Made by a program: the position numbers and the translations under genes. From Polyangiaceae bacterium (lineage in GTDB: Bacteria; Myxococcota_A; Polyangia; Polyangiales; Polyangiaceae): 64,000 bases of DNA. How positions within the stretch are numbered: the first letter of the stretch is position 1; every line of letters starts with the position of its first letter. Below the pieces are notes generated by a model, which saw only the letters and a program-made list of their open reading frames with translations, ran no database searches and was not told where the DNA came from. The DNA is taken from positions 310,001 to 374,000 of the forward strand of contig JAHBVX010000004.1 in assembly GCA_019637295.1 (NCBI GenBank). The letters run 5' to 3'. This document shows, in pieces, positions 1 through 64,000 of the stretch.

Positions 1-2
1 TG

Positions 3-1415
3 CTGTGGGCGTGCCTGCTGGTCGCCTGTGGCGGCCACCAAGCGCGCACTCGGGACATCCGCGGCGCCCTCGACGCGGCGGACCCCACGCGAGCCCTCGC
101 GCTGCTGAACGAAGAACTAGGGGTCGACAAGGCCGAGGAGCTGCCGGCCAGCACCTCCGGCGACAACGCCATCTTGCTCCTCGACCGCGCCATGGTCCTG
201 CAACAGCTCGACCGCTACGAGCTCTCGGCGCGGGATCTCCGCGTCGCCGACAAGCAGATCGACGTGCTCGATCTGTCCCGCGGCGCGGCCGACGAGCTGG
301 GCAAGTACCTGTTCTCGGACGACACCGGCCCGTACAGGGCGCCGGCGTACGAGAAGCTCATGATCAACACCATGAACCTGGTCAACTACCTGGTCCGTGG
401 CGATCTGAACGGCGCGCGCATCGAGGCGCGTCGGCTCGCGGTCATGCAGCGCTTCGTCCGCGAGCACGAGGATCCGGCCTTGGCGCTCAGCGCTCCGGGC
501 AGCTACCTCGCGGGGTTCACGTTCGAGCAGAGCCGTCGTCCCCAAGAAGCGCTGCGCTACTACGACGAGGCGCTGGCCTTCTCCGAGTATCCGAGCCTCA
601 TCGAGCCCGTGCTGCGCCTGAGCGGGCAGAGCAGCTACCGCAGCCCCCGCATCCGCAAGCTGCTGAAGCAGCACGCGCCAGCGCCCAGCGAGCCCGCGTC
701 ACCGAGCAGCGAGCCCGCGGCGCCCACTGGCGAGACGGAGCCAGCCCCCAGCTCGCCGGAGCCGACCGAGCCAGAGACGACGACGAGCGAGGCCGAGCCA
801 GTTCGCGACGAGCGCGGCGAGATCCTGGTCATCGTCAGCTTCGGACGGGTGCCGGCGAAGTACGCCAAGCGCGTCCCCATCGGCCTCGCGCTGACCTACG
901 CGAGCGGCGCGATGAGCCCGCAGGATCGCCAGCGCGCCAGCTACCTCGCGGCGCAAGGGCTAGTGACCTGGGTGAACTATCCGGAGCTCGGTCAGCCGCG
1001 CGGTACCTACGGCGTCCCCTCCTTCACGCTCGGCGCGGAGCTGGACCGCCTCGACGGCATCTTGGCGGTGGATCGGGAGTCCATCGCCGCCTGGGAGAAG
1101 GCGCGGGGCGTGGTCGTCGCCTCCGCCATCACGCGCATGCTCACGCGCGTCGTCGCTGGCGAAGCCGTCCGGCGATCGACGGGAGGCACCCTCGGCGCGC
1201 TGCTCAGCCTGGGCGCGCAGGCGACCCTGACGGCAACCGACACCCCCGACACGCGCTGCTGGGCCACCTTGCCTGCGCGTATCGCGTTCGGTCGCGTCCG
1301 CGTCGCGCCTGGCGCGCACACCATCGAGCTCCAGGCCCGCGGCGTGACCAAGCGCCAGACCGTTCGCGTCACTCCGGGCGGCTTCGCGGTCGTGGCGTTG
1401 ACGGTGTTGCACTAG
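3..1415 (+). CDS. TPR-like lipoprotein with PEGA-like C-terminus (5' end outside window)
   Basis: The reading frame is open from base 3 and begins inside a signal peptide: the first residues read LWACLLVACGG, an evident lipobox, so the true start lies just upstream of the window. The internal ATG at 174 is in the same frame but would discard the signal. After the Cys comes a helical, TPR-like part (roughly visible residues 20-215), with a segment about assets such as FEQSRRPQEALRYYDEAL that looks like one repeat. A Pro/Ser/Glu-rich linker of about 50 residues follows. The last 150 residues end in a PEGA-like beta segment (GAHTIELQARG). Such proteins are usually anchored in the envelope and of unknown role. 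It converges on the next gene with 37 bases between stops. Confidence 0.75.
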   Translation: MWACLLVACGGHQARTRDIRGALDAADPTRALALLNEELGVDKAEELPASTSGDNAILLLDRAMVLQQLDRYELSARDLRVADKQIDVLDLSRGAADELGKYLFSDDTGPYRAPAYEKLMINTMNLVNYLVRGDLNGARIEARRLAVMQRFVREHEDPALALSAPGSYLAGFTFEQSRRPQEALRYYDEALAFSEYPSLIEPVLRLSGQSSYRSPRIRKLLKQHAPAPSEPASPSSEPAAPTGETEPAPSSPEPTEPETTTSEAEPVRDERGEILVIVSFGRVPAKYAKRVPIGLALTYASGAMSPQDRQRASYLAAQGLVTWVNYPELGQPRGTYGVPSFTLGAELDRLDGILAVDRESIAAWEKARGVVVASAITRMLTRVVAGEAVRRSTGGTLGALLSLGAQATLTATDTPDTRCWATLPARIAFGRVRVAPGAHTIELQARGVTKRQTVRVTPGGFAVVALTVLH

Positions 1416-1452
1416 CTGTCGAGAGGCCAACCAGGCGCGCATCGTCGAGCCG

Positions 1453-2445
1453 TCAGACCAGCATGCGCACCCCGTGACCGGCATCCCGCGTGCCGATCTC
1501 GAGGGCGGCCGAGCGGGTGGTCACGTCCAGCGGGGCGCGGCCGTCGAGCTCGAGGCGCAGGCGCCCCTCGGCGATCTTGGAGTTGAGGCAGTACGTCATC
1601 GCGCCGTCCGGGTTCTCGTAGTAGAGCCCGCCGAAGTCGTCCGTGGCGGCGAACATCTCGCCTTCCACGCGGGCCCGGGCGCCGTGCCCGCGGAAGCGGT
1701 AGCTGCGGGGCGTCAGCGTGCCGCGGTTGCGGACCAGATCGAGCGTGCCGTTCAGATCGTAGCGCACCCCCCGGTGCCGAACGCAGAGGATGGTGATGGG
1801 CGGGACGAGCACGGGCCCGACCCGGACGCGCCCGGTCGCCGCTTCGAACACGAGCTCGTCAGTCTCGTGCCACTGGTTGCAGTGCACCCAGGCGTAGCTC
1901 TCGGCGTGACCCTTGCCCCAGTTGTGTCCTTGCATCCCGCGCCAGCCGTCCACGTCCACTCGCTCGCCGTCCACGGCGTAGTAGCCGCTGAAGCGCGAGT
2001 CCGGGTGGGGCGAGACGAACTTGGACTTGGGAAAGCCGCCTTCGTACATGCGCATCGTCGGGAAGGGCACCAGCGCCGCGGCGTCGGTGGAGAACTTCAG
2101 GTCCCACTCGAGGCGACGTCCATCGTGCTCGATGCTGCCGCGCGTCGCTCCCCGCTCGAGCGACAAGTCGGCGACCCGCACCTCGAGCTGCGACTCGGAG
2201 AAGCTGGCCTCCGACCAGGGCACCACGCGCTTGACGCCCACCGGGTGAACTCCGCGCTCGAAGGCGATGGCCCAGGCCTCGGCGACGATCTTGCCCCGAA
2301 GCGGCGCGAGCACCGTCGCCTTGAGCCACAACGCGCGTCTCTCGCTCGGATCATTGAGCTTGAGGAAGTAGCTCTCGACGTGCCCGCGCTTCTTGTCGCG
2401 GTAGCGCACGGCGTTCCAGTCCGTGACTTCGCCCGAGTTGCTCAT
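1453..2445 (-). CDS. lipocalin-like (AttH/CrtC-fold) protein
   Basis: A 330-residue soluble protein with no signal peptide. It carries the aromatic motif HNWGKGHAESYAWVHCNQW near residue 180, which resembles the NWG...W...N signature of the AttH/hydroxyneurosporene synthase (CrtC)/tocopherol-cyclase calycin group. These proteins bind or modify hydrophobic molecules. The ATG at 2445 is chosen because it overlaps the stop of the upstream GMC oxidoreductase as ATGA, so the two are probably translated together. A longer frame reaching 3078 exists but runs through the oxidoreductase gene. The assignment to the superfamily rests on motif resemblance; the substrate is unknown. Confidence 0.75.
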   Translation of the reverse strand: MSNSGEVTDWNAVRYRDKKRGHVESYFLKLNDPSERRALWLKATVLAPLRGKIVAEAWAIAFERGVHPVGVKRVVPWSEASFSESQLEVRVADLSLERGATRGSIEHDGRRLEWDLKFSTDAAALVPFPTMRMYEGGFPKSKFVSPHPDSRFSGYYAVDGERVDVDGWRGMQGHNWGKGHAESYAWVHCNQWHETDELVFEAATGRVRVGPVLVPPITILCVRHRGVRYDLNGTLDLVRNRGTLTPRSYRFRGHGARARVEGEMFAATDDFGGLYYENPDGAMTYCLNSKIAEGRLRLELDGRAPLDVTTRSAALEIGTRDAGHGVRMLV

Positions 2446-4910
2446 TGGTCTAGCTCCTCTTGCACCAGCCGGAAGCTCCGGGCGAAGCGCAGCCACTCGC
2501 TCGACACCTCGAACCACAACGTCGCCACCGCGATCTCCTTGCCGGCTTCGTCGACGATGCGGCCCGGAAGGTAGGTCATCGAGTGGAGCGGCCTCAGCAG
2601 GGTCGGCCGCTTCTCCCCCACGAAGCGATAGCGGTTCCCGTCGTCCCCTTGGAACGCCAGGTCGTAGGGGATGCGCCGCCCGACGAGCACGTCCGCGGCC
2701 AGGGTCCCGGTGAGCGGCGCGTCGGTCGCGAGCCCGGCGGCGCGGATGCTGCCGTCGACCACCATGGTGGGGTTGGCGAGCATGCCGGACACCTCCACCG
2801 AGCGAACCCGCAAGGTGAACTCGATCGGCCTCTCGTCTTCCTCGTGGGCCAACCGGAACGTACCTCGCATCGTCTCTTCGAAGCGCACGACCCACTCGGG
2901 CGTCGCGTCGGCGCCCGAGCGCGGCCGATCGAGGCGCCCGTCGAGGATCTCCGCGGCGCGCAGGGCCAGAGCCATGATGGTGAGCTGCGGGTTGACGCCG
3001 AGGCTCGACGGCACCGCGCTGCCATCGACCACATACAGGCCCTCGGTGTCGTGGGCTTCGTGGTCGGGCCCGACACAAGAGCGACTCGGATCGGTGCCGA
3101 TGCGACTGGTGCCGAGGGGGTGATAGGCCGTGACCTCGATGTCACCCGGTCGCGCTCGCAGCGACTTCAGCGCGGAGAGGCCCGCTTCATCCACGACCTC
3201 CATGCAGCCATGGACGAACGGAAAGACTCGCCGGGCGCCGGCCTTCAGGAACAGCTCGGTGATCAGGGCGACGCCTCGCTGCAGACGCTGGGTGTCGTTC
3301 TCGTTCATGTCGTAGGTGATCAGCGGTAGCCCCCGTGGCCCCGGACGCACGCGCCCGCGGGACGTATCTTGAACCATCACGCCGAAGCTCGCGAGCTGCG
3401 GGTAGCTCTCCATGAGCTCCATCAGCGCATCGCCGGCCCAAGGCACACCGAGCGACGCGACGTCGAGAGGCACCGAGGCACCTTCGCACAAGATGCCCTC
3501 CTCGTGCAGCGCGTCCACGAAGTAGCTCTGGGGGATCCCGCGGGACATGTCGATGTCCTCGTCGAACAGCGCGAACACCTTCGTGGCCGGGTGCACGCTC
3601 AGGTTCTTGCCGAGCCAACCGGACGAGCGACAAGCGCCGCTGCGCTCGAGGAGCAGCGGCGTCATCAGCGCGCCACCAGCCACCACCACGGCGTCGGCCT
3701 TGACCGTCAGGCGCCGGCCGGAGCGGAGAAAGCCCGTGACGCCGCGGGCGCGGCCCCCGCGCACCGTGACGCGGCGTACGTCGGCGGCGGTGACGAGCTC
3801 GGCGCCGAAGGACAAGGCGCGCGGCACCAGGCTCACGTCCGCGGACTGCTTGGCGCCGGTGGGGCAACCGAAGCAGCACACCCCCTGGCCATCGCAGTCC
3901 GGGGCGTTGCGGCGCAAGGGGCCGTGAGAGAGTCCGAGGCGCTCGGCGCCCCGCGCCACGACGCGGGCCGAGCCGCCGAGGAACTGAGCCCGCGCGGGCT
4001 CGACCTGCAGCAGCTCCTCGACCCGGTCGTAGTACGGATCGAGCGCAGAACGCGACAACATGCCGAGGCCATAGCGGTCCTTCCAGCGATCCAAGGTACG
4101 CGCCGGCGCGCGGTAACACGTGCCGGAGTTGATGGTCGTGGTCCCTCCCACCGCGCGACCGGCCCACACCGGCGTCGCGACGTTGCCTAGCGCGAACGTG
4201 GTGCCGCGACCCAGGTACATGCGCGCGTATGCGTTGCTCGAGCGACCATCGAACGCGTCGCGACGATGGAAGTCACCGGCCTCCAGCATGAGCACCGCCC
4301 GGCCACGACGCGCGAGCTCGTAGGCCATCGCTGCGCCCCCGGCGCCGGTACCCACCACCACGACCTCACACTCGAGCTCGAGATCGTGCTCCACCGTTCG
4401 GCCGTCGGTCACTCGCGACCACCAGCGCGCCGGCTCCGCGCGAGCGGGTCGCTCCCGAGGGCGACAGCCCACCTCGGCGAACACCTGCGCGTCGTCGAAG
4501 TGCGCCGCTTTGATGGGAGTCAGGAGCGCGCGGACCATCCAGCGCACTTCCTTCTGCTCGCTGTTCACCCAGGCTTGGAGCGCGGCCGCGCGCTGCTCGA
4601 CGGGCAGCTCACTGAAGCGCCCGCCGCGAGTGAGCACGGTGGAGGCATCGAGCGCCAAGAGCCCAGCCCGAAGTCCCCTCGCGAAGTCCGAGCCGAGCCG
4701 CTCGGCGAGTCGCTCGAGTCGGAGGACGGACTGCTCCGAGCCGCCGACGAGCCCCCCGCGGGCGGGCAGCGCGGCCTCGGCCAGCGCGAGGGCGATCCGC
4801 CGGGCCCGGCCCGGCAGCCGCGGGGCGTCGGGCTCCGGGCGGGGGGGCGGGTCAGCCAGGGGGAGCGGGTTCGGCGAGCGGGGCGCCTGGGATTCGAGCT
4901 GCATGAGCAT
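2442..4910 (-). CDS. GMC-family FAD-dependent oxidoreductase (long-chain alcohol/sterol oxidase-like)
   Basis: About 820 residues. An N-terminal helical region of about 180 residues precedes the FAD-binding Rossmann motif GTGAGGAAMAYELARRG. Further GMC signatures are GGTTTINSGTCYR and the C-terminal HPLGTSRIG, then VVDGSAVPSSLGVNPQLTIMA. Beyond the GMC core is an extra domain of about 160 residues that looks beta-rich, as in long cholesterol-oxidase or fatty-alcohol-oxidase relatives. The family oxidises primary or secondary alcohols with O2 or another acceptor. The frame extends to a TTG at 5006 inside the upstream gene; the ATG at 4910 avoids that overlap and is preferred, with another ATG at 4904. 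Neither has a clear ribosome site. It lies 61 bases behind a FadL-like barrel and overlaps the lipocalin-like gene. Confidence 0.85.
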   Translation of the reverse strand: MLMQLESQAPRSPNPLPLADPPPRPEPDAPRLPGRARRIALALAEAALPARGGLVGGSEQSVLRLERLAERLGSDFARGLRAGLLALDASTVLTRGGRFSELPVEQRAAALQAWVNSEQKEVRWMVRALLTPIKAAHFDDAQVFAEVGCRPRERPARAEPARWWSRVTDGRTVEHDLELECEVVVVGTGAGGAAMAYELARRGRAVLMLEAGDFHRRDAFDGRSSNAYARMYLGRGTTFALGNVATPVWAGRAVGGTTTINSGTCYRAPARTLDRWKDRYGLGMLSRSALDPYYDRVEELLQVEPARAQFLGGSARVVARGAERLGLSHGPLRRNAPDCDGQGVCCFGCPTGAKQSADVSLVPRALSFGAELVTAADVRRVTVRGGRARGVTGFLRSGRRLTVKADAVVVAGGALMTPLLLERSGACRSSGWLGKNLSVHPATKVFALFDEDIDMSRGIPQSYFVDALHEEGILCEGASVPLDVASLGVPWAGDALMELMESYPQLASFGVMVQDTSRGRVRPGPRGLPLITYDMNENDTQRLQRGVALITELFLKAGARRVFPFVHGCMEVVDEAGLSALKSLRARPGDIEVTAYHPLGTSRIGTDPSRSCVGPDHEAHDTEGLYVVDGSAVPSSLGVNPQLTIMALALRAAEILDGRLDRPRSGADATPEWVVRFEETMRGTFRLAHEEDERPIEFTLRVRSVEVSGMLANPTMVVDGSIRAAGLATDAPLTGTLAADVLVGRRIPYDLAFQGDDGNRYRFVGEKRPTLLRPLHSMTYLPGRIVDEAGKEIAVATLWFEVSSEWLRFARSFRLVQEELDQ

Positions 4911-4971
4911 TCTGTAAACGCAGAACGCAGCGAAGGCAAGCGCCCAGGCCGGTCCGGCGCGGGCACGGCCC

Positions 4972-6471
4972 TCAGCGCCAGACCCCGAGGCTGAGACCCC
5001 AGCCAAAATAGTGGCGCGCGCCGTCCAGGGCCGAGCTGACCCGCCACTGGGTCCCGTCCTCGAACAGGCCGAATACGGTCCAAGGAAACAGCTTGAGGTC
5101 GAACCCGAGGGTTCCGTGCAGGCGGGGAGCTCCGCGCCGGAACCGCGTCGGCTCCCGATAGCTCCCGCCCCTGACCTTCAGCCAGTGCGGGATGACCTCG
5201 GTCTCGACGCCGAGGCGCGGCGAGAACGTCGCCACCTCGCCCGAGCGATCCACACGGCGCTGCAGGAACGACTCGACGCCCACCCCGTTCTCGACGGGGC
5301 CGGTGACGAGCACCGAGCCGCTGACGAGCACGTAGAACCGCCGCATGGCCTCGTAGCGCGCCTTGAGGCGACTGCGCACCTCGCCCTCGCGCCGCTGCTG
5401 CTCCACATCCTCCTCCAGCCGGAGCTCGGCGACGAGCGCGCCGTCCTCGCCTGCGGAGGCCGCGTCCTCCGGCGGCGGCTGCTCCGCCCGGCGCTGCTGC
5501 GCGCGCGCGCGGCGCGCGACGTGCCGCTCGTAGGCCTCCAGCACACGATTCGGGTTGTGCCAGCGTGGGTTCATCGGGCGCGGTCCGAGCTGGATCGCGA
5601 CGCCTACGTTGATGTCCCAGGGCAGCTTGATCTTCTCGGGCAAGTAGAACGCGTCCGCGCTGGTCGGGTCGCCGATCACCCGGTCGCCGTTGCTGACGTT
5701 GGCGACGTCGCTCGAGGGCTCGCCAGTGAGCACCTCGCTGCGCAGCGCAGCGCCGACGCGGAAGGGCTGATCGTGGGGTGCCCACAGCATCCCGAGCTCG
5801 AGCGCGGCGCCGTCGGTGCTGAACAGCTCGCCGCTCTGCCCCGGAGCCGGGTTCTCGTTCTCGATCACCAGTCCCGTCCCCCGGCTGCCCACGCCGACGA
5901 CGAGCTGGCCCTCGTAGAAGCGTCGAGCGAGCTGGACGCGTGCGCCGCCGAACAGCGCGAAGACGCGGTCCGCTTGCAGACCCGTGCCCCCGTCATCGAT
6001 GCGCGTCAGGCGATAGCGCTGCGCCTCCAGGGAGAGACCGAAGCCCCAGTTGCCGGTCTGGACGTGGCCGGCGACCGTCAGGAACGCGAAGTCCTCTTGG
6101 TCCGAGCGCAGCGAGGTGCGCTGTCCCGTGTTGAAGAAGTCGCTCCCGCTGATCGACGACGGAAATGTGATGCCCAAGCCGAGGTCATAGTCGAAGCTGT
6201 CATAGGAGTACGGCAGCCGCACCGCCGGCGCCGCGGGGTTCTGAGAGCTGCCGTCCACGCCTTCGGCGATCGCCACGTACGCGCCCGCGAGCCCGAGCAC
6301 GCGGGTGCCCGCGAGCACGGCGCCTTGCGTCAGGTCCACGCGATACGCGCTGGTGGTGATCGGCGCGTCGTTCGGTCCCAGGGGACCGGCCGCGAGTGCC
6401 CTGGGAGCGACGGTCGCGAGCGCCGCCAACGTCAGCCACCGAAGCCACGTGCTCCCGACCGCCGAGCCCAT
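4972..6471 (-). CDS. outer-membrane FadL/PorV-like protein
   Basis: About 499 residues with a signal peptide ending near ALAAGP. The N-terminal mature part contains LGLAGAYVAIAEGVDGSSQN followed by PAAPA, which closely matches the GGAFVAVADDASAxxWNPAG signature of FadL/OmpP1/PorV-type barrels. Long-chain fatty acids or aromatic hydrocarbons pass through FadL proteins. Around residues 315-370 there is an unusual Arg/Glu/Gln-rich, probably coiled-coil insertion between strands. The ATG at 6471 is preferred over an in-frame TTG at 6486. It is the first gene of the three-gene operon with the GMC oxidoreductase and the lipocalin-like protein, suggesting import followed by oxidation of a hydrophobic compound; that role is inference. 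Confidence 0.7.
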   Translation of the reverse strand: MGSAVGSTWLRWLTLAALATVAPRALAAGPLGPNDAPITTSAYRVDLTQGAVLAGTRVLGLAGAYVAIAEGVDGSSQNPAAPAVRLPYSYDSFDYDLGLGITFPSSISGSDFFNTGQRTSLRSDQEDFAFLTVAGHVQTGNWGFGLSLEAQRYRLTRIDDGGTGLQADRVFALFGGARVQLARRFYEGQLVVGVGSRGTGLVIENENPAPGQSGELFSTDGAALELGMLWAPHDQPFRVGAALRSEVLTGEPSSDVANVSNGDRVIGDPTSADAFYLPEKIKLPWDINVGVAIQLGPRPMNPRWHNPNRVLEAYERHVARRARAQQRRAEQPPPEDAASAGEDGALVAELRLEEDVEQQRREGEVRSRLKARYEAMRRFYVLVSGSVLVTGPVENGVGVESFLQRRVDRSGEVATFSPRLGVETEVIPHWLKVRGGSYREPTRFRRGAPRLHGTLGFDLKLFPWTVFGLFEDGTQWRVSSALDGARHYFGWGLSLGVWR

Positions 6472-6532
6472 GACGCCGGTATACAACAGCCAGAGAGCGG
6501 CGTCGGTGGCCGCGTGTTAGGAGCGTAGACTG

Positions 6533-7636
6533 ATGGTTCGGCTACCGAAGCGCTCGCCTCTGTTCGACGGTCTGTCGCGACGGGAACGCGCCGCCATCGC
6601 CGCCGCTGCGAGCGAGCGCGACGTGCCCCGGGGCGAGGTGTTGGTGGCAGAGGGCACGGCCCCTGACTCCCTGTACGTGCTGTTGTCCGGCAAGGCCGAG
6701 GTGGTCCGCCGGGACAAGCGGGGCACCGAGTTCGTGCTGCGAGACATCGAAGCCGGGAGGCTGATCGGGGAGGTCGCCGCGCTCGAGAGCCAGACCGCCT
6801 CGGGCACCGTACGAGTCACCGAGCCAGCTCGCGTCCTCGTGCTGCCGGCCCGGCTGGTGCGCTCGATGCCGACGTTGGTCGTCAACGTCGCGCGTTCGAT
6901 GTCCGAGAGCCTGCAGACCCAGAGCGACCTCTCCCTGGAGCACGCCACCGAGCGGGCCGCGATGGGCGATCTCTTGGTCAAGAGCTTGGTCTTGCTCTGC
7001 GCCTACGCCGTGCTGGTCAGCGCGCTGCCCTGGCTACGCGAGACGTGGCCGCGAGCGAGCACGAGCTACCTGAGCTTGCCGGTGATCGCGCTGTTCGGCT
7101 TCGCGAGCGTTCGCTTCTTGCGCAGAACGGGCTGGCCCCTGTCGCGCTTTGGCCTCGGCTTTCGAAACCTGTTCGGCTCGCTGCTCGAGGCCGCGCTGTT
7201 CACGCCGCTCTTCGCCGTCGTGCTCGTGGGGGTCAAGTGGGCGGCGATCCGAGCCGTCCCGGCGTGGCACGGGCTGCCGCTGATCGAGCGCACGGACGTC
7301 GTCACTCGCCTGCTCGACCCCGACATCCGGACGTTGCTGGTGATCTACGCCGCCTCTGCGGTGGTGCAGGAGCTCATCGTGCGCTGCGCGCTGCAGGCGA
7401 GCCTAGAAGACTTCCTGGTGTCGAGAGGCCGCACCAAGCTACCCATCTTCGTGGCCGCGCTGATGTTCGCGGTCAATCACCTGCACATGTCGTTCATCTT
7501 CGCGCTGCTGGCGTTCATCCCCGGCTTGTTCTGGGGTTGGCTCTTTCATCGACGGCGGCACCTGGTGGGCGTGACCCTCAGTCACTTCGCCATCGGCGCG
7601 TTCGTGTTCTTCGTGCTGGGGGTGCGGCTGCAGTGA
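6533..7636 (+). CDS. cNMP-binding-like domain fused to CPBP (CAAX protease-like) membrane protein
   Basis: 367 residues. Residues 8-125 form a Crp-type cyclic-nucleotide-binding fold (SPLFDGLSRRERAAI, then GRLIGEVAAL). The phosphate-binding cassette reads GEVAALESQTASGTV, so the usual Arg of the PRxA motif is absent. From about residue 155 there are six or more membrane segments with the CPBP/Abi layout: QELIVR near 280, a central NHLHMSF and a late LSHFAIG. CPBP intramembrane proteases normally have EExxxR; here the first Glu is Gln. GGAG stands nine bases before the ATG. The two-module arrangement suggests a membrane protein controlled by a sensor domain, but both modules lack a key residue, so activity is uncertain. 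Confidence 0.8.
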   Translation: MVRLPKRSPLFDGLSRRERAAIAAAASERDVPRGEVLVAEGTAPDSLYVLLSGKAEVVRRDKRGTEFVLRDIEAGRLIGEVAALESQTASGTVRVTEPARVLVLPARLVRSMPTLVVNVARSMSESLQTQSDLSLEHATERAAMGDLLVKSLVLLCAYAVLVSALPWLRETWPRASTSYLSLPVIALFGFASVRFLRRTGWPLSRFGLGFRNLFGSLLEAALFTPLFAVVLVGVKWAAIRAVPAWHGLPLIERTDVVTRLLDPDIRTLLVIYAASAVVQELIVRCALQASLEDFLVSRGRTKLPIFVAALMFAVNHLHMSFIFALLAFIPGLFWGWLFHRRRHLVGVTLSHFAIGAFVFFVLGVRLQ

Positions 7637-7639
7637 CTT

Positions 7640-8053
7640 TCACTCGGTGAAGCGGGGGTCCCGCGCCGAGGCCGCGTCTCCGCCGCCCCGCCGACAGGCC
7701 ACGACGCTGCCTAGCGCACACGCGCGCTCGAGGTACGCGCTCGGAGTCTCGCTGCCTGCGTCGGTCGGTCGAGTGAGCTCGTGAGCCCGCAGGCACGCGC
7801 TCGCGTCGCCGCGCTGGCAGCTGGAGCTGCAGCTCGCCTCATCCGCGCAGGTGGAGGCCTGCTGCGTGCTCGGCGCGGCGGCCTCGTCGCACAAGCCTTC
7901 GAGAGCTTCGCAGCTGAAGACCTCTTCGTCCCGAGTCTCTGCCTGTACCGTCTCGGCGGCCTGGGGTGGCGAGCTCGCGCGCGCGCACGCGACCGAGTGG
8001 GCCGCGCACACGCTCGCGAGCACGACCCAGCCCGCAGCCCTCGCCGCGTTCAT
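7640..8053 (-). CDS. small Cys-rich lipoprotein with Sel1-like segment
   Basis: 137 residues. The N-terminus ends in SVACAR, a lipobox-like cleavage site. The C-terminal half has the spacing of Sel1-type repeats (CQRGDASACLRAHEL and LERACALGSVVACRRGG) with paired cysteines, as seen in many myxobacterial envelope proteins. A strong GGAGGT ribosome site lies before the ATG at 8053. The stop converges on the preceding CPBP gene with only three bases between. Function unknown. Confidence 0.65.
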   Translation of the reverse strand: MNAARAAGWVVLASVCAAHSVACARASSPPQAAETVQAETRDEEVFSCEALEGLCDEAAAPSTQQASTCADEASCSSSCQRGDASACLRAHELTRPTDAGSETPSAYLERACALGSVVACRRGGGDAASARDPRFTE

Positions 8054-8132
8054 GGGGACCTCCGTGCTGGTCGAACGAACGGCGATCAGAACCGCGAGCG
8101 GGGCAGCTCCTTGGGTCGCTTGGCTCCGGCTG

Positions 8133-8693
8133 CTACTGCCAGCTGCAGCCGGGCTGTCCGTTGCAGCTGCCCTGGGTGCTCAGCTGGGTGCAGGCCGTAG
8201 GGGTCCCCACGCAGGTCGTCACCTGAAGGCTGCAGCCTGCCGCGGTGACGCAGCTGACGGTGCCGAGCTGGCTGCACGGCGTCGCAGTGCCGGTGCAGCT
8301 CGGCCCGGATGAGCCGCCGCTGCCGCCGGTGGACCCGCCGCTGCCGCCGGTGGACCCGCCGCTGCCGCCGGTGGACCCGCCGCTGCCGCCGGTGGCCGCT
8401 CCTCCGCTACCGGATGAACCTGCGCTGCCGGCGCTGCCCGCGCTGCCGGCCGAGCCCGCGCTGCCCGCGCTGCCCGCGCTGCCAGCCGAGCCGGAAGCGC
8501 CGCTGCTGCCCGCCGAGCCCGCGCTGCCGCCGCTGCCGCCGCTGCCGCCGCTACCGCCGGAGCCTCCAGTAGACCCGTCGGTTCCGGCATCGGTGCCGCC
8601 GCTCCCGACGATGTCTGCGGCATCATCGCCACCACAGGCCACCGCGGCGGCCATCACTACGCAGGCGAGTGTACAGGAAATGGGTCGATTCAT
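8133..8693 (-). CDS. Gly/Ser-repeat lipoprotein
   Basis: 186 residues: signal peptide with lipobox AVACGG, then about 110 residues of Gly-Ser-Ala repeats, then a small Cys-rich C-terminal module (about 55 residues with six cysteines). The repeat part contains four exact STGGSGG units. GAGGAG lies nine bases upstream of the ATG. This is one of six proteins in the window built as lipobox, Gly-rich linker and distinct end domain; the linker probably projects the end domain from the membrane. The role of the end domain is unknown. Confidence 0.75.
   Translation of the reverse strand: MNRPISCTLACVVMAAAVACGGDDAADIVGSGGTDAGTDGSTGGSGGSGGSGGSGGSAGSAGSSGASGSAGSAGSAGSAGSAGSAGSAGSAGSSGSGGAATGGSGGSTGGSGGSTGGSGGSTGGSGGSSGPSCTGTATPCSQLGTVSCVTAAGCSLQVTTCVGTPTACTQLSTQGSCNGQPGCSWQ
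8314..8397. repeat. 21-bp tandem repeat, four units, coding for STGGSGG
   Basis: Four head-to-tail 21-base units; the first three are identical and the fourth differs only at its end. They lie inside the Gly/Ser lipoprotein gene and encode seven-residue units on the minus strand. The multiple-of-three length keeps the frame whatever the copy number, so linker length can change without breaking the protein. Confidence 0.9.
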
Positions 8694-8860
8694 GGCTCAA
8701 GCTCCTCGGGTTCGCGCGCTTCGAGAGCGACACCACTCAGGTTAGCTTCCGAGAAATTGCGGCGTGAGCGTCGATGTCCGACGAGCCTGTCGGGGAGTCG
8801 CGGCCGCGTCGTGGGGACGCTTCGCCGACACCCGAGCGACGGATACACCGCGCCAGGCGA

Positions 8861-9061
8861 CTACTGCGCGCCGGTCAGCACGTCGATCGCGTCGCGGAAG
8901 GCATTGGCCGCGAGCTCTTGACGCTCGACGAGGGAAGGCCGACCGAGCCGCTGCGCCGCTTCTTGAAGCTGCATGGCCTCGCGCTCGAGCCGCTCCGCCT
9001 CGCGCTCGAGCACCACGAGCACCATCTGCCGCTGGTCTTCCGACTGCTCCGCCCACGCCAT
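8861..9061 (-). CDS. small coiled-coil protein
   Basis: A 66-residue protein, almost entirely helical and rich in Glu, Gln and Arg (VLEREAERLEREAMQLQEAA), with a coiled-coil look. The ATG at 9061 is chosen over one at 9097 because GGAGGG lies eight bases in front of it. It is the last gene of the long minus-strand run, about 54 bases behind the zinc-ribbon membrane protein. It has no recognisable family; a structural or adaptor role is a guess. Confidence 0.5.
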   Translation of the reverse strand: MAWAEQSEDQRQMVLVVLEREAERLEREAMQLQEAAQRLGRPSLVERQELAANAFRDAIDVLTGAQ

Positions 9062-9115
9062 GGTCTGAACCCTCCACGCGCACGCCTGCGGCTGCAACCC
9101 GAAATCGGCCTGCCG

Positions 9116-9823
9116 TCAGACGGCGAGCCCCAAGCTCATCCAGAGCAGGACCACGAGCGCGAATAGCGGCACGGTCAGCGTCGCGAAGCCGACCCCGAAG
9201 AGCAGGACGCGCCAGCGCCAGGCCGAGAGCGCCTCACGCAGCGTCCGCACCTTCTCGCCCAACTTGCCGTGACGCTCCGCGGCCAGCGCGCCGGTGACCA
9301 GGCTATCCGTGCCGCAGTACAGACAGGTGGCCGCGAACGCTTCCGGGTCCACCGCGAGCGGAGCGCCGCAGGCTCGGCACGCGGGGTCGCCCCCGGGCTT
9401 CGACGGCGCCCGCGCCAAGAGCTCCGCGTTGATGCGCGCCGCCGTGGCGCGAGACGCGATGGCCCACACCCAGAGGATCCCTCCCGGCAGGATGGCTGGG
9501 GTTGCCACGAACACGAGCCCATCCAGCATCGCGAGCGGAAACCAAACGACGTACACGGCCAGGACCGCCGCCAGCGGCGGGAGGAACAGCATCAGCGCCG
9601 CAGCGACCCACTCCGTCCACCAGGACGCCTGCGCGGTCATGCGCCGCCAGCGGACCTCTACCCGGCGACGCAGCTCGACCGCCGACGCCAGCTTCGCCTG
9701 CGCCGAACGGTAGAGCTCGGGGATGGGCAGCTCCGTGGCGCAGTGCCTGCAGCGCGTCGCCGCGCCGAGCGAGACCGCGACGTGACTGCCACAGCGCGGA
9801 CAGGTGAGCGGGGCGAGGCTCAT
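9116..9823 (-). CDS. zinc-ribbon membrane protein
   Basis: 235 residues with two CxxC pairs at the N-terminus (CPRCG near 9 and CRHC near 27) and two more in the middle (CRACG near 150 and CLYCG near 170), so two zinc ribbons. Two hydrophobic segments occupy residues 70-120 and another lies near the C-terminus (about 205-230). The ribbons probably face the cytoplasm. Its ATG overlaps the stop of the upstream membrane protein as ATGA, which suggests the two products act together. Function unknown. Confidence 0.7.
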   Translation of the reverse strand: MSLAPLTCPRCGSHVAVSLGAATRCRHCATELPIPELYRSAQAKLASAVELRRRVEVRWRRMTAQASWWTEWVAAALMLFLPPLAAVLAVYVVWFPLAMLDGLVFVATPAILPGGILWVWAIASRATAARINAELLARAPSKPGGDPACRACGAPLAVDPEAFAATCLYCGTDSLVTGALAAERHGKLGEKVRTLREALSAWRWRVLLFGVGFATLTVPLFALVVLLWMSLGLAV

Positions 9824-10758
9824 CGCGCCCTCCGGAAGCGGACCTGGTAGTACCCTTGCTTGGCGATCACGAGGCGATGAAGCTCGCCGGGGCGAGGTGT
9901 GAAGCTGCCCGACCAGGAGATCGTCGAGTCGGGCTCGAGGCGGAGCGTGATCGGCACGCCCGCGGCGTCCCGCGCGGCCTGCCCCTTGCCATCGAGGAGC
10001 AGCGGCAGCTCATCGCCGACCCACTCGAGAGTGATCGCGTGCTCACCACGAGCAGAGAAGCTGAAGGTCTTCTCGGGCTCGCAGCCAGGCGCCTCGCCGA
10101 TGCAGACGTTGGCCCAGTCGCCATGAGCCAGCGGCCGAGTCACCCCGCGGTAGCGAAAGTGAGGGAGCGAGGCGAAGACCGCCGCCGACACGACCAGCGA
10201 GACGACCGCCGCCGACACGAACACCCCGGCGACCTCACCGCCCTTGGCGATGCGCGTGTCGTCCGAGGTGACGCGCACGGCCTTGCGCCGCAGACGGCCG
10301 TAGAGCACCAGGTGCACGATGGCCGACGCCCCCGCGAACGCGGCCAGCGCGAGCGTGGAGAAGCCCATCAGAGCGGTGGACGCCCGCGCCTCCCCCACTC
10401 CCCACGCGGCCATGGCGACTCCGAACACCGCATAGGCCACCATGGCGATCCCGTCCGCGACGGCGCCCGCGAGGCCTCGAGCCGCTCCGGCCACCTCGTC
10501 GCTCGCGCGACGCGACGCGATGGCGAGCAGCTGAGTGACCACGCTCTCGACCCACGCGCCGAGGGCGGCGTAGACCAGCGCCAGGGCGATCACCGTGACG
10601 ACCACGGCGAACGCGACCCCGAACAGCCCCTCGGCGAGGCCTTCGGCGAAGCTCTCGATCCCTGCGCCCCAGGCGCCCCAGGCCACGGCCAGGCACAGAG
10701 CGAGGCCCACCCCGGAACCCAGCCGGTAGAACGCGAGCCGGAGCGCGCCTGTCTTCAA
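9820..10758 (-). CDS. polytopic membrane protein of unknown function
   Basis: 312 residues, with six hydrophobic helices in the first 200 residues and a soluble C-terminal domain of about 110 residues that is predicted beta-rich (CIGEAPGCEPEKTFSF onwards, ending KQGYYQVRFRRAR). The middle of the membrane part resembles a repeated four-helix unit of the DUF1206 kind. Translation starts at a TTG that overlaps the gcvPB stop as TTGA, so it is coupled to that gene. The neighbouring zinc-ribbon protein is likely a partner. Confidence 0.65.
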   Translation of the reverse strand: MKTGALRLAFYRLGSGVGLALCLAVAWGAWGAGIESFAEGLAEGLFGVAFAVVVTVIALALVYAALGAWVESVVTQLLAIASRRASDEVAGAARGLAGAVADGIAMVAYAVFGVAMAAWGVGEARASTALMGFSTLALAAFAGASAIVHLVLYGRLRRKAVRVTSDDTRIAKGGEVAGVFVSAAVVSLVVSAAVFASLPHFRYRGVTRPLAHGDWANVCIGEAPGCEPEKTFSFSARGEHAITLEWVGDELPLLLDGKGQAARDAAGVPITLRLEPDSTISWSGSFTPRPGELHRLVIAKQGYYQVRFRRAR

Positions 10759-12260
10759 GAGTCCGTCGGGGGCTCGGCGCTCCAGCGCAGCCGAGGCTTG
10801 CGCGCCGCCCGGGCCTCGTCGAGCCGCCCGAGGCGCGTGGTGTGCGGTGCGCCCTTGACGAGCTCCGGGTCCTCCTCCGCCTCACGCTTGATCTTGCCCA
10901 TGGCATCGACGAACGCGTCGATGGTCTGCTTCGTCTCGGTCTCGGTGGGCTCGATCATCATCGCGCCACGCACGACGAGCGGGAAGTAGACCGTAGGCGA
11001 GTGAAAGCCGTAGTCCAGCAGCCGCTTGGCGACGTCCAAGGTCTTGACCCCGGTCTTCTGCTCCAGATCCTTGTCCGTGAACACGTACTCGTGGAGCGCG
11101 CGCGAGTCGGGGAATGCGATTGGGAAGTGTTCGGCCAGGCGAGCCGCGAGGTAGTTCGCGTTGAGCACGGCCAGGTCGCTGACCGCCTTCAGCCCCTCGG
11201 GGCCGAGCTCACGGATGTACGCGTACGCGCGTACCATCATGCCGAAATTGCCCAGGAACGAGCGGACCCGGCCGATGCTCGCGGGCCGGTCTGCGTCCAC
11301 CGTGAAGCTCGACCCCTCCCGCCGCACCACGGGACCGGGCTGGTAGGGCTCGAGCACGGACTTGAACGCCACTGGACCCGAGCCGGGGCCTCCTCCTCCG
11401 TGCGGCGTGGTGAACGTCTTGTGCAGATTGAACTGCATCACGTCCACACCGACGTCGCCCGGGCGCGCGCGCCCGAGCACGGCGTTCATGTTCGCGCCGT
11501 CCCCGTACACCAGCCCGCCCCGGGAGTGTACCAGGCGCGTGAGCTCTGGCATCGCGCTCTCGTACAGGCCGAGAGTGTTGGGGTTGGTGATCATCAACCC
11601 GGCCACGTCGTCGCTCGCGGTCTCGAGCGCGCGAGCCAGCGTCTCGGGCTCGACGATGCCGCGCTCTCCTGCCGGGAACGCCACGGCCTCGAAGCCATTG
11701 AGGGCACAGCTCGCCGGATTGGTCCCGTGGGCGCTGTCCGGGATGAACACCTTCCGCGGGCTGCGTCCCTGCGCGCGGTGATGTGCGCGAATCATCATCA
11801 GGCCGGTCAGCTCACCCTGTGCGCCTGCAGCCGGCTGCAGGCTCACGCCGTCCATCCCGACGATCTCCGCGAGGAGCTCTTGCAGGCGGACGATCACCTC
11901 GAGCGCACCTTGAGCACGCGACGGCGGCGTGAGCGGATGAAGTGCGGCGAAGCCGGTCAGCCGCGCGGCCCACTCGTTCACCTTGGGGTTGAACTTCATG
12001 GTGCACGAGCCGAGCGGATAGAACTGAGTGTCGATGCTGAAATTCTGCTGAGAGAGGCGCACGAAGTGGCGCACGGCCTCGGGCTCGCTCACCTCCGGGA
12101 GCGCCGCGGGCCGCTGGCGCGCGAGGGCGCCGAACTCGGCGTCGAGGTCGACCGCTGGAACGTCGAGGTCGGACAAGGACACCCCACTCCGACCCGGAGC
12201 GCCGCGCTCGAAGATCGGCGGCTCGACGAAGCTCAGTCCGCGAGTGGCTTCTTGCGGCAC
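10755..12260 (-). CDS. gcvPB: glycine dehydrogenase (decarboxylating) subunit 2
   Basis: The PLP-binding half of the two-subunit P protein of the glycine cleavage system, which decarboxylates glycine and passes the aminomethyl group to the H protein. The PLP lysine lies in FNLHKTFTTPHGGGGPG; the SCTMKFNPK and PAAGAQGEL motifs are present. About 501 residues, the usual size. The frame runs up to 12311, but AGGAGT lies six bases before a GTG at 12260, four bases past the previous stop, and the homology (FVEPPIFERGAPGRSGVSL) starts right after it. Partners gcvPA, gcvT and gcvH are not in the window. Confidence 0.9.
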   Translation of the reverse strand: MPQEATRGLSFVEPPIFERGAPGRSGVSLSDLDVPAVDLDAEFGALARQRPAALPEVSEPEAVRHFVRLSQQNFSIDTQFYPLGSCTMKFNPKVNEWAARLTGFAALHPLTPPSRAQGALEVIVRLQELLAEIVGMDGVSLQPAAGAQGELTGLMMIRAHHRAQGRSPRKVFIPDSAHGTNPASCALNGFEAVAFPAGERGIVEPETLARALETASDDVAGLMITNPNTLGLYESAMPELTRLVHSRGGLVYGDGANMNAVLGRARPGDVGVDVMQFNLHKTFTTPHGGGGPGSGPVAFKSVLEPYQPGPVVRREGSSFTVDADRPASIGRVRSFLGNFGMMVRAYAYIRELGPEGLKAVSDLAVLNANYLAARLAEHFPIAFPDSRALHEYVFTDKDLEQKTGVKTLDVAKRLLDYGFHSPTVYFPLVVRGAMMIEPTETETKQTIDAFVDAMGKIKREAEEDPELVKGAPHTTRLGRLDEARAARKPRLRWSAEPPTDS

Positions 12261-12264
12261 GCGC

Positions 12265-12834
12265 TCACTCCTGAGGAGCGGGCTGCTCGCCCGGCTTGTC
12301 ATCCCAGCCACCGACGTTGGGCGTACGACCTTCGACCTCGTCGGGCATCACGCTGGCGGGATCCGCCCTCATGTTGGTCTGCTTCACGGCCTGCCAGGTG
12401 TGACCGACCTCGTCCGAATTCAGCCCCCACTCGCCGTGAATCTCGTGGGACTCATCCGGGTTCGGGACCTTGTACTTGAAGTAGCCCTTGCCCTTGCTGG
12501 TGGAGGAGGGTCCGACCATGCCAATGGTGTGCTCCTTCCACTCGTATCGGAAGAGATCGCCAACGACCTTTCCGCTCATCTCGCCCCACTTGTCCCCCGC
12601 TGCGTTGCGCCAGCGACCGCTGAGGGTGTCCCCTTCGAGCACCAAGTGCAGGTAGCCGTAGGTCTTGCTGAAGTAGACGCCGGTCCAGTCGCCTCCGGAG
12701 GGCATGTCCCCCGCCTTGACGACCGCGACCTTGGTCGTCGCCTGCCCACCGCTACAGGCGACGTTACCGAGCGCCAACGACACACCCAACCCGACCATGC
12801 ACACCGAAGAGACGATCCTGCTCACGCGCGACAT
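12265..12834 (-). CDS. lipoprotein of unknown function
   Basis: 189 residues with a clear lipobox (GNVACSGG). The mature part is a single beta-rich domain (WTGVYFSKTYGYLHLVLEG, SGRWRNAAGDKWGEMSG), which reads like a small lipocalin- or META-type barrel. It sits between lpxK and gcvPB on the same strand, 33 bases after lpxK and four bases before the gcvPB GTG. No family recognised. Confidence 0.7.
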   Translation of the reverse strand: MSRVSRIVSSVCMVGLGVSLALGNVACSGGQATTKVAVVKAGDMPSGGDWTGVYFSKTYGYLHLVLEGDTLSGRWRNAAGDKWGEMSGKVVGDLFRYEWKEHTIGMVGPSSTSKGKGYFKYKVPNPDESHEIHGEWGLNSDEVGHTWQAVKQTNMRADPASVMPDEVEGRTPNVGGWDDKPGEQPAPQE

Positions 12835-12867
12835 GGCGCGGACTCTAGCACGGCGCCGGGCTCCGAT

Positions 12868-13866
12868 TCACGTCGCGAGGGCTGCCCCAGGGCACAAGGA
12901 AATAACCTTGGAAATCAAACTGTTATCGACTGAAAAGCGCTCGGCCAGGGCCGCTATGGGGGCGCCCCGGACGCGCGCCGGTAGCTTCAGAGCGCACTTT
13001 TCCGTGCACAGCCAGACGTCGACACGGTCGGCGGTTGGGCGCGGCACGGCGTGGTCCCGCGCCAGCGCGATCGCCACCGGCTCGATACCGCGGCTCGCCA
13101 GCAGCCTCAGCACCCGCTCCGGGTGAGCGATGGCCAGGCAGACGCCGACGCGCAACCCGCGCAGCTCGTCGAGCTCTCGGCAGCGACCGTCGAGTCGCAC
13201 GCCCCGCAGCAGACGACGCGCCGGACTCATCGTCAGCTCGTGAGAGGCCACCCAGTGTTCGAGGTCGCGCGACGCGTCTCCGACCACCACGACCCTATCC
13301 GCAGCTGCCGCGAGGCGAGCTCGGTCGGCGCGGAGATCGCCGGCAGGCGGGCAGCGCGCGGTCAAGAACGGCACGCTCGCGTCGAGCACCAACAGCGACA
13401 GACTCAGTCGCCGAGGCGCGCACTGCAACAGGCCATCCACGATCACGACCGACGCGAGCTGCGCGGCCCGATCGACAGCGCCCTGACGGCGACCAACCAC
13501 GACGCGCACGTCGTGTTCGTCGAGTTCCCGCGCGAGCCACAGCGCCTCGTCCCCGACGCGTTCGACGTCGTGACCTCGGGTGACCTCGAGCACGTCGCCG
13601 ATGCGAGCCGGGTAGCCGCTGGCGACCACGGCGACGCGCACGCCGCGCTGCGCGAGCTGCTGCGCAAGCGCCGCCACGAGCGGGGTCTTGCCTGCGCCAC
13701 CGAGGGTCGCTCCGCCGACGCCCACGACCGCCACGCCAGCGGGCAGCGACAGCGGACGTACCGGGCTGGCCACGCGAGCCCAGAGCCGTGAGAGGGGACG
13801 GGTGACGGCGCCGTCCAGCGCGCGCGACTCGAGCGCCGCCGCCAGGCGCTGCCCGAGCGGCGTCAT
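12868..13866 (-). CDS. lpxK: tetraacyldisaccharide 4'-kinase
   Basis: 332 residues. LpxK phosphorylates the lipid A disaccharide at the 4' position on the inner face of the cytoplasmic membrane. The Walker A reads GGATLGGAGKTPLV, followed by VGDEALWLAREL, VDGLLQ and PPAGDLRAD, in the order found in LpxK. Several of these are weaker than usual: DDGLQ has become VDGLLQ, and the SRGYGG loop is ASGYPAR. An N-terminal membrane-proximal helix is present. Its ATG overlaps the hemC stop as ATGA. Confidence 0.85.
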   Translation of the reverse strand: MTPLGQRLAAALESRALDGAVTRPLSRLWARVASPVRPLSLPAGVAVVGVGGATLGGAGKTPLVAALAQQLAQRGVRVAVVASGYPARIGDVLEVTRGHDVERVGDEALWLARELDEHDVRVVVGRRQGAVDRAAQLASVVIVDGLLQCAPRRLSLSLLVLDASVPFLTARCPPAGDLRADRARLAAAADRVVVVGDASRDLEHWVASHELTMSPARRLLRGVRLDGRCRELDELRGLRVGVCLAIAHPERVLRLLASRGIEPVAIALARDHAVPRPTADRVDVWLCTEKCALKLPARVRGAPIAALAERFSVDNSLISKVISLCPGAALAT

Positions 13867-14765
13867 GCTCCGAGCAGCTCGGCGCCCAGCGCTTCACCCA
13901 CGCCTGCCGCTTCCGCCGCGCTGCTCGGCCAGGGGGCGCGCACGCTGCGCTGCCGCCCGTTCGAGCCGTCCGGATCCGCGAGGAAACCGGTCAGCAGCAG
14001 CTGCTCGCCGTCACGTTCGGCGTAGGCGGCCACGGGGAGCTGGCAGCTCCCGCCCACCGCGCGCATGACCCCGCGCTCGGCCGCGACCCGCCGGGCGGTC
14101 TCGGTGTGCTCGAGTGCGCTGACCAAATCACGGACCCGGTCGTCCCGCTCGCTGATCTCGATGCCGAGCGCGCCCTGTCCGACCGCCGGCAGGCATACGT
14201 GCGGTTCGAGCACCTCCGTCGCTCGCTCTGCGAGCCCAAGGCGCACCAACCCGGCGCGCGCCAGCACGATGCCGTCGACCAACCCCTCGGACAGCTTGCG
14301 TAGCCGCGTGTCCACGTTGCCACGCAGCGGCAGGATTTCGAGATCGGGTCGCCCGCGCGCGAGCTGAACCTTGCGCCGCAGCGACGAGGTACCTATCCGC
14401 GCACCCCGGGGCAGCTCGGCCAACTTCTCTCCGCTGCGCGTGACGAGCACGTCACGAGGGTCCTCGCGCTCGGGGATACACGCCAACATCAGGCCGGGCG
14501 CGAGGTCCGCCGGCACGTCCTTGATCGAGTGCACGGCGATGTGGGCTCGACCCTCGAGCAGCGCCTCCTCGATCTCCTTGATGAACAAGCCCTTGCCGCC
14601 AATCTCGCTCAGCGCGCGGTCTTGCACTCGATCCCCAGTGGTCACGACGTGAAGCTCCTCGACCACGAGCCCCGGGTGCGCTGCCTCGAGGGCGCGCATC
14701 CACGCCCGCGACTGTGCCAGCGCGAGCGCGCTCTTGCGTGTCGCCACGACTACCCGCGCGGTCAT
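13863..14765 (-). CDS. hemC: hydroxymethylbilane synthase (porphobilinogen deaminase)
   Basis: 300 residues. It joins four porphobilinogen units into hydroxymethylbilane for heme and siroheme. The substrate-binding segments RIGTSSLRRKVQL and ILPLRGNVDTRL are intact, the catalytic Asp is in HSIKDVP, and the dipyrromethane cofactor Cys is in VGGSCQLPVAAYA. It overlaps hemA upstream and lpxK downstream, each by ATGA. Confidence 0.95.
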   Translation of the reverse strand: MTARVVVATRKSALALAQSRAWMRALEAAHPGLVVEELHVVTTGDRVQDRALSEIGGKGLFIKEIEEALLEGRAHIAVHSIKDVPADLAPGLMLACIPEREDPRDVLVTRSGEKLAELPRGARIGTSSLRRKVQLARGRPDLEILPLRGNVDTRLRKLSEGLVDGIVLARAGLVRLGLAERATEVLEPHVCLPAVGQGALGIEISERDDRVRDLVSALEHTETARRVAAERGVMRAVGGSCQLPVAAYAERDGEQLLLTGFLADPDGSNGRQRSVRAPWPSSAAEAAGVGEALGAELLGA

Positions 14766-16132
14766 CGACTCTCCGTTCCTGTCGCGCGCCGGGCCGCGTC
14801 CTCGGTCGCCGAGTCCACCGTGTCGCCATCTCCGTCCTCGGCGGCAGCATCACCGGGTTCGTCCACCGCGAACAGCTCGTCGAGCGAGAGCACGAGCTGC
14901 TCGACCCGGTCGGCGTCCAGGCGATGCTCGGCCGCGACCGACCGCAGCCGACGCGTCGGCGAGTGCAGCAGCTTGTTCAGCGCCGAGTCCAGCATCAGCT
15001 CGAGGGCTGCGCGCTCCTCGGACCCCAGGTGCTTGAGGCGTCCGCGCAGGCTGCGCTCGAGCTCGGCACGGAACACGGCGCTGAAGCGCTCCCGCAACAT
15101 GACCACCGCGGGAGTCACCTGCTCGGCGTCTGCCCAGCGCTCCCAGCCCAGGGCCTCCTCGAGCACGATGGCCTCGGCTCGTTCTGCCTCGCGGGCCCGA
15201 CTCGCGAGGGACTCGGAGACCACCTTGGAGAGATCGTCGACGTTGTACAGAAAGACCCCGTCGAGGCTCTCCACTCGCGGCTCGACGTCCCGCGGAACGG
15301 CCAAGTCGATCAGGAACAAGCTCCGACCCTTGCGCCGTCTGCGGAGCCCAGCGAGCAGGGCGTGGTCGACCACGAAGCCCGGCGCGCTGGTACTGGTGAT
15401 CACGACGTCCGCCGCCACCAGCGCCTCGGCCAGCCGCTCCCAGGTGAAACCCTCGCCCTCCACCGCGCGGGACAGCACGCTGACCCGCGCCGCGTTGCGC
15501 CCCACCACGATCAGCCGCGCACCCGCGTTGCGCAACAGCTTGGCGCTCGTCTCTGCCATCTCGCCCGAGCCGATCAAGACCACGGTGCGGCCAGCAAGCT
15601 CGCCGAAGATCTGCTTGGCCAAGTCGACGCTGACGCTCGGCACGCTGACCTGCCCGGCGCCGAGCGCGGTCTGGCTGCGCACGCGCTTCGCGGTGTGGAG
15701 CGCCCGTGGCACGGTGCGGTGCAGCGCGCGGCCGACGGTCTTGGCCTTGCGCGCCAGATCGAACGCTTCCTTCAGCTGACCGAGGATCTGCGGCTCGCCG
15801 AGCACGAGTGAATCGAGCGACGAGGCCACGCGGAACAGGTGCTTCACGGCGTCCGCACCGATGTAGACGTACAGGTGGCGCTCGACCTCGGGCGCGATCT
15901 GCGCCAGCGCGTCGGCAGCGTCCTCGGCGGTGGCCACCAGGTCACCGTGCGCGGCGCGCGGCGCCGTCACGAGCTCCACGCGATTGCAGGTCGAGATCAG
16001 CATCGCCTCGCCGACGTGTGAGCGCGCGGCCACTTGGGTGAGCGCCCGAGCGATCTGGTCTTTGGGCAGCGCTATGCGCTCCCGGACGGCGATCGGCGCG
16101 GTCTTGTGGTTGAGACCGACGATGGTGATCAC
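14762..16132 (-). CDS. hemA: glutamyl-tRNA reductase
   Basis: 456 residues. It reduces glutamyl-tRNA to glutamate-1-semialdehyde, the first step of C5-pathway heme synthesis. The N-terminus reads VITIVGLNHKTAPIAVRE; the catalytic Cys is in ISTCNRVE; the NADPH-binding motif VLIGSGEMAE follows. The GTG at 16132 is the start: it overlaps the upstream stop as GTGA and matches the family N-terminus, whereas the frame extending to 16207 adds unrelated residues. The acidic C-terminal tail of about 40 residues after the dimerisation helices is a little longer than usual. Confidence 0.95.
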   Translation of the reverse strand: MITIVGLNHKTAPIAVRERIALPKDQIARALTQVAARSHVGEAMLISTCNRVELVTAPRAAHGDLVATAEDAADALAQIAPEVERHLYVYIGADAVKHLFRVASSLDSLVLGEPQILGQLKEAFDLARKAKTVGRALHRTVPRALHTAKRVRSQTALGAGQVSVPSVSVDLAKQIFGELAGRTVVLIGSGEMAETSAKLLRNAGARLIVVGRNAARVSVLSRAVEGEGFTWERLAEALVAADVVITSTSAPGFVVDHALLAGLRRRRKGRSLFLIDLAVPRDVEPRVESLDGVFLYNVDDLSKVVSESLASRAREAERAEAIVLEEALGWERWADAEQVTPAVVMLRERFSAVFRAELERSLRGRLKHLGSEERAALELMLDSALNKLLHSPTRRLRSVAAEHRLDADRVEQLVLSLDELFAVDEPGDAAAEDGDGDTVDSATEDAARRATGTESR

Positions 16133-16944
16133 CCGGCACCCCCGGCCCGCACCGCGTAGAGCAACATCACCGTGACCACGCAAGCCACGCCCGCGAGCGT
16201 TCCCCACGCGGCGCGACGGCCGCGCCAGCCCGCCGCAGCGCGCATGACGAGCACCGCGGCGACCAACAGCCAGGTGGCGTAGCCGAGCGCGGCGCGCAAC
16301 AACTCAGTGCCCCCGGACGCACCGAGCCTGCCGGCGAACACCGCTCCGGAGACGATACCGAAGGTGAGCAGCGGGAAGCCGGCGAGCAGCAGCCGATGCT
16401 CCGCGCGGTCGAGGGCGTCGAGGGGCGGCAGCTTGTTGGAGAGGCCGCCGGTCTTCTTCTCTTTCAGCCGGCGCTCCTGGACGAGGTAGAAGGCGCCCGC
16501 GGCTCCGGCCAGGAGGAACAGGCCCACGCCCACCAGATTCGCCGTGATGTGGAACATCAGCAGGGTGCGCGGCCCCGAGGACTCTGCGCGGCTAGCGTCG
16601 ACGAACTGCGCGCCGACCAAGAAGGTGAGCGCCAGCGGACCGACCACGGCTCCGACGGCATGCAGCCGGAAACGCGTGCGCACCGCCAGGAAGACGACGA
16701 CCGCGATGAGCGCGCTGAGGCTGAGCGCGAACTGCAGGGAGGCAATCGGGCAGACGCGCGTGATGAGGCTCGCGCCGACCACGTGCGTCGCGTGCAGCAC
16801 CGCCGCCACTCCCATGGCCCAGGGTCCCCAGCGACGAAATCCGAGCTGCGCATCGGGCCGCGCGAGCTCCAAGAAGAACAAGGTCGAAGCGACGGAGTAC
16901 GCGACGACTCCCAGGGTGAACGCCACTGTCGCGATGTCCGTCAC
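16129..16944 (-). CDS. CcsA/HemX-type cytochrome c assembly membrane protein
   Basis: 271 residues with eight membrane helices. Conserved histidines (LHATHVVGAS, LMFHITANLVG) suit the heme-handling CcsA/HemX group, and the family usually sits next to hemA as here. HemX proteins modulate glutamyl-tRNA reductase levels, while CcsA carries heme to apocytochrome c; the sequence does not settle which. The start is a GTG with GAGG eight bases upstream, overlapping the previous stop region. Confidence 0.8.
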   Translation of the reverse strand: MTDIATVAFTLGVVAYSVASTLFFLELARPDAQLGFRRWGPWAMGVAAVLHATHVVGASLITRVCPIASLQFALSLSALIAVVVFLAVRTRFRLHAVGAVVGPLALTFLVGAQFVDASRAESSGPRTLLMFHITANLVGVGLFLLAGAAGAFYLVQERRLKEKKTGGLSNKLPPLDALDRAEHRLLLAGFPLLTFGIVSGAVFAGRLGASGGTELLRAALGYATWLLVAAVLVMRAAAGWRGRRAAWGTLAGVACVVTVMLLYAVRAGGAG

Positions 16945-16953
16945 CTGGGCGCC

Positions 16954-17370
16954 TCACTGCAGGTTGTTCTCGAGAAACTGTGCGAGCATCTCTTCATCGC
17001 TGTTGGGTCCCGCCGAAGCCACCGGGGGAACGCTCCGGCTGCGGTGCTCCGAGAAGCTTCCCACTGGTGTGCCCATGAAGCCAGGCACCACTTCGTAGGC
17101 GAGGTCCCCAATCAGCATCGAGGTGTCGAACACCTCGGCGCCGAGCTCGGTCAGAAAGGGCACGCTCTTGACGTTGCCGACCAGCTCGTGTGAGTCCTCG
17201 CCGCCGGTCACCTCGGCCAGGACTCGCACTGCTTCGATCACGCGGTAGCGCCGCCCTTCGCCCAAGATGACCAGCTCCGAGCCCTGCAGGTCCACGCGTC
17301 CCTCGTGTACCCAGCGATCGAGCGCGCCTTGGGGGAAGAAGATGCGGTTGGGGCCCATCGAGCAGGGCAC
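16954..17370 (-). CDS. conserved hypothetical protein
   Basis: 138 residues, soluble. The first 95 residues form one compact domain (PQGALDRWVHEGRVDLQGSE, then YRVIEAVRVLAEVTGGED) that ends with a predicted PilZ-like or adaptor fold (FDTSMLIGDLAYEVVPGF). The tail is polar. The start may be the GTG at 17370 or the ATG at 17358, which gives MGPNRIFFPQ. It is nine bases upstream of the ccsA-like gene. I do not recognise a family. Confidence 0.6.
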   Translation of the reverse strand: MPCSMGPNRIFFPQGALDRWVHEGRVDLQGSELVILGEGRRYRVIEAVRVLAEVTGGEDSHELVGNVKSVPFLTELGAEVFDTSMLIGDLAYEVVPGFMGTPVGSFSEHRSRSVPPVASAGPNSDEEMLAQFLENNLQ

Positions 17371-17430
17371 ATTCTACACACGGTTGGCGCGCGGGCACAC
17401 CATTGGCAGCCGCCGTCGCCCCAAGCGCGC

Positions 17431-18783
17431 TCAGTATCCCTTGCGCGCCACGGCGCGGTCGCCAGGCTCGATTTCGCGGCTGGACGCCGTGACCATGGCG
17501 ATCGAGCTGTACTTGTTGGCTCGCACGATGCGAAGCTCGCCGATCACCTCGTCCGGGAACTTCTCTTCGTTGCCCCGGAGCGGCACCGTCTCGGTGCGCG
17601 CCAGCTCGGTCGTGTCCTGGCGCAGCCGCTGGCGGGCCGACTTGGACGAAACCGTCAGCGTATGACGCCAAGCATCACCCCGCTTGACCACGAACAGTCG
17701 ATTGCCCGCGCTCAGTCCGTCCTCCGTCCCGCGGTCCACGAACACCACCTGGTTCTGCCCATAGACTTGGTGCGGGTAGATGCCGGTGAGCACCCGCGCC
17801 CAGCGATCGACCTGAGCCACCTTCGGCGGAACCACGTCGAAGCGGCGGCCGACCGGACCGATCAGCGCTCCGCGCTCGATCACGTCGGTCGACTCGATGA
17901 TCTCCCCGCGCGCGACGCGCGCCTTCGGATCCCACTGATCGACGCGCACGGTACCCTTGATGGCGATGACCATGCCCGGCGGCCGACGCGCGCCCCGCAC
18001 CGCTTCCGGCGCGCGAACTGCGTTGAACACGGTGAGTTGCTGCCCGACTTTGACCTCGACGTTCTGCTTCATCTGCAGGTACACGCGATTGCCTTCGCTG
18101 AGCAGCGTCTGCTGCTCGCGCGAGCCGACCAGCTCTCCCCAGACATCCCGCGCCGGATCGTCGATCAGCCCCTGGCTGCGCAAGAACACGGTGTCGCGCG
18201 GGACGTGGGGCCGTCGATCGGCGAAGCCCCCGGCACCAGTCCCCAGCAGGTTCGAGGAGCCCCGGTAGCCGCCCACCGCGGTGCCCGTCCGTCGCATCCG
18301 AAGCTGATCGCCCGGGTGAATCCAGTGGGGGTTGGTGATCTGCGGGTTGTAGCTCCAGATACGCGGCCAGTTCCAAGGGTTGCCGTAGTAGCGACCCGAG
18401 AGGTCCCAGAGCGTGTCGCCCCGTCTGACCGTATGGATGGGAGGCACGGACATCGCGCGACTACCCACGATACCCTCGGCACCCTGCGCGCCGCGCACCG
18501 AGCCGCCCGCCGAGCTACCGCGATTGAGGTCGAACCCGTCTGCGGAGCGCGAGGTGTCCGAGAGGGGCCGCGCGCTCGACGGCAAGTAGTCGTTCGCATC
18601 CGGGCCGGGTACGCCGTAGCCGGGAGGCGGCACCGTCGTCTGAGTCACGCTGGTCGTGCCAGGCGTGACCACGACCTGCCCGCTCTGGGTGGGTACGACG
18701 ACGCTGCCGGGTTCCTGCGCGATCGCCGCGCTGGTCGCGAGCAGCGCGCCGCACAGGAGAGTGACTGGGTTGACCGACCGCAT
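17431..18783 (-). CDS. secreted LysM-domain protein
   Basis: About 450 residues with a signal peptide (cleavage near AAIAQE). A linker of about 90 residues leads to a LysM domain at about 115-165 (HTVRRGDTLWDLSGRYYGNP, then WPRIWSYN and IHPGDQLRM), which binds peptidoglycan. The remaining 280 residues resemble the beta-rich domain usually attached to this type of LysM protein. The ATG at 18783 is preferred over a TTG at 18798. It lies 11 bases behind the coiled-coil lipoprotein gene, so it probably works with it at the cell wall. Confidence 0.8.
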   Translation of the reverse strand: MRSVNPVTLLCGALLATSAAIAQEPGSVVVPTQSGQVVVTPGTTSVTQTTVPPPGYGVPGPDANDYLPSSARPLSDTSRSADGFDLNRGSSAGGSVRGAQGAEGIVGSRAMSVPPIHTVRRGDTLWDLSGRYYGNPWNWPRIWSYNPQITNPHWIHPGDQLRMRRTGTAVGGYRGSSNLLGTGAGGFADRRPHVPRDTVFLRSQGLIDDPARDVWGELVGSREQQTLLSEGNRVYLQMKQNVEVKVGQQLTVFNAVRAPEAVRGARRPPGMVIAIKGTVRVDQWDPKARVARGEIIESTDVIERGALIGPVGRRFDVVPPKVAQVDRWARVLTGIYPHQVYGQNQVVFVDRGTEDGLSAGNRLFVVKRGDAWRHTLTVSSKSARQRLRQDTTELARTETVPLRGNEEKFPDEVIGELRIVRANKYSSIAMVTASSREIEPGDRAVARKGY

Positions 18784-18794
18784 GGTGCCTCGTC

Positions 18795-19205
18795 TCAATC
18801 TTGACGCAGATTGGCCACGGGCTCACGCGGGCCGCGGCGGGTGGTCGCCTTGCCGTCACCCGTCAGCTTGATGACGGGGCGCGGCTCGTCCGCCGCGGGG
18901 GCGGCGCTCTGCTCGGCAGGCGGCGCCGGCGCGGCGTCCGGCGCGAGCCGAACGACCTTCAGCGGCGGCCGCTCGAGCGCGGGCGGCCCCGCCGTCGGAC
19001 GGCTGGGTTCGGCGGAAATCCGCTGTACTTCCAGCGCCATCAGCCGCTCCCCGAGGCGATCCTGGGTGTTCTGCAGCCGCGTGATCTCGTCCCGCAGCTC
19101 ACCCAGACGCTTCTCCGTGGCGTCCTTGCTCGAGCCGCAACCACCCAGCAGCGCGGCGCCCAAGAGAAGGGAAACGAGGCCCAAAGCTCGGCTCATCGGG
19201 TTCAT
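18795..19205 (-). CDS. coiled-coil lipoprotein
   Basis: 136 residues. Lipobox ALLGGCGSS, then a heptad-rich helix (RLGELRDEITRLQNTQDRLGE) like the trimerising N-terminus of CpoB/YbgF, followed by a Pro/Ala-rich tail. The start is an ATG at 19205, with another at 19196. It opens the long minus-strand run that continues to 8861 and faces away from pssA. Confidence 0.65.
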   Translation of the reverse strand: MNPMSRALGLVSLLLGAALLGGCGSSKDATEKRLGELRDEITRLQNTQDRLGERLMALEVQRISAEPSRPTAGPPALERPPLKVVRLAPDAAPAPPAEQSAAPAADEPRPVIKLTGDGKATTRRGPREPVANLRQD

Positions 19206-19293
19206 CGTAGAGGCGCCCAAGCCTGTGGACAAATTTGGGGCGTTTCCGTGGCCTCGGGCCCCCGCCCGGACTCCTCGGCATCCTTTCTGGACG

Positions 19294-20163
19294 ATGATGG
19301 GCATCCCGGATACGGTTGAGGCCGTCGTGGTTCCCCGTCGCTTCAGACGAGGAGGCCGCCCGCGCCGGCGAGTGGACCTCCGCAAGACGTTGTTCGTCCT
19401 ACCCAACATGATCACGCTCGCGAGCGTGTTCTGTGGCTTCAACTCGATCCGTCTCGCGGGTGGCGCTCAGGGCGGCGGAGAGGACCTGCAGCGCGCCGCG
19501 GTGCTGCTCATCTTCGCCATGTTCTTCGACCTGCTCGATGGTCGCGTCGCGCGCCTGACCAAGACCCAGAGCGCGTTCGGCCTGCAGATCGACTCGCTGG
19601 CAGACGTGATCTCGTTCGGCGTGGCCCCGGCGCTGCTCGCCTATCAGTGGGTGCTGTATCGCTCGCCAGTGTTCGGACTCTTCACCGCGTTCGTCTTCGT
19701 CGCGTGTGCGACCATCCGCCTGGCGCGCTTCAACGTCCTGGCGTCGGCGCCGTCGGGGGAGCCCGTCAAGCCGAGCAAGTACATGCTCGGGCTGCCGTCG
19801 CCGCCCGCCGCTGGCGTGGTCATCTCCTTGGTCGTAGCGGACTCGGCGCTCGGCGGCGTCATCGGTGACGAACGTCACACGGCGATCCTCTTCGTCGTCA
19901 CGATCGCCGTCAGCTTGCTGATGGTCTCGAACGTGAAGTTCCGCTCCTTCAAGGACCTGTCCATGAACCCGGCCACGGTGCTGCTGGTACTGTTCGTGCT
20001 CGGCTCGAGCGCGTTCGTGTGGCAACGCTATCGCCCGGAGCTGGTCCTGACCTGGTTGCTGGGCGTGTATGTGCTCTTGGGCATCTTCGAGACGCTGCGG
20101 CTGTTCGCGATCAAGCTGCGAGCAGCGCCGCGGGACACCGTTCCGCCCACCGCCGCCGAGTGA
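19294..20163 (+). CDS. pssA: CDP-diacylglycerol--serine O-phosphatidyltransferase
   Basis: 289 residues. It makes phosphatidylserine, the precursor of phosphatidylethanolamine. The CDP-alcohol phosphotransferase signature D-x2-DG-x2-AR-x8-G-x3-D-x3-D is complete (DLLDGRVAR, then GLQIDSLAD). Eight hydrophobic segments are visible and VLPNMITLASVFCGF is the usual first helix. Two adjacent ATGs (19294, 19297) could start it. An Arg-rich stretch of about 25 residues precedes the first helix. A phosphatidylserine decarboxylase gene is not next to it. Its stop is 10 bases from that of the LysR gene. Confidence 0.9.
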   Translation: MMGIPDTVEAVVVPRRFRRGGRPRRRVDLRKTLFVLPNMITLASVFCGFNSIRLAGGAQGGGEDLQRAAVLLIFAMFFDLLDGRVARLTKTQSAFGLQIDSLADVISFGVAPALLAYQWVLYRSPVFGLFTAFVFVACATIRLARFNVLASAPSGEPVKPSKYMLGLPSPPAAGVVISLVVADSALGGVIGDERHTAILFVVTIAVSLLMVSNVKFRSFKDLSMNPATVLLVLFVLGSSAFVWQRYRPELVLTWLLGVYVLLGIFETLRLFAIKLRAAPRDTVPPTAAE

Positions 20164-20173
20164 GCGCGGCGGT

Positions 20174-21094
20174 TCAGCTGCGCTTCTTCTTGCGGAGCCG
20201 AGGCGCCGACGCCAAACGCGTCTGTACGGCGGCGATGACCTCGGTGGTGAAGCTCGTGGTCTCGTCCTCCTCGCGGCAGGCTGCATACACGTCCGTGTCT
20301 GGCATCACGTTCACCGGCACGCGGTAGAGCCGACGAGCGCGCACCTCCGGCTCTGCCACCACGTCGGGCAGCACGGTGACGAACCGACCGGAGAGCGCCA
20401 CCGCACGATTGGTGGACAACATGAAGATTTGAAGACCGATCTTGCGCGCGACCTCCACCGGCCAGTTGTCCATGGGCGTACCCCGATCGCCGATCGCCGG
20501 AACGGAGAAGGGATGCTCCAACACCTCGGACAACGTCGCGCGGCGGCCGAACAGCGGATGACCCTTGCCGCAATAGAGCGAGTTGGCCAGCTGACCAATC
20601 TTGCGGCACGAGATGCCGGCCTGCGCCGTCGCGTCGTAGTAGAAGGCGACCTCGATGGTGCCATTGCCCAGGCGCTGGTTCGCATCCCGAGAGGTGAGGG
20701 TATTGAGGCACGGCACGATGGCGTGGTGCTGCTTCGAGAGCTCGAGCAAGGCGGGCAGGACGAAGTAGTCCGTGAGCACTCCGAGCGCGCCGACGCGATA
20801 CTCACCGCTGAAGTCGCGCTCGAGCACCTGCGTGAGCGAACGCTCGAGCCCGCCCATGCCGCGCCGCACGGCCCACAACAAGCGCTCTCCGGCCGCGTTC
20901 AACACGATCCGGCGCGAGCTGCGCACGAACAGCTCCTCGCCGATCCCCTCCTCTACCAGGCGAATGGTGCGCGATAGCGCCGAGGCGCTCACATGCAACC
21001 GCTTGGCCGCCGTGGGCAGGTGCTGCGTCTCGGCGACCACCCGGAACACCGGCAGGTAGGGCCAGATGGATGACAGGATCTTGTCCGGGGTCAC
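20174..21094 (-). CDS. LysR-family transcriptional regulator
   Basis: 306 residues. The winged-helix N-terminus (AAKRLHVSASALSRTIRLVEE) is followed by a periplasmic-binding-like effector domain from about residue 90. The start is a GTG. The next gene upstream on the same strand is the glutaredoxin-like lipoprotein, 32 bases away. No divergent target gene is adjacent, so the regulated pathway and ligand cannot be read from context. Confidence 0.85.
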   Translation of the reverse strand: MTPDKILSSIWPYLPVFRVVAETQHLPTAAKRLHVSASALSRTIRLVEEGIGEELFVRSSRRIVLNAAGERLLWAVRRGMGGLERSLTQVLERDFSGEYRVGALGVLTDYFVLPALLELSKQHHAIVPCLNTLTSRDANQRLGNGTIEVAFYYDATAQAGISCRKIGQLANSLYCGKGHPLFGRRATLSEVLEHPFSVPAIGDRGTPMDNWPVEVARKIGLQIFMLSTNRAVALSGRFVTVLPDVVAEPEVRARRLYRVPVNVMPDTDVYAACREEDETTSFTTEVIAAVQTRLASAPRLRKKKRS

Positions 21095-21126
21095 GCTCGG
21101 GGAACGCTACCACCGGTCGGCGCAGC

Positions 21127-21897
21127 TCAGAGAGTTTTGGCGTTCCTCGCGGCCTCCACGGCGCGGTCGAGCGCGCGCGGGTCGAAGCCGACCAGCAGCT
21201 GCCCCATCACATCGATGATGGGAATCGAAGCGCTGGGCATGCCCTTGCGCTGCAGCTTCTCTTTCATCTCTTGGGCAGCCAGCGGGTTCTCTTCGATGTC
21301 CTTGTACACGACCTTGACGCCGCGTTGCTTCAGGTAGCGCTCGGCGTCATGACAGGGCTTGCACCACTCGGCCCCGTAGATGATGGCGCTGACGCCGTCC
21401 GCAGCCTCGGGCTCGCTCGGCGGTCGCTCCTCGCCGACCGAGGCCGAGGGTGGCGGGGGAGCGAGCGCTTCGAGGCGTGCCCTGCGCTTCTGGGCGCCAA
21501 GCTCATCCCACTGAGCGCGACTCCTGGTGCCGACCGGGTAGGTGCCGTCGGGGTTCTTCTTGGAGAGATCCGCGACGTACACTTGGGCGCCCGTCCCCTC
21601 GACGCGGCTGCTGACGACGACCCGCACCTGACCGCGCGCCGCGGCGGGCACGTCAGCGATCTTCTGCACGACGTGGAAGTCTCCCTTCTCGTCCACCCAA
21701 GTGAGCAGCAGACCCGCGGTGTCGTCCCGTAGCTCGAGGGGCGGCAGCCCTCCGCTCACCGGCCGGGTCCCGGACGGATCGAGCTGCTGCCCGTCCTCGC
21801 TGCCGCAGCGGCACCCGGGCAGCAGCGCCACCAGCCCGAGCAGGGCGACGGCGACGGCGAGAACGCGGCGAGACACGGACACCCGGGAGGACCTCAC
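21127..21897 (-). CDS. lipoprotein with glutaredoxin-like domain
   Basis: About 256 residues. A signal peptide ends at the lipobox LLPGCRC; a middle region of about 90 residues is followed by a thioredoxin-fold domain (about 170-250) with a CKPC active site in YGAEWCKPCHDAERYL and the cis-Pro segment ASIPIIDV. The protein should be exposed to the periplasm, which is unusual for a glutaredoxin-like fold. Three in-frame GTGs (21897, 21882, 21876) could start it; 21897 adds positive residues before the hydrophobic stretch and lies two bases after the menB stop, so I prefer it. Confidence 0.75.
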   Translation of the reverse strand: MRSSRVSVSRRVLAVAVALLGLVALLPGCRCGSEDGQQLDPSGTRPVSGGLPPLELRDDTAGLLLTWVDEKGDFHVVQKIADVPAAARGQVRVVVSSRVEGTGAQVYVADLSKKNPDGTYPVGTRSRAQWDELGAQKRRARLEALAPPPPSASVGEERPPSEPEAADGVSAIIYGAEWCKPCHDAERYLKQRGVKVVYKDIEENPLAAQEMKEKLQRKGMPSASIPIIDVMGQLLVGFDPRALDRAVEAARNAKTL

Positions 21898-21899
21898 GC

Positions 21900-22790
21900 T
21901 CAGTAGTACCAAGGAAACCTGCTGTAATCCTGGTCCCGTTTCTCCAGAAACGCATCCCGCCCCTCCCGCGCCTCGTCCGTCCCGTAGGCCAGACGGGTGG
22001 CTTCTCCCGCGAAAACCTGCTGGCCCACCAGGCCATCGTCCACGAGATTGAAAGCGAACTTGAGCATCCGCTGCGCCGTCGGGCTCTTCTGATTGATGCT
22101 CAGCGCCCACTCGAGGGCCACGTTCTCGAGCTCGGCGTGCGGCACCACGGCGTTGACCATGCCCATCGCATGAGCCTCATCCGCGGAGTAGCTGCGGCCG
22201 AGGAAGAAGATTTCTCGCGCGCGCTTCTGTCCCACCATTCGCGCCAGGTACGCCGAGCCGTAGCCCGCGTCGAAGCTGCCCACGTCCGCGTCGGTCTGCT
22301 TGAACATCGCGTGCTCGCGGCTGGCCAGCGTCAGATCGCACACGACGTGCAAGCTGTGCCCGCCACCGACGGCCCAGCCCGGCACCACGGCAATCACGAC
22401 CTTGGGCATGAAGCGGATCAGACGTTGTACCTCCAGGATGTGGAGTCGACCGAGCCGAGCCGGATCGGGCCGCCCGCTCTCACCTGCATACTCGTACCCG
22501 GCCTTGCCACGCACCCGCTGGTCGCCTCCGGAACAAAATGCCCAGCCGCCATCCTTGGCGCTCGGTCCGTTGCCCGTGAGCAGCACGGCGCCGACGTCAC
22601 TCCACTGGCGCGCGTGGTCGAGCGCGCGATACAGCTCATCCACCGTGTGCGGTCGAAACGCGTTGCGCACCTCGGGACGGTCGAAGGCGATCCGGACCGT
22701 GCCCTGGCCCCGCGCCCGGTGATAGGTGATGTCCGTGAACTCGAGGCCGGGTACGGACTCCCAACGGCTCGGATCGAAGATCTGTGTCAT
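21900..22790 (-). CDS. menB: 1,4-dihydroxy-2-naphthoyl-CoA synthase
   Basis: 296 residues of the crotonase fold. It closes the second ring in menaquinone synthesis. MenB-specific features are present: SGGDQRVRGKAGYEY, VVPGWAVGGGHSLHVVCDLT, and the C-terminal YSRFPWYY. The ATG at 22790 is chosen; the frame continues to 22892 without homology. The other men genes are not here. The promoter region between menB and the divergent dioxygenase gene is AT-rich around 22860-22900. Confidence 0.95.
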   Translation of the reverse strand: MTQIFDPSRWESVPGLEFTDITYHRARGQGTVRIAFDRPEVRNAFRPHTVDELYRALDHARQWSDVGAVLLTGNGPSAKDGGWAFCSGGDQRVRGKAGYEYAGESGRPDPARLGRLHILEVQRLIRFMPKVVIAVVPGWAVGGGHSLHVVCDLTLASREHAMFKQTDADVGSFDAGYGSAYLARMVGQKRAREIFFLGRSYSADEAHAMGMVNAVVPHAELENVALEWALSINQKSPTAQRMLKFAFNLVDDGLVGQQVFAGEATRLAYGTDEAREGRDAFLEKRDQDYSRFPWYY

Positions 22791-22939
22791 GGGCAGACGC
22801 CGATCTACAGCCCGCACCCGCAAGTTCCAACCCAGGGAGGCGCCCCCAGCGCTTCGTGCAGTAATTCGCAATGATAACTTGAGATCATTCAAATGGACGC
22901 GGTCCAGCTCCGCGCTAGAGTAGCGAGCGAGGAACAGCC

Positions 22940-23662
22940 ATGAACGAGCCCAAGAACGAGGTCACCCGTCGCAGCGCTCTCGGCGCGCTGCTCGGTGGAG
23001 CAACCCTGGTCGCCTGCGGCGGCGCGCAGGAGGGTCAGACCCCTGCCACCGGGGGCCTGGGCGCTGGCGGCGCCGGAGCCGGGGGCGGCGGGGGCTCGCT
23101 CGGCGGAGGCGCGGGGCAGTCCGGAGGCGGCGGCACCGGCGGCGCGCTGAGCTGCGGGCCCGGGCGTACTCCCGGGTGCCTCGTCACCGACGACAACATC
23201 CTCGGGCCCTTCTACAAGGCTGACGCACCCTTTCGCACGGACCTCACCGACGGCAAGGTCGGCGACCGGCTGCTACTGGAGGGCGTCGTGTACGGCTGCG
23301 ACTGCGTCACGCCGCTGGCTGGCGCCATCGTGGACGTCTGGCAAGCGGATGCCGCCGGGGCCTACGACAACGTGGGCTTCGTCTTGCGCGGGCGCGCGCA
23401 GACCGACGCGAGCGGCAGGTACGAGTTCGCGTCCATCCTGCCGGGCTTCTATCTGAACGGCGCGCAGTACCGACCCCGCCATGTTCACTACCGCGTGAGT
23501 CACCCATCGAGCGCCTCCCTGACGACGCAGCTCTACTTCGAGGGGGACCCGTACATCCCCATCGATCCGTTCGTGCGACAATCCCTGGTCAAGCCCCTGG
23601 TGGCAGAGTCAGACCAAGCCGGACAGCTCGTGCGCTGCACCTTCGACATCGTACTGGGGTGA
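22940..23662 (+). CDS. exported intradiol-dioxygenase-like protein (Tat, possible lipoprotein)
   Basis: 240 residues. The N-terminus has a twin-arginine motif (TRRSALGALL) and then a lipobox (LVACGG), followed by a Gly-rich linker of about 45 residues. The rest matches the intradiol ring-cleavage dioxygenase C-terminal fold: DNILGPFY, GAIVDVWQADAAGAYDN, and RPRHVHYRV with the two His ligands; a Tyr in the AGAYDN segment would be an iron ligand. Family enzymes open catechol rings with non-heme Fe(III). GAGGAA stands seven bases before the ATG. Extracytoplasmic members exist, but their substrates are mostly unknown. Confidence 0.8.
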   Translation: MNEPKNEVTRRSALGALLGGATLVACGGAQEGQTPATGGLGAGGAGAGGGGGSLGGGAGQSGGGGTGGALSCGPGRTPGCLVTDDNILGPFYKADAPFRTDLTDGKVGDRLLLEGVVYGCDCVTPLAGAIVDVWQADAAGAYDNVGFVLRGRAQTDASGRYEFASILPGFYLNGAQYRPRHVHYRVSHPSSASLTTQLYFEGDPYIPIDPFVRQSLVKPLVAESDQAGQLVRCTFDIVLG

Positions 23663-23710
23663 GCTGTGCCACGGACTCGCCGTGACAGCTGCAATGCTGT
23701 ATGCTGAGGC

Positions 23711-24289
23711 ATGCGAACGAGCCTACTGGTGATGGGAACGCTCTCGCTCCTGTGGGCGTGCGGCGGCAGCGACGACGGTGGCGGTAGCGGCGGCGCAAGC
23801 TCTGGCGGCGCCAGCAGCGGGGGCACGAGCAGCGGGGGCACGAGCTCTGGCGGCGCCAGCAGCGGCGGCACGAGCTCCGGGGGCACTGCGGGAAGCGCAG
23901 GCAGCGCGGGAAGCGCAGGCAGCTCGGGCACCGGGGGCAGCGCGGGCACCGGGGGCGCAGGTACCGGCGGCAGTCCGGGCGACGGGGGGGTGAGCATGAG
24001 CGTGCCCTACGGCTTTGGAGCCTGCCCGGCGACCAAGCCGGCCCTGGGCTCGAGCTGCAGCGACCAAGCCCACTGCTGCTGGGGCTTCGACGGCGAGAAG
24101 CCGCAGACCTGCAACGGGAACAACTGGGTCACCAACAACAACGGTGCGTGCTGCCCTACGGTCGAGCCGACGGTGGGCGCCGACTGCGACACCCTCGGTT
24201 CCCTCGGGGCCTGCTGCTACGGCGGCAACGGCTACGTGTGCTCCACCCAGACTCAGCCGAAGAAGTGGGTCGCGGGCACCTGCCCCTGA
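23711..24289 (+). CDS. Gly/Ser-linker lipoprotein with Cys-rich end domain
   Basis: 192 residues. Lipobox LWACGG, then 75 residues of GGASSGG- and GGTSSGG-like repeats, then about 95 residues with ten cysteines (ACPATKPALGSSCSDQAHCC, then CCYGGNGYVC). The end domain looks disulfide-stabilised. It starts 48 bases after the dioxygenase gene and may share its transcript. Function unknown. Confidence 0.7.
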   Translation: MRTSLLVMGTLSLLWACGGSDDGGGSGGASSGGASSGGTSSGGTSSGGASSGGTSSGGTAGSAGSAGSAGSSGTGGSAGTGGAGTGGSPGDGGVSMSVPYGFGACPATKPALGSSCSDQAHCCWGFDGEKPQTCNGNNWVTNNNGACCPTVEPTVGADCDTLGSLGACCYGGNGYVCSTQTQPKKWVAGTCP

Positions 24290-24299
24290 GCGATCGCCA

Positions 24300-24325
24300 A
24301 TAGTCTACTAATTTGGAGTGGGAAT
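24300..24325. promoter_or_regulatory. candidate Rrf2/IscR-type operator, site 1
   Basis: An AT-rich 26-base element in the leader of the sulfite reductase gene. Its outer parts (ATAGT and GGGAAT) and its centre (AATTT) match the layout of the E. coli iscR type-1 sites as I remember them. It lies 125-150 bases before the ATG. The resemblance is by eye. Confidence 0.35.
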
Positions 24326-24375
24326 TGGTACGCGGGAACCCCCATGAATTCGAGAATTGGTGAGGGCGCCGCGAG

Positions 24376-24400
24376 ATTGCTGACTTGTATCGTCGGGAAT
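24376..24400. promoter_or_regulatory. candidate Rrf2/IscR-type operator, site 2
   Basis: A second element 50-74 bases before the sulfite reductase ATG. It carries TGAC in the left half and GTCGGGAAT in the right half, spaced as in IscR type-1 sites. A third GAATTG copy is at 24354. Two related elements in one 160-base leader suggest real control of this gene. Confidence 0.35.
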
Positions 24401-24449
24401 TGCGAGTAGGAATCCCCTGGGCACCTCGAGTGGCCCAGCGAGGACAGCG

Positions 24450-26690
24450 ATGAGCGAGCAGGCTGGATACAAGCAGCATCTCTCCGGTCAGATCCGCGAG
24501 GACTGGGCGCGCGAGATCGACATCTTCGAGACGCAGCTCGAGCTGCGGCAGCAGGGCAAGATCGAAGAGAAGCTGTTCGCGGAGACGCGACTTCGTCGGG
24601 GCGTGTACGGCCAGCGCTACGACAACGGCCAGCGCCACGATGGTGTGACCAACCGCACCCTGGCGTTCCCGCAGCGGGCCAGCAAAGGGCCAGGCACCCT
24701 GTGGGACGCGCCCGGGATGATGCGCATCAAGATCCCGTTCGGCAAGATCACGGCGGACCAGCTCGACGTGATGGCGGAGCTTGCGGAGGAGTACTCGGAC
24801 GCCATCTTGCATGTGACGACTCGACAGGACATCCAGCTTCACTTCGTGCACATCGAGGACACGCCGGATCTCATGCGGCGTCTCGCGGCAGTGGGCATCA
24901 CGACCCGCGAGGCGTGCGGCAACAGCGTCCGCAACGTAACCGCGTGCCCCTACGCCGGTACCTGCCACACGGAGTCCTTCGATGTCACGCCCTACGCCAA
25001 CGCCATCACCTTCTTCCTCCTCGGACATGACGACACCCAAGACTTCGGACGCAAATTCAAGGTGGCCTTCAGCGGCTGCAAGTCCGAGCCCTGCGGTCTG
25101 ACGAACTTCCACGACATCGGCGCCATTGCGGTGACACGACAAGTCGACGGCGAGACGCAGCGTGGGTTCGAGCTGTACGTGGGAGGAGGCCTGGGCAGCG
25201 TGCCGCAGGCGGCCAAGCTGCTGGACGACTTCGTACCCGAGGCCGAGCTCCTGCCGTTGTCGCAGGCGATTTGCCGGGTGTTCGGCCGGCTGGGCGAGAA
25301 GGACAATCGCTCGCGGGCACGACTGAAATTCTTGGTCAAGAAGCTGGGCATCGACGAGTTCCGTGACCTCGTGCAGCAGGAGCGCAAAGCGCTGCGTCCG
25401 GATCCGCGCTGGACAGCGTTTCTCGATGATCTGTCCGTCACCGACGAACGACCACTTCTTCCGGCTGCGCCGCTGGGCGAGGTGCCCACCGATCCGGCGT
25501 TCGCCGCTTGGCAGCGCAGCAACGTGCGCAGGCAGGCGCAAGCGGGCTATGCCGTCGCTTCCATCACGTTGCCGCTCGGGGACTTGACCAGCGACCAAGC
25601 TCGGGGCGTCTCGGAGCTGGCGCGTCGCTTCACTGGGGACACGCTGCGCGCGACGGTCGACCAGAACCTCCTGTTCCGATGGGTTCCCGAGGCAGCTCTA
25701 CCGGAGCTGTATCGTGGCCTCGAGGCCCTGGGCCTCGGCGAGCCCGGCAGCGGCACCATCAGCGACGTGACCGCGTGCCCGGGCACCGACACCTGCAAGC
25801 TCGGGATCTCCAGCTCGCGTGGACTGGCCGGCGAGCTGCGCCGACGGCTGGAGGTGATCGACGGCGAGCTGGGTGCGGCGGCGCGGGATCTCCACGTCAA
25901 GTGCAGCGGCTGTTTCAACGCCTGCGGTCAACACCACGTGGCCGACATCGGCTTTCTGGGCGTCAGCCGCACGGTGAGCGGTCGCCGGGTACCGCACTTT
26001 CAGCTGGTGGTCGGTGGTCAGTGGACGGAGAACGCCGCCGCCTTCGGCTTGGCGATCGGCGCCATCCCTTCCAAGAACGTGCCACTGGTCACCGAGCGCC
26101 TGGCGAAGCGCTACGCCCAGGAACGCAACGCGTCTGAGACCTTCCGTGCCTTCGTCGAGCGCGTCGGCAAGAAGCAGGTCCGCGCGATGCTCGAGGACCT
26201 GATCGAGGTGCCGCCCTATGACGTGGACCCGAGCTTTTACTCGGATTGGGGGGACCCGCGCGAGTACACCATCTCCGACATCGGCGTGGGGGAGTGCGCG
26301 GGTGAGGTCGTGCCGTTCGCGCAGATGGGGCTCGCGGCCAGCGAACGCGAGGTCTTCGAGGCGCAGCTGCTACTCGAGCAAGGGCAGTCACCCGCCGCGC
26401 TCGAGCGAGCCTATCGCGCCATGCTGTCGGCGGCACGCGCGCTGACTCGCGAGAAGAACCCGAACCTCGGCGAGGACGCGGACGAGGTCGTGCGCGAGTT
26501 CAAACAGCGCCTGGTCGAACCGCGCTTGTTCTGGGACCAATACGCCGGCTCGAAGTTCAGTCACTTCCTGTTCCGCTGGCACGACCACGACCGCGGCGAC
26601 GCGGGGCCCGATGACGCACGACAAGCGATCGAAGAGGCGCAGCTGTTCGTCGACGCGGCGCACGAGTGTTACGCTCGCCTGGCCTCCTGA
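24450..26690 (+). CDS. siroheme- and 4Fe-4S-dependent sulfite/nitrite reductase
   Basis: 746 residues. It contains two ferredoxin-reductase-like halves and the cluster/siroheme motif TACPGTDTCKLG followed, some 45 residues later, by KCSGCFNACGQHH, which supplies the four cluster cysteines. The first half has TTRQDIQLHFV and VTACPYAGTC. The family reduces sulfite to sulfide or nitrite to ammonia by six electrons. About 110 residues beyond the usual end form a helical extension. GAGGA is six bases before the ATG. The downstream gene is 13 bases away. Sulfite is the more likely substrate given the Rrf2-like leader sites and the cystathionine synthase elsewhere; this is inference. Confidence 0.88.
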   Translation: MSEQAGYKQHLSGQIREDWAREIDIFETQLELRQQGKIEEKLFAETRLRRGVYGQRYDNGQRHDGVTNRTLAFPQRASKGPGTLWDAPGMMRIKIPFGKITADQLDVMAELAEEYSDAILHVTTRQDIQLHFVHIEDTPDLMRRLAAVGITTREACGNSVRNVTACPYAGTCHTESFDVTPYANAITFFLLGHDDTQDFGRKFKVAFSGCKSEPCGLTNFHDIGAIAVTRQVDGETQRGFELYVGGGLGSVPQAAKLLDDFVPEAELLPLSQAICRVFGRLGEKDNRSRARLKFLVKKLGIDEFRDLVQQERKALRPDPRWTAFLDDLSVTDERPLLPAAPLGEVPTDPAFAAWQRSNVRRQAQAGYAVASITLPLGDLTSDQARGVSELARRFTGDTLRATVDQNLLFRWVPEAALPELYRGLEALGLGEPGSGTISDVTACPGTDTCKLGISSSRGLAGELRRRLEVIDGELGAAARDLHVKCSGCFNACGQHHVADIGFLGVSRTVSGRRVPHFQLVVGGQWTENAAAFGLAIGAIPSKNVPLVTERLAKRYAQERNASETFRAFVERVGKKQVRAMLEDLIEVPPYDVDPSFYSDWGDPREYTISDIGVGECAGEVVPFAQMGLAASEREVFEAQLLLEQGQSPAALERAYRAMLSAARALTREKNPNLGEDADEVVREFKQRLVEPRLFWDQYAGSKFSHFLFRWHDHDRGDAGPDDARQAIEEAQLFVDAAHECYARLAS

Positions 26691-26703
26691 AGCGCGATTG
26701 TCC

Positions 26704-27264
26704 ATGCCTACCCGGAAGATCCAAGTCAAGCTCTACTTCGTCGCAAGCGAGCGACCCCCGCTCGAGCGCTTCGTGCCAGTGTTGCACACCATCTTGCGCG
26801 ACGACGCGCTGGGGGAGCTGATGATCGACGTGGTGGACTACGGTCACGTCCATCACGGGCCCGGGGTCGTGCTCATCGGACACGCCACGGACTACGGCAT
26901 CGATCTCGGCGAGGGCCGGCCCGGCGTACTGGTGTTTCGCAAGCGAGAACCGGTGACCGGCGATCGCATCGCCGATGCCCTAGGTCGCGCGCTGCGCTTC
27001 GCGGCGCTGCTCGCGCGGGTCCCCGAGCTGGGCAGCGCTCTGAGGACGGACGAAGTGCTGATTCGCCTGCCGGACCGGCTGCACGCCCCGAGCACGGACG
27101 CCGGCTTCGAACGCCTGACCGCCGAGTTGTCCGCGCTGGGCCAGCGCCTGTACGACGCGCCGGTCGCTCTCGAGCGCGCCAGCTCCCCGCGGCAGCCGCT
27201 GTCCGTTCGCTGGCGCGCGCCGTCGTCACCGACGGTGGAGGAGCTCTTGGCGCGACTCCCGTGA
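26704..27264 (+). CDS. hypothetical partner of the sulfite/nitrite reductase
   Basis: 186 residues, soluble. The N-terminal half reads as an alpha/beta domain (IQVKLYFVASE, LMIDVVDYGHVHHGPGVVLI) and the rest is mostly helical. I do not recognise a family. The ATG at 26704 is 13 bases after the reductase stop, and the terminator immediately after closes a two-gene operon. A role in maturation of, or electron delivery to, the reductase is possible but unproven. Confidence 0.65.
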   Translation: MPTRKIQVKLYFVASERPPLERFVPVLHTILRDDALGELMIDVVDYGHVHHGPGVVLIGHATDYGIDLGEGRPGVLVFRKREPVTGDRIADALGRALRFAALLARVPELGSALRTDEVLIRLPDRLHAPSTDAGFERLTAELSALGQRLYDAPVALERASSPRQPLSVRWRAPSSPTVEELLARLP

Positions 27265-27275
27265 CGCCTGACTCG

Positions 27276-27312
27276 AGAGCTGTCGAATAATCGACAGCTC
27301 TTTCATTCTTTC
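27276..27312 (+). terminator. Rho-independent terminator
   Basis: A perfect 11-base stem (AGAGCTGTCGA and its complement) with an ATAA loop is followed on the plus strand by a T-rich tract (TTTCATTCTTT). It ends the reductase operon. The minus-strand side lacks a T tract, so it acts mainly in one direction. A second GC-rich hairpin at 27359-27380 is closer to the converging gene. Confidence 0.85.
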
Positions 27313-27420
27313 ACCGGAGACGCACGCGCCTCCCGCCCCGCCGAAGTGAGTTCGTCGGGGCCCCACCCCCACGCGGGGCCGGCTCCGCCGGCGCGAACTG
27401 GGTCAATTCTTGACAGCCCT

Positions 27421-28326
27421 TCAGCGGCTCAGCCGCTCGAGCTCGCGGTCCAGCGCGGTCCAGGACGGCACTCGGCGCAGGCGCGGGTGGGATAGCTCGA
27501 GGCCAAGCGAGCGCGCGCCGCCGAGCCACAGCTCCACCTCCGCGGGCAGACCGTCGAGCAAGAGCTGAAGGTGCGCGCTGGCGGTCCGCAGATCCGACGC
27601 GGGTGAGATCGACAGGCCGATCACGTCGGCGCGCAGGGCACGCGCGGCCTCGAGCAGCTGGTCTACGGGTGTGTCGACGCCGAGCAAGCGCGGGGTGGCG
27701 CCGCTGAGCGCGCAGTACAGCGCGGCCATCTCGAGACCGAGTCCGTGCTGTTCGTCCGGCAGCGTCGAGAGCAGCACGATGGGAGGCTCGGTGGTGCCCT
27801 CGTAGGCGCTGAGCAACAAGCGAAGCTGAGTGCTGAGGGTCTCGGAGAGCAGGTGCTCGTGCCGCACCTCGAGACGGCGAGCGGCCCACTCCTCCCCGAC
27901 ACGCTGAACGAGCGGCCCCGCCACGTCGGTGATGAACTGCCGGGGACCGAGGGTCGCCACCGCCCTGCGCAGCTCCGCGCGCAGCCGATCCGCGTCGTCG
28001 CGTCGGAGCGCCTCGAGCAGCGACTCGAGCGACGTGGGCTCCGCGATGGGTCGCTCGACGGCGAGGGTGTCGACCAACAGGGCCTTCAGCTCGTCGTACG
28101 ACTTTCCAATGACCTCGCCCGCGCGGTAGCCCGCCTTCTGGGCGCGCGCGATCAGGGTCAAGCGCTCCACGTCTTCCTTGGAATAGACGCGGATCTTCGA
28201 GTCGTTGCGCCGCGGGCGCGGGAAGCCGTAGCGTCGCTCCCACATGCGCAGGGTGTCCGCAGACAGCCCGGTCAGCCGCGAGGCGACACGGATCGAGTAC
28301 CCCGGTGAGTCTTCGTCGTCGGTCAT
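27421..28326 (-). CDS. MerR-family regulator with B12-binding domain (CarH/LitR-like)
   Basis: 301 residues. Residues 8-75 are a MerR helix-turn-helix (YSIRVASRLTGLSADTLRMW, then RRYGFPRP). A four-helix cap at about 95-170 contains EEWAARRLEVRHEHLLSE, equivalent to the Trp and Glu-His of adenosylcobalamin photoreceptors. A Rossmann part follows with DEQHGLGLEM, matching the E/D-x-H-x-x-G cobalamin-binding motif whose His ligates cobalt. CarH-type proteins repress DNA in the dark and release it when light breaks the Co-C bond. An alternative ATG at 28341 adds five residues. No carotenoid genes are nearby. Confidence 0.85.
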   Translation of the reverse strand: MTDDEDSPGYSIRVASRLTGLSADTLRMWERRYGFPRPRRNDSKIRVYSKEDVERLTLIARAQKAGYRAGEVIGKSYDELKALLVDTLAVERPIAEPTSLESLLEALRRDDADRLRAELRRAVATLGPRQFITDVAGPLVQRVGEEWAARRLEVRHEHLLSETLSTQLRLLLSAYEGTTEPPIVLLSTLPDEQHGLGLEMAALYCALSGATPRLLGVDTPVDQLLEAARALRADVIGLSISPASDLRTASAHLQLLLDGLPAEVELWLGGARSLGLELSHPRLRRVPSWTALDRELERLSR

Positions 28327-28362
28327 CCCTGGCGCCACCATGGCTCGAGGAGGCTTTAGTCC

Positions 28363-28380
28363 TAGACAAAGATATGTCAA
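28363..28380. promoter_or_regulatory. dyad in the MerR/barrel divergent region
   Basis: TAGACA and TGTCAA flank a six-base spacer, five of six positions pairing. On the minus strand the right arm reads TTGACA, a good -35 hexamer for the MerR gene. An operator that covers a -35 box fits self-regulation by the CarH-like protein; binding is inferred. Confidence 0.3.
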
Positions 28381-28445
28381 TAGCGGCGACCCTGGGAAGG
28401 TATTGATTTCAGTGATTTTTGTCGGCGTGCTGTAGGATCGAGGCG

Positions 28446-29189
28446 ATGTCGCGCCCACTCCCGGATCCGACGCCCATCGCTGCGGCGCTGCTGGCGGCGG
28501 TGAGCTGCTGGGCGGCTCCAGCGGGCGCCTGAGGGGTGTCCGCCCCCGTCGGTCCGACGGGCTGCGAAGTAGAGCGGGCGCGCGAACGCAACCTGCGCCT
28601 CGGAGCCTCGTTCGCCCACACGGCCTCGAGCCTGCGGTTTGACGGCGAGGCCGACTATGACCTGACGCAGCAGGCCGCCTTGGCGACGCTGGCAGGTGCC
28701 CTGGGGGAGCGCACGATGCTGCAGCTCTCGCTGGGGGCCGTGCTCGGCGGCGATCTCTCCGGAGAGCGGCGGAGCTACGACGTCGAGCCCGGCGTGGTAG
28801 CGGGGCTCGTCCTGGCTCATCGCTTCTTCGGTGCGCAAGAGCACGAGCCCTTCGTCACGACCAGCATCGGCTACTCGATGAGCTTCGCCAGATCCCGCGA
28901 GCGAACCGGCGCCCGTGAGGGTGCGGCGCTGTCGGCCTCCGACGCCCGTCTCGGCGCTCTCGTCGGCGTCACGCTGTGGCGGACCTGGGTGCCCTACACC
29001 GCTGCTCGCTTCTTCGCCGGCCCTGTCCTGTGGGAGCAAGACGGACTGGAGCGCACGGGCTCGGATCGTCACCACTACGCCATCGGCGCCGGCTCGACCG
29101 TGATGTTGAATGACCGTACTTCGCTCACCGTCGACGGGAGCGTGCTCGGCGAGCGCACGCTGGCGTTCGCGCTGAGCGCTGCGTTCTGA
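28446..29189 (+). pseudogene. beta-barrel protein gene interrupted by an in-frame TGA
   Basis: An ATG at 28446, with AGGA eight bases upstream, opens a 28-residue signal peptide (IAAALLAAVSCWAAPAGA). The next codon, 28530-28532, is TGA. The same frame then continues without a stop to 29189, encoding about 215 residues of amphipathic strands (LRLGASFAHTASSLRFDG, ending RTLAFALSAAF), as expected of an outer-membrane barrel. A GTG at 28536 could restart translation but would give a protein without a signal. A single-base change from CGA or GGA would explain the stop. It is either a recent nonsense mutation or a sequencing error. Confidence 0.65.
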
Positions 29190-29207
29190 GACTGCCCGTG
29201 GGCGGCC

Positions 29208-30383
29208 TCACTTCTTCGCGCCGACCTCGCAACCGCAGCCGCAATCGTCGAAGAAGGGCACCTGATCGGACTGGCAGTAGAACTTGACCAGCGCGCACTG
29301 CTCGGGGCTCTGCGCCACGTAGTTACGGCTCGGATCCGAGTAGTCGCACGCGGCTCCGCACTCGCCCTTGGTGTAGAAGCCCTTGCTCTCGCCGGTGCTC
29401 CCGGCATCCGCGAGGATGGCGCCCTCGAAGTTGCAGGAGTTGCCGTAGGTGGACGGGGGAGAGTCCTTCACGACGCCGCAGACAGGCTGGTACACGGTCA
29501 TGCACATGCGCGGCTCGTTGCACGCGCCCTTCCACACCTGAGCGTCGTCCCCATGCGGGAAGTTGCTGCCGAGCCAGCTCCACGCCTCTTTCTCGCTCGT
29601 GAAGTTCTTGGCGTAGTAGGTGGGAGAGTTCGCGTGGGGCGCGTTCACGACTACCGAGCCGCAGTAGGAGCTGCCCTGCAGCGGCAGATAGAATTCCGAA
29701 GCCCACAGCGCGATGCCCTTGCCGTGCATGCCCTTGAACAGCACGTGCAGGCCGGTGACGAGGAGCTTGTCGTCCGCCATCTGCTGGTAGCCCTGCGAGA
29801 GCTGCTCCTCGGCCGCGCCCGACATGAACAGGTCCACGCCGTGGATGTTGCGCGAGAACCCGGTATTCAGGTGCGTCTCCTGGTAGCTCGGGCACGGCGA
29901 AGTGATGCACACGATGCCGCTGCTGTTCACTCGCCACGCGTCACCGATGGGAGCATTCCCCGTGGCGCCCTCCCAAGCCTCACTCGCCACTAGCGTGTTC
30001 GCCCCTTTGATCGACTGCAGTTTGCCGCGCACCAGTCCGCGCTTCTGGCCGAAGACATCCGAACGATAGCGTCCGGCCTCGTCCTCGCCGACGCCGAGCG
30101 CGGACAGATCCAGATCGACCATGTGGCACTCTTTCGCCCAGGAGCCATTCGCGCACTGCGTGACCGCGCGGTTCACGCGCTTGACGAAGTAGCCGCCGCA
30201 CATCGGGTAGGCGCACTTACGAAAGTCCTGACGGGTGACGACGTAGTAGGTCGAGACGTCGTCGTGCAGCTCGGTGGCGGCGGGCTCGCCCACGGGCTCG
30301 AGAGACTCTTCGGGATCGTGAACGTCCGCGGAGCAGGCAGCGAGGAGGGAGACCAGGGCTATCGACGCGAGGGAACGGTTCAT
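29208..30383 (-). CDS. DUF6748-like lipoprotein with Kazal-type domain
   Basis: 391 residues. Lipobox LLAACSAD. The segment from about residue 45 (YYVVTRQDFRKCAYPMCGGY) matches the DUF6748 proteins that I associate with myxobacteria. Around residues 295-340 is a Kazal-like disulfide module (CMTVYQPVCGVV, then YGNSCNFEGA), a fold known from protease inhibitors. The end is Cys-rich (FFDDCGCGCEVG). GGAG stands seven bases before the ATG. It probably sits on the cell surface. Confidence 0.75.
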   Translation of the reverse strand: MNRSLASIALVSLLAACSADVHDPEESLEPVGEPAATELHDDVSTYYVVTRQDFRKCAYPMCGGYFVKRVNRAVTQCANGSWAKECHMVDLDLSALGVGEDEAGRYRSDVFGQKRGLVRGKLQSIKGANTLVASEAWEGATGNAPIGDAWRVNSSGIVCITSPCPSYQETHLNTGFSRNIHGVDLFMSGAAEEQLSQGYQQMADDKLLVTGLHVLFKGMHGKGIALWASEFYLPLQGSSYCGSVVVNAPHANSPTYYAKNFTSEKEAWSWLGSNFPHGDDAQVWKGACNEPRMCMTVYQPVCGVVKDSPPSTYGNSCNFEGAILADAGSTGESKGFYTKGECGAACDYSDPSRNYVAQSPEQCALVKFYCQSDQVPFFDDCGCGCEVGAKK

Positions 30384-30531
30384 GGGGACTCCGGCGTGTA
30401 CCGAAAGGTAGGCAATAGAACTACTCGGTGCGCGGATGTAGTCCTAGTGCCGCATCGTGTCAATCCGAGTCGAACAATACAGTATCGTTGTAATTTCGGC
30501 GGCTGCCTGCGCGTGGTAGTGAGCGGACACC
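30384..30531. other. divergent intergenic region before proS
   Basis: 148 bases between the DUF6748 lipoprotein and proS. It is more AT-rich than its surroundings, with an ACTAC/GTAGT inverted repeat at 30420-30442. I could not assign definite promoter hexamers and saw no T-box, so control of proS is not evident. Confidence 0.3.
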
Positions 30532-32271
30532 ATGCGGTACACGAGCGCGCTCATCCCGACGCTGAAAGAAGCTCCGTCGGACGCCACTAGCCAGAGTCAC
30601 ATCCTGCTGCTGCGGGCCGGCTACGTCCGGCGGGTCGGCGCCGGGATCTACAGCTACCTGCCCCTGGGGGTGAGGGTGCTCAGGCGCGTGGAGCGTGTCG
30701 TGCGCGAAGAGATGGATCGGGCTGGCGCCCTCGAGGTGTCGCTGCCGGCGCTGTTGCCCAGCGAGTACTTCAAGGAGACGGGCCGCTGGGACGTGTTCGG
30801 CGACATCTTGTTCAGGCTGAAGGATCGCAAAGGCAGCGACTACCACCTCGGGCCGACACACGAAGAGATCATCACCGACATGGCGCGACGCGAGATCCAC
30901 AGCTACCGCGACATGCCCCGCAATCTGTATCAGATCCAGTCGAAGTTCCGCGACGAGCCCAGACCGCGTGGCGGCCTGCTGCGCTGTCGCGAGTTCAGCA
31001 TGAAGGACGCTTACTCCTTCGACTCGAGCGAGGACGCCGCGAGGGCGAGCTACGAGAAGATGCGCATCGCGTACACGCGCATCTTCGATCGCATGGGTCT
31101 GACCTACCGGATGGTGAGCGCGGACTCGGGCGCCATGGGCGGCAGCGGCAGCGCCGAGTTTCAGGTGCTGGTGCAGAGCGGGGAGGACTTCATCGCGGCG
31201 TGCTCGAGCTGCGACTACGCGGCCAACCTGGAGGTCGCCGAGACCCCAGCCCGCGCGCCCACCGGCGATGGCAGCCAGCTCCCCCCGCGCGAGCGAGTGT
31301 CCACCCCGGGACAACGAACGATCGAGGAGGTCAGCACCTTCCTACGAGCGGAGCCCGCGCGATTCCTCAAGAGCCTGCTGTACGTCGCGGGCACCGAGGT
31401 CGTGATGGCTGTGGTGCGCGGCGACCACGAGCTGAACGAGATCAAGCTGGCCAGAGCCCTCGGCGTGGGCGACGTCTTTCTCGCCAGCGAAGAGGACGTG
31501 CGCAAGGCGACCGGCGCCGCGGTCGGCTTCGCGGGGCCAGTCGGCTTCGCGGGCAAGCTCCTCGTCGACCGCGACGCGATGAACGTCATCGACGGCATCA
31601 CCGGCGCGAACGAGACGGACGCGCACTTCATCCACGTGCAACCGGGGCGTGACTTCGAGGCTCGGGTGGCGGACCTGCGTAGCGTGAAGGATGGCGACCC
31701 TTGCCCCTCCTGCGGCCAGACGCTGAAGGTCTATCGCGGCATCGAAGCCGGCCATATCTTCCTGCTCGGCACGCACTACTCGGACAAGATGGGCGCGACG
31801 TACTTGGACGAGTCCGGGACCAGTCGGCCCATCGTGATGGGCTGCTACGGGATCGGCGTCTCGCGCCTGATCGCGACCACCGTCGAGCAGTTCAACGACA
31901 GCGACGGCATCGCCTGGCCCATCAGCCTGGCGCCCTATCAGGTGCACGTCGTGCAGCTGGGCGCCGAGCCGGAGGTCGTGGCGGCGGTCACCGAGCTCGA
32001 GCGTGAGCTCGAGGCGCGCGGGCTCGAGGTCTTGGTCGACGACCGGGAAGAGCGCCCGGGCGTGAAGTTCAAGGACGCGGATCTGATCGGCGTGCCGCTG
32101 CGCATCACCGTGGGCAAGAAGGCGCTCGATCGCGGCGGGGTGGAGTTCAAGCCCCGCAGCGAGCGCGACCCCAAGAAGGCGGAGCTAGTTCTCCTCGGCG
32201 ACGCGGCGGACCTGGCGGCTCAGTGGGTGAAGGACCGCCTCGCGGCGCTGACGCCCGAGTCGTCGCCATGA
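30532..32271 (+). CDS. proS: prolyl-tRNA synthetase (bacterial type)
   Basis: 579 residues. Class II synthetase motif 2 is FRDEPRPRGGLLRCREFSMK; motif 3 is near residue 440 (VMGCYGIGVSRL). Between them is the editing (INS/YbaK) domain, about 245-390, which removes alanine mischarged on tRNA-Pro. The anticodon-binding domain is C-terminal. Length and layout match the family. It overlaps the next gene by ATGA. Confidence 0.95.
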   Translation: MRYTSALIPTLKEAPSDATSQSHILLLRAGYVRRVGAGIYSYLPLGVRVLRRVERVVREEMDRAGALEVSLPALLPSEYFKETGRWDVFGDILFRLKDRKGSDYHLGPTHEEIITDMARREIHSYRDMPRNLYQIQSKFRDEPRPRGGLLRCREFSMKDAYSFDSSEDAARASYEKMRIAYTRIFDRMGLTYRMVSADSGAMGGSGSAEFQVLVQSGEDFIAACSSCDYAANLEVAETPARAPTGDGSQLPPRERVSTPGQRTIEEVSTFLRAEPARFLKSLLYVAGTEVVMAVVRGDHELNEIKLARALGVGDVFLASEEDVRKATGAAVGFAGPVGFAGKLLVDRDAMNVIDGITGANETDAHFIHVQPGRDFEARVADLRSVKDGDPCPSCGQTLKVYRGIEAGHIFLLGTHYSDKMGATYLDESGTSRPIVMGCYGIGVSRLIATTVEQFNDSDGIAWPISLAPYQVHVVQLGAEPEVVAAVTELERELEARGLEVLVDDREERPGVKFKDADLIGVPLRITVGKKALDRGGVEFKPRSERDPKKAELVLLGDAADLAAQWVKDRLAALTPESSP

Positions 32272-33473
32272 CCGACGACCGGCAGCGCTTCTCGCGCTCG
32301 ACGGACGCGGTGCACGCCGGAGTGCCCCGTGAGCGCCCGCACCACACCCTCGGCCCCGGCATCGCCCAGACGGCGACGTACACGTTCCGCGACACCGCTG
32401 ACCTCTCCGCGTACATGGAAGGCCGCGATCCCGATCCGGACCGAGAGGAGTACGGGCGCTACGGCAATCCGACCGTGCGGGAGCTCGAGCGGCGCGTCGC
32501 CGCGCTCGACGGCACGGACGACGCCGCCGCGTTCTCCAGCGGGATGGCGGCCATCTCGACCGTCGCGCTGGCGCTGCTCGGACCGGGAGACCACGTGGTG
32601 TTGTTTCGGGACTGCTATCGCCGGACGCGCCAGCTCGTGACCGTCGTGCTCGAACGCCTCGGCATCGAGCACACCCTGGTCGGCCCAGCCGCGGTCCGGG
32701 AGCTGCCGGCGGCCATGCGCAGCAGCACGCGACTGGTCATCGCGGAGTCGCCGACCAATCCCTACCTCTACTGCACGGATCTCGAAGAGCTGGTGCGGGT
32801 CGTGCGCGGCGCGGGGCGCGTTCGCACACTGGTGGACGCCACCTTCGCGACGCCGATCAACTTGCGCCCGGCGAGCTACGACGTGGACTTCGTCGTCCAC
32901 AGCGCAACCAAGTACCTTGCGGGTCACAACGATGTGATGGGCGGCATCGTATGCGGACCGACGCACTTGATCTCCCTCGTACGTGAGCTGCGTGGTGTGC
33001 TCGGCGGCGTGCTCGACCCGCACGCGGCGTTCTTGATCGCGCGCGGACTCAAGACCCTTGGGGTGCGAGTCGAGCGCCAGAACGGCACCGCGGCGCGAGT
33101 GGCCAGCTGGCTCGAGGCGCATCCCGCGGTGGCCCGCGTCTACTACCCGGGCCTCGCGAGCCACCCCAGCCACGACACGGCAACCCGCCAAATGCTAGGT
33201 CACGGCGGCGTAGTGAGCTTCGAGCTGCGCGGCGGTCGCGCACACGCGGCGGCCACGGTGGATGGCTGCCGGCTGGCTCAGATCGCACCCAGCCTGGGCG
33301 GCGTCGAGACTCTGATCGAGCAGCCCGCCACCATGAGCTACTTCGAGCTGTCGGACGCCGAGCTCGACCAGATCGGCATCTCTGCGTCCTTGGTGCGCCT
33401 GAGCGTCGGCATCGAAGACGCCGACGACGTGATCGCCGACCTGGCCCAAGCCCTCTCCGCCGCCGGGGGGTGA
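32268..33473 (+). CDS. cystathionine gamma-synthase / trans-sulfuration PLP enzyme
   Basis: 401 residues. Cys/Met-metabolism PLP fold: EYGRYGNPTVRELERRVAAL, the PLP lysine in SATKYLAGHNDVMGG, and the late SLGGVETLIEQPATMS. Enzymes of this group join O-acyl-homoserine and cysteine (gamma-synthase) or split cystathionine (gamma- or beta-lyase); motifs do not separate them firmly. The ATG at 32268 overlaps the proS stop as ATGA. Its stop is four bases from that of the converging PEGA gene. Confidence 0.88.
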   Translation: MTDDRQRFSRSTDAVHAGVPRERPHHTLGPGIAQTATYTFRDTADLSAYMEGRDPDPDREEYGRYGNPTVRELERRVAALDGTDDAAAFSSGMAAISTVALALLGPGDHVVLFRDCYRRTRQLVTVVLERLGIEHTLVGPAAVRELPAAMRSSTRLVIAESPTNPYLYCTDLEELVRVVRGAGRVRTLVDATFATPINLRPASYDVDFVVHSATKYLAGHNDVMGGIVCGPTHLISLVRELRGVLGGVLDPHAAFLIARGLKTLGVRVERQNGTAARVASWLEAHPAVARVYYPGLASHPSHDTATRQMLGHGGVVSFELRGGRAHAAATVDGCRLAQIAPSLGGVETLIEQPATMSYFELSDAELDQIGISASLVRLSVGIEDADDVIADLAQALSAAGG

Positions 33474-33477
33474 GCGC

Positions 33478-34434
33478 TCAGAACACGCCCCGGTAGCCCA
33501 TGGACGCCGCTCCAGGACCGGCGCCGAGGTGCAGCCCCGTGGCCTCCGGCGCGGACTTCTTCGAGCCGAAGAGCAGCAGCGCCGTCCCCACACCGACCCC
33601 CACGACCCCGACACCGAGACCGATGTTCGCGATCAACTGCGAACGCTTCCCGCTGTCGATGTCGTCTTGGTACTTCGGATCCGTGCAGCGCGCGCCGCAC
33701 TCGTCGCTCAGCTTGTCGTGGCGGCTCTTGGCCGACATACCCATGATGCCGAAGGTCGCAGCGCCCGCTACACCAACGCCCAGGCTCACGTAGGCGAGCA
33801 GGTTGCCACCCGAAGCCGAGGCCGCGCGGGGCGGTGGCGCGGGTGGTTCGGGAGCGACAGGCGCGGCGGCTGGCGCGGCCTCGAGCTGCAGCACCACGGT
33901 CTGGGTCTGAGCAGCCGCCAGGGAGACCGTGCGTCGCAGCGGCGCATGCCCTGGTGCAGTCACTTCGATCAGCGTGTCACCCGGCAGGACGGCGTACGGC
34001 TTGCCAACCTGGTCCGCGGGGAAGTCGGCGCCGTTCAGCTTGATGGTCACCCCCTGTGGAGGCTCCGCGAACGCGATCACCACCTTCGCGATCTTCTCGT
34101 TCAGCAGCGCGAGCTCCGCCGCCGCGGCGTCCCGCGTAGGCGTGTACTTCGCGTCTTCTCGGGTGGCCGCCGCTGCTTCGGCCAGCGTGGTCGTCATCTC
34201 GCGAAAGGCCTCGTCGAAGCGACCAAGCTTGACCAAGCTGCGGCTGACGTACAAATGCGCGTTCGGGCTCTTGCTCAGTTCGTACGCGCGTCTGGCTTCG
34301 GCGAGCGACGTCTCGTAGTCCCCGGCATCGAACGCTGTTTGCGCTCGCTTGAAGCTCTGTCCGGCGTCCGATGCGCTGGCGGTACCCGCGAGCATCAGCC
34401 CGCACAGGGAAGCGATGACGATTCGGTGGCGCAC
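33478..34434 (-). CDS. TPR/PEGA-domain membrane protein paired with a Ser/Thr kinase
   Basis: 318 residues. A signal peptide (LMLAGTASASDA) is followed by TPR-like helices (30-130), a PEGA-type beta domain (IKLNGADFPADQVGKPYAVL at about 150, then LIEVTAPGHAPLRRTV), a Pro/Ala linker and two membrane helices around a short Cys-containing loop. It starts at a GTG with GAGGAG five bases upstream; the G of the kinase TAG stop is the first base of the GTG. This arrangement behind a kinase is frequent in myxobacteria, so it may be a sensor or substrate of the kinase. Confidence 0.8.
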   Translation of the reverse strand: MRHRIVIASLCGLMLAGTASASDAGQSFKRAQTAFDAGDYETSLAEARRAYELSKSPNAHLYVSRSLVKLGRFDEAFREMTTTLAEAAAATREDAKYTPTRDAAAAELALLNEKIAKVVIAFAEPPQGVTIKLNGADFPADQVGKPYAVLPGDTLIEVTAPGHAPLRRTVSLAAAQTQTVVLQLEAAPAAAPVAPEPPAPPPRAASASGGNLLAYVSLGVGVAGAATFGIMGMSAKSRHDKLSDECGARCTDPKYQDDIDSGKRSQLIANIGLGVGVVGVGVGTALLLFGSKKSAPEATGLHLGAGPGAASMGYRGVF

Positions 34435-35849
34435 TACAGCTCCTCGGGTCGGTAGCTCGTCGCGCTCGGCTTGACCGAGGTTGGACGAGGCCGTGGGGTG
34501 GACGTGGGCGCGGAGCCCTTCTCGGTGACCCTCGTCGGCGGCTTCTCGAGCTCGGGCTCGGCCCTGTCCGCCGCGACCGCCTTCGGCTCGGCAGCCGCGG
34601 GCTCCTGCGAGTCGACGGGAGAGGGCGCGACGACCGGCGGCGCCACGGTATCGGGCGCGCGCGCCTGCGGCGTCGAGGGGGCCGCGTTGGCCGACGCCGG
34701 AGGGTCGGCCGCGGCGGTCGTCCCGCGCGTCGCCACCCACACGCCAAGCGCGATGACCACCGTGGAGAACCCAGCAACGGCGGGCCACACCCAGCGCCGA
34801 CGCGGCGCCGCGGGTGAGACCGACGCCACGATGGGGCTGCCCGCGGTGCCCGTGCCGGCCGTCGGCTCGGCGCTGGCGGCGACCGACGCCGTCCCCGTGT
34901 TCGGGATGGTGTCCACCGCAGGCGGTGGAATGGCGAGCCCCTCCAGGTAGTTGGCCACCGCCCGCGAGTGCGCCGCCGCCCGCCCGGCGGACGCCAGTGC
35001 CTGCGACAGCGCGTCCGCAAACTCCACTGCGGTGCCGTAGCGGTCGGCAGGGTCGAACGCGAGCGCGCGCTGCACGACGTCGGACACCGGCTTGGGCACC
35101 GCGGGGTTCAGCTCGGCGACGACAGGGATCGCGCGTGACAGGATCGCGGCGACCGTCTCGCCCTCGCTGCGGCCTCGAAAGAGCCGGCGGCCGCAGACCA
35201 GGAGCTCCCAGATCACGATGCCGGCGGCAAAGACGTCCGAGCGACGATCAACGTCATTGCCGAGCAACTGCTCGGGCGACAGATAGGCGACCTTACCCTT
35301 GAGGGAGGTCCCCTGGGTGGTGGCTAGCCGCGAGCGAGCGTGAGCTACGCCGAAGTCCGTGATGCGAGCGACGCCGTCCTTGCCCACGAGCACGTTCTGG
35401 GGCGACACGTCGCGATGCACGAGGTTCAGCGGGGTGCCGGTCTCGTCCTCCACCTCGTGCGCGGCGTGCAAGCCCTCGAGCAAGTCGAGCGCGATGCGAA
35501 CGCCCACGTCCAAGGGGATGGGCGTCTTACTCGCGATGGCGTGGCGCAGGATGGCATGCAGCGAGTGTCCTTCGACCAGTTCGAGCACCAGGAACAGCCC
35601 ATCGCGGCCCCGGTCCACCTCGAGGGTGGAGACGACGTTGGGATGGCGGATGCGCGCCGCGATCCGCGCTTCATCCAAGAACATCGCGACGAACTCGCGA
35701 TCTTCCGCGATGTGCGGGTGCATGAGCTTGATGGCCACCTGCCGCTCGAAGCCCCCTTCCCCGCGCACCCGGGCGAGGTACACCGTCGCCATGCCCCCGC
35801 GTGCGATGGGGCGGAGCAGCTCGTAACGGCCGAGCATCTGCGCCGACAC
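34434..35849 (-). CDS. membrane Ser/Thr protein kinase (PknB-like)
   Basis: 471 residues. The kinase domain covers about 8-275: glycine loop IARGGMATVY, VAIKLMHPH with the ATP lysine, catalytic loop LVHRDVSPQNVLV, and TDFGVAHA. The activation segment ends in VAYLSPEQL. One membrane helix follows at about 345-365, then a Pro/Ala-rich tail of about 100 residues outside. The GTG at 35849 or the ATG at 35837 could start it; upstream frame extensions are unrelated. It overlaps the PEGA gene by one base and faces a Gly-rich lipoprotein gene. Confidence 0.88.
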   Translation of the reverse strand: MSAQMLGRYELLRPIARGGMATVYLARVRGEGGFERQVAIKLMHPHIAEDREFVAMFLDEARIAARIRHPNVVSTLEVDRGRDGLFLVLELVEGHSLHAILRHAIASKTPIPLDVGVRIALDLLEGLHAAHEVEDETGTPLNLVHRDVSPQNVLVGKDGVARITDFGVAHARSRLATTQGTSLKGKVAYLSPEQLLGNDVDRRSDVFAAGIVIWELLVCGRRLFRGRSEGETVAAILSRAIPVVAELNPAVPKPVSDVVQRALAFDPADRYGTAVEFADALSQALASAGRAAAHSRAVANYLEGLAIPPPAVDTIPNTGTASVAASAEPTAGTGTAGSPIVASVSPAAPRRRWVWPAVAGFSTVVIALGVWVATRGTTAAADPPASANAAPSTPQARAPDTVAPPVVAPSPVDSQEPAAAEPKAVAADRAEPELEKPPTRVTEKGSAPTSTPRPRPTSVKPSATSYRPEEL

Positions 35850-35912
35850 AGGGCAGAGGTTAGCGCACTTCGGCCAGCACCACCCGGCTCGAGTCGTGCT
35901 AGGTTCTGGCCG

Positions 35913-36737
35913 ATGCGCTGGCTGCGTCCGGGAGTGGGATGGTGTGCGTGGTTCACCGCCTTTGTGGGGGGATGTACGTACGACTTCGACGCCTTCGCAC
36001 CCGGTTCGGCTGGCGGGGATGCCTCCCTCGGCGGAGTGGGCGGTGTCGGCGGTGTGTCCGGAGCGAGCGGGGGCGGCGCAGGAGGCAGCAGCGGAGCCGC
36101 GGGCGGCGCGGGCGGAGCTGCTGGCGCAAGCGGGGGTAGCGCGGGCGCAGGCGGAAGCGCAGGGGCAGGCGGAAGCGGCGGCGCAACCGGCGGTAGCGGC
36201 GGAGCCGGCGGCTCGGGCGGCGGCGCTACCCTCCAAGTCGTGTACGCCGCGTCCGTGGCCGACTGCGTCAACCTGAACATCCCGGATCCGGACGTTTGCG
36301 CGACCGCCTCCGGCGGCGACGCAATGAGCGTGGATCTGGTGAACGACGCCTTCGCGCCGGCAGCGCCGAGCGGGGCCTTCGTCCGCTTCGATCTCGACGG
36401 CACGCTGACGGGAAAGAGCATCATTTCTGCTGCGTTCGAGCTGCGCGCCACCAACGGCACCTCGGCCGACAGCGTCTCTTCGGGGGAGCTGTGGCAGGTC
36501 GCGGCTTTCACTCGGGCAGACCTGTTCTCCAGCGTGCCAGCGCAGCAAGGGGCCCTGCTGGGCGCCGATCTCGGGAACGTGGCGAAGCTGCAGACCATGA
36601 GCTGGCCCATCCCGCCGGCGTCCATCAGCGCGAACGGCAGCCTCTACTTCGGCGTCTTCCCGGTAAACAACAACGGCACAGACTACTTCAACCTGCAGGG
36701 CGTCACCCCGCCCCGCTTGGTCGTCACCTACCAGTGA
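35913..36737 (+). CDS. Gly/Ser-linker lipoprotein with DNRLRE-like beta domain
   Basis: 274 residues. Lipobox FVGGCTYD, a Gly-Ser-Ala repeat of about 75 residues, then a beta-rich domain of about 165 residues (VYAASVADCVNLNIPD, FVRFDLDGTLTGKSIISAAF, ending PPRLVVTYQ), which resembles DNRLRE/CBM96-type jelly-roll domains of secreted proteins. It starts 63 bases from the kinase gene on the other strand. A carbohydrate-binding surface role is plausible. Confidence 0.7.
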   Translation: MRWLRPGVGWCAWFTAFVGGCTYDFDAFAPGSAGGDASLGGVGGVGGVSGASGGGAGGSSGAAGGAGGAAGASGGSAGAGGSAGAGGSGGATGGSGGAGGSGGGATLQVVYAASVADCVNLNIPDPDVCATASGGDAMSVDLVNDAFAPAAPSGAFVRFDLDGTLTGKSIISAAFELRATNGTSADSVSSGELWQVAAFTRADLFSSVPAQQGALLGADLGNVAKLQTMSWPIPPASISANGSLYFGVFPVNNNGTDYFNLQGVTPPRLVVTYQ

Positions 36738-36806
36738 GCCGCGCCTGGCGACCAGCGCCAGAGGCCATGGCCATGCTCGCCCGCGCCGCCTATACTCTCA
36801 CGCGGA

Positions 36807-37835
36807 GTGGTTGCCCAAGTCCGGTGCTGGTTCATTCGCGACGCCCTCGGTCTGATCGAGCGAGAGCACGGCGCGGGCTCCGTCGCGCGCGCGCTCGCCA
36901 GGCTCGGGGAGCAGGCACGGGCCCAGTGTGAGCCGGAGCTGCTTCGGCGGAGCAGCCCGACGGACACCTTGCCCTTGCACGTCGCCGAAGACCTGCTCCT
37001 GACGCTAGACTCCGCGCTCGGGGACGGCTCGGGCCGCCTGCTCGAGCGGCTCGGCCTCGACCTTGCGACGCGTACCCTCAGCCAGAGCGGGACGAGTGTG
37101 ATCGTCGGCGACCTGTTCGCGACCGTCGCGCGACTGCGCGTTCCCGTGGAACACCCGTTCGTCGATGCCGCGGTGCGCTTCGAGGTCTTCCGCTCCCCTG
37201 CTGGCTTCACGGTGGAGGTCTACTGTCCCGGCCACCCTCGCATGGCGCGCGCGCTGCGCCACCTCGTCGCCGGGCTGATCGTGGGTGCGCAGCGCTTCGC
37301 CGGCTCGACCTCGCCGCGTGTCCGCGGCGAGACGCGTGGCGACCAGGTTCGGCTAGAGGTGAGCCTCGCGTCGCCGGCCGTGGACCCCGCTTCGCAGGAA
37401 CCGCCCCAGCCGTCTCGACGACAGACGCGGCCGACGCTGCGCCACCCGACTCAGCCCTCCCTCTCGGCGCAAGTCGACGCGATCTTTGCCCACCGCCCGT
37501 CCTTGGCCAACGTGGACGCGGCGAGCAGCAGTCAGCCGCCACCGAGCAGCGTGCGCCCGACGCCCGACGCGATCGAGCGATCGAGCAAGCGCACGGATCC
37601 GCTCGCTGGTCGACCGAGCTCACAGACCAACCCGTTCGCCCCGTTCGGCGAGGATCGCTCGAACAAGCGCACGTCGCCCTGGACCCCGACGCCAACGGAG
37701 CCGGAACGGGGCAGCCGGCCGACGCCCCGGCGACCGAGCTCGGCTCCCCCCGTGCGGGAGTCCGTTACCCGGGGGCTCGATCCCCGCGCCGAGCCGGACG
37801 AGGAGCCCGGAGCCGGCAGCGCAGGCGGCTCTTGA
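36807..37835 (+). CDS. hypothetical protein, possible TIGR02265/DUF2378 relative
   Basis: 342 residues, no signal. The first 170 residues are helical then beta-rich (VAEDLLLTLDSALGDG, FVDAAVRFEVFRSPAGFTV, LVAGLIVGAQRFAG), reminiscent of the Myxococcus paralog family TIGR02265, but the match is weak. The last 170 residues are Ser/Pro/Arg-rich and disordered, with short repeats (ERSSKRTDP, DRSNKRTSP). It starts at a GTG without a clear ribosome site. Its stop almost touches that of the mutase gene. Confidence 0.55.
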   Translation: MVAQVRCWFIRDALGLIEREHGAGSVARALARLGEQARAQCEPELLRRSSPTDTLPLHVAEDLLLTLDSALGDGSGRLLERLGLDLATRTLSQSGTSVIVGDLFATVARLRVPVEHPFVDAAVRFEVFRSPAGFTVEVYCPGHPRMARALRHLVAGLIVGAQRFAGSTSPRVRGETRGDQVRLEVSLASPAVDPASQEPPQPSRRQTRPTLRHPTQPSLSAQVDAIFAHRPSLANVDAASSSQPPPSSVRPTPDAIERSSKRTDPLAGRPSSQTNPFAPFGEDRSNKRTSPWTPTPTEPERGSRPTPRRPSSAPPVRESVTRGLDPRAEPDEEPGAGSAGGS

Positions 37836-37838
37836 CGC

Positions 37839-39584
<1,746 letters not shown>

Positions 39585-39616
39585 TGAAATAGCCCAAACC
39601 GCGGTAGCCTGCACCC

Positions 39617-39860
39617 ATGTCGACTCGAGTCGTGCTCGAGACCAGCCTGGCCCAAGTCACCCTCACCCCAGACTCCGCGCGGGCGCCGCTGACGGTGGAG
39701 AGCTTCCTGGCCTAACCAAGACGGCGCCGTGTCCGCGACCGTGACGGAGGGCATGGCTGTGGTCGACCGCATCAACTCCGTCCCTACGGGCGCGCGGGGT
39801 GCCTTCGCCAAGGATGCTCCGCTCGAGCCGGTGGCGATCCCGAGCGCGCGACGCGCCTAG
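39617..39860 (+). pseudogene. remnant of a cyclophilin-type peptidyl-prolyl isomerase
   Basis: The first 32 codons read [16 protein letters not shown] and continue to APLTVESFLA, which is the start of a bacterial cyclophilin, then stop at TAA (39713-39715). From about 39723, in another frame, comes AVSATVTEGMAVVDRINSV and then PTGARGAF...PLEPVAI up to TAG at 39860, which is the end of a cyclophilin. Roughly 100 central codons, including the active site, are missing. It is an internally deleted gene. Confidence 0.8.
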
Positions 39861-39885
39861 TCCCCCGCCTGTGCGGAGAGCCGGC

Positions 39886-40674
39886 CTACACGCCGCGAAA
39901 CACGGGCTTGCGCTTCTCGGCGAAGGCGCGCAGCGCCTCCACCCGATCCTGACTGACGAGGCACTCCTCGTAGCACTGGCGCTCGAGCGCGAGGCCGTCA
40001 TCGAGCGGCGTGTCGAGCGCTGCTTGCACCGCGCGGAGAGCGGCCCGCTGCGCGATCGGCGCGCCGCGTCTGATGGGTTCCACGAAGGCGAGCGTGTCCT
40101 CGAGCACGTCCTGCCCGGGCGGCGTGACCCGGCTCACGAGCCCGATGCGCAACGCCTCGGTCGCGTCGATGCGAGAGCCGAGCAGGATCAGCTCCTTCGC
40201 CTTGGCCTCCCCGACGATGCGCGGCAGGCGCTGGGTGCCGCCTGCGCCGGGGATGATGCCCAGGTTCGTCTCGGGCAGCCCGAGCAGGGCATGGGCCGCG
40301 GCGACGCGCAGGTCGCAGTGCAGCGCGAGCTCGAGTCCACCACCAAAGGCCACGCCGTTGATGGCGGCGACCACGGGCACGGGGAACCGATCGAGCCAGC
40401 CGAGCTCGGTGCGGTAGAGCGTGAGCTGCTCGCGCACGTCGTCGAGGCTCATCCCCTGGCGCTCCTTCAGATCGGCGCCGGCGCAGAACGCTTTATCGCC
40501 CCGGGCGGTGACGATCACGACGCGGACCGCGGTGTCCCCGTCGAGCTGACGCCCGATGCGCCCGAACGCGAGCAGCGCGTCCCGGGACAGCGCGTTCATG
40601 CGCTCCGGGCGATCGAGGGTGAGGATGGCCGCGCCGTCTACCAGCTCGAGCAGCACCGGCTCGGCGCCGCTCAC
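39886..40674 (-). CDS. enoyl-CoA hydratase/isomerase family protein
   Basis: 262 residues of the crotonase fold. The oxyanion-hole segments are [12 protein letters not shown] and [17 protein letters not shown]; the catalytic Glu pair lies in [20 protein letters not shown], so hydratase activity is likely. It starts at a GTG overlapping the aminopeptidase stop (GTGA). The adjacent acyl-CoA mutase suggests short- or branched-chain acyl-CoA metabolism, though the two do not form one transcript in an obvious way. Confidence 0.88.
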
Positions 40675-43541
40675 TTGCGGCTCCGGGGCTTCTTGGCCGG
40701 CGCCTGCTTGGCCGGCGCCTGCTTGGCCGGCGCCCGCTTGGCCGGCGCCTGCTTGGCCGGCGCCTGCTTGGCCGGCGCCCGCTTGGCCGGCGCCTGCTTG
40801 GCCGGCGCTCTCTTGGCCGGCGCCCGCTTGGCCGGCGCCCGCTTGGCCGGCGCCCGCTTGGCCGGCGCCTTCGTGTCCGGCGCCTTCGTGGCTGGCGCAC
40901 GCGGGCCACGGGCGCGCTTGGGGCGCGGGCGCGTGGCCACGGGCTCCGCGGACTCGGGCTCGGCCGGGACCTCCTCGCTGGGTTCCGGCTGCGGCTCCTC
41001 CGCTCGAACGCCGCCGCCGCGCTCGAGCTTGCCGAGGCGCACCTTGAGCTCGGACAGCTCGCCCTTGACCGCCTCGAGCTCGTCGGTCAGCCGCTTGTGC
41101 TCACTCGTGAGCCGCTCGCCGATGTTGCGCAGCGCTTCGCGGATGCGCCGCACCACTCGCCCATCGAGCTCGCTGCGCAATCGGCGATTGAGCGCCGCGC
41201 GAGAGCGGGGGTCGGCGAGCGACTCGAGCGCTGCCACGACGTCGATGCGCAGATGCGGATTCTGGTCGTCGAGCAAGTCCTCGAGGTGCTCGCGGGTCTT
41301 GCGACCATCCGAGAGCCGTGCGAGCGCGGCGATTGCCGCGCGACGCCCCCGCGCGGGCACGCCGTAGCGCGTGTACTTGCGCACGTCCCCGACGTGTTCG
41401 TCATCCCGCAGGGCGCCGAGGCCGTCCAGCGCCCCGGCGCGCGCGACGTCCGCCCAGCTCGGCCGCTCGAGCAGTTCGAGCAACGTCTTGCCCGCGCTCT
41501 TGTGTCGAGTCTTGCCGAGGGACCTGGCCGCTTCCGCCTCCACCAGGTAGGACAAGTCCTTGCGCGCTAGCCGCGACAGCGCCTTGGCCACCCTGCCCGT
41601 CCGGAAGTTGCCGAGCGCCATGGCTACCGCGCGGCGCACCTTCGGGTGCTCGTCTTCGACCTGTGCGAGCAGCGCGGCCTCCGCCGCCGAGCCACGGATG
41701 GAGCCTAGCGCGCGGGCCGCCTCCGCACGCACCATCCAGGCTTCGCTCGGCTTCGACAGACACGTTGCCAACGCCTCGATGGTCGGCAGATCGTGGCGCT
41801 TGGACAGGGAGCGCGCGGCTTGCCACCGGGCGCGCGCGGGGGTTGCGTCCGCGAGCGCGTGCTTGAGCATGTCCGCCGGCGCCTCGAAGGTGACGTCGGC
41901 GGTGACCTTGAAGTCCGGGTCGAAGGCCACCCAGGTCGGGCGCTCGCCCAGCGCCACGGTCAGGGCGTCCGCCGCGCTGTCTACCCGCTTCTCGAAGCGG
42001 CGCACCTTCCCGGCTGCGTCAGCCACCACCAGCTCCAGCGGGAACGCGAACAGGGGAGTGTCACCGACCTTGTGCGTCTGCTTGACGTGCGCCGTGAGCT
42101 GGCCATCCTCATAGCTCACTCGCACCTTGAGCGCTGGGTGTCCCGGGCGATACACCCAGCTATCGAAGAACCGCTCGAGCGAAGCCCCGCTCGCGTCTTC
42201 GAGTGCGCGCTGCAGGTCGGCGGTCTCCACGATCCCGTGCGGGTGCCGCCGGAGGTAGGTTCGCACGCCCTTCCAGAACAGCTCTTCCCCCAGCTCGCGG
42301 CGCAACATGTGCAGCACGAGCCCGCCCTTCTCGTACAGGTGACGGTCGAACAGATCGATGGGCGCCTCGTAGTCGCGGCACACGATGGGGCGCTGATACT
42401 GGCCGCTCGCTTCAGCGAGGTAGCTCGACAAGTCACCCTCGACACCCCAATCGTATTCGTCTCGCCCCAGGCGGTCCTCGCGCTCCACGTGCTCCATGTA
42501 GGTCGCGAAGCCCTCGTTCAACCAACCGTGGGACCAGTCACGACAGGTCACCAGGTCCCCGAACCACTGGTGCGCCAGCTCGTGGGCGATCAAGTCATTG
42601 CTGGTGACGTCGATCGCGGCACGCTCGTCGAGCAGGATGTGCTCGTACATGGTCGTGGCCGTGGTGTTCTCCATGCCACCGAAGATGAAGTCGTGGACCA
42701 CCACCTGGGAATAGCGGGTCCAGGGGAAATCCACGCCGGTGAGGCGGGAAAACAGCTCGATCATCCGCGGGGTCTCGCCGAAGCTGCGCCGTGCCTCGTC
42801 CTTCTTGCCCGGCGGAACCAGATACTGAACCGGGATGCTGCGATCGCCGATGCGCGCGGGGCGATCCTCGACGACGTCGAAGCGACCCGCGACCAGGGTC
42901 ATCAAGTAGGCGGGGTGGGGTTGATCGAGGCGGAAGTGGTACACCCACGGGTCGCCCGTGGCCGGCGTGTCGGTGAAGACCGGCTCGCCGTTGGACAGCA
43001 CCGTGAACCCGGAAGGCACCGCGACGCGCAACTCGGTCGTCATCTTGACGTGCGGCTTGTCGTGGCAGGGGAACCAGTGACGCGCGTCCTCGTCCTGACA
43101 CTGGCTCCAGACCTGCTCGGGTCGCTCCGGAACCGCCTCGTCGGGGGCGAGGAAGTACAGACCACGCGCCGGAGTCGCGGCGTACTCGATCCGGACCGTC
43201 GCGCGCGCGGCGGACACGGGAACCTTCACGCCGAGGGTGTCGCCGTCGTAGTCGTAGGGGGCATCCGTCAGACCAGAGCCGAGGTCGATCTGCACGCGGG
43301 TGAGGGTGAAGCCCACGGCGTCGAGGCTCAGCGTGTCGGTCTTGGGAGCGACCCGCTCGATGTCGAGCGTGGCGCTCCCGGATACGCGCTTGGCGACGAC
43401 GTCGAGCACCAGATCGAGCGCCAGGTGGCGCACCGAGAACGGCCGGGGACGCTCGTAGTGACGCTTCGCCGAGGTGAGCGCGAACGGCCCTCCGGCAGCC
43501 GAACAGCCACAGCGCTCGTGGTGTCGCTCGCTCCAACGCAT
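40671..43541 (-). CDS. M1 aminopeptidase with HEAT repeats and histone-H1-like tail
   Basis: 956 residues. The N-terminal 450 residues are an M1 (aminopeptidase N) catalytic unit: [10 protein letters not shown] substrate loop, zinc motif [12 protein letters not shown], then the third ligand Glu in [12 protein letters not shown]. Residues about 560-830 are HEAT-like repeats ([16 protein letters not shown] and others). A short coiled coil follows, then about 65 residues of [10 protein letters not shown] repeats ending KKPRSRK. Such Lys-Pro-Ala tails resemble histone H1 and bind DNA or other polyanions. No signal peptide is present. The enzyme should be cytoplasmic. Confidence 0.88.
40690..40870. 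repeat. 15-bp tandem repeats coding for [10 protein letters not shown]
   Basis: About twelve head-to-tail 15-base units of the form GCTTGGCCGGCGCC plus one base, inside the 3' end of the aminopeptidase gene. The units differ mainly at one or two positions (Arg or Gln codons). The length is a multiple of three, so the tail can grow or shrink in frame. Without spacers it is not a CRISPR array. Confidence 0.9.
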
Positions 43542-43624
43542 GGGCTCAGTGCTCTACCCCGGCGGCTCGCTCCGGAGCAAGGGCGAAGACCGCGGGGAGC
43601 GCCCCGGCCGGGGCCCCGGCTCGG

Positions 43625-43657
43625 TTCCGTCACGGCACGTCCCGAGCCGTGACGGAA
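43625..43657. promoter_or_regulatory. perfect 12-base inverted repeat between divergent genes
   Basis: TTCCGTCACGGC and its exact complement are separated by nine bases. It lies 84 bases before the aminopeptidase start and 18 bases before the GTG of the DUF2752 gene. It may be an operator or a hairpin in the leader of the plus-strand gene. No T tract follows, so it is not an ordinary terminator. Confidence 0.6.
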
Positions 43658-43674
43658 GCCGCTATCATGGTCCG

Positions 43675-44076
43675 GTGGCCCAGCCGGAGCTGACGGCAGA
43701 ACAGCGCTTCGCGAGGACCGACGCCATCGGCCGCCTGATCGCGTTCGCCATCGCCGCGCTGGTGCTCGGCGGCTCGCTGGGCGTCTCGTTCCTGGTCAGC
43801 CCCGAGGACATCGACAGCGGTCGCGTGGCGCTGTCACCGACCTGCAACGTCAAGAGATTGTTCGGGAGAGAGTGCCCGACCTGTGGACTGACACGCGCCT
43901 TCTCGGCGCTGAGCCGCGGCCGCTACAGCGAGTCGCTCGAGTACAATCGCGGCGGTCCGCTCGTGTACGGCGCCTTCTGGCTCGGAGCCCTCGTGTCGCT
44001 CGGCTGCCTCGCGCGCGCCGGTCGCGACCTCTGCCGCGCGCAGAGAGGCTCCCGCGCCGGCGGCGGACTGGGCTAA
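43675..44076 (+). CDS. DUF2752 membrane protein
   Basis: 133 residues. Two membrane helices flank the family signature CPTCGLTRAFSALSRG, with a preceding CNVKRLFGRE. DUF2752 proteins are small membrane proteins of unknown function with a conserved CPxCGxTR loop. The GTG at 43675 is the only in-frame start that leaves the inverted repeat outside; a longer frame to 43474 covers the aminopeptidase N-terminus. Confidence 0.75.
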   Translation: MAQPELTAEQRFARTDAIGRLIAFAIAALVLGGSLGVSFLVSPEDIDSGRVALSPTCNVKRLFGRECPTCGLTRAFSALSRGRYSESLEYNRGGPLVYGAFWLGALVSLGCLARAGRDLCRAQRGSRAGGGLG

Positions 44077-44151
44077 CCGGTGATGGTGGCCCTCGCGCCA
44101 GGGCGCGCGCTCGGATACGCTTCAGTCATGCTCCAGCACTAGAGTCCCACC

Positions 44152-46302
44152 GTGCCCACGACGCTGACCGGAGAAGTCGAGAGGGTCACCTTCGAGAACG
44201 AAGAGACCAGCTTCCGCGTGATCCGCCTGGGCTCCGTCGAGGGTCTCTCGCCGTCGCCCGGGCAGCTCGCGGTGGTCGGCACGTTCCAGGCGGTGGGTCC
44301 GGGGACCCGAGTCCGCGTCACCGGAGAGCTGGTGACGGATCCCAAGCATGGCAGACAGCTGCGCGTCGAGTCCCTCGTCCCCGTCGCGCCGTCGACGCTG
44401 GTGGGTCTCGAGCGATACCTCGGCTCGGGCTTGATCAAGGGCGTCGGCCCCAAGCTGGCGGCCCGCATCGTGAAGAAGTTCGGGATGGACGCGCTCTCGG
44501 TGCTCGACACGGATCCGAGGCGGCTCGCCGAGGTTCCGGGGATCGGCGCGCAGCGCGCGCAGGACGTGCAAGAGGCCTGGACCGCGCAGCACGGCATCAG
44601 CAACGTGATGGTGCTGCTGCAGACTCACGGGGCGTCCCCTGCCCTCGCGGTGCGCATCTACCGCCGCTACGGAGCGCGCGCCGCCGCGATGCTGCAGCAG
44701 CACCCCTATCGGCTGGCGCTCGAGGTGGCCGGCATCGGCTTCAAGACGGCGGACCGGCTGGCCCAGAGTCTCGGCATCGCGGGCGACCACCCGGAGCGCG
44801 CGCAGGCGGGGACGCTGCACGAGCTGGGACAGTACTCGGACGCGGGACACGTGTACGCGCTGCGCGAGGATCTCGAGCGGCGGGCCGCGGAGCTGCTCGG
44901 CATCGACGAGGCGCACGTGCAGGCGGCCATCGACGCGCTGTGGGCGAGCGGGCGAGTGGTGGTGGAGGGCGACCGGGTGTACTCCGCGCGCCTGCACGCG
45001 GCCGAGTCGCGCATCGCCGAGGGGCTGCGGCAGCTGCTGGCCAGCCCGGGGCCCGCGCTGGGCGGGGTCGAGAAGGCCATCGAGCACTTCGAGCGCTCGC
45101 AGAACATCGTCCTGGCACCACAGCAGCGCGCCGCCGTCGCGGCCGTGTGCCAACACCGCGTCGTCGTCGTCACCGGCGGTCCGGGTGTGGGCAAGACCAC
45201 GATCGTGCGGGCGATCGCCAGCGTGCTCGCTGGCGCGCGCCTGACGCTCGACTTCGCCACACCCACCGGGCGCGCCGCGAAGCGCCTGAGCGAAGCGACG
45301 GGCAGACCCGCCCGCACCATCCACCGCCTGCTCGAGGTCGATCCCAAGACCGGGCGCTTCAAGCGCGACTCGGAGCTGCCGCTCGAGCTCGATGCCTTGA
45401 TCCTGGACGAGGCTTCCATGATCGACGTCTCGCTCGCGGCGGCCCTGATCGACGCGCTGCCCCCGGACTGCCGGCTGGTCATCGTGGGCGACGCCGACCA
45501 GCTGCCCTCGGTGGGTCCGGGGGCCTTCCTGCGGGACGTGATCGCGAGCGGGGTGGTGCCCACGGTGCGCCTCACGGAGATCTTCCGTCAAGCCAGCGAG
45601 AGTCGCATCGTCCAGAACGCGCACCGCATTCTGCGCGGGCAGCTGCCCGAGACCGCGCAGGCCGAGGACGTCGGCGCGGACTTCTTCGTCATCCCGAAGC
45701 GGGATCCCGAGGAGGCCGCCGAGGTCGTGCGCGAGCTCGTGGAGACGCGCATCCCGCGACGCTTCGGCCTCGACCCGATCCGCGACATCCAAGTGCTCAC
45801 CCCCATGCACAAGGGGCCCGCCGGGACCATCGCGCTGAACGCGCTCCTACAGTCCCGCCTGAACGCCACGGGCGCCTCGCTGACGGTGCGCGACCAAGTG
45901 TACCGCGTGGGGGACAAAGTGATGCAGACCCGAAACGACTACGAGCGGGACGTGTACAACGGCGACGTCGGCGCCATCGTGACGCTCGACCCCAGAGCCA
46001 AGGTCGCCGTGGTGAGCTTCGACGACCGCCTGGTGCAGTACGACGAGGCCGCCATCGACCAGCTCGTGCTCGCCTACGCCACGAGCATCCACAAGAGTCA
46101 GGGCAGCGAGTACCCGGCGGTGGTGATCCCCATGCTCACGGCTCACTTCGTGATGCTGAACCAAAACCTGCTGTACACCGCGGTGACGCGCGCGCGCCGC
46201 TTGTGTGTCTTGGTCTCGGACACGCGGGCACTGCGCTTGGCGCTGTCGGACGAACGCCGCGACGTCCGCCGCACCAGCTTGGCGGAGCGCCTCGGCGCGT
46301 GA
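44152..46302 (+). CDS. recD2: ATP-dependent 5'-3' DNA helicase RecD2
   Basis: 716 residues starting at a GTG. An OB-fold N-terminus (TLTGEVERVTFENEETSFRV) and helix-hairpin-helix region (about 95-200) precede superfamily 1B motifs: Walker A GGPGVGKTT near 345, ATPTGRAAKRL, Walker B LILDEASMID, GDADQLPSVGPG, and the late YATSIHKSQGSEYP and LLYTAVTRA. These mark the RecD2 type, which works without RecBC in DNA repair or replication. A SH3-like segment sits before the last motifs. Confidence 0.93.
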   Translation: MPTTLTGEVERVTFENEETSFRVIRLGSVEGLSPSPGQLAVVGTFQAVGPGTRVRVTGELVTDPKHGRQLRVESLVPVAPSTLVGLERYLGSGLIKGVGPKLAARIVKKFGMDALSVLDTDPRRLAEVPGIGAQRAQDVQEAWTAQHGISNVMVLLQTHGASPALAVRIYRRYGARAAAMLQQHPYRLALEVAGIGFKTADRLAQSLGIAGDHPERAQAGTLHELGQYSDAGHVYALREDLERRAAELLGIDEAHVQAAIDALWASGRVVVEGDRVYSARLHAAESRIAEGLRQLLASPGPALGGVEKAIEHFERSQNIVLAPQQRAAVAAVCQHRVVVVTGGPGVGKTTIVRAIASVLAGARLTLDFATPTGRAAKRLSEATGRPARTIHRLLEVDPKTGRFKRDSELPLELDALILDEASMIDVSLAAALIDALPPDCRLVIVGDADQLPSVGPGAFLRDVIASGVVPTVRLTEIFRQASESRIVQNAHRILRGQLPETAQAEDVGADFFVIPKRDPEEAAEVVRELVETRIPRRFGLDPIRDIQVLTPMHKGPAGTIALNALLQSRLNATGASLTVRDQVYRVGDKVMQTRNDYERDVYNGDVGAIVTLDPRAKVAVVSFDDRLVQYDEAAIDQLVLAYATSIHKSQGSEYPAVVIPMLTAHFVMLNQNLLYTAVTRARRLCVLVSDTRALRLALSDERRDVRRTSLAERLGA

Positions 46303-46320
46303 GCCTGGGACGGATGGCGC

Positions 46321-47049
46321 ATGTCTGAGCTGCCGGAGCTGCTTCGGCTGGGTCTCGCCAGCGTCGCCATTGGCGTGGGCTCGGTGGTGCAAGGTGCCGT
46401 GGGCTTCGGGCTGGCGCTCGTGGCCGCGCCCGTCTGCGTGCTGCTCGAACCTCGCTTGGTTCCCGGGCCCATTCTCGCCGCGTCGCTGGTGCTGACCGTG
46501 GTCGTATCGCTCCGCGAGCGAGGCGCGATGGATGTGCGCGGAGCTGGCTGGGCGCTCGTCGGACGCGTCCCGGGCACGCTCGCTGGCGGACTCTTGCTGC
46601 TCCGGCTCTCCCACAGCATGCTGAGCATGGTGTTCGCAGGGCTGGTGCTGCTCGGGGTCGGCTTGACGGCGTTCGGGCCCACGGTTTCGCCCACCCGCCG
46701 CGCGTTGCTCCTGGCCGGCGCCGCCGGCGGCGTGATGGGCACCGTGGCCTCCATCGGTGGGCCCCCGATGGCGCTCGTGCTGCAGCGCGAGGCGGGCGCG
46801 CGGCTGCGAGGCACGCTGGCGGCGTACTTCACCGTCGGCAGCCTGATGTCGCTGCTCGTGCTCGTGGGCATCGGTCGCTTCGGCCGCTGGGAGCTGATGG
46901 CCTCGGCCGTGCTCCTGCCCGGTGTGCTCGTTGGCTATCTGGCGTCCCGTCGCTTCACGGCCTGGCTCGACGCGGGTCGCACCCGAAGCGCGGTGCTGGC
47001 GGTGAGTGCCGTGTCGGCCCTCGCGCTCCTCGCGCGCCACGTTTGGTGA
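46321..47049 (+). CDS. TSUP (TauE/SafE) family membrane transporter
   Basis: 242 residues with eight hydrophobic helices in two similar halves, each with a Gly/Pro-rich segment (GSVVQGAVGFGLALVAAP and ASIGGPPMALVLQRE). The family exports sulfite, sulfoacetate or related organic anions. It starts 18 bases behind recD2 with no functional link visible; substrate unknown. Confidence 0.85.
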   Translation: MSELPELLRLGLASVAIGVGSVVQGAVGFGLALVAAPVCVLLEPRLVPGPILAASLVLTVVVSLRERGAMDVRGAGWALVGRVPGTLAGGLLLLRLSHSMLSMVFAGLVLLGVGLTAFGPTVSPTRRALLLAGAAGGVMGTVASIGGPPMALVLQREAGARLRGTLAAYFTVGSLMSLLVLVGIGRFGRWELMASAVLLPGVLVGYLASRRFTAWLDAGRTRSAVLAVSAVSALALLARHVW

Positions 47050-47095
47050 GCGCTCTGCGCCGCCCTTCGACTCGCGCTAGGCTGGAGCCGAGGCC

Positions 47096-47782
47096 ATGAT
47101 GAAGACCGCCAGACGAGTGCTTGCAGTGGGCTCCATCGGAGCCGTCGCGGTGGCAGCGGGGTGCTGGCGCAGGTCACCGCCCGAGCCCAGCCCCGCGGAG
47201 ACGGCAGCCACCAGCGCGAGCGCACTGCCCCAGGCGCCGTCGAGTGGAGCCGGCGCCCCCTCCAGCCCCCCCGCGGCCAGCGCCGCGCCTGCGATCGCGC
47301 CCGCGGTCCCCGAGGGCTACACCACGATGACCGTGCGCAGCGTGACCCCCACCGCGGCCGGTGAAGCCGTGCTCTTGGTCGACGCGGAATCGAAGCTGGG
47401 TATTCCGATCTTCATCGGCGGCACCGAGGCGCTCAGCATCCGCGTCCGCATGGAGAAGCGCGAGTTCGTCCGGCCGCTGACCCACGATCTGTACGACCGC
47501 ACCCTGCAGAAGCTCGGCGGGCGCGTCGAGAGCGTGCGCGTGGACAAGCTGCTGGAGAACACCTACCACGGCACGGTGGTGCTGCTGGGCAACGGCGGGC
47601 GGAGCGAGCTCGACGCGCGGCCCTCGGACGCGATCGCCTTGGCCCTCGGCGCCGGCGCGCCGATCTTCGTGGCCAAGGGCGTGCTCGAGCGCGCCGGGCT
47701 CCGCGTAGACGGCAGCGACGACGCCGAGCGCTTCTTGCCGCTGCCGACCCCCGACAAGCGGCCGGATCCGATCACTTTGTGA
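47096..47782 (+). CDS. lipoprotein with bifunctional-nuclease (DUF151) domain
   Basis: 228 residues. Lipobox VAAGCWRR, a Ser/Ala/Pro linker of about 50 residues, then the BFN domain: IPIFIGGTEALSI, RPLTHDLYDRTLQKLGG, and DARPSDAIALALGAGAPIFV. BFN domains from plants have RNase and DNase activity, and bacterial ones are usually cytoplasmic. Here a lipoprotein signal places the domain outside the cytoplasm, which is unusual. GAGG precedes the ATG. It converges on the TorD gene with 64 bases between. Confidence 0.8.
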   Translation: MMKTARRVLAVGSIGAVAVAAGCWRRSPPEPSPAETAATSASALPQAPSSGAGAPSSPPAASAAPAIAPAVPEGYTTMTVRSVTPTAAGEAVLLVDAESKLGIPIFIGGTEALSIRVRMEKREFVRPLTHDLYDRTLQKLGGRVESVRVDKLLENTYHGTVVLLGNGGRSELDARPSDAIALALGAGAPIFVAKGVLERAGLRVDGSDDAERFLPLPTPDKRPDPITL

Positions 47783-47846
47783 CGTCCGCAGGCGTCAGCA
47801 CCTGCTCCGCGGAGGGTCGTGACCGCGCCGCACCGACCCAAGGAAG

Positions 47847-48503
47847 CTACGACTTCGGCTCGGCTCCCGACAGCGGGCACACCATCGCGTCGGGCTCGAC
47901 CACGGGCAGGCTGCGCGAGGGCGCCAGCGGATCGAGCTCGACACCGAGGGCGTCGGCGTCCGCGCTGATGAAGTCCACGATCAGCTCGCCCAGCACTTCG
48001 TAGAAGGGGTGCATCGCCGCAACGGCGAGGCGCTCGCCGAACGCCACCCCGAAGGGACCGAGGTGCTCCTCGAGCAGCACGCGACGGGCGCGCCGAGCGA
48101 TCTCGAGCTGCTCGGCGTCGCCGCGGTCGGCCGCGAGGGCCTGCTTGATGCAGAGCAACGCGCAGAACTCGAGCTGCACGGCGATGTGATCGGACGCCTC
48201 CCGCTCCCGCCCGCCGACGCGCGCGCCGAACAGCTCGTACAGCGCGGCGAGCTGACCCAGCAGCGAGCCTCGATCGCACACGCGAAACGAGCCTTCATGG
48301 GGACTGACCGGCACGCTCGTGACGAGCAGCCGCACGTGCTCCCCCACGAGCTCGTCGTCGACGTGGGCCAGCAGGGGCTCGACCAGCTCCGGCAAGAGCG
48401 CGCGCGCATCGGCGAGCGCTCGGCCGAGGCTCTCGGGCTCCGGGTACGCGAGGCCGAGCGCCAGCAAGCGGTAGCCTTCCCCGAGGGCGACGAGGGAGCT
48501 CAC
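47847..48503 (-). CDS. TorD/DmsD-type chaperone of the molybdoenzyme (ebdD-like)
   Basis: 218 residues, all helical. The family shows as YRLLALGLAYPEPE at the start, YELFG in the middle, and the conserved DHIAVQLEFCALLCIKQ. These chaperones bind the Tat signal of a Mo-bis-MGD enzyme and guard cofactor insertion. The GTG at 48503 is chosen because it overlaps the previous stop as GTGA and fits the family N-terminus; an ATG at 48533 would overlap by 34 bases. It is the fourth gene of the operon. Confidence 0.8.
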   Translation of the reverse strand: MSSLVALGEGYRLLALGLAYPEPESLGRALADARALLPELVEPLLAHVDDELVGEHVRLLVTSVPVSPHEGSFRVCDRGSLLGQLAALYELFGARVGGREREASDHIAVQLEFCALLCIKQALAADRGDAEQLEIARRARRVLLEEHLGPFGVAFGERLAVAAMHPFYEVLGELIVDFISADADALGVELDPLAPSRSLPVVEPDAMVCPLSGAEPKS

Positions 48504-49399
48504 GGCAGCACCAGATCCACGAATGAATACCATTGTTTACGACCGGCGACCTGACCGTCCTTCCCCTCCCACACGGCGAAGGCGACCTTGGACTTGGCGC
48601 CCTTGGGCAGGCGCGGGTTGGCGTGATCGGCGACCAGGCGCGGGACGGCGAGCACCACCTGCCACTTGCCGTCCGCCCACTTGCCGCGGGCGCGCGCGTC
48701 CTGGAAGCGATGATCCGCCAAGGAGCCGAAGCCCGTCGCGTGCAGCTCCTCGACGGGCCACTCGCGGGCGAGCTTGCTGACCGGGTTCGCGGCCGCGACG
48801 CCGGGCAGGTAGCGGCGCGAGTTGGCGCTCTGAAAGGACTCCTGCACCGGGTACGGGTGCCCGCCGGACACGAATGGATAGCCGTCGGACCAGAAATTCG
48901 GGTAGCGGTCCTGCACGTCCGCGCGATGCGTGTCCCTGTCTCGCTGCCACGCCGCTTTCCAGTGTGCGATGTAGACCGGGTTCTCCTTGCTGCCCATCAT
49001 CGGGTTGGTCTTGTCCGGATCGCCCACGGGCAGCTCGATGGCCACCGCGTCCGTGAACTGATCGACGTCGAGCGCGTCGCTCTGACTCGGATCCTCCCAG
49101 GTGAGCTTCAGCCCGAGCCAGTTGGGATCGACCAGCGCGCGCACCGCGAGCTTCGTGACGGTGACCTTCTGCAGCATCGGAAAGGCGACGCCTTGTGGCA
49201 TCAACTCGACCACCAGCTCGCGCGCGGTGTTCCACTCCTTGGCCGCGGGGTCCAGGGGCACCTCCTTGACCGTCGCCGCGTGGATCTCCGTCGCTCCGTC
49301 GGAGCCTTCGGGAGCCTTCTTGCCGGAGCACCCGCCGCCGAGGACGACCGCGCCGACAGCGATTGCCAGACCGTTGACCCATGCTCGCTTCCGCTTCAT
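48500..49399 (-). CDS. heme-b subunit of type II DMSO-reductase-family enzyme (ebdC-like), lipoprotein
   Basis: 299 residues. N-terminal lipobox LGGGCSGK, unlike the Sec signals known for soluble EbdC. The mature part has the ethylbenzene-dehydrogenase gamma-subunit layout (AVRALVDPNWLGLKLTWEDP, FTDAVAIELPV, then DARARGKWADGKWQVVLAVP). The axial heme ligands are expected to be a Met and a Lys; candidates include the Met in NPMMGSK and a Lys near the end. AGGAG lies eight bases before the ATG. It would pass electrons from the iron-sulfur subunit to the chain, anchored in a membrane. Confidence 0.8.
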   Translation of the reverse strand: MKRKRAWVNGLAIAVGAVVLGGGCSGKKAPEGSDGATEIHAATVKEVPLDPAAKEWNTARELVVELMPQGVAFPMLQKVTVTKLAVRALVDPNWLGLKLTWEDPSQSDALDVDQFTDAVAIELPVGDPDKTNPMMGSKENPVYIAHWKAAWQRDRDTHRADVQDRYPNFWSDGYPFVSGGHPYPVQESFQSANSRRYLPGVAAANPVSKLAREWPVEELHATGFGSLADHRFQDARARGKWADGKWQVVLAVPRLVADHANPRLPKGAKSKVAFAVWEGKDGQVAGRKQWYSFVDLVLP

Positions 49400-49410
49400 C
49401 GCCGTGCTCC

Positions 49411-50538
49411 TCAGGTGACGTTCAGTCGATAGACCTTGCGCTTCTGGTCGAAGAAGTCGCGCTTGAAGAAGGGCTCGGTGTAGGGCACGCGCACGACCTC
49501 CTTCTGCTCCGCGTCGAAGCCGACGGCCTCGGTCTTGTCGGCGCGGAAGCCGTGCAGGATCCGCGACGTGTTGCCGAACAAGAGCAACGCGGCGAGGAGC
49601 TGTTGGTCCGTCGCGGCGCTGCGGTAGGTGCTGATGGCCTCTTCCACGCCTGGCCCGAACATCTGACCCAGGAAGTCCCGCGGCACGTGCACCGGCGGGA
49701 TGTAGTACACGTTCGGTTCGGTGCCGTACTGCGGGTAGAGCGGCAGCGCGACCTTGCGGATGCGCACCAAGTAGTCGAGGGGGTTGTCCGCCCGCTCCTC
49801 GCCCGGCCGGCTCAGGAAGCCCTGCAGTCGGATCTTGCCGATGCAGGTCTTCACGCACTGCGGTTGCTCACCCTTCTCGATCAGCGGGAAGCAGCCGATG
49901 CACTTCTCGCTGACGCGGGTCACCATGTTGTAGAAGACCTTCTTGTAGGGGCACGCCTTGACGCACTCCCGATAGCCGCGACAGCGCGACTGATCCACGA
50001 GCACGATGCCGTCCTCGGGTCGCTTGTAGATGGCCTTGCGCGGGCACGCCGCCAAGCAGCCCGGGTAGGTGCAGTGGTTGCAGATGCGCGCCAGGTAGAA
50101 CTGCCACACCTGGTGGATGCCCTGAAAGAAGGCGCCCTTCTCCACGGACCCCGCCACCACGTCCTCCCCCAGGTTGGGCGAGGCGTACTCTGCTTGCTCG
50201 GGCAGGTAGCCCTGGGCGCGCTCCGAGCCCTCCGCGGCCTCGAAGATGGTCTTGCCCTCGTAGCGCTCGCCCTGCCAAGAGCCACCGCCGAGCAGGTTCA
50301 AGAGCTTCACGTCCCACTGCTGCGGGTAGAAGCCATAGGGCTTGGTCTCGACGTTGTTGTAGAACACCTGCTCCTGCCCCTTGCCGCTGGTCCACGTCGT
50401 CTTGCACGCGACGGAGCAGGTCTGGCAGGCGATGCACTTGTTGGTGTCGAACACGTACGCGATCTGGCGCTCCGGGCGCGCGCCCTCGTACGGGTATTCC
50501 ATCTCTCGGCCGAGCTGAACGTTCTTGACCTTGGCCAT
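49411..50538 (-). CDS. iron-sulfur beta subunit of type II molybdoenzyme (ebdB/narH-like)
   Basis: 375 residues. Four cysteine groups follow the NarH/EbdB pattern: CIACQTCSVACKTTW, CNHCTYPGCLAACPRKAIY, CRGYRECVKACPYKK and CIGCFPLIEKGEQPQCVKTC. The Trp in the CKTTW group is like NarH. They hold three [4Fe-4S] and one [3Fe-4S] clusters. GAGGAAG and the TGA stop of the previous gene precede the ATG, seven bases away. Confidence 0.9.
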   Translation of the reverse strand: MAKVKNVQLGREMEYPYEGARPERQIAYVFDTNKCIACQTCSVACKTTWTSGKGQEQVFYNNVETKPYGFYPQQWDVKLLNLLGGGSWQGERYEGKTIFEAAEGSERAQGYLPEQAEYASPNLGEDVVAGSVEKGAFFQGIHQVWQFYLARICNHCTYPGCLAACPRKAIYKRPEDGIVLVDQSRCRGYRECVKACPYKKVFYNMVTRVSEKCIGCFPLIEKGEQPQCVKTCIGKIRLQGFLSRPGEERADNPLDYLVRIRKVALPLYPQYGTEPNVYYIPPVHVPRDFLGQMFGPGVEEAISTYRSAATDQQLLAALLLFGNTSRILHGFRADKTEAVGFDAEQKEVVRVPYTEPFFKRDFFDQKRKVYRLNVT

Positions 50539-50545
50539 GGCTTCC

Positions 50546-53500
50546 TCACTTGATGGCGACGAATCCGCCGGCGATGAACTTCTTCAGTGCGTCGTTCTCG
50601 TAGCTGGGCGTGAGCCCCTGGGCGGCGGGGCGCCACAGGCCTTTGCCGCCGATGCCTCCCGCCTCGGCTTTCTGGATGCGCGCCATGGACTCGCGTGGCG
50701 CGCCGTTCGGACAGTGCACGTCCGGCGCGAAGCCCACGCCCAGGCTCTGCCCGAAGACGTCCTTGCGCAGCAGCGTGTCGGTGACCAGCGTGGGCTTGAT
50801 CCACGCACGGGTGCAGGACTGCTGGCTGCCCGCGCGAAACAGCGACTGATAGCCCGTCTCCGGGTTCTTCGCCATCTTGGTCGGGTGCTCGGCGTGACCG
50901 CGCACGCTGCCGTAGGTAGAGCCGTAGGCGTTGTGCCACATGCGCGTGATGCCCCGCGGCGTACCCGGGTAGTAGCGCGCCCGACACAACAGCCGCGCCA
51001 TCTTGTGGTCGTCGCCTCGGGCCTGCCAGCCGCGGAAAGGGCGGTCCTCCGGGTCGGCGTCGATGTACACGTAGTCGCCGTCCGCCACCTCGAGGGCCTT
51101 GGCGTCCGCGGGGTGGATGTCCACGTACATCTCGGTCACGAACGGCGTGCGCTCGTCGTGGCGCAGCATGTCGCCGAAGGGACCGAACCAGATGGCCACG
51201 ATGTCCGTGTCCACCGGCGTGGTGTGTGCGCCGTGACGGTACTTGGGGGTGTGGAAGATGAAGCGATACGCGCCGTCCTTGGCGGTCAGCGGGTGCCGGG
51301 TCTGGGACACCTCCGTCCAGGGCTTGGCCACGTGCCGCGTCTGGCGCGTCTCGCAGTCGAGCTGGGTGAGCGGCACGCCGTAGGCCTCGGGTCCCTTGGG
51401 ACGGATCGCCGGATGAGGCTTGGCGACGATGACGTTGGGCTCGTAGAAGGTCGAGTCGATGGGCTCGCGATGCACCGGCAGCGACTCACCGCTGTCGCGC
51501 CACTCGGGCTCTTCCCGGAAGAATTCCAGGCGCCCGGTGCGCGTGTACCAGGGCTTGTCCTCGTGGGACTGCTCCCAGCCCACGGATTTGGGGTAGGTGC
51601 GGGACTGGATGATGGTCGGCACGCCCCGCTGCGCGTCCCGCTCGGCCTCGAGGAAGTCGATGCCCGCCGTCATGTTGGACGCGTTCATCACCCGCTGCAT
51701 GTACTCGTGGGTGCGTCCTTCGGCGACGAACTTCCAGGACTCCGCGATGCGCGGCTCCTCGGCCACCTTGGCCAGGGCGTTGGCCACGCCGGCGATGCAC
51801 TCCACGTCGCTGCGCGTGTCGTAGATGCGCGCGAGCGGGGTGCGCGGGAAGATGTTGACGAACGGATTGGTGACGCTGGCGGTCATGTCCGCGTACTTGA
51901 ACTCCGCCCAGGAATCGACCGGGAACACGACGTCTGCGTACTCGCAGGACGCCGTCCACCACCACTCGTTGACGACCACCATTTCCTGCCGCGGCAGGTG
52001 ATTCATCACGGCTTCGTAGTGGTGCTTGGCGTTGCCGATCAGCGAGTTCGAGTTCGAGACCCAGATCACCTTGGTGGGCGTCGGGATGTGGCCCTTGCCG
52101 GTGACCAGCTCCTTGCCCATCTTCAAGGGCTTGTCGCCATAGTTCCACCAGTGCGCGCTCTCGTACTTCATGTGGTACTTGATGCGCGCCGGCTGGCTCG
52201 TATCCGGCTCGAGATCGAAGGGGTCCTCGAACACGTATTGGCCGAGGCCGTTGAACAGCGCCGTGCGGTAGTTGCCCGCGTAGGAGCCCACGTTCCCACC
52301 CGGGAAGCCGATGTTGCGCGTCAAGGACGCGAGCAACATGACGGTGCGGTCCTTGAGGTCGTTGTTGAAGAACTGGTTGGGCCCCATGCCGCAGGCGAAC
52401 AAGGTCTTCTCGCGGTTGTTCGCGATCTCCTTGGCCAGAGCCTCGATGCCCGCCTGGGGCGCCCAGGTGATCTCCTCGACCGTCTTGGGATCGAAGTTGT
52501 CCATCACGTACTTGTGCACCAGGTCGAACACCGGCCGGCACTCCACGGTGTTGCCATCGGCCAGCTCCACCTGAAAGGAGCCGGTGAGCGCAGCGCGTCC
52601 GGTCTTGGCGCGGCCCTTCTTGCCGCACTCGGTGCGGGTGACGCGCACCGGGCGTTTCCCCGCCTCGTCCCAGACCACGAAGGGATCGAGCCGACCTTCG
52701 AGGGACTCGGGGATGACCATGTTCTTCTGCTCCACCATCCGGGGCGCCTTGCTGCCCGCGCGGATCACGTCCGCGCCGGGTGAGACGTCCTTGCTCATCC
52801 CCTTCACGTCCTTCGCGCGTAGCACCTCGAGCGTGTCCATGCGCACCAGCGAGGGCATGTCGGTGAAGTTGCGAACGAAGTCGTCGTCCTGCAGCCCATC
52901 GCGCAAGATCACGTGCGCCAGGCCGAGCGCGAGGGCCGGCGTCGTCCCGGGACGCACGACCAGGCCGAGATCGGCCTTGTTCATGGTCGCCGAGTACTCG
53001 CAGGCGATGACCGCCACCTTGGCACCCTTGAGGCGCGCCTCGGTCAACCAATGGGCGTCGGGCATCTTGGTCGTGATCCAGTTCATGCCCCAGGCGATCA
53101 CGAGCTTCGAGTACTCCGTGCAGCTCAGATCCCACTCCACGGTCTGTTGACCGCTGACCATCGGGTGCCCTGGCGGCAGATCCGTGTGCCACGTGTAGCT
53201 GTCCCAGCCGCGCGCGCCGAGAGAGTCCTCGGGCTTGACGCCGCGGGTCTTGACGTCGAGCAGCGCGAGCCCGTTGGCCAGCCGATACAGGCCGATGATG
53301 CGCAGGATCCCGAGCATCGGCATGCCGCCGCGGATCTTGATGGTCTGCGTGCCCGCGCCCTTCATGGCCTCGGTCATCACCGGATCGAAGCCCTGCGCCA
53401 CGAGGCGGCGCTTGCCCTCGTCGCCGTTGTACGCGCTGGCCACGTCCTTCAATCCCTTGGCGACTAGCTCGTAAGCTTCGTCCCAGCCCACCCGCACGAA

Positions 53501-54016
53501 GGGCTCCTTGCCGCGCTGCAAGTACTTGGGATCGACCTTGCCCGTCGCGGGATCCCGCGGCATCCCCGCGCGCGCCCACTCGAGCCACCCCTTGCGCACC
53601 AGCGGGTACTTGCAGCGACGGTCGCCGTAGAAGCGACGCACCAAGCCGAGACCCTTCTGACAGCAACGCGGGTCCCAGCGGTGCGACGCGCGCCCGCCGC
53701 CGAGGTCCATCGCCTCGCCGTAGCCGAAGGTCGGTCCGATGCGGACCACGGTGCCTGCGCGCACGTAGGCCGTCAGCAGGCAGTTGTGGGTGTCGTTTGG
53801 CGCGCAGGTGAACGTGAACGTCGAGTCGTAGGCGTACAGGTCGCGGTACACGTCTTCCCAACCGCGGTTGGGATACTGGGCTAGCGGGTTGTCGACCTGC
53901 AGCGGCTCAAGGAAGCCGAACGTCCAGCCGCGCTGGGCGACGGTGCTGGCCGCCAAACCTGCCCCTGCCGCCCCTAGTGCGAGAAAGCTGCGCCTGCGCA
54001 TGCGACCCGAGCTCAT
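50546..54016 (-). CDS. molybdopterin catalytic subunit, type II DMSO reductase family (ebdA-like)
   Basis: 1156 residues. A Tat signal ([20 protein letters not shown]) sends it folded to the periplasm. The cluster motif [11 protein letters not shown], with a later DPRCCQKG, and [13 protein letters not shown] place it among type II enzymes, whose molybdenum is held by an Asp. These include nitrate, selenate and perchlorate reductases and ethylbenzene, dimethylsulfide and steroid C25 dehydrogenases. Operon order A-B-C-D is that of ebd. GGAGGA precedes the ATG. Motifs do not fix the substrate; either oxidative or reductive use is possible. Confidence 0.88.
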
Positions 54017-54033
54017 CGGTCCTCCGGTGGTGG

Positions 54034-54068
54034 ACGCACCGCTGAGGGTGCGTACCACTTCAGTACGC
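54034..54068. promoter_or_regulatory. hairpin and GTAC dyad in the leader of the molybdoenzyme operon
   Basis: ACGCACC/GGTGCGT with a six-base loop (54034-54053) overlaps a second dyad GCGTAC/GTACGC with a seven-base spacer (54050-54068). They lie 18 to 52 bases before the ATG. The two cannot pair fully together, so an alternate-structure switch or an operator is possible. Confidence 0.45.
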
Positions 54069-54095
54069 GGCCTGGCGGTCAACGGACAGCGGCAT

Positions 54096-54113
54096 CCGTC
54101 ATGCGTATGACGG
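54096..54113. promoter_or_regulatory. palindromic operator candidate upstream of the molybdoenzyme operon
   Basis: CCGTCAT and ATGACGG surround four bases, a perfect seven-base dyad, 80-97 bases before the catalytic-subunit ATG and in non-coding DNA. The size and position suit a dimeric regulator. No regulator gene adjoins the operon. Confidence 0.5.
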
Positions 54114-54187
54114 GCGTCAGGTACGCTGGCGGCCGAGTACCGAAGAAAACCCGTCGTCCGCTGCGCCCAACGGTCCCGCCGTCCGAG

Positions 54188-54676
54188 TCAGTCGCACTTG
54201 CACTCGAGGTAGGGGCCGTCCATGTCGCCGCTGCACGTCTGGTGCGAGCACCCGGCCGAATCGCATTGACTGCAGTGGATGGTGGTGGACGGCGTGCAGT
54301 ACCACGGTGCGGGCTTGCACGACTCGGGGGGCGAGGCGCTGCAACAGGGCACCACGCACACCTCGCCTTGCGCGCAGGTCTCGGCCCCACAGGGAGTCGA
54401 GTCGTTGGCGCCCGGCGGGTTGCACCCGGCATCGACGAGGCCCGAGTCCGACGTGCACGAGTTCACGTCCATCGTTCCGCCGGGACAGGGGCAGCAGCCG
54501 TAGTCGACCGGATCGTCGCTGCAGGTCACCACGCACAGCGAGGGGGCGAAGCAGCTCGGCAAACATCCTCCCGAGCCGCCGCTGCCCCCGCTTCCACCTC
54601 CGTCCACCGGATCCGGCGCCGGTCCTCCGGACGAGCACGCCGCCAGCAGCGCGAGACACGACAGGAGCGAGCGCAT
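54188..54676 (-). CDS. Cys-rich lipoprotein with short Gly-Ser linker
   Basis: 162 residues. Lipobox LLAACSSG, a 12-residue GGSGG linker, then about 125 residues with some eighteen cysteines in a repeating pattern (SCFAPSLCVVTCSDDPVDYG, CCPCPGG, CVVPCCSAS). The domain is probably held by disulfides. It lies upstream of, and on the same strand as, the molybdoenzyme operon, but the intervening dyads argue for separate control. Confidence 0.7.
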   Translation of the reverse strand: MRSLLSCLALLAACSSGGPAPDPVDGGGSGGSGGSGGCLPSCFAPSLCVVTCSDDPVDYGCCPCPGGTMDVNSCTSDSGLVDAGCNPPGANDSTPCGAETCAQGEVCVVPCCSASPPESCKPAPWYCTPSTTIHCSQCDSAGCSHQTCSGDMDGPYLECKCD

Positions 54677-54864
54677 GCGCAACGGTAGCCGCAGAGCTCG
54701 GCGAGGGCAAACCCCGCGGGGGGCGCCGCGTCCTCGCCCAGCTGTGCCAAACCGCGACAGCGCCGTCGCCCCGTGCGGTTGCTGGCGCTCTGTTGCGCGT
54801 GCAGACTTGGCGCTGGCTCAGGGCTTGCAGTCTCGCGACCAGGCGCGCGAAGAGGTCTGCGATC

Positions 54865-56265
54865 ATGATTCGAACTGGCTCACTTCACACCGTCCTCGGC
54901 AGTATCGTGGCAGCCACGCTCGCGACTGGCTGCGGGGGGTCGACGGAGGGCTCCACGGGGACGGCGGGCGCAGGTGGCGTCGCGACCGGCGGCAGCGGCG
55001 GCGCAACGGGCGGCAGCGGTGGCGCAACCGGTGGCATGGGTGGCGTCACGCCCACCACCATGGTGTGCGAAGGCGAGCAACCGCGCCTGACGGACGGCTT
55101 GAACGCCACCAAGTTCGTCGACTACTTGGCGCTCAATCGCATGGAGTTCGATCCCGATCCGGTGCTGCTCGAAGAGAGCGGCAGCGCGTGCGTCATGTCC
55201 GGGGATCCGACGGCCTGTCTGGCCGAGGTCGGCGCGGCGCGGCCCGACTGCCGGCTCGAGCCGCCGCCTGCGAACTGTAGCGAGTGGGGGATCGCGCTCA
55301 CGGGTGGCTCGCCCTACTACCACTACTTCGTGACCACGGAGGGCGCGACGGTCGACGATCTGTCGACGGTGCAGGCGGTCAAGGAGTTCTTGGGTACGAT
55401 CGATACGCCCAACGAAGCCGCGTTGATCTTGTGGATGGCGGACCGCGCGGTGAAGTGCGGCGACATCCTGCAGGGACAAGACGGCTACTACGCCGAGGGC
55501 CGGTGGATGATCAGCGATTGCCCGTTCACGTACCAGAAGTTGCGCGTGCGCGTGTCACCGGATGGCAGCATCGACAGTTGGCCGCTCGCGGAGCCGGAAG
55601 AGACCGGCGGCTGTGCGGGCCGCCGCCCTGACGGGCTCGAGCGCGGCCGTCACGACCGCTCTGCAGGCGCCCTCGCGCGCTACTTCGCCGAGCTCTGTCA
55701 CCTGGAAGGTGCGGCGGTGGTGGCGTTCGTGCTGCTGGAGCGCGAGCTTCGAGAGCACCGCGCGCCCGAAGAACTGGTCGCGCGCGCGGCTCGCGCGGCG
55801 CGCGACGAAGTGCGGCACGCTGCAGCCACCGGGCAGCTCGCGCGCCGATTCGGCGGGGAGCTCTCCCCTGTCACCGTGAAGCTCCGCCCGACACGCAGCC
55901 TGTTCGACGTCGCGCTCGAGAATGCGGTGGAGGGCTGCGTGCGCGAGACCTACGGCGCGCTCGCGGCGCACTGGCAGGCCCGCGTGGCCAGCGACGAGGC
56001 CGCGCGCCGCGCCTGGTCCGAAATCTCCCGCGAGGAGACGGAGCACGCCGAGCTGTCCCGTGACATCGACGCCTGGCTCCAGCCGCAGCTCAGCGCCGAG
56101 CAGCGCGCCCAGATCGCCCGGGCGCGCCAGGACGCCATGACTACGCTCCGGCGCGAGCTGTCGCGACCAGTAGACGCGGACGTCGCGCGGGTGGCGGGAG
56201 TGCCCACCCCGGCCCAGGCGCACGCGCTGCTCGATGGGCTCGAGCAAACCGCGTGGGCGGCGTGA
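54865..56265 (+). CDS. lipoprotein with C-terminal ferritin-like diiron domain (paralog 1)
   Basis: 466 residues. Lipobox LATGCGGS, a Gly-rich linker to about residue 62, a middle domain of about 190 residues with several cysteines (CSEWGIALTGGSPYYHYFVT), and a final four-helix domain from about 265. That domain keeps the ligand set of ferritin-like diiron proteins: Glu in HLEGAAVVAF, ExxH in RDEVRHA, Glu in ENAVEGCVRET, ExxH in REETEHAEL. It should sit outside the cytoplasm. AGAGG is ten bases before the ATG. A related protein lies 1 kb downstream. Role unknown. Confidence 0.75.
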   Translation: MIRTGSLHTVLGSIVAATLATGCGGSTEGSTGTAGAGGVATGGSGGATGGSGGATGGMGGVTPTTMVCEGEQPRLTDGLNATKFVDYLALNRMEFDPDPVLLEESGSACVMSGDPTACLAEVGAARPDCRLEPPPANCSEWGIALTGGSPYYHYFVTTEGATVDDLSTVQAVKEFLGTIDTPNEAALILWMADRAVKCGDILQGQDGYYAEGRWMISDCPFTYQKLRVRVSPDGSIDSWPLAEPEETGGCAGRRPDGLERGRHDRSAGALARYFAELCHLEGAAVVAFVLLERELREHRAPEELVARAARAARDEVRHAAATGQLARRFGGELSPVTVKLRPTRSLFDVALENAVEGCVRETYGALAAHWQARVASDEAARRAWSEISREETEHAELSRDIDAWLQPQLSAEQRAQIARARQDAMTTLRRELSRPVDADVARVAGVPTPAQAHALLDGLEQTAWAA

Positions 56266-56328
56266 GTCGGACTCGTCGCGCCGCTGCTACCCCTGCTCTT
56301 GTCGCGACGCGGCTTGCCCAGGAATCGA

Positions 56329-56499
56329 TCAAGTAGCCTGTAGATTGAAGCTCAGGCTGATGCGCTGTTCGCCTCCGCGCACCGGGTGCACGAAGTGCTG
56401 CAGCACGCCTGGAGACAACACGACTAGGCCATCTCGTGGGGGCGCCGAGCGGCGCGCACCCCGCAGCCTGCTCTCTGGGCCAACGCGGTCCAGGCCAGA
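56329..56499 (-). pseudogene. C-terminal fragment of a 2OG-Fe(II) oxygenase
   Basis: Immediately after the kinase stop, and in the kinase reading frame, the minus strand encodes about 56 residues ending GLVVLSPGVLQHFVHPVRGG, then EQRISLSFNLQAT and TGA. This matches the end of 2-oxoglutarate/iron oxygenases of the TIGR02466 kind (His ligand and the Arg that binds 2-oxoglutarate). There is no room for the rest of the enzyme, since the kinase gene replaces it, so this is a remnant. Confidence 0.6.
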
Positions 56500-57111
56500 C
56501 TAGGATCGTACGACGCGGAGGTCGAGCGCTGCTTGCTCGTCGGGCTCGATGGGTTCCCATAGATCACTCGCGAGCTCGAAGACGTCGAGGGGTACGTCCA
56601 TGGAGAAGGTCACCCCGCGGCGTTGGTTGCGGAGCAGGACGCGCTCGCGGCGCACGTCGCGAGGGGCGTCGAGCAGGTGCACCGTGAGGCCGACGCCCGC
56701 GTCGCGCAGGCTCGCGTAGAACGCCTCCCGCTCGCTGCGCCGGAGGAGCCCGAGCTCGAGGACCGCGTCGGTTCCCGCGGCCACGATTTCGCGCGCGACG
56801 AGGGCGATCTGCTGCACGCAGCGGGCGGCGCGCTCGGCGTACCACTCGACGACGCCCGTCGGGGGGCGATCCGGACGAAACAGCCGCACCATCCAGTCGT
56901 CGAGCGAGAGCCGCACCGCGCCGGCGTCCCGAGCCAACTGCAGGGCGTAGGTCGACTTTCCCGCGCCGACCGGGCCCAGGATCAGGTGCAACCGCGCGGC
57001 GGCCGAGGCCGCCCCCGGGCCCTCGGGAGCGTGGCTCCGACCCACTTGCTGCGGACAGGGACGATCGCTTACGCTGCTCTCCTCTTCGGGGAGCGGGTCG
57101 TGTCTCTTCAT
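56500..57111 (-). CDS. P-loop kinase/AAA-family ATP-binding protein
   Basis: 203 residues. Walker A GPVGAGKSTYAL near 46, then LSLDDWMVRLF, WYAERAARC and VLELGLLRRSEREAFY, the order seen in small AAA_33/zeta-toxin-like kinases of unknown substrate. An N-terminal polar extension of about 35 residues precedes the fold. It lies between the two ferritin-like lipoprotein genes, on the other strand. No antitoxin partner is visible. Confidence 0.75.
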   Translation of the reverse strand: MKRHDPLPEEESSVSDRPCPQQVGRSHAPEGPGAASAAARLHLILGPVGAGKSTYALQLARDAGAVRLSLDDWMVRLFRPDRPPTGVVEWYAERAARCVQQIALVAREIVAAGTDAVLELGLLRRSEREAFYASLRDAGVGLTVHLLDAPRDVRRERVLLRNQRRGVTFSMDVPLDVFELASDLWEPIEPDEQAALDLRVVRS

Positions 57112-57216
57112 GCCGGCAACATGCCATCCCCGGGTTGCCGAGGGCAGCTATCGAAGCGAGTCAGCTCGACGCAGGGTGCGGGGATCTGAGCCTGAGCTCG
57201 CGGTAGGGTGACGACG

Positions 57217-58401
57217 ATGCGGTGGTCGGCTGGCTTGATCGCTCCTCTGGCGCTGTTCGAGCTCGGCTGCTCGAGTTGGCTTCGCGCGGGGCCGGAGGTA
57301 CGCGCGGTAGACGGTCGCCTGGCGATCGGCGGCAAGGCCACGGTCGAAGGCGGCATCGAGCAACTACTCTTCCCGCTCGCGCTCAGCGCGGGTGCGACCA
57401 GCGAAGAGGGTCAGGCGGTGGTGTCGCTGGAGGCCGGCGGTGAGTATCTCGGGTCACTCGACGAGCGCTGGGGCTACGTCGCCGGACCGCGCCTTGGGGG
57501 TATGCTCGCGGGACCTAGCGGCTCGTTCGGTGGGCTCTCTGGAGGCCCCTTCGTGTCGCTCGACCCGGAGGCGGGCGCCGCGCAGACCGTGCTCTCGCTC
57601 GAACTGTTCGCGGGCACCGGGCTCGGCGGCGACATCCGCGGCGGCTTCGTCGGCGGCGCCACGCTGTCGCTCGGGACGCTCCAGGTGGGTCGCTTCACCG
57701 TCCCGAGCGGGCGCGTGCTGCGCAGCGACGGTCGGGCTCTGACGGCGAGGATCGTCGAAGTGGACGCGCGTGTCCCGAGCTGGGCACGAGCGCTGTCGCC
57801 CCCCGGTCGCGACCGACGCGAGGCCGGCGCACAGTGGCTGCGCCAAGCGCTCGACGAGCACGCCGCCATCGCCGCGTTCGTGCTGCTCGCGCGCGAGCTC
57901 AGGCAGCTCCGCGCGCCGGCGTCGCTGGTCCGCGGGGCCCTGCGCGCCGCGGCCGACGAGGTGCGTCATGCCCGCGCTTGTTTCGCCATCGCGTCGGCGT
58001 ATCTCGACCGACCGCTCGGTCCAGGGCCGCTGCCGTCGCTGCGCCGCCACACCGAGCGCAAGCACGAAGACGTCGCACGCGAAGCGGTGACGGATGGTTG
58101 CTTCGGTGAGGGCGTGGCGGCCGAGCTCGCTCGGTTGCGTGCCGCCGCCACCCCGGATCCCGTGCTGCACCGTGTGCTCGGCTCCATCGCGCGGGACGAG
58201 GCGCGTCACGCCGAGCTGGGATGGCAAACCCTCGCTTGGTGTTTACGCTTCGGCGGCAGCTCGACGCGCGCCGTTGCGCGGCACGCGCTGTCGTCCTGCG
58301 CGTCTATCGACACGCAGTCCCCCGATGTACTCGAACGCGCGGCGCTCGACACGACGGCACGCGCCCTCGGCGAGCGAGCACGGGCGCTGCTCGGGTCATA
58401 G
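57217..58401 (+). CDS. lipoprotein with C-terminal ferritin-like diiron domain (paralog 2)
   Basis: 394 residues. Lipobox FELGCSSW, then about 180 residues of alternating strands (VVSLEAGGEYLGSLDERWGY, GGPFVSLDPEAGA) like a small barrel or sheet, then a four-helix ferritin-like domain from about 205. Its ligand motifs are DEHAAIAAFVLLARELRQL, ADEVRHA, an inner Glu (GEGVAAEL) and ARDEARHAEL. The first helix is close in sequence to paralog 1, while the N-terminal domains differ. AGGGTG precedes the ATG at 57217. Function unknown. Confidence 0.75.
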   Translation: MRWSAGLIAPLALFELGCSSWLRAGPEVRAVDGRLAIGGKATVEGGIEQLLFPLALSAGATSEEGQAVVSLEAGGEYLGSLDERWGYVAGPRLGGMLAGPSGSFGGLSGGPFVSLDPEAGAAQTVLSLELFAGTGLGGDIRGGFVGGATLSLGTLQVGRFTVPSGRVLRSDGRALTARIVEVDARVPSWARALSPPGRDRREAGAQWLRQALDEHAAIAAFVLLARELRQLRAPASLVRGALRAAADEVRHARACFAIASAYLDRPLGPGPLPSLRRHTERKHEDVAREAVTDGCFGEGVAAELARLRAAATPDPVLHRVLGSIARDEARHAELGWQTLAWCLRFGGSSTRAVARHALSSCASIDTQSPDVLERAALDTTARALGERARALLGS

Positions 58402-58414
58402 CCGAGTCAGAGTC

Positions 58415-58627
58415 TCAGGCCTCGGTGCGTTCCCAGAGCACCCAGTAGCGGGCCCGAAGCCACCAGGGCTCCGGAGCGCCGGGATGGGCGCGCCGCCAGG
58501 CGCCCTCCTCGCCGCCCCCATGGACGAAGGCCGCCGTGGGATGAGGCGCCAGCACCACGTAGCTGGTGTGGTCGCCTTCCAGATGAACGACGTCAATCAT
58601 GGAGGCCAGGAGCGCGAGCAGGATCAC
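58415..58627 (-). CDS. small hypothetical protein
   Basis: 70 residues with a hydrophobic start (MILLALLASMIDVV) and a C-terminal part rich in Trp and Arg (EPWWLRARYWVLWERTE). It converges on the ferritin-like gene and may be real, but codon bias cannot exclude a chance frame. Confidence 0.35.
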   Translation of the reverse strand: MILLALLASMIDVVHLEGDHTSYVVLAPHPTAAFVHGGGEEGAWRRAHPGAPEPWWLRARYWVLWERTEA

Positions 58628-58689
58628 AGCCAGACAACGCGCGGCGGACCGGCTGCAATCCTCAGCTCGACGCGAGGCTCAGCGACTGA

Positions 58690-59061
58690 CCTCGGCTCGT
58701 CACACGCCCGACGGAGCGGCACGTCGCGCACGTTCCCGCTAGCGACGACGTCGAGAACTACGAGACGGGGCAGCCCAGGGTCCTGAAGTGGGTGGACCAG
58801 GCCCTCGGTGTCCTGGCCGCTCCGGAGACCCCCTGGCCGGTGTACGTCCACTGCACCTCCGGTCGCGATCGGACGGGCGTGGTCGCGGCGGCAGCGCTCG
58901 TCTTGGTCGGGGTGCCCCGGAGCATCGTGGTCGAGGAGTACTTGCTCAGCGACGGCGGTCTGCGGCCGAACATAGAGCGCGCAATCGACGGCGTGCTGGG
59001 CGGTCGCGCTCGTCTGACCGTGAACGTCACCGCGCTCAGAGTTGCACTCGGTGTTGGGTAG
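58690..59061 (+). pseudogene. frameshifted tyrosine-phosphatase-like gene
   Basis: This frame is open from a TGA at 58687 and has no start codon before the catalytic part. It encodes HVPASDDVENYETGQPRVLK, then the P-loop VHCTSGRDRTGVVAA, the CX5R signature of tyrosine phosphatases, and a helical end (RSIVVEEYLLSDGG). Upstream homology (RGGPAAILSS, ATDLGSSHARR) lies in another frame at about 58636-58710, so a single-base shift seems to split the gene. The GTG at 58792 would leave only 89 residues. Confidence 0.6.
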
Positions 59062-59268
59062 CGTCCCGACTGCCATCCCGGTGGTCGTCCAACCGCGGCG
59101 GCGGTACACTGTCGGTTCGACGCGGGTACGCTCGGGCCCGTCGGCACGCGCAGCGCGCGCTCATGAGGCGGCAACCGACGAACGTCGCGCGCGGCCGTCC
59201 AGCTTGACGTTCGCGGCGTCGCGTGCTTTCATCGCGCCATCAGGTGGGTGACCGACAAGGAGGGCGCG

Positions 59269-59349
59269 ATGTCGAGGCGGACGAAGACGGGCGATAAGCA
59301 GGCAGGCAGGCAGAGCACGTCCCGTGCCAACCTCGTCTCTGCTGGTTGA
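59269..59349 (+). CDS. out-of-frame N-terminus/leader of the secreted protease
   Basis: An ATG with AAGGAGG in front of it opens 26 codons (MSRRTKTGDKQAGRQST, then more) that stop at a TGA overlapping the protease TTG. The frame is one base off that of the protease. It contains the GCAG repeat. It is either a real leader peptide coupled by TTGA or the proper start of the protease shifted out of frame. Confidence 0.5.
   Translation: MSRRTKTGDKQAGRQSTSRANLVSAG
59298..59313. repeat. (GCAG)4 tetranucleotide repeat
   Basis: Four exact GCAG units lie between the best start codon of the protease and its open frame. One extra unit adds four bases and brings the ATG at 59269 into frame. Such repeats are the classic site of slipped-strand phase variation. 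Confidence 0.75.
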
Positions 59350-61331
59350 TAGGGATCACGCTGATCGGGAGCGCGGGGGCGGTGGTTGGCTGTAGCGCCG
59401 GACCGGAGTCCGAGTCATACGATAGCGTGGATCCGACTACGGGCCGCGTGGGGGAGGAGATGGTGTACTGCCCGGATTTCCAGCAGACAATCCCGCAGAC
59501 CACTGCCGCTCCGGAAGGCGCCATCGGGTTCATCAACAACGGCTGCACCGCCGCGCTGATCGACGACTATCACATCGTCACCGCCGCGCACTGCGTCCGG
59601 AACGCGGACACGGGTCAGTGGGATTTTCACGCCACGCCGTATCGCTTCTACCCCAACTTCCACCCGTGTCGGGTGAACCCGCCGCGGTACTCGATCGTGC
59701 GCGCGGTCGCTGGCTACATCGCGGAAGGGAACTTACCGAACGCCAACATGGTTGCGTCGGACTGGGCGATTGCCCGGCTCGGTTGCAGCACCGCACCCGG
59801 CGGCCAGCAGTGGTGCCCGCCGGTCACGGGGTTCCCAAAGGTGTCGTTCCACGGGCGACTCGAGCCCGCTCCGGCGGTAGGCCAGGCGGTCATGCGCGGC
59901 GGCTACGACCGCGATCTGACCAAGCTCGTCCCGCCCCTCACTCCCTTCCACGCGCTGTGCCCGCCCTACACCGACGAGCCGAACTCGTGCGGCGTAGTGC
60001 CGCCGAGTAACTGCATCAGCACCGGCCTTTGCCCTGAACAGGCCAGCGGTTGCAACAACTTCAACAACAACTGGTGGTGGAACCACGGCTTCGTCGATCC
60101 GAGCTGCGCCATCGTCTCGGTGACAAACGACTACCTGGGCACGAGCTGCTCGGCCCGCGGAGGCTCGTCGGGTTCGCCCATATTGATGCAGCACGGCTCG
60201 AAATGGCTGCTCCAAGGTGTGGTGCACGGTACTGCGTTCATGGCGGACAACGTCGCGTGCGTACCCGACGTAGGCGCCAACGTGACCCCCGGCGCCAGCC
60301 TCGCGCGCTTCAGGGATGTACCGCGCTTCGCCAGCAACGTGGCCATGGCGCGACACCAGTCCGGGTCGAACCGCACACAGGTGTGGGCTACCGACAGCGA
60401 AACCGGATCGGTCCGCACGCGATCCCGCACCGGCACCAACCTCACCGACGGCTGGCAGAATTGGGACAACTTTGGCGGGCTGACGCAGGCTGACCGCATC
60501 GCGGCCAGCCGCCTGGCCAACAACTACCCGCAGGTGCTGGTGACCACCACTGGCGGCGGCCTCTTCCACCGCCAGGTGGAGTCCACCGGCTCATGGTCGA
60601 AGTTCACCGCCTTTGGTCAGCCCAGCGGCACGACCATCAGAGACGTGGACGCCGCGACGGATTCCGCCGGCAACCCCTGCTTTTTCGGTGTCGGCAACAC
60701 GGGCCAGGTCTGGCGTCGCAAACGCACGGGATCGGGCGCCTACGATCCGTGGGCCGCCTGGCAGGCGCTGATCACGACGCCCGGCACGAACACCTACACC
60801 AAGGTCACCTCGATCCGCCGCCACGGCGATCTGGTGCAGATGGCGTTCATGCGCACGACCACGGGTGCGGTCCGCTGGATCCAGGAGCCGTTCCCCGCGG
60901 CGTCGCCGTCAGACTTCGGCGCGCCGGCCAGCATCGTCGACCTGGACGCCGGATGGACAAACGACAACCGAGTCATGGTGATCGCGCTCGATGCCCAGGG
61001 CAGCCTGTGGATCCGCGTGCAGCTCGCCACGACCGGAGCCGGCTGGTTCGATTGGATCTCGTTCAATCCTCCGTTCGGCCCGAAAATGTTCACGCCAGCG
61101 AATCAGTGCAACAACAATGGGCTCCCGGGCATCGCGTCAGTCACCGTGAGCCGGTGGCAGGAGAATCCCATCAGCACCGTGGTGCCGGTCATCTTCGTGA
61201 CCGACGACCGGGGCAACGTCTACTACTCCACCTACGAGCAGGGTCCCTGCACGCAAGCCGGCTGCGACTGCAGCGAATGGTTTCAACCGTGGAAGGCCTT
61301 CTATCACTCCAAGCGCTGGGCGGACTACTGA
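59346..61331 (+). CDS. secreted trypsin-like serine protease with lectin-like beta repeats
   Basis: 661 residues from a TTG. Lipobox-like VVGCSAG; the protease part (about 55-330) has the His in HIVTAAHCV, Asp in the SDWAIARLG segment, and Ser in ARGGSSGSPIL. The rest (about 335-640) carries repeats such as TDGWQNWDNFGG and DPWAAWQAL, like the PLL/beta-propeller lectins that follow many myxobacterial proteases. The TTG has no ribosome site and the hydrophobic stretch lacks basic residues before it. See the leader and the repeat. Confidence 0.8.
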   Translation: MIGITLIGSAGAVVGCSAGPESESYDSVDPTTGRVGEEMVYCPDFQQTIPQTTAAPEGAIGFINNGCTAALIDDYHIVTAAHCVRNADTGQWDFHATPYRFYPNFHPCRVNPPRYSIVRAVAGYIAEGNLPNANMVASDWAIARLGCSTAPGGQQWCPPVTGFPKVSFHGRLEPAPAVGQAVMRGGYDRDLTKLVPPLTPFHALCPPYTDEPNSCGVVPPSNCISTGLCPEQASGCNNFNNNWWWNHGFVDPSCAIVSVTNDYLGTSCSARGGSSGSPILMQHGSKWLLQGVVHGTAFMADNVACVPDVGANVTPGASLARFRDVPRFASNVAMARHQSGSNRTQVWATDSETGSVRTRSRTGTNLTDGWQNWDNFGGLTQADRIAASRLANNYPQVLVTTTGGGLFHRQVESTGSWSKFTAFGQPSGTTIRDVDAATDSAGNPCFFGVGNTGQVWRRKRTGSGAYDPWAAWQALITTPGTNTYTKVTSIRRHGDLVQMAFMRTTTGAVRWIQEPFPAASPSDFGAPASIVDLDAGWTNDNRVMVIALDAQGSLWIRVQLATTGAGWFDWISFNPPFGPKMFTPANQCNNNGLPGIASVTVSRWQENPISTVVPVIFVTDDRGNVYYSTYEQGPCTQAGCDCSEWFQPWKAFYHSKRWADY

Positions 61332-61338
61332 GGCGACC

Positions 61339-61785
61339 ATGAAGCAAGCAGCCGCGTTCCTTGCACTCTCATTGCTCACGCCTTTCGCCTGCAGCGGTCG
61401 CGTCGACTCGAGCGCGGCTCCGGATGCGGGCGGCGCCGGGAGCGGCGGTTCCATCGGGGTTGGCGGCTCCGTGAGCACCGGAGGGGCCCCGAACCTGGGC
61501 GGGCTCACCGCATCCGGGGGCAGTGTGTCCGTGGGCGGCAGCAGCGGGAGCGGCGGCAGTCCCCTGGACGCCGCAGCCGACGCACCGTTCGACGCGGGAC
61601 CCTGCGAGTGCCCGACGACGGTCCCGGAGAACGGCACTCCGTGCTGCAAATTCGGCAAGCCTCCGTTGAACTGTTTGAGCTACGACTGCCCGAAGCACGA
61701 GTCGACCGGCTTTGGCTGCGATGAGGGGATTTGGTACGTGAACCTGCCGAAGCCCGTGGGGCCCTGCCCCGACTCCGGTCCCTGA
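61339..61785 (+). CDS. Gly/Ser-linker lipoprotein
   Basis: 148 residues. Lipobox PFACSGR, a Gly-Ser linker of about 60 residues, then about 65 residues with eight cysteines (GPCECPTTVPENGTPCCKFG, then CLSYDCPK). It begins eight bases after the protease stop, so it is likely on the same transcript. Function unknown. Confidence 0.7.
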   Translation: MKQAAAFLALSLLTPFACSGRVDSSAAPDAGGAGSGGSIGVGGSVSTGGAPNLGGLTASGGSVSVGGSSGSGGSPLDAAADAPFDAGPCECPTTVPENGTPCCKFGKPPLNCLSYDCPKHESTGFGCDEGIWYVNLPKPVGPCPDSGP

Positions 61786-61801
61786 TCCCCGCTCGGCCCG
61801 C

Positions 61802-63321
61802 ATGAGTAATCCCGCCGCAGACGACCCCGGGCTGGCGCGCGACGCGACGGCCTTGCGCCGGAGCCGGCGCGTGATGAGCGCGCGGCCGGTCGCGTGGGTG
61901 CTGCAGCGCTCGGAGCCCGGGGTGCATGTGCTGGTCAGCGCGAGCGTGGTCATCGGCATGGTCGCCGTCGTGCGCTCGGCCTGGGTCTCGGACGACGCGT
62001 TCATCGCGCTGCGCGCCGTGGAGAACTTCGTCACTGGCCATGGCCTGCTCTCCAACCCTCCCGAGCGCGTGCAGGCGTTCACTAGCCCGCTGTGGGCGCT
62101 GTGCATGGCGCTGCCGCGCGCGCTAACCGGCGAGCTGTACTTCACCGCCGTCGCCGTCTCGCTCGCCCTGACCCTTGCCGCGTTGCAGTTGCTGGGCCAG
62201 GGCGCTCGCGACCGGCCCGTGGCGGCGGCCCTCGGCGTGCTGTGGCTCGTCTCGTCCCGCGCCCTGGTCGACTACTCCACCAGCGGCCTCGAGAACGCGC
62301 TCGCGCACCTTCTCTTGGTGGCCTTCTGCTGCTCGATGGCAACCGGCGGACGGCCCTGCGCGCCCTCGGCCTGGCGTCGCTGCCGGTGCTCGCGTGGCTC
62401 GGCTTCTCCTTGCTGTACTACGGAGCGCCGCTGCCCAACACGGCCTACGCCAAGCTCGCCGCGGGAGTGCCGCGGGCGTTACTCTGGTCGCAAGGGCTCG
62501 CTTACCTCGTCGACTCGCTGTCGCGGGACGTGCTCTTGCCGATCACCCTCGCGGCCGCCGTCGTGCTCGGCTGGCGCGCGGGCGGGCGCATGCACCGGCT
62601 GCTCGTGCTCGGCGTCGGCGCGCAGGTCGTGTACGTCGTGGCCGTGGGTGGCGACTTCATGTCGGGGCGCTTCCTGACCGCGCCCTACGTGGTGAGCGTG
62701 ATGGTGCTCGTCACCGCCGTCTTCCGCCACTCCCGGGGCGCCACGCTCCTCGGCAGCGGCGCGCTGCTCGCCGCGGTGGTGCTCACCGGACCGTACAAGG
62801 CGCTGAGCCCGCCGGTGGAGCCCTGCCGCGTCCCCGATCACGGCGTCACCGACGAGCGGAGCTGCTACGCCGACTTCACGGCGCTGGCGCGCAACCTGCA
62901 CAAGGGTGAGCACTGGATCTACCAGACCCACAACTACCCCAAGGAAGGCCGCGCCTGGCGCGAGCGCGGCGAGCGCGTGGTGGTCGGACCGCTGGTGGGC
63001 CTGGCCGGCGTGGCGGCGGGACCGTCGGTGCACATCATCGACGAGGCGGCGCTGACGGATCCGTTGCTCGCACGCCTGCCCTACGACTACGAGCCCACGC
63101 GCCACTGGCGCATCGGCCACTTCTACCGCCGCCTGCCCCCGGGCTACTTCGAGTCCGTCCGCGACGGGGTCAACCGCATCGTCGATCCGTGCGTCGCGAA
63201 GTACTACGCCGTCATCCGCGAGGTCACCCGTGGCCCGCTGCTCTCGCGCTCGCGCCTGCGCCGCGTCTGGGAGCTGAACACCGGCCGCTACGAGCGCTAC
63301 CTGGAGGGCCGCTGCGACTGA
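61802..63321 (+). pseudogene. broken membrane glycosyltransferase (AftB/GT39-like)
   Basis: Two frames together resemble one multi-spanning glycosyltransferase. Frame one, from the ATG at 61802, gives WVSDDAFIALRAVENFVTGH, NPPERVQAFTSPLW and ALAHLLLVAFC. Frame two, joined near 62345, gives SLPVLAWLGFSLLYYGAPLP, NTAYAKL and continues to YERYLEGRCD. About 80-100 residues normally found between them are missing as well as the frame shift, so the gene has lost an inner segment and is not functional. Confidence 0.7.
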
Positions 63322-63450
63322 AGCGACAGGCGCGTGCGCGGCTCACCGCGAGTCCTCGTGAGGTACGCCGAGGGGCTCCGCGGGGGCTCGGGCCAGGTGA
63401 CGGGGCCAGCCGTCGAGGGGCTGGCTTGGCGTGCACGGTAGTCTTGGAGC

Positions 63451-63582
63451 GTGTCGTCGACCGCGCCCTCCGCTTTCACCGAGGCCGAGTACCTAGCCCT
63501 CGACCGCGCCAGCGAACGAAAGCACGAGTTCGTGGCCGGCGCGATCCTCGCGCTGGCGGGAGCACGACCAGCGCACGACTTG
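63451..63582 (+). pseudogene. N-terminal fragment of a Uma2-family (DUF820) nuclease
   Basis: A GTG at 63451 opens 44 codons reading FTEAEYLALDRASERKHEFV and then AGARPAHDL, the typical start of Uma2 proteins (restriction-endonuclease-like, abundant in mobile or multicopy families). The likeness ends abruptly near the 3' end of the next, opposing gene. Only about a quarter of the protein is left. Confidence 0.65.
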
Positions 63583-63615
63583 GGGAGGCGTGAGACCGGG
63601 CAGGCCCGGAACTCT

Positions 63616-64000
63616 TCAGTGGCCGTAGGACCACATCGGTCGGCGCTGATCGTTCGCGCGCACCCAGCCCCCCGGCACCAGGTCTTCCACGCGCTTGCCG
63701 GCGGCCCGCACGGTCGCGAGCGCAGTCTCGTAGGCCGCTGCAGCGGGAGCACGAAACCCCGTCGCGCCTGCCAGTCCAGCGAGGGCGCTCGGGTCTCGCT
63801 CGCCCAGGAGCGCAGCCCGCAGCGCCTCGCGCACGTCGGCGGGCACCGAGGACCGGACGAACAGCGGCTCGTTGGCGATGTCTCCCGTGGACGCGAGCAC
63901 CCGAAGTCCCTGCTCGGACGCGGCGTGCCCCGAGTAGGTGGCCCCGGCCAGCACCCGGCCCTCGCGCAGGGCGGGGAACACAGCGTCGTGGCTCCCCAGC
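63616..64000 (-). CDS. PhnD-like phosphate/phosphonate-type substrate-binding protein (5' part outside window)
   Basis: The frame is open through the end of the window. Its visible 128 residues begin SHDAVFPALREGRVLAGATY and then give LRVLASTGDIANEPLFVRSS and VPADVREALRAAL, the C-terminal half of periplasmic binding proteins of the PhnD type (GSH-x-A segment and NEP loop). They bind phosphonates, phosphite or other oxyanions for an ABC transporter. The N-terminus, and any fused domain, cannot be seen. Confidence 0.7.
   Translation of the reverse strand, partial: LGSHDAVFPALREGRVLAGATYSGHAASEQGLRVLASTGDIANEPLFVRSSVPADVREALRAALLGERDPSALAGLAGATGFRAPAAAAYETALATVRAAGKRVEDLVPGGWVRANDQRRPMWSYGH

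What the first reader, a model, noticed from the sequence alone, without database searches (positions are those of the whole stretch)
47847..54113. Complete ebdABCD-ordered molybdoenzyme operon of unknown substrate
Catalytic (Tat), iron-sulfur, heme-b and TorD-type genes are packed with 7- and 11-base gaps and a GTGA overlap, in the order of ethylbenzene dehydrogenase rather than the A-B-D-C order of selenate, chlorate and DMS enzymes. The heme subunit is a lipoprotein, so the complex would be tethered in the periplasm, which is not how I know the described soluble EbdABC. The substrate cannot be assigned.
Basis: partly seen in the sequence, partly recalled or inferred. Interest (0 to 1): 0.62.

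Follow-up and report, generated by a model that had tools for sequence, protein, structure and literature searches.

The report
NXR-type periplasmic nitrate reductase operon
A complete four-gene operon in a myxobacterium-like genome encodes an exported molybdenum enzyme of the nitrite-oxidoreductase type, not an ethylbenzene-dehydrogenase type, and it most likely reduces nitrate to nitrite outside the cytoplasm, so it is a new member of a known but little-studied enzyme family.

Summary
The interpretation changes. Kuenenia NXR is by far the nearest solved enzyme (A: 890 bits against 126 for EbdA), and every catalytic and cofactor ligand reported for it is conserved, including the unusual Asp ligand of cluster FS0. 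The A-B-C-D order is the normal order of this branch (47 of 50 loci with at least three genes), so it does not point to Ebd. The substrate can therefore be assigned: nitrate/nitrite. The branch is not the proven NXR branch (Kuenenia, Brocadia, Scalindua) but its well-supported sister. Two active-site positions separate the two: Thr/Met here, Asn/Glu in the NXR branch. Branch mates include Thermogutta, a published nitrate respirer, and large sulfur bacteria. The host also encodes a NapA-like protein, NirK, NrfHA and NosZ, and no RuBisCO was found. Best reading: a cytochrome-c-linked, lipoprotein-tethered periplasmic nitrate reductase (about 0.65); nitrite oxidation is the main rival (about 0.2). 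New member of a known kind; direction untested.

The parts
50546..54016 (-). NxrA/NarG-type catalytic subunit (Mo-bisMGD, FS0), 1156 aa, ATG start after GGAGG
   Evidence: 890 bits over the full length to Kuenenia NXR-A 7b04
53933..54016 (-). Tat signal peptide [18 protein letters not shown]... (end approximate)
   Evidence: RRxFL motif read directly; the same motif type in most relatives read in the correct frame
53780..53806 (-). FS0 / substrate motif C71-A-P-N74-D75-T-H-N-C79 (Cys/Asp/Cys ligands, substrate Asn)
   Evidence: aligns with Kuenenia C67, N70, D71, C75 (residues from PMC8387239)
53180..53197 (-). Mo site Y274-TWHT-D279 (Mo-ligating Asp)
   Evidence: aligns with Kuenenia D275; Asp in 100 of 100 rows with a letter there
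53069..53071 (-). Thr316, position of Kuenenia Asn312 (E. coli NAR Thr259)
   Evidence: T in 68 of 68 rows of this branch, N in 32 of 32 of the NXR branch
52385..52387 (-). Met544, position of Kuenenia Glu527 (NAR Ala542)
   Evidence: M in 66 of 67 rows of this branch, E in 29 of 32 of the other
51242..51244 (-). Lys925, position of Kuenenia Lys917 (NAR His1092)
49411..50538 (-). NxrB/NarH-type subunit with four Fe-S clusters, 375 aa, no signal peptide
   Evidence: all 15 cysteines seen in the aligned part of Kuenenia NXR-B are conserved; 398 bits to 7b04_A
48500..49399 (-). NxrC/EbdC-type heme-b subunit, 299 aa
   Evidence: EB_dh and TIGR03477; nearest solved chain 7b04_C
49328..49399 (-). 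lipoprotein signal MKRKRAWVNGLAIAVGAVVLGGG-C24
   Evidence: conserved or stronger lipobox in L150-L153
48995..48997 (-). Met135, predicted heme-b ligand
   Evidence: aligns with Kuenenia NXR-C Met155
48536..48538 (-). Lys288, predicted heme-b ligand
   Evidence: aligns with Kuenenia NXR-C Lys305
47847..48503 (-). TorD/NarJ-type maturation chaperone, GTG start overlapping the nxrC stop (GTGA), 218 aa
   Evidence: PF02613 and TIGR03482; same place in relatives

Best explanation
The operon encodes a periplasmic nitrate/nitrite oxidoreductase of the NXR type (NxrA-NxrB-NxrC plus TorD chaperone) that most likely runs as a cytochrome-c-linked respiratory nitrate reductase. TorD helps load A with Mo-bisMGD. 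Tat exports the folded A-B pair and Sec exports C, whose lipid-modified Cys24 ties the complex to a membrane facing the periplasm. Electrons go from quinol through a bc-type complex and cytochrome c to heme b of C (Met135/Lys288), then four Fe-S clusters of B, then FS0 (3 Cys + Asp75), then Mo (Asp279), where nitrate held by Asn74 is reduced to nitrite. Shown in sequence: family, all cofactor ligands, export signals, operon, branch position. Inferred: direction, electron donor, membrane tether, activity. Acting on nitrate/nitrite is about 0.9 likely; nitrate reduction as the main direction about 0.65.
For: Family: A scores 890 bits over the full length to Kuenenia NXR-A, against 172 PcrA, about 140 NarG and 126 EbdA; B 398 against 225 and 213; C 72 against 47. 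Ligands: C67, N70, D71, C75, C115, D275 and K917 of Kuenenia NXR-A, both heme ligands of C and 15 cysteines of B are all conserved (residues from PMC8387239). Direction: in a mixture-model tree the protein sits in a 32-row clade (100/100) that is sister to the 13-row clade with Kuenenia and Brocadia; its 19-row subclade (100/100) holds Thioploca, Thiomargarita and Thiosymbion. This clade carries Thr/Met where the other carries Asn/Glu; NAR has Thr (PMC12300631). A Thermogutta member has the same Thr and the same upstream Rieske/cytochrome b/multiheme c genes as two same-phylum relatives. T. terrifontis is described as growing anaerobically with nitrate using a narGHI-torD set beside bc-complex genes (PMC5673643), and the Thermogutta and Thioploca genomes searched have no other NarG or NapA hit. 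The host genome has a NapA-like protein, NirK, NrfHA and NosZ, and no RuBisCO was found. Operon carriers are enriched in NosZ (24/35 against 17/45, p 0.008) and NapA (16/35 against 7/45, p 0.006).
Against: NXRs are bidirectional, and Nitrotoga, a true nitrite oxidizer, is placed in the sister clade of the core NXRs in PMC6050957; I could not obtain its sequence, so its Thr/Met state is unknown. The host already has a NapA-like protein, so this operon is not its only candidate nitrate reductase. qNOR was not found in the host, and NirS and cNOR were not searched. No nitrogen gene lies beside the operon in the window. The enrichment ignores relatedness among the genomes. No activity data exist.
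Confidence: 0.65

Rival explanations
1. [quoted passage not shown]
For: Closest solved enzyme is a proven NXR that works both ways (PMC8387239). FS0 Asp and Lys917 are NXR-like, not NAR-like. Nitrotoga NXR has the same gene content and lies in the sister clade of the core NXRs (PMC6050957).
Against: Thr316/Met544 instead of the Asn/Glu of the proven NXR branch. No RuBisCO found in the host (other carbon-fixation routes not tested). The host and many relatives carry nitrite and nitrous oxide reductases. A branch mate comes from a genus with a described nitrate respirer (PMC5673643).
Confidence: 0.2
2. An ethylbenzene- or sterol-dehydrogenase-like hydroxylase (the frame implied by the finding), oxidizing a hydrocarbon in the periplasm.
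Against: EbdA is only a distant hit (126 bits against 890 for NXR). NF042978 ebdA is matched at 138 bits against a cut-off of 2000. FS0 is Cys/Asp, not His, and substrate Asn74 is present where EbdA has Ile (PMC8387239). The order is general in the NXR-type branch.
Confidence: 0.03
3. A respiratory reductase for another oxyanion (selenate, chlorate, perchlorate, tellurate or arsenate), with nitrate as a side substrate.
For: Same superfamily and subunit plan; PcrA is the second nearest solved enzyme.
Against: PcrA has His and Cys, not Cys and Asp, at the FS0 ligand positions and only about a fifth of the NXR score. Relatives sit with nitrogen-oxide genes: NorR, quinol NO reductase, MoaA.
Confidence: 0.07

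Closest known systems
Kuenenia stuttgartiensis nitrite oxidoreductase NXR-ABC (PDB 7b04; PMC8387239)
   Same: Full-length similarity of the catalytic and Fe-S subunits and clear similarity of the heme-b subunit; identical FS0 ligands (3 Cys + Asp), substrate Asn, Mo Asp, active-site Lys, heme Met/Lys; Tat export
   Different: 41% identity over the aligned part; Thr/Met instead of Asn312/Glu527; C has a lipobox; A-B-C-D order, whereas loci of the Kuenenia branch show C-A-B-D or A-B-D-C; no NXR-T sought
Thermogutta terrifontis NarG-type nitrate reductase (THTE_1509-1506; PMC5673643), represented here by Thermogutta sp. L146
   Same: Same branch marker as far as the fragment reads (Thr at the 312 position), same gene order, organism described as growing with nitrate
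   Different: Thermogutta has a Rieske/cytochrome b/multiheme c cluster directly upstream; the window operon stands alone. About 57% identity over the available fragment. Described in that paper as cytoplasmic Nar
Candidatus Nitrotoga fabula NXR (PMC6050957)
   Same: A, B, C and chaperone in one locus; Tat on A, Sec signal and no TM helix on C; sister clade of the core NXRs in that paper's tree
   Different: Mo motif Y-4x-D-11x-QM, here QT; sequence not available here, so not compared directly
Ethylbenzene dehydrogenase EbdABCD (PDB 2ivf)
   Same: Subunit plan, heme-b fold of C, gene order
   Different: 126 bits only for A; FS0 His ligand and substrate-site Ile in Ebd, Cys and Asn here
Respiratory nitrate reductase NarGHI (E. 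coli)
   Same: Mo-bisMGD/FeS plan; Thr at the 312 position
   Different: Cytoplasmic with membrane NarI in place of an exported heme-b subunit; about 140 bits; FS0 His; His in place of Lys925

Membership tests
NXR/NAR-type periplasmic oxidoreductase superclade (Nitrospira/anammox NXR plus the Nitrotoga/Thermogutta sister branch) | Full-length NxrA similarity well above other type II enzymes | tested here: met
   890 bits against 172 for the next enzyme
NXR/NAR-type periplasmic oxidoreductase superclade (Nitrospira/anammox NXR plus the Nitrotoga/Thermogutta sister branch) | FS0 ligands Cys/Asp/Cys/Cys, substrate Asn, Mo Asp | tested here: met
NXR/NAR-type periplasmic oxidoreductase superclade (Nitrospira/anammox NXR plus the Nitrotoga/Thermogutta sister branch) | Tat signal on A, none on B, Sec-type signal on C | tested here: met
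   read from sequence
NXR/NAR-type periplasmic oxidoreductase superclade (Nitrospira/anammox NXR plus the Nitrotoga/Thermogutta sister branch) | Heme-b Met/Lys ligands in C and the B-subunit cysteines | tested here: met
NXR/NAR-type periplasmic oxidoreductase superclade (Nitrospira/anammox NXR plus the Nitrotoga/Thermogutta sister branch) | Nitrate reduction or nitrite oxidation activity | not testable with these tools
   needs enzyme or mutant assay
Core NXR branch (anammox, and by literature Nitrospira/Nitrospina) | Falls inside the clade with Kuenenia and Brocadia | tested here: not met
   sister clade, both sides 100/100
Core NXR branch (anammox, and by literature Nitrospira/Nitrospina) | Asn312 and Glu527 | tested here: not met
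   Thr316 and Met544
Nitrotoga-type NXR | Direct clustering with Nitrotoga NxrA | not tested
   no Nitrotoga sequence could be reached; placement rests on PMC6050957, PMC8387239 and PMC10732223
Ethylbenzene dehydrogenase | EbdA equivalog score and Ebd active site (FS0 His, no substrate Asn) | tested here: not met
   138 bits against cut-off 2000; Cys and Asn present
Cytoplasmic NarGHI | narG equivalog cut-off, quinol-oxidizing membrane NarI, no export signal | tested here: not met
   162.7 bits against 1084; C is an EB_dh heme-b protein; Tat signal present
Lipoprotein-tethered heme-b subunit | Signal peptidase II lipobox | tested here: met
   LGGG-C24 fits the loose pattern; closest homologs LGGGC, LTGC, LGGC; cleavage and lipidation untested

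The most novel reading that the evidence does not exclude
Myxococcota with this operon oxidize nitrite as well as reduce nitrate, so nitrite oxidation is spread over many phyla not counted as nitrifiers, and the Thr/Met versus Asn/Glu pair beside the Mo site sets the preferred direction.
Probability: 0.15. Interest if true: 0.75.

Novelty: new member of a known kind. Interest (0 to 1): 0.36.

Why it matters
Metagenome studies often cannot tell nitrite oxidizers from nitrate reducers in this family (stated in PMC10839748 and PMC10732223). The clean two-residue split found here over about 100 sequences from many phyla is a cheap, testable marker. The lipobox on the heme-b subunit suggests a simple answer to a question raised for Nitrospina, namely how a periplasmic NXR with no membrane subunit can be membrane-associated (PMC3578206). 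For this genome it turns an 'unknown substrate' operon into a nitrogen-cycle gene.

Tried and rejected
Ebd/C25DH-type hydroxylase: rejected on scores and active site. 'Only nitrate reductase in the genome': rejected, a NapA-like protein exists. Lipoprotein as a conserved family trait: rejected, 33 of 69 homologs by a loose pattern, others have Sec signals, N-terminal anchors or fused cytochrome c domains. Nitrogen genes adjacent in the window: none found. The plasmid search gave one archaeal relative (Natronococcus occultus, 47%) and otherwise 25-30% NarG-like or other molybdopterin hits. Paper searches found no report that assigns this operon type in Myxococcota. No structure model was run, since the sequence match to 7b04 already fixes the ligands.
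Full report
Observation. The four genes are where the finding puts them, on the minus strand: A 54016-50546, B 50538-49411, C 49399-48500, D 48503-47847. Gaps of 7 and 11 bases and the GTGA overlap are exact. A starts with a Tat signal ([18 protein letters not shown]), B has no signal, C starts with MKRKRAWVNGLAIAVGAVVLGGG-C, D is a TorD/NarJ chaperone. Nothing in the neighbouring window genes (a RecD-like ORF, a TauE family protein, a BFN-domain protein, a small Cys-rich lipoprotein) visibly belongs to the system.

What the proteins are. Against all solved structures, A matches Kuenenia nitrite oxidoreductase NXR-A over its full length at 890 bits; perchlorate reductase follows at 172, NarG at about 140 and EbdA at 126. 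B gives 398 bits to NXR-B against 225 for PcrB and 213 for EbdB. C gives 72 bits to NXR-C against 47 for EbdC. Using the residues named in the Kuenenia structure paper (PMC8387239), numbering matched exactly in my alignment: FS0 ligands C67, D71, C75, C115 are C71, D75, C79, C119 here; the substrate Asn70 is N74; Mo-ligating Asp275 is D279; Lys917 is K925 (corrected for two leading codons in the translated stretch). The heme ligands Met155 and Lys305 of NXR-C are M135 and K288, and all 15 cysteines in the aligned part of NXR-B are kept. The substrate class can therefore be assigned as nitrate/nitrite.

Which branch. The same protein occurs at 51-74% identity in 35 of 377 genomes of the same phylum. 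Some of these carry the same sequence as named Myxococcales and Deltaproteobacteria records, so the host is a member of Myxococcota. A DNA pattern scan of named genomes returned 118 loci in many phyla. A first tree of 101 rows and a mixture-model tree of 47 rows agree. Call the window's branch X: 32 rows in the careful tree, 100/100, on a long stem. Branch Y, 13 rows, 100/100, holds Kuenenia and Brocadia. Inside X the window lies in an all-Myxococcota group of 7 (100/100) and a wider group of 19 (100/100) with Thioploca, Thiomargarita and Thiosymbion. Myxococcota sequences are scattered over X among other phyla, which suggests repeated horizontal transfer.

A clean active-site difference. Two positions described as differing between NXR and NAR near the Mo site (PMC12300631) split the branches: position 312 is Thr in 68 of 68 rows of X and Asn in 32 of 32 of Y; position 527 is Met in 66 of 67 of X and Glu in 29 of 32 of Y. 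Y in that count includes a few SAR202-type rows that branch outside both clades; these are Asn/Met. Fragments left out of the alignment agree: archaeon HR01 Thr/Met; Scalindua and a Nitrospinae record Asn/Glu. NAR carries Thr at the first position, and a Nitrospira paper notes one active-site Thr replaced by Asn in its NXR (PMC11327836). So the window enzyme shares the FS0 Asp and Lys with NXR, and the Thr with NAR. The link of this pair to direction is my inference.

Gene order and neighbours. Among loci with at least three of the genes, 47 of 50 in X run A-B-C or A-B-C-D, while Y loci mostly run C-A-B-D or A-B-D-C. The order that looked like ebdABCD is the order of the branch. In relatives the operon sits beside MoaA, a NorR-type regulator, a quinol NO reductase, small c-type cytochromes, or a Rieske/cytochrome b/multiheme c complex. 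The annotations of these neighbours rest on reading the sequences, not on a family search.

Direction. The Thermogutta locus L146 has the same Thr and, upstream, the same Rieske/cytochrome b/multiheme c set as Myxococcota loci L158 and L161. The T. terrifontis genome paper describes a narGHI-torD set next to complex III genes, anaerobic growth with nitrate, and Nrf for nitrite (PMC5673643). The Thermogutta and Thioploca genomes searched gave no other NarG or NapA hit, and 23 of 32 named genomes with X operons lack both (these assemblies may be incomplete). The host genome itself has a NapA-like protein (below the NapA cut-off), NirK, NrfH-NrfA and NosZ. No NarG, no qNOR of the type tested and no RuBisCO were found. 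Within the phylum sample, carriers are enriched for NosZ, NapA and NrfA, without correction for relatedness. This favours nitrate reduction. Against certainty: NXRs work both ways (PMC8387239), and Nitrotoga, a real nitrite oxidizer, falls in the sister clade of the core NXRs in a published tree (PMC6050957).

Tether. The LGGG-C box fits a loose lipobox. The two nearest homologs keep it and two others have LTGC and LGGC, so lipidation is likely. Other relatives (L154, L156, Thiomargarita) have ordinary Sec signals, and 33 of 69 homologs pass a loose pattern. The +2 residue is Ser, so which membrane receives it is open. Nitrospina NXR is membrane-associated though its NxrC looks soluble (PMC3578206); a lipid anchor is one simple solution in organisms that have the box.

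Verdict. A complete, ordinary-looking operon of the periplasmic NXR/nitrate reductase family; most likely a cytochrome-c-linked nitrate reductase. New member of a known kind. The residue split and the lipoprotein subunit are the parts worth a specialist's time.

Noticed in passing
window 54307-56265 and 57208-58401, + strand: Two nearby ORFs share a C-terminal stretch (AFVLLxRELRxxRAP...DEVRHA) that looks like a ferritin-like helical domain behind lipoprotein-type N-termini; a similar ORF lies upstream of the operon in L166 (cluster 15).
   Followed up: no
window 54188-54682, - strand: Small Cys-rich lipoprotein-like ORF just upstream of nxrA, no Pfam match.
   Followed up: no
L043, L099, L123, L066 (C subunits): In several loci of the Kuenenia-side branch the heme-b subunit carries an N-terminal cytochrome c type domain (CxxCH in L043, L099, L123).
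   Followed up: partly
L027, L028 (G305, G065) and L070: A divergent Myxococcota type (50-51% identity) joins an archaeal sequence in the first tree; the join may be a long-branch artefact.
   Followed up: no
L174 6001-9183 (Natronococcus occultus plasmid 2, NC_019976.1): Haloarchaeal plasmid relative (47% over 90%) with no listed gene under the match, next to a 4Fe-4S protein, TorD and a gene named cbb3-type oxidase subunit I.
   Followed up: partly
L158, L161, L045, L054, L080, L128, L129, L146, L149: A conserved Rieske/cytochrome b/multiheme cytochrome c cluster with a glutamate-synthase-like flavoprotein sits directly upstream of nxrA in several phyla.
   Followed up: partly

Follow-up and report, generated by a model that had tools for sequence, protein, structure and literature searches.

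In this uncultured bacterium related to myxobacteria, the locus at position 59269 is likely a translational phase-variation (contingency) locus, in which a tetranucleotide repeat between the start codon and the signal peptide would decide whether a trypsin-like protease is made. Its anatomy, the reading frames, the comparison with homologs, a set of similar loci and purifying selection are observed; slippage of the repeat, reversibility, ON/OFF expression and purpose are inferred. The locus is one of a set of genes for lipoproteins and secreted hydrolases, present in this genus and in related ones, that are likewise inferred to be repeat-switched. The reading as a phase-variable protease had been proposed in an earlier note on this DNA, and it is supported by the homolog comparison and by the recurrence of the layout on unrelated secreted genes, in both frame states; no change in unit number within a population has been observed. 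Positions refer to the window, that is, the whole 64-kb stretch of DNA that was analysed, and the elements of the locus are the following:

59204..59232, forward strand: promoter-like TTGACG, 17 nt, TTTCAT, read from the sequence, upstream of the ATG at 59269
59257..59263, forward strand: ribosome-binding site AAGGAGG, 5 nt ahead of the ATG, from the sequence
59269..59349, forward strand: start codon ATG (59269-59271) and short out-of-frame reading frame of 26 aa ending at TGA (59347-59349), the OFF product
59298..59313, forward strand: (GCAG)4 simple sequence repeat, the proposed frame switch, from the sequence; arrays of other units occupy the same place in the homologs L002 and L008
59323..59328, forward strand: CGTGCC directly past the array, common to other leaders (8/27)
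59346..59393, forward strand: hydrophobic signal stretch and lipobox (LIGITLIGSAGAVVG/C) in the protease frame, recognised by eye without a signal-peptide predictor
59346..61331, forward strand: trypsin-like protease frame of 661 aa with a TTG start and a long C-terminal region without Pfam match

The distance from the ATG at 59269 to the TTG at 59346 is 77 nt (25 × 3 + 2), which puts the protease out of frame with the ATG; with a remainder of 2, one extra 4-nt unit would join the two frames. Five GCAG units are the nearest joining count, and every third count joins the frames equally. The earlier note had described an ATG with AAGGAGG, a (GCAG)4 repeat and an off-frame protease, had calculated that five units would restore the frame and had noted that the present TTG lacks both a ribosome site and basic residues. 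Each of these statements holds in the sequence: 77 nt plus 4 is a multiple of 3, and the TTG has neither a purine-rich ribosome site nor a basic residue ahead of the hydrophobic stretch, and it is the only ATG, GTG or TTG in the protease frame before that stretch. Because the promoter-like element lies upstream of the ATG, this codon is inferred to be on the transcript if the promoter is used. A repeat was taken as a candidate switch when its unit length is not divisible by 3, it lies in the 5' coding region and it exceeds chance expectation, and (GCAG)4, between the SD-ATG and the signal peptide, satisfies all three. It matches once in the 64-kb window vs not at all in 100 dinucleotide shuffles and is the only period-4 array of at least 15 nt in the window. 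No tetranucleotide array of at least 16 nt occurred in the first 400 kb sampled of the own genome (G000), and one of at least 15 nt occurred in 800 kb of it, itself at a start.

In the mechanism that we propose, a sigma-70-like promoter and the AAGGAGG/ATG would drive translation into (GCAG)n, and slipped-strand mispairing during replication would alter n. With a 4-nt unit, one count in three would connect the ATG with signal peptide and protease (ON); at the remaining counts, translation would stop after a short peptide (OFF), the predicted state of the four units in the assembly. GCAG reads Ala-Gly-Arg-Gln in every frame, and the array is therefore free of stops and supplies a basic stretch suited to stand ahead of a signal peptide. 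The purpose may be cell-to-cell variety of secreted proteins.

The protease frame contains no internal stop or frameshift over its 661 aa. The match to the trypsin family (PF00089, E 4.3e-5, 23.9 bits vs a cut-off of 20.6) covers residues 65-86 only. His82, Asp139 and Ser275 are invariant across 3 homologs and are inferred to form the catalytic triad. Judged by eye, without a predictor, a hydrophobic stretch and a lipobox (VVG/C) stand in the protease frame, and the basic residues are found solely upstream of the frame break. No relative with a solved structure was found by sequence, and a single-sequence structure prediction was uninformative (mean pLDDT 33.4).

An initial scan of the genome contigs with the single protease protein as query gave no match. 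In 108 family genomes, matches of E 1e-20 or better were confined to the own genome and G055, and a search of 97 genomes returned these two again, plus weak partial matches (E about 1e-5 to 1e-3) in five others. The close relatives are two copies near each other in G055, which belongs to another genus (L002, 59%; L008, 51%). Their leaders follow the layout of the 59269 locus, with TTGAC upstream, GGGAGGG, ATG and then a tetranucleotide array, and both unit and unit number differ in all three homologs: (ACAG)5 in L002, (AAGC)3 in L008 and (GCAG)4 in the window gene. In L002 and L008, too, ATG and protease are in different frames, with an offset of 1 as compared to 2 in the window gene, leaving none of the three family members in frame (0/3). 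The gene frames of L002 and L008 contain no ATG, GTG or TTG in the interval from the last stop to the signal peptide, and these genes therefore have no conventional start in their present frame. In the distant relatives (L290-L292, 30-32% identity), found in two Anaerolineae MAGs and one Terriglobia MAG, the start codon is always in frame and has a ribosome site, and a repeat is absent (3/3). The occurrence of the family in these MAGs makes its spread across phyla patchy.

The same comparison bears on translational coupling, in which ribosomes terminating at the TGA of the 26-aa frame would reinitiate at the TTG that overlaps it, so that the protease would be made without any switch. The TTGA overlap at 59346-59349 is compatible with this; however, the short frames of L002 and L008 end elsewhere, no start codon precedes the signal peptide in either, and a signal peptide translated from TTG would lack a basic n-region, which makes coupling very improbable. 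The earlier note had named a start at TTG by coupling, or relatives with a fixed four-unit GCAG repeat, as outcomes that would refute the phase-variable protease. The former finds no support, as the coupling is not conserved, and the latter was not encountered, since the relatives carry other units and lengths and are also off-frame.

The three repeat-bearing protease genes contain no internal stops, and their pairwise dN/dS values are 0.39, 0.38 and 0.33 (0.38-0.39 for the window gene vs L002 and L008). They are thus kept by purifying selection, though all are OFF in the assemblies. The intact 661-aa frame and these ratios speak against the suggestion that the gene was once phase-variable and is now frozen OFF, its array having shrunk to four units and the gene heading for loss. 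We consider this unlikely, but it has several points in its favor. Four units are near the lower limit, and the (AAGC)3 repeat of gonococcal virG was stable, remaining unchanged on passage (PMC5320596, source available in part); the protease is absent at E 1e-20 from the 106 family genomes other than G000 and G055; and gene-less leaders exist. The latter, L025 in G100 and L026 in G014, are protease-type leaders, complete with promoter, SD, ATG and repeat, that lack a protease gene downstream and look as if the gene was lost. The contingency layout is accordingly surer than continued switching of the window copy: because four units are short, and given the stability of the gonococcal (AAGC)3, this copy may switch only rarely and may be nearly frozen OFF.

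Pattern searches and sampled genome stretches yielded 36 further loci with a repeat between the start codon and the signal peptide or lipobox, 37 with the window locus (22 tetranucleotide, 3 heptanucleotide and 12 poly-G). The orphan leaders L025 and L026 were left out of this number, while L115/L116 were counted but are uncertain, as a promoter reading (TTGACA, poly-G, TAACCT) also fits. Outside the window, 1.2 Mb were sampled, 800 kb from the own genome and 400 kb from G055. Each of the four tetranucleotide arrays of at least 15 nt in this sample is flanked by a start codon on one side and a signal peptide or lipobox on the other (L236, L256, L262 and L263, the last known before the sample was chosen), and the same holds for one of three heptanucleotide arrays of at least 21 nt (L214). 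Across whole genomes, arrays of (CACG)5 or more occupy this position in 4/4 cases in the own genome (L270, L284, L293, L310) and in 2/2 in G055 (L256 and L262, both already known). Seven loci belong to the own genome, of which L284 and L293 are in frame and the window locus, L214, L236, L270 and L310 are out of frame. A (CACG)4 start pattern was seen in five of 108 genomes, plus one unconvincing case, and this restriction to few genomes indicates a trait of a few genera. The 1.2-Mb sample also contained three pentanucleotide runs of 18-19 nt.

The products of the repeat loci look secreted or surface-exposed, their roles being inferred. Besides the window protease family, trypsin domains are encoded at L117, L118, L128 and L074, and other products include an FGE-sulfatase domain, a beta-propeller lipoprotein and an endonuclease/exonuclease/phosphatase domain; matches to matrixin and M43 are weak and below cut-off, and several products match nothing. 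Read from the sequences, the units GCAG, CACG, ACAG, AAGC, CACT, ATCACGC and CACGCAG have no stop in any frame, and every one codes for Arg or Lys per pass except CACT, which codes for His. Judging from these translations, stop-free basic arrays can serve as basic n-region at any count. A broader proposal, which we put forward only tentatively, is that large-genome environmental Myxococcota of several genera possess a phasome, for the most part OFF, made up of secreted hydrolases and lipoproteins, that their clones are mosaics of cells with random subsets exposed, in interactions with prey, phage or kin, and that the units were selected for a stop-free basic n-region in three frames.

Unit numbers differ among related copies. 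Own-genome lipoprotein paralogs have 11.75 units in frame (L293) and 7.25 out of frame (L310), and a second secreted protein has 9.5, 11.25 and 8.25 units in its G100 paralogs, 6.75 in G014 and 12.75, in frame, in the own genome. An ortholog pair has 15.75 units in G100 vs 12.25 in G014, two G014 paralogs have seven vs six CACGCAG units, and poly-G relatives in G017 have G8, G10, G11, G12 and G13, a class that is less certain. Among the 37 loci, offsets 0, 1 and 2 occur 8, 20 and 9 times, so that 8/37 are in frame overall (6/22 of the tetranucleotide and 2/7 of the own-genome loci), and the in-frame L073 and L289 stop early downstream. Random drift expects one third in frame, and the probability of 8 or fewer of 37 is 0.09; offset 1 is in excess (p about 0.03), by a statistic that ignores relatedness. 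This unevenness is unexplained and not predicted by the simple model. For one set of out-of-frame loci, 10/19 have no in-frame start codon ahead of the signal peptide.

That offset 1 is commonest (20/37), and that most copies are off-frame yet conserved, would also be expected if the frame were restored in a fraction of transcripts or of ribosome passages, through transcriptional slippage at the repeat or programmed ribosomal frameshifting. A programmed site keeps one direction, however, and the mixed offsets therefore argue against it: no conserved shift direction exists among the protease homologs, where the needed shift is 2 in the window gene and 1 in L002 and L008, and offsets 0, 1 and 2 all occur among CACG arrays. 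We hold this reading to be extremely improbable. The chance that the gene is really in frame, and looks off-frame only through a mistake of sequencing or assembly in the repeat, is close to negligible: the own genome is a draft of 25 contigs, but the off-frame layout recurs in independent genomes, the array is not a homopolymer, and a read error would not put arrays of different units at one site. This doubt weighs more heavily on the poly-G examples than on the tetranucleotide array.

Two motifs accompany the repeat-type leaders. TTGAC was found 25-80 nt upstream of the start in 13/27 of them vs 2% of random 55-nt windows, and CGTGCC within about 10 nt past the array in 8/27, on unrelated genes, vs 3% of random 47-nt windows. 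CGTGCC can pair with the GCACG that precedes it. A further post-array motif, CAGAGCACNNNNCGTGCC, was considered as a mobile leader and rejected, as its 35 sites in 29/108 genomes are little above a reversed-pattern control; only 4 of the 30 loci examined among these sites are repeat-type leaders, and the motif alone is therefore not an element.

Results on the poly-G class and on one further unit count against the phase-variation reading. Of (CAGG)4.5 arrays, present in 8/108 genomes, all of other genera, two are at intact starts (G055, G017), one is in an orphan leader (G100) and five are elsewhere. The 79 runs of G9 or longer in three genomes lie mostly away from lipoprotein starts, and the SD-ATG-G8 pattern, with many chance matches, shows no clear enrichment over a reversed control across the whole family. 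Among 20 stretches examined from a poly-G screen, L111, L113, L114, L119, L124-L127, L129 and L130 proved to be chance matches, ordinary coding sequence or truncated and were not retained, and L120 and L121 were excluded for lying at a contig edge; outside these stretches, L014, L015, L049, L053-L056 and L274 were also left out.

Translational phase variation is described for Neisseria gonorrhoeae opa, with (CTTCT)n, and pilC, with poly-G (PMC5320596, PMC13190605, both available in part). As in these genes, the repeat is in the 5' coding part, the frame of a surface protein shifts with repeat length and paralogs switch independently, according to the accessible parts of both sources; the pilC poly-G even lies within the signal-peptide region, comparable to the position near the signal peptide here (PMC13190605, in part). 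In contrast to our locus, as far as these excerpts go, switching in the gonococcus is observed, in a host-adapted small genome and mostly on adhesins and pili, whereas here an environmental large-genome lineage carries several tetra- and heptanucleotide units on secreted proteases and lipoproteins, with switching unobserved. In the contingency loci of Haemophilus influenzae, likewise, tetranucleotide arrays stand within the ORF, either immediately at the start codon or a short way downstream; these loci are mostly LPS-synthesis and adhesin genes for which strain-to-strain unit variation is shown, whereas here the arrays precede signal peptides (PMC2651432, in part). Within myxobacteria, the yellow/tan phase variation of Myxococcus xanthus is also a clonal heterogeneity, but a colony-wide regulatory state, with no repeat tract mentioned in the available portion of the source (PMC4880591). 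We found no report of SSR phase variation in Myxococcota in the open-licence PMC literature, the only literature covered, and nothing on SSR switching in myxobacteria in the accessible parts of PMC8538405, PMC3711429 and PMC4060949. Small-genome pathogens are described as the typical carriers of repeat-driven phase variation (PMC11475388, excerpt), and for bacteria of soil and ocean a review of 2025 sees a gap that has yet to be closed (PMC11868660, excerpt).

The kind of mechanism is thus known from Neisseria and Haemophilus; the bacterial group and the gene class are unexpected, and the scope exceeds one gene, with the same type of putative switch on many secreted-protein genes. If this is true, myxobacteria-like genomes of 7-10 Mb use a repeat switch on secreted enzymes, and a count of repeat units in reads would suffice to test for division of labour and bet-hedging in these bacteria. 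In annotation, where they look start-less or frameshifted, such genes are easily miscalled as pseudogenes.

Several minor observations were made alongside. At L149/L202 (own genome, G000:C1:819748-819779), L136/L203 (G055:C2:949860-949892) and L184/L204 (G017:C115), TTGACA and a -10-like hexamer stand upstream of genes with a spacer made up of poly-G (G12-G14), the L136 and L184 genes encoding exported proteins. The pattern occurs in 4/108 genomes (7 rows) vs 1 row in a reversed control, and from sequence these spacers are candidates for promoter-spacing phase variation. The one own-genome site resembles the promoter-spacer switches of Neisseria porA and fetA, which are transcriptional and differ in mechanism from the window locus. 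In the fragmented genome G017, contigs end in or next to long G-runs at L120, L121 and L194, as if the assembly broke at variable tracts. L111 (own genome) and L138 (G055), in two genera, share a near-identical GTCCGCGTG...G9...CACGCGGAC inverted repeat, which is REP-like and not a gene start. Just upstream of the leader in the window, a tyrosine phosphatase fragment (58792-59061, PF13350, E 3e-16, middle to end of the profile only) is possibly a gene remnant. Elsewhere in the window, a tandem repeat at 40692-40898 consists of 13.8 copies of a 15-bp unit (92% matches), which is divisible by 3 and would therefore keep the frame.
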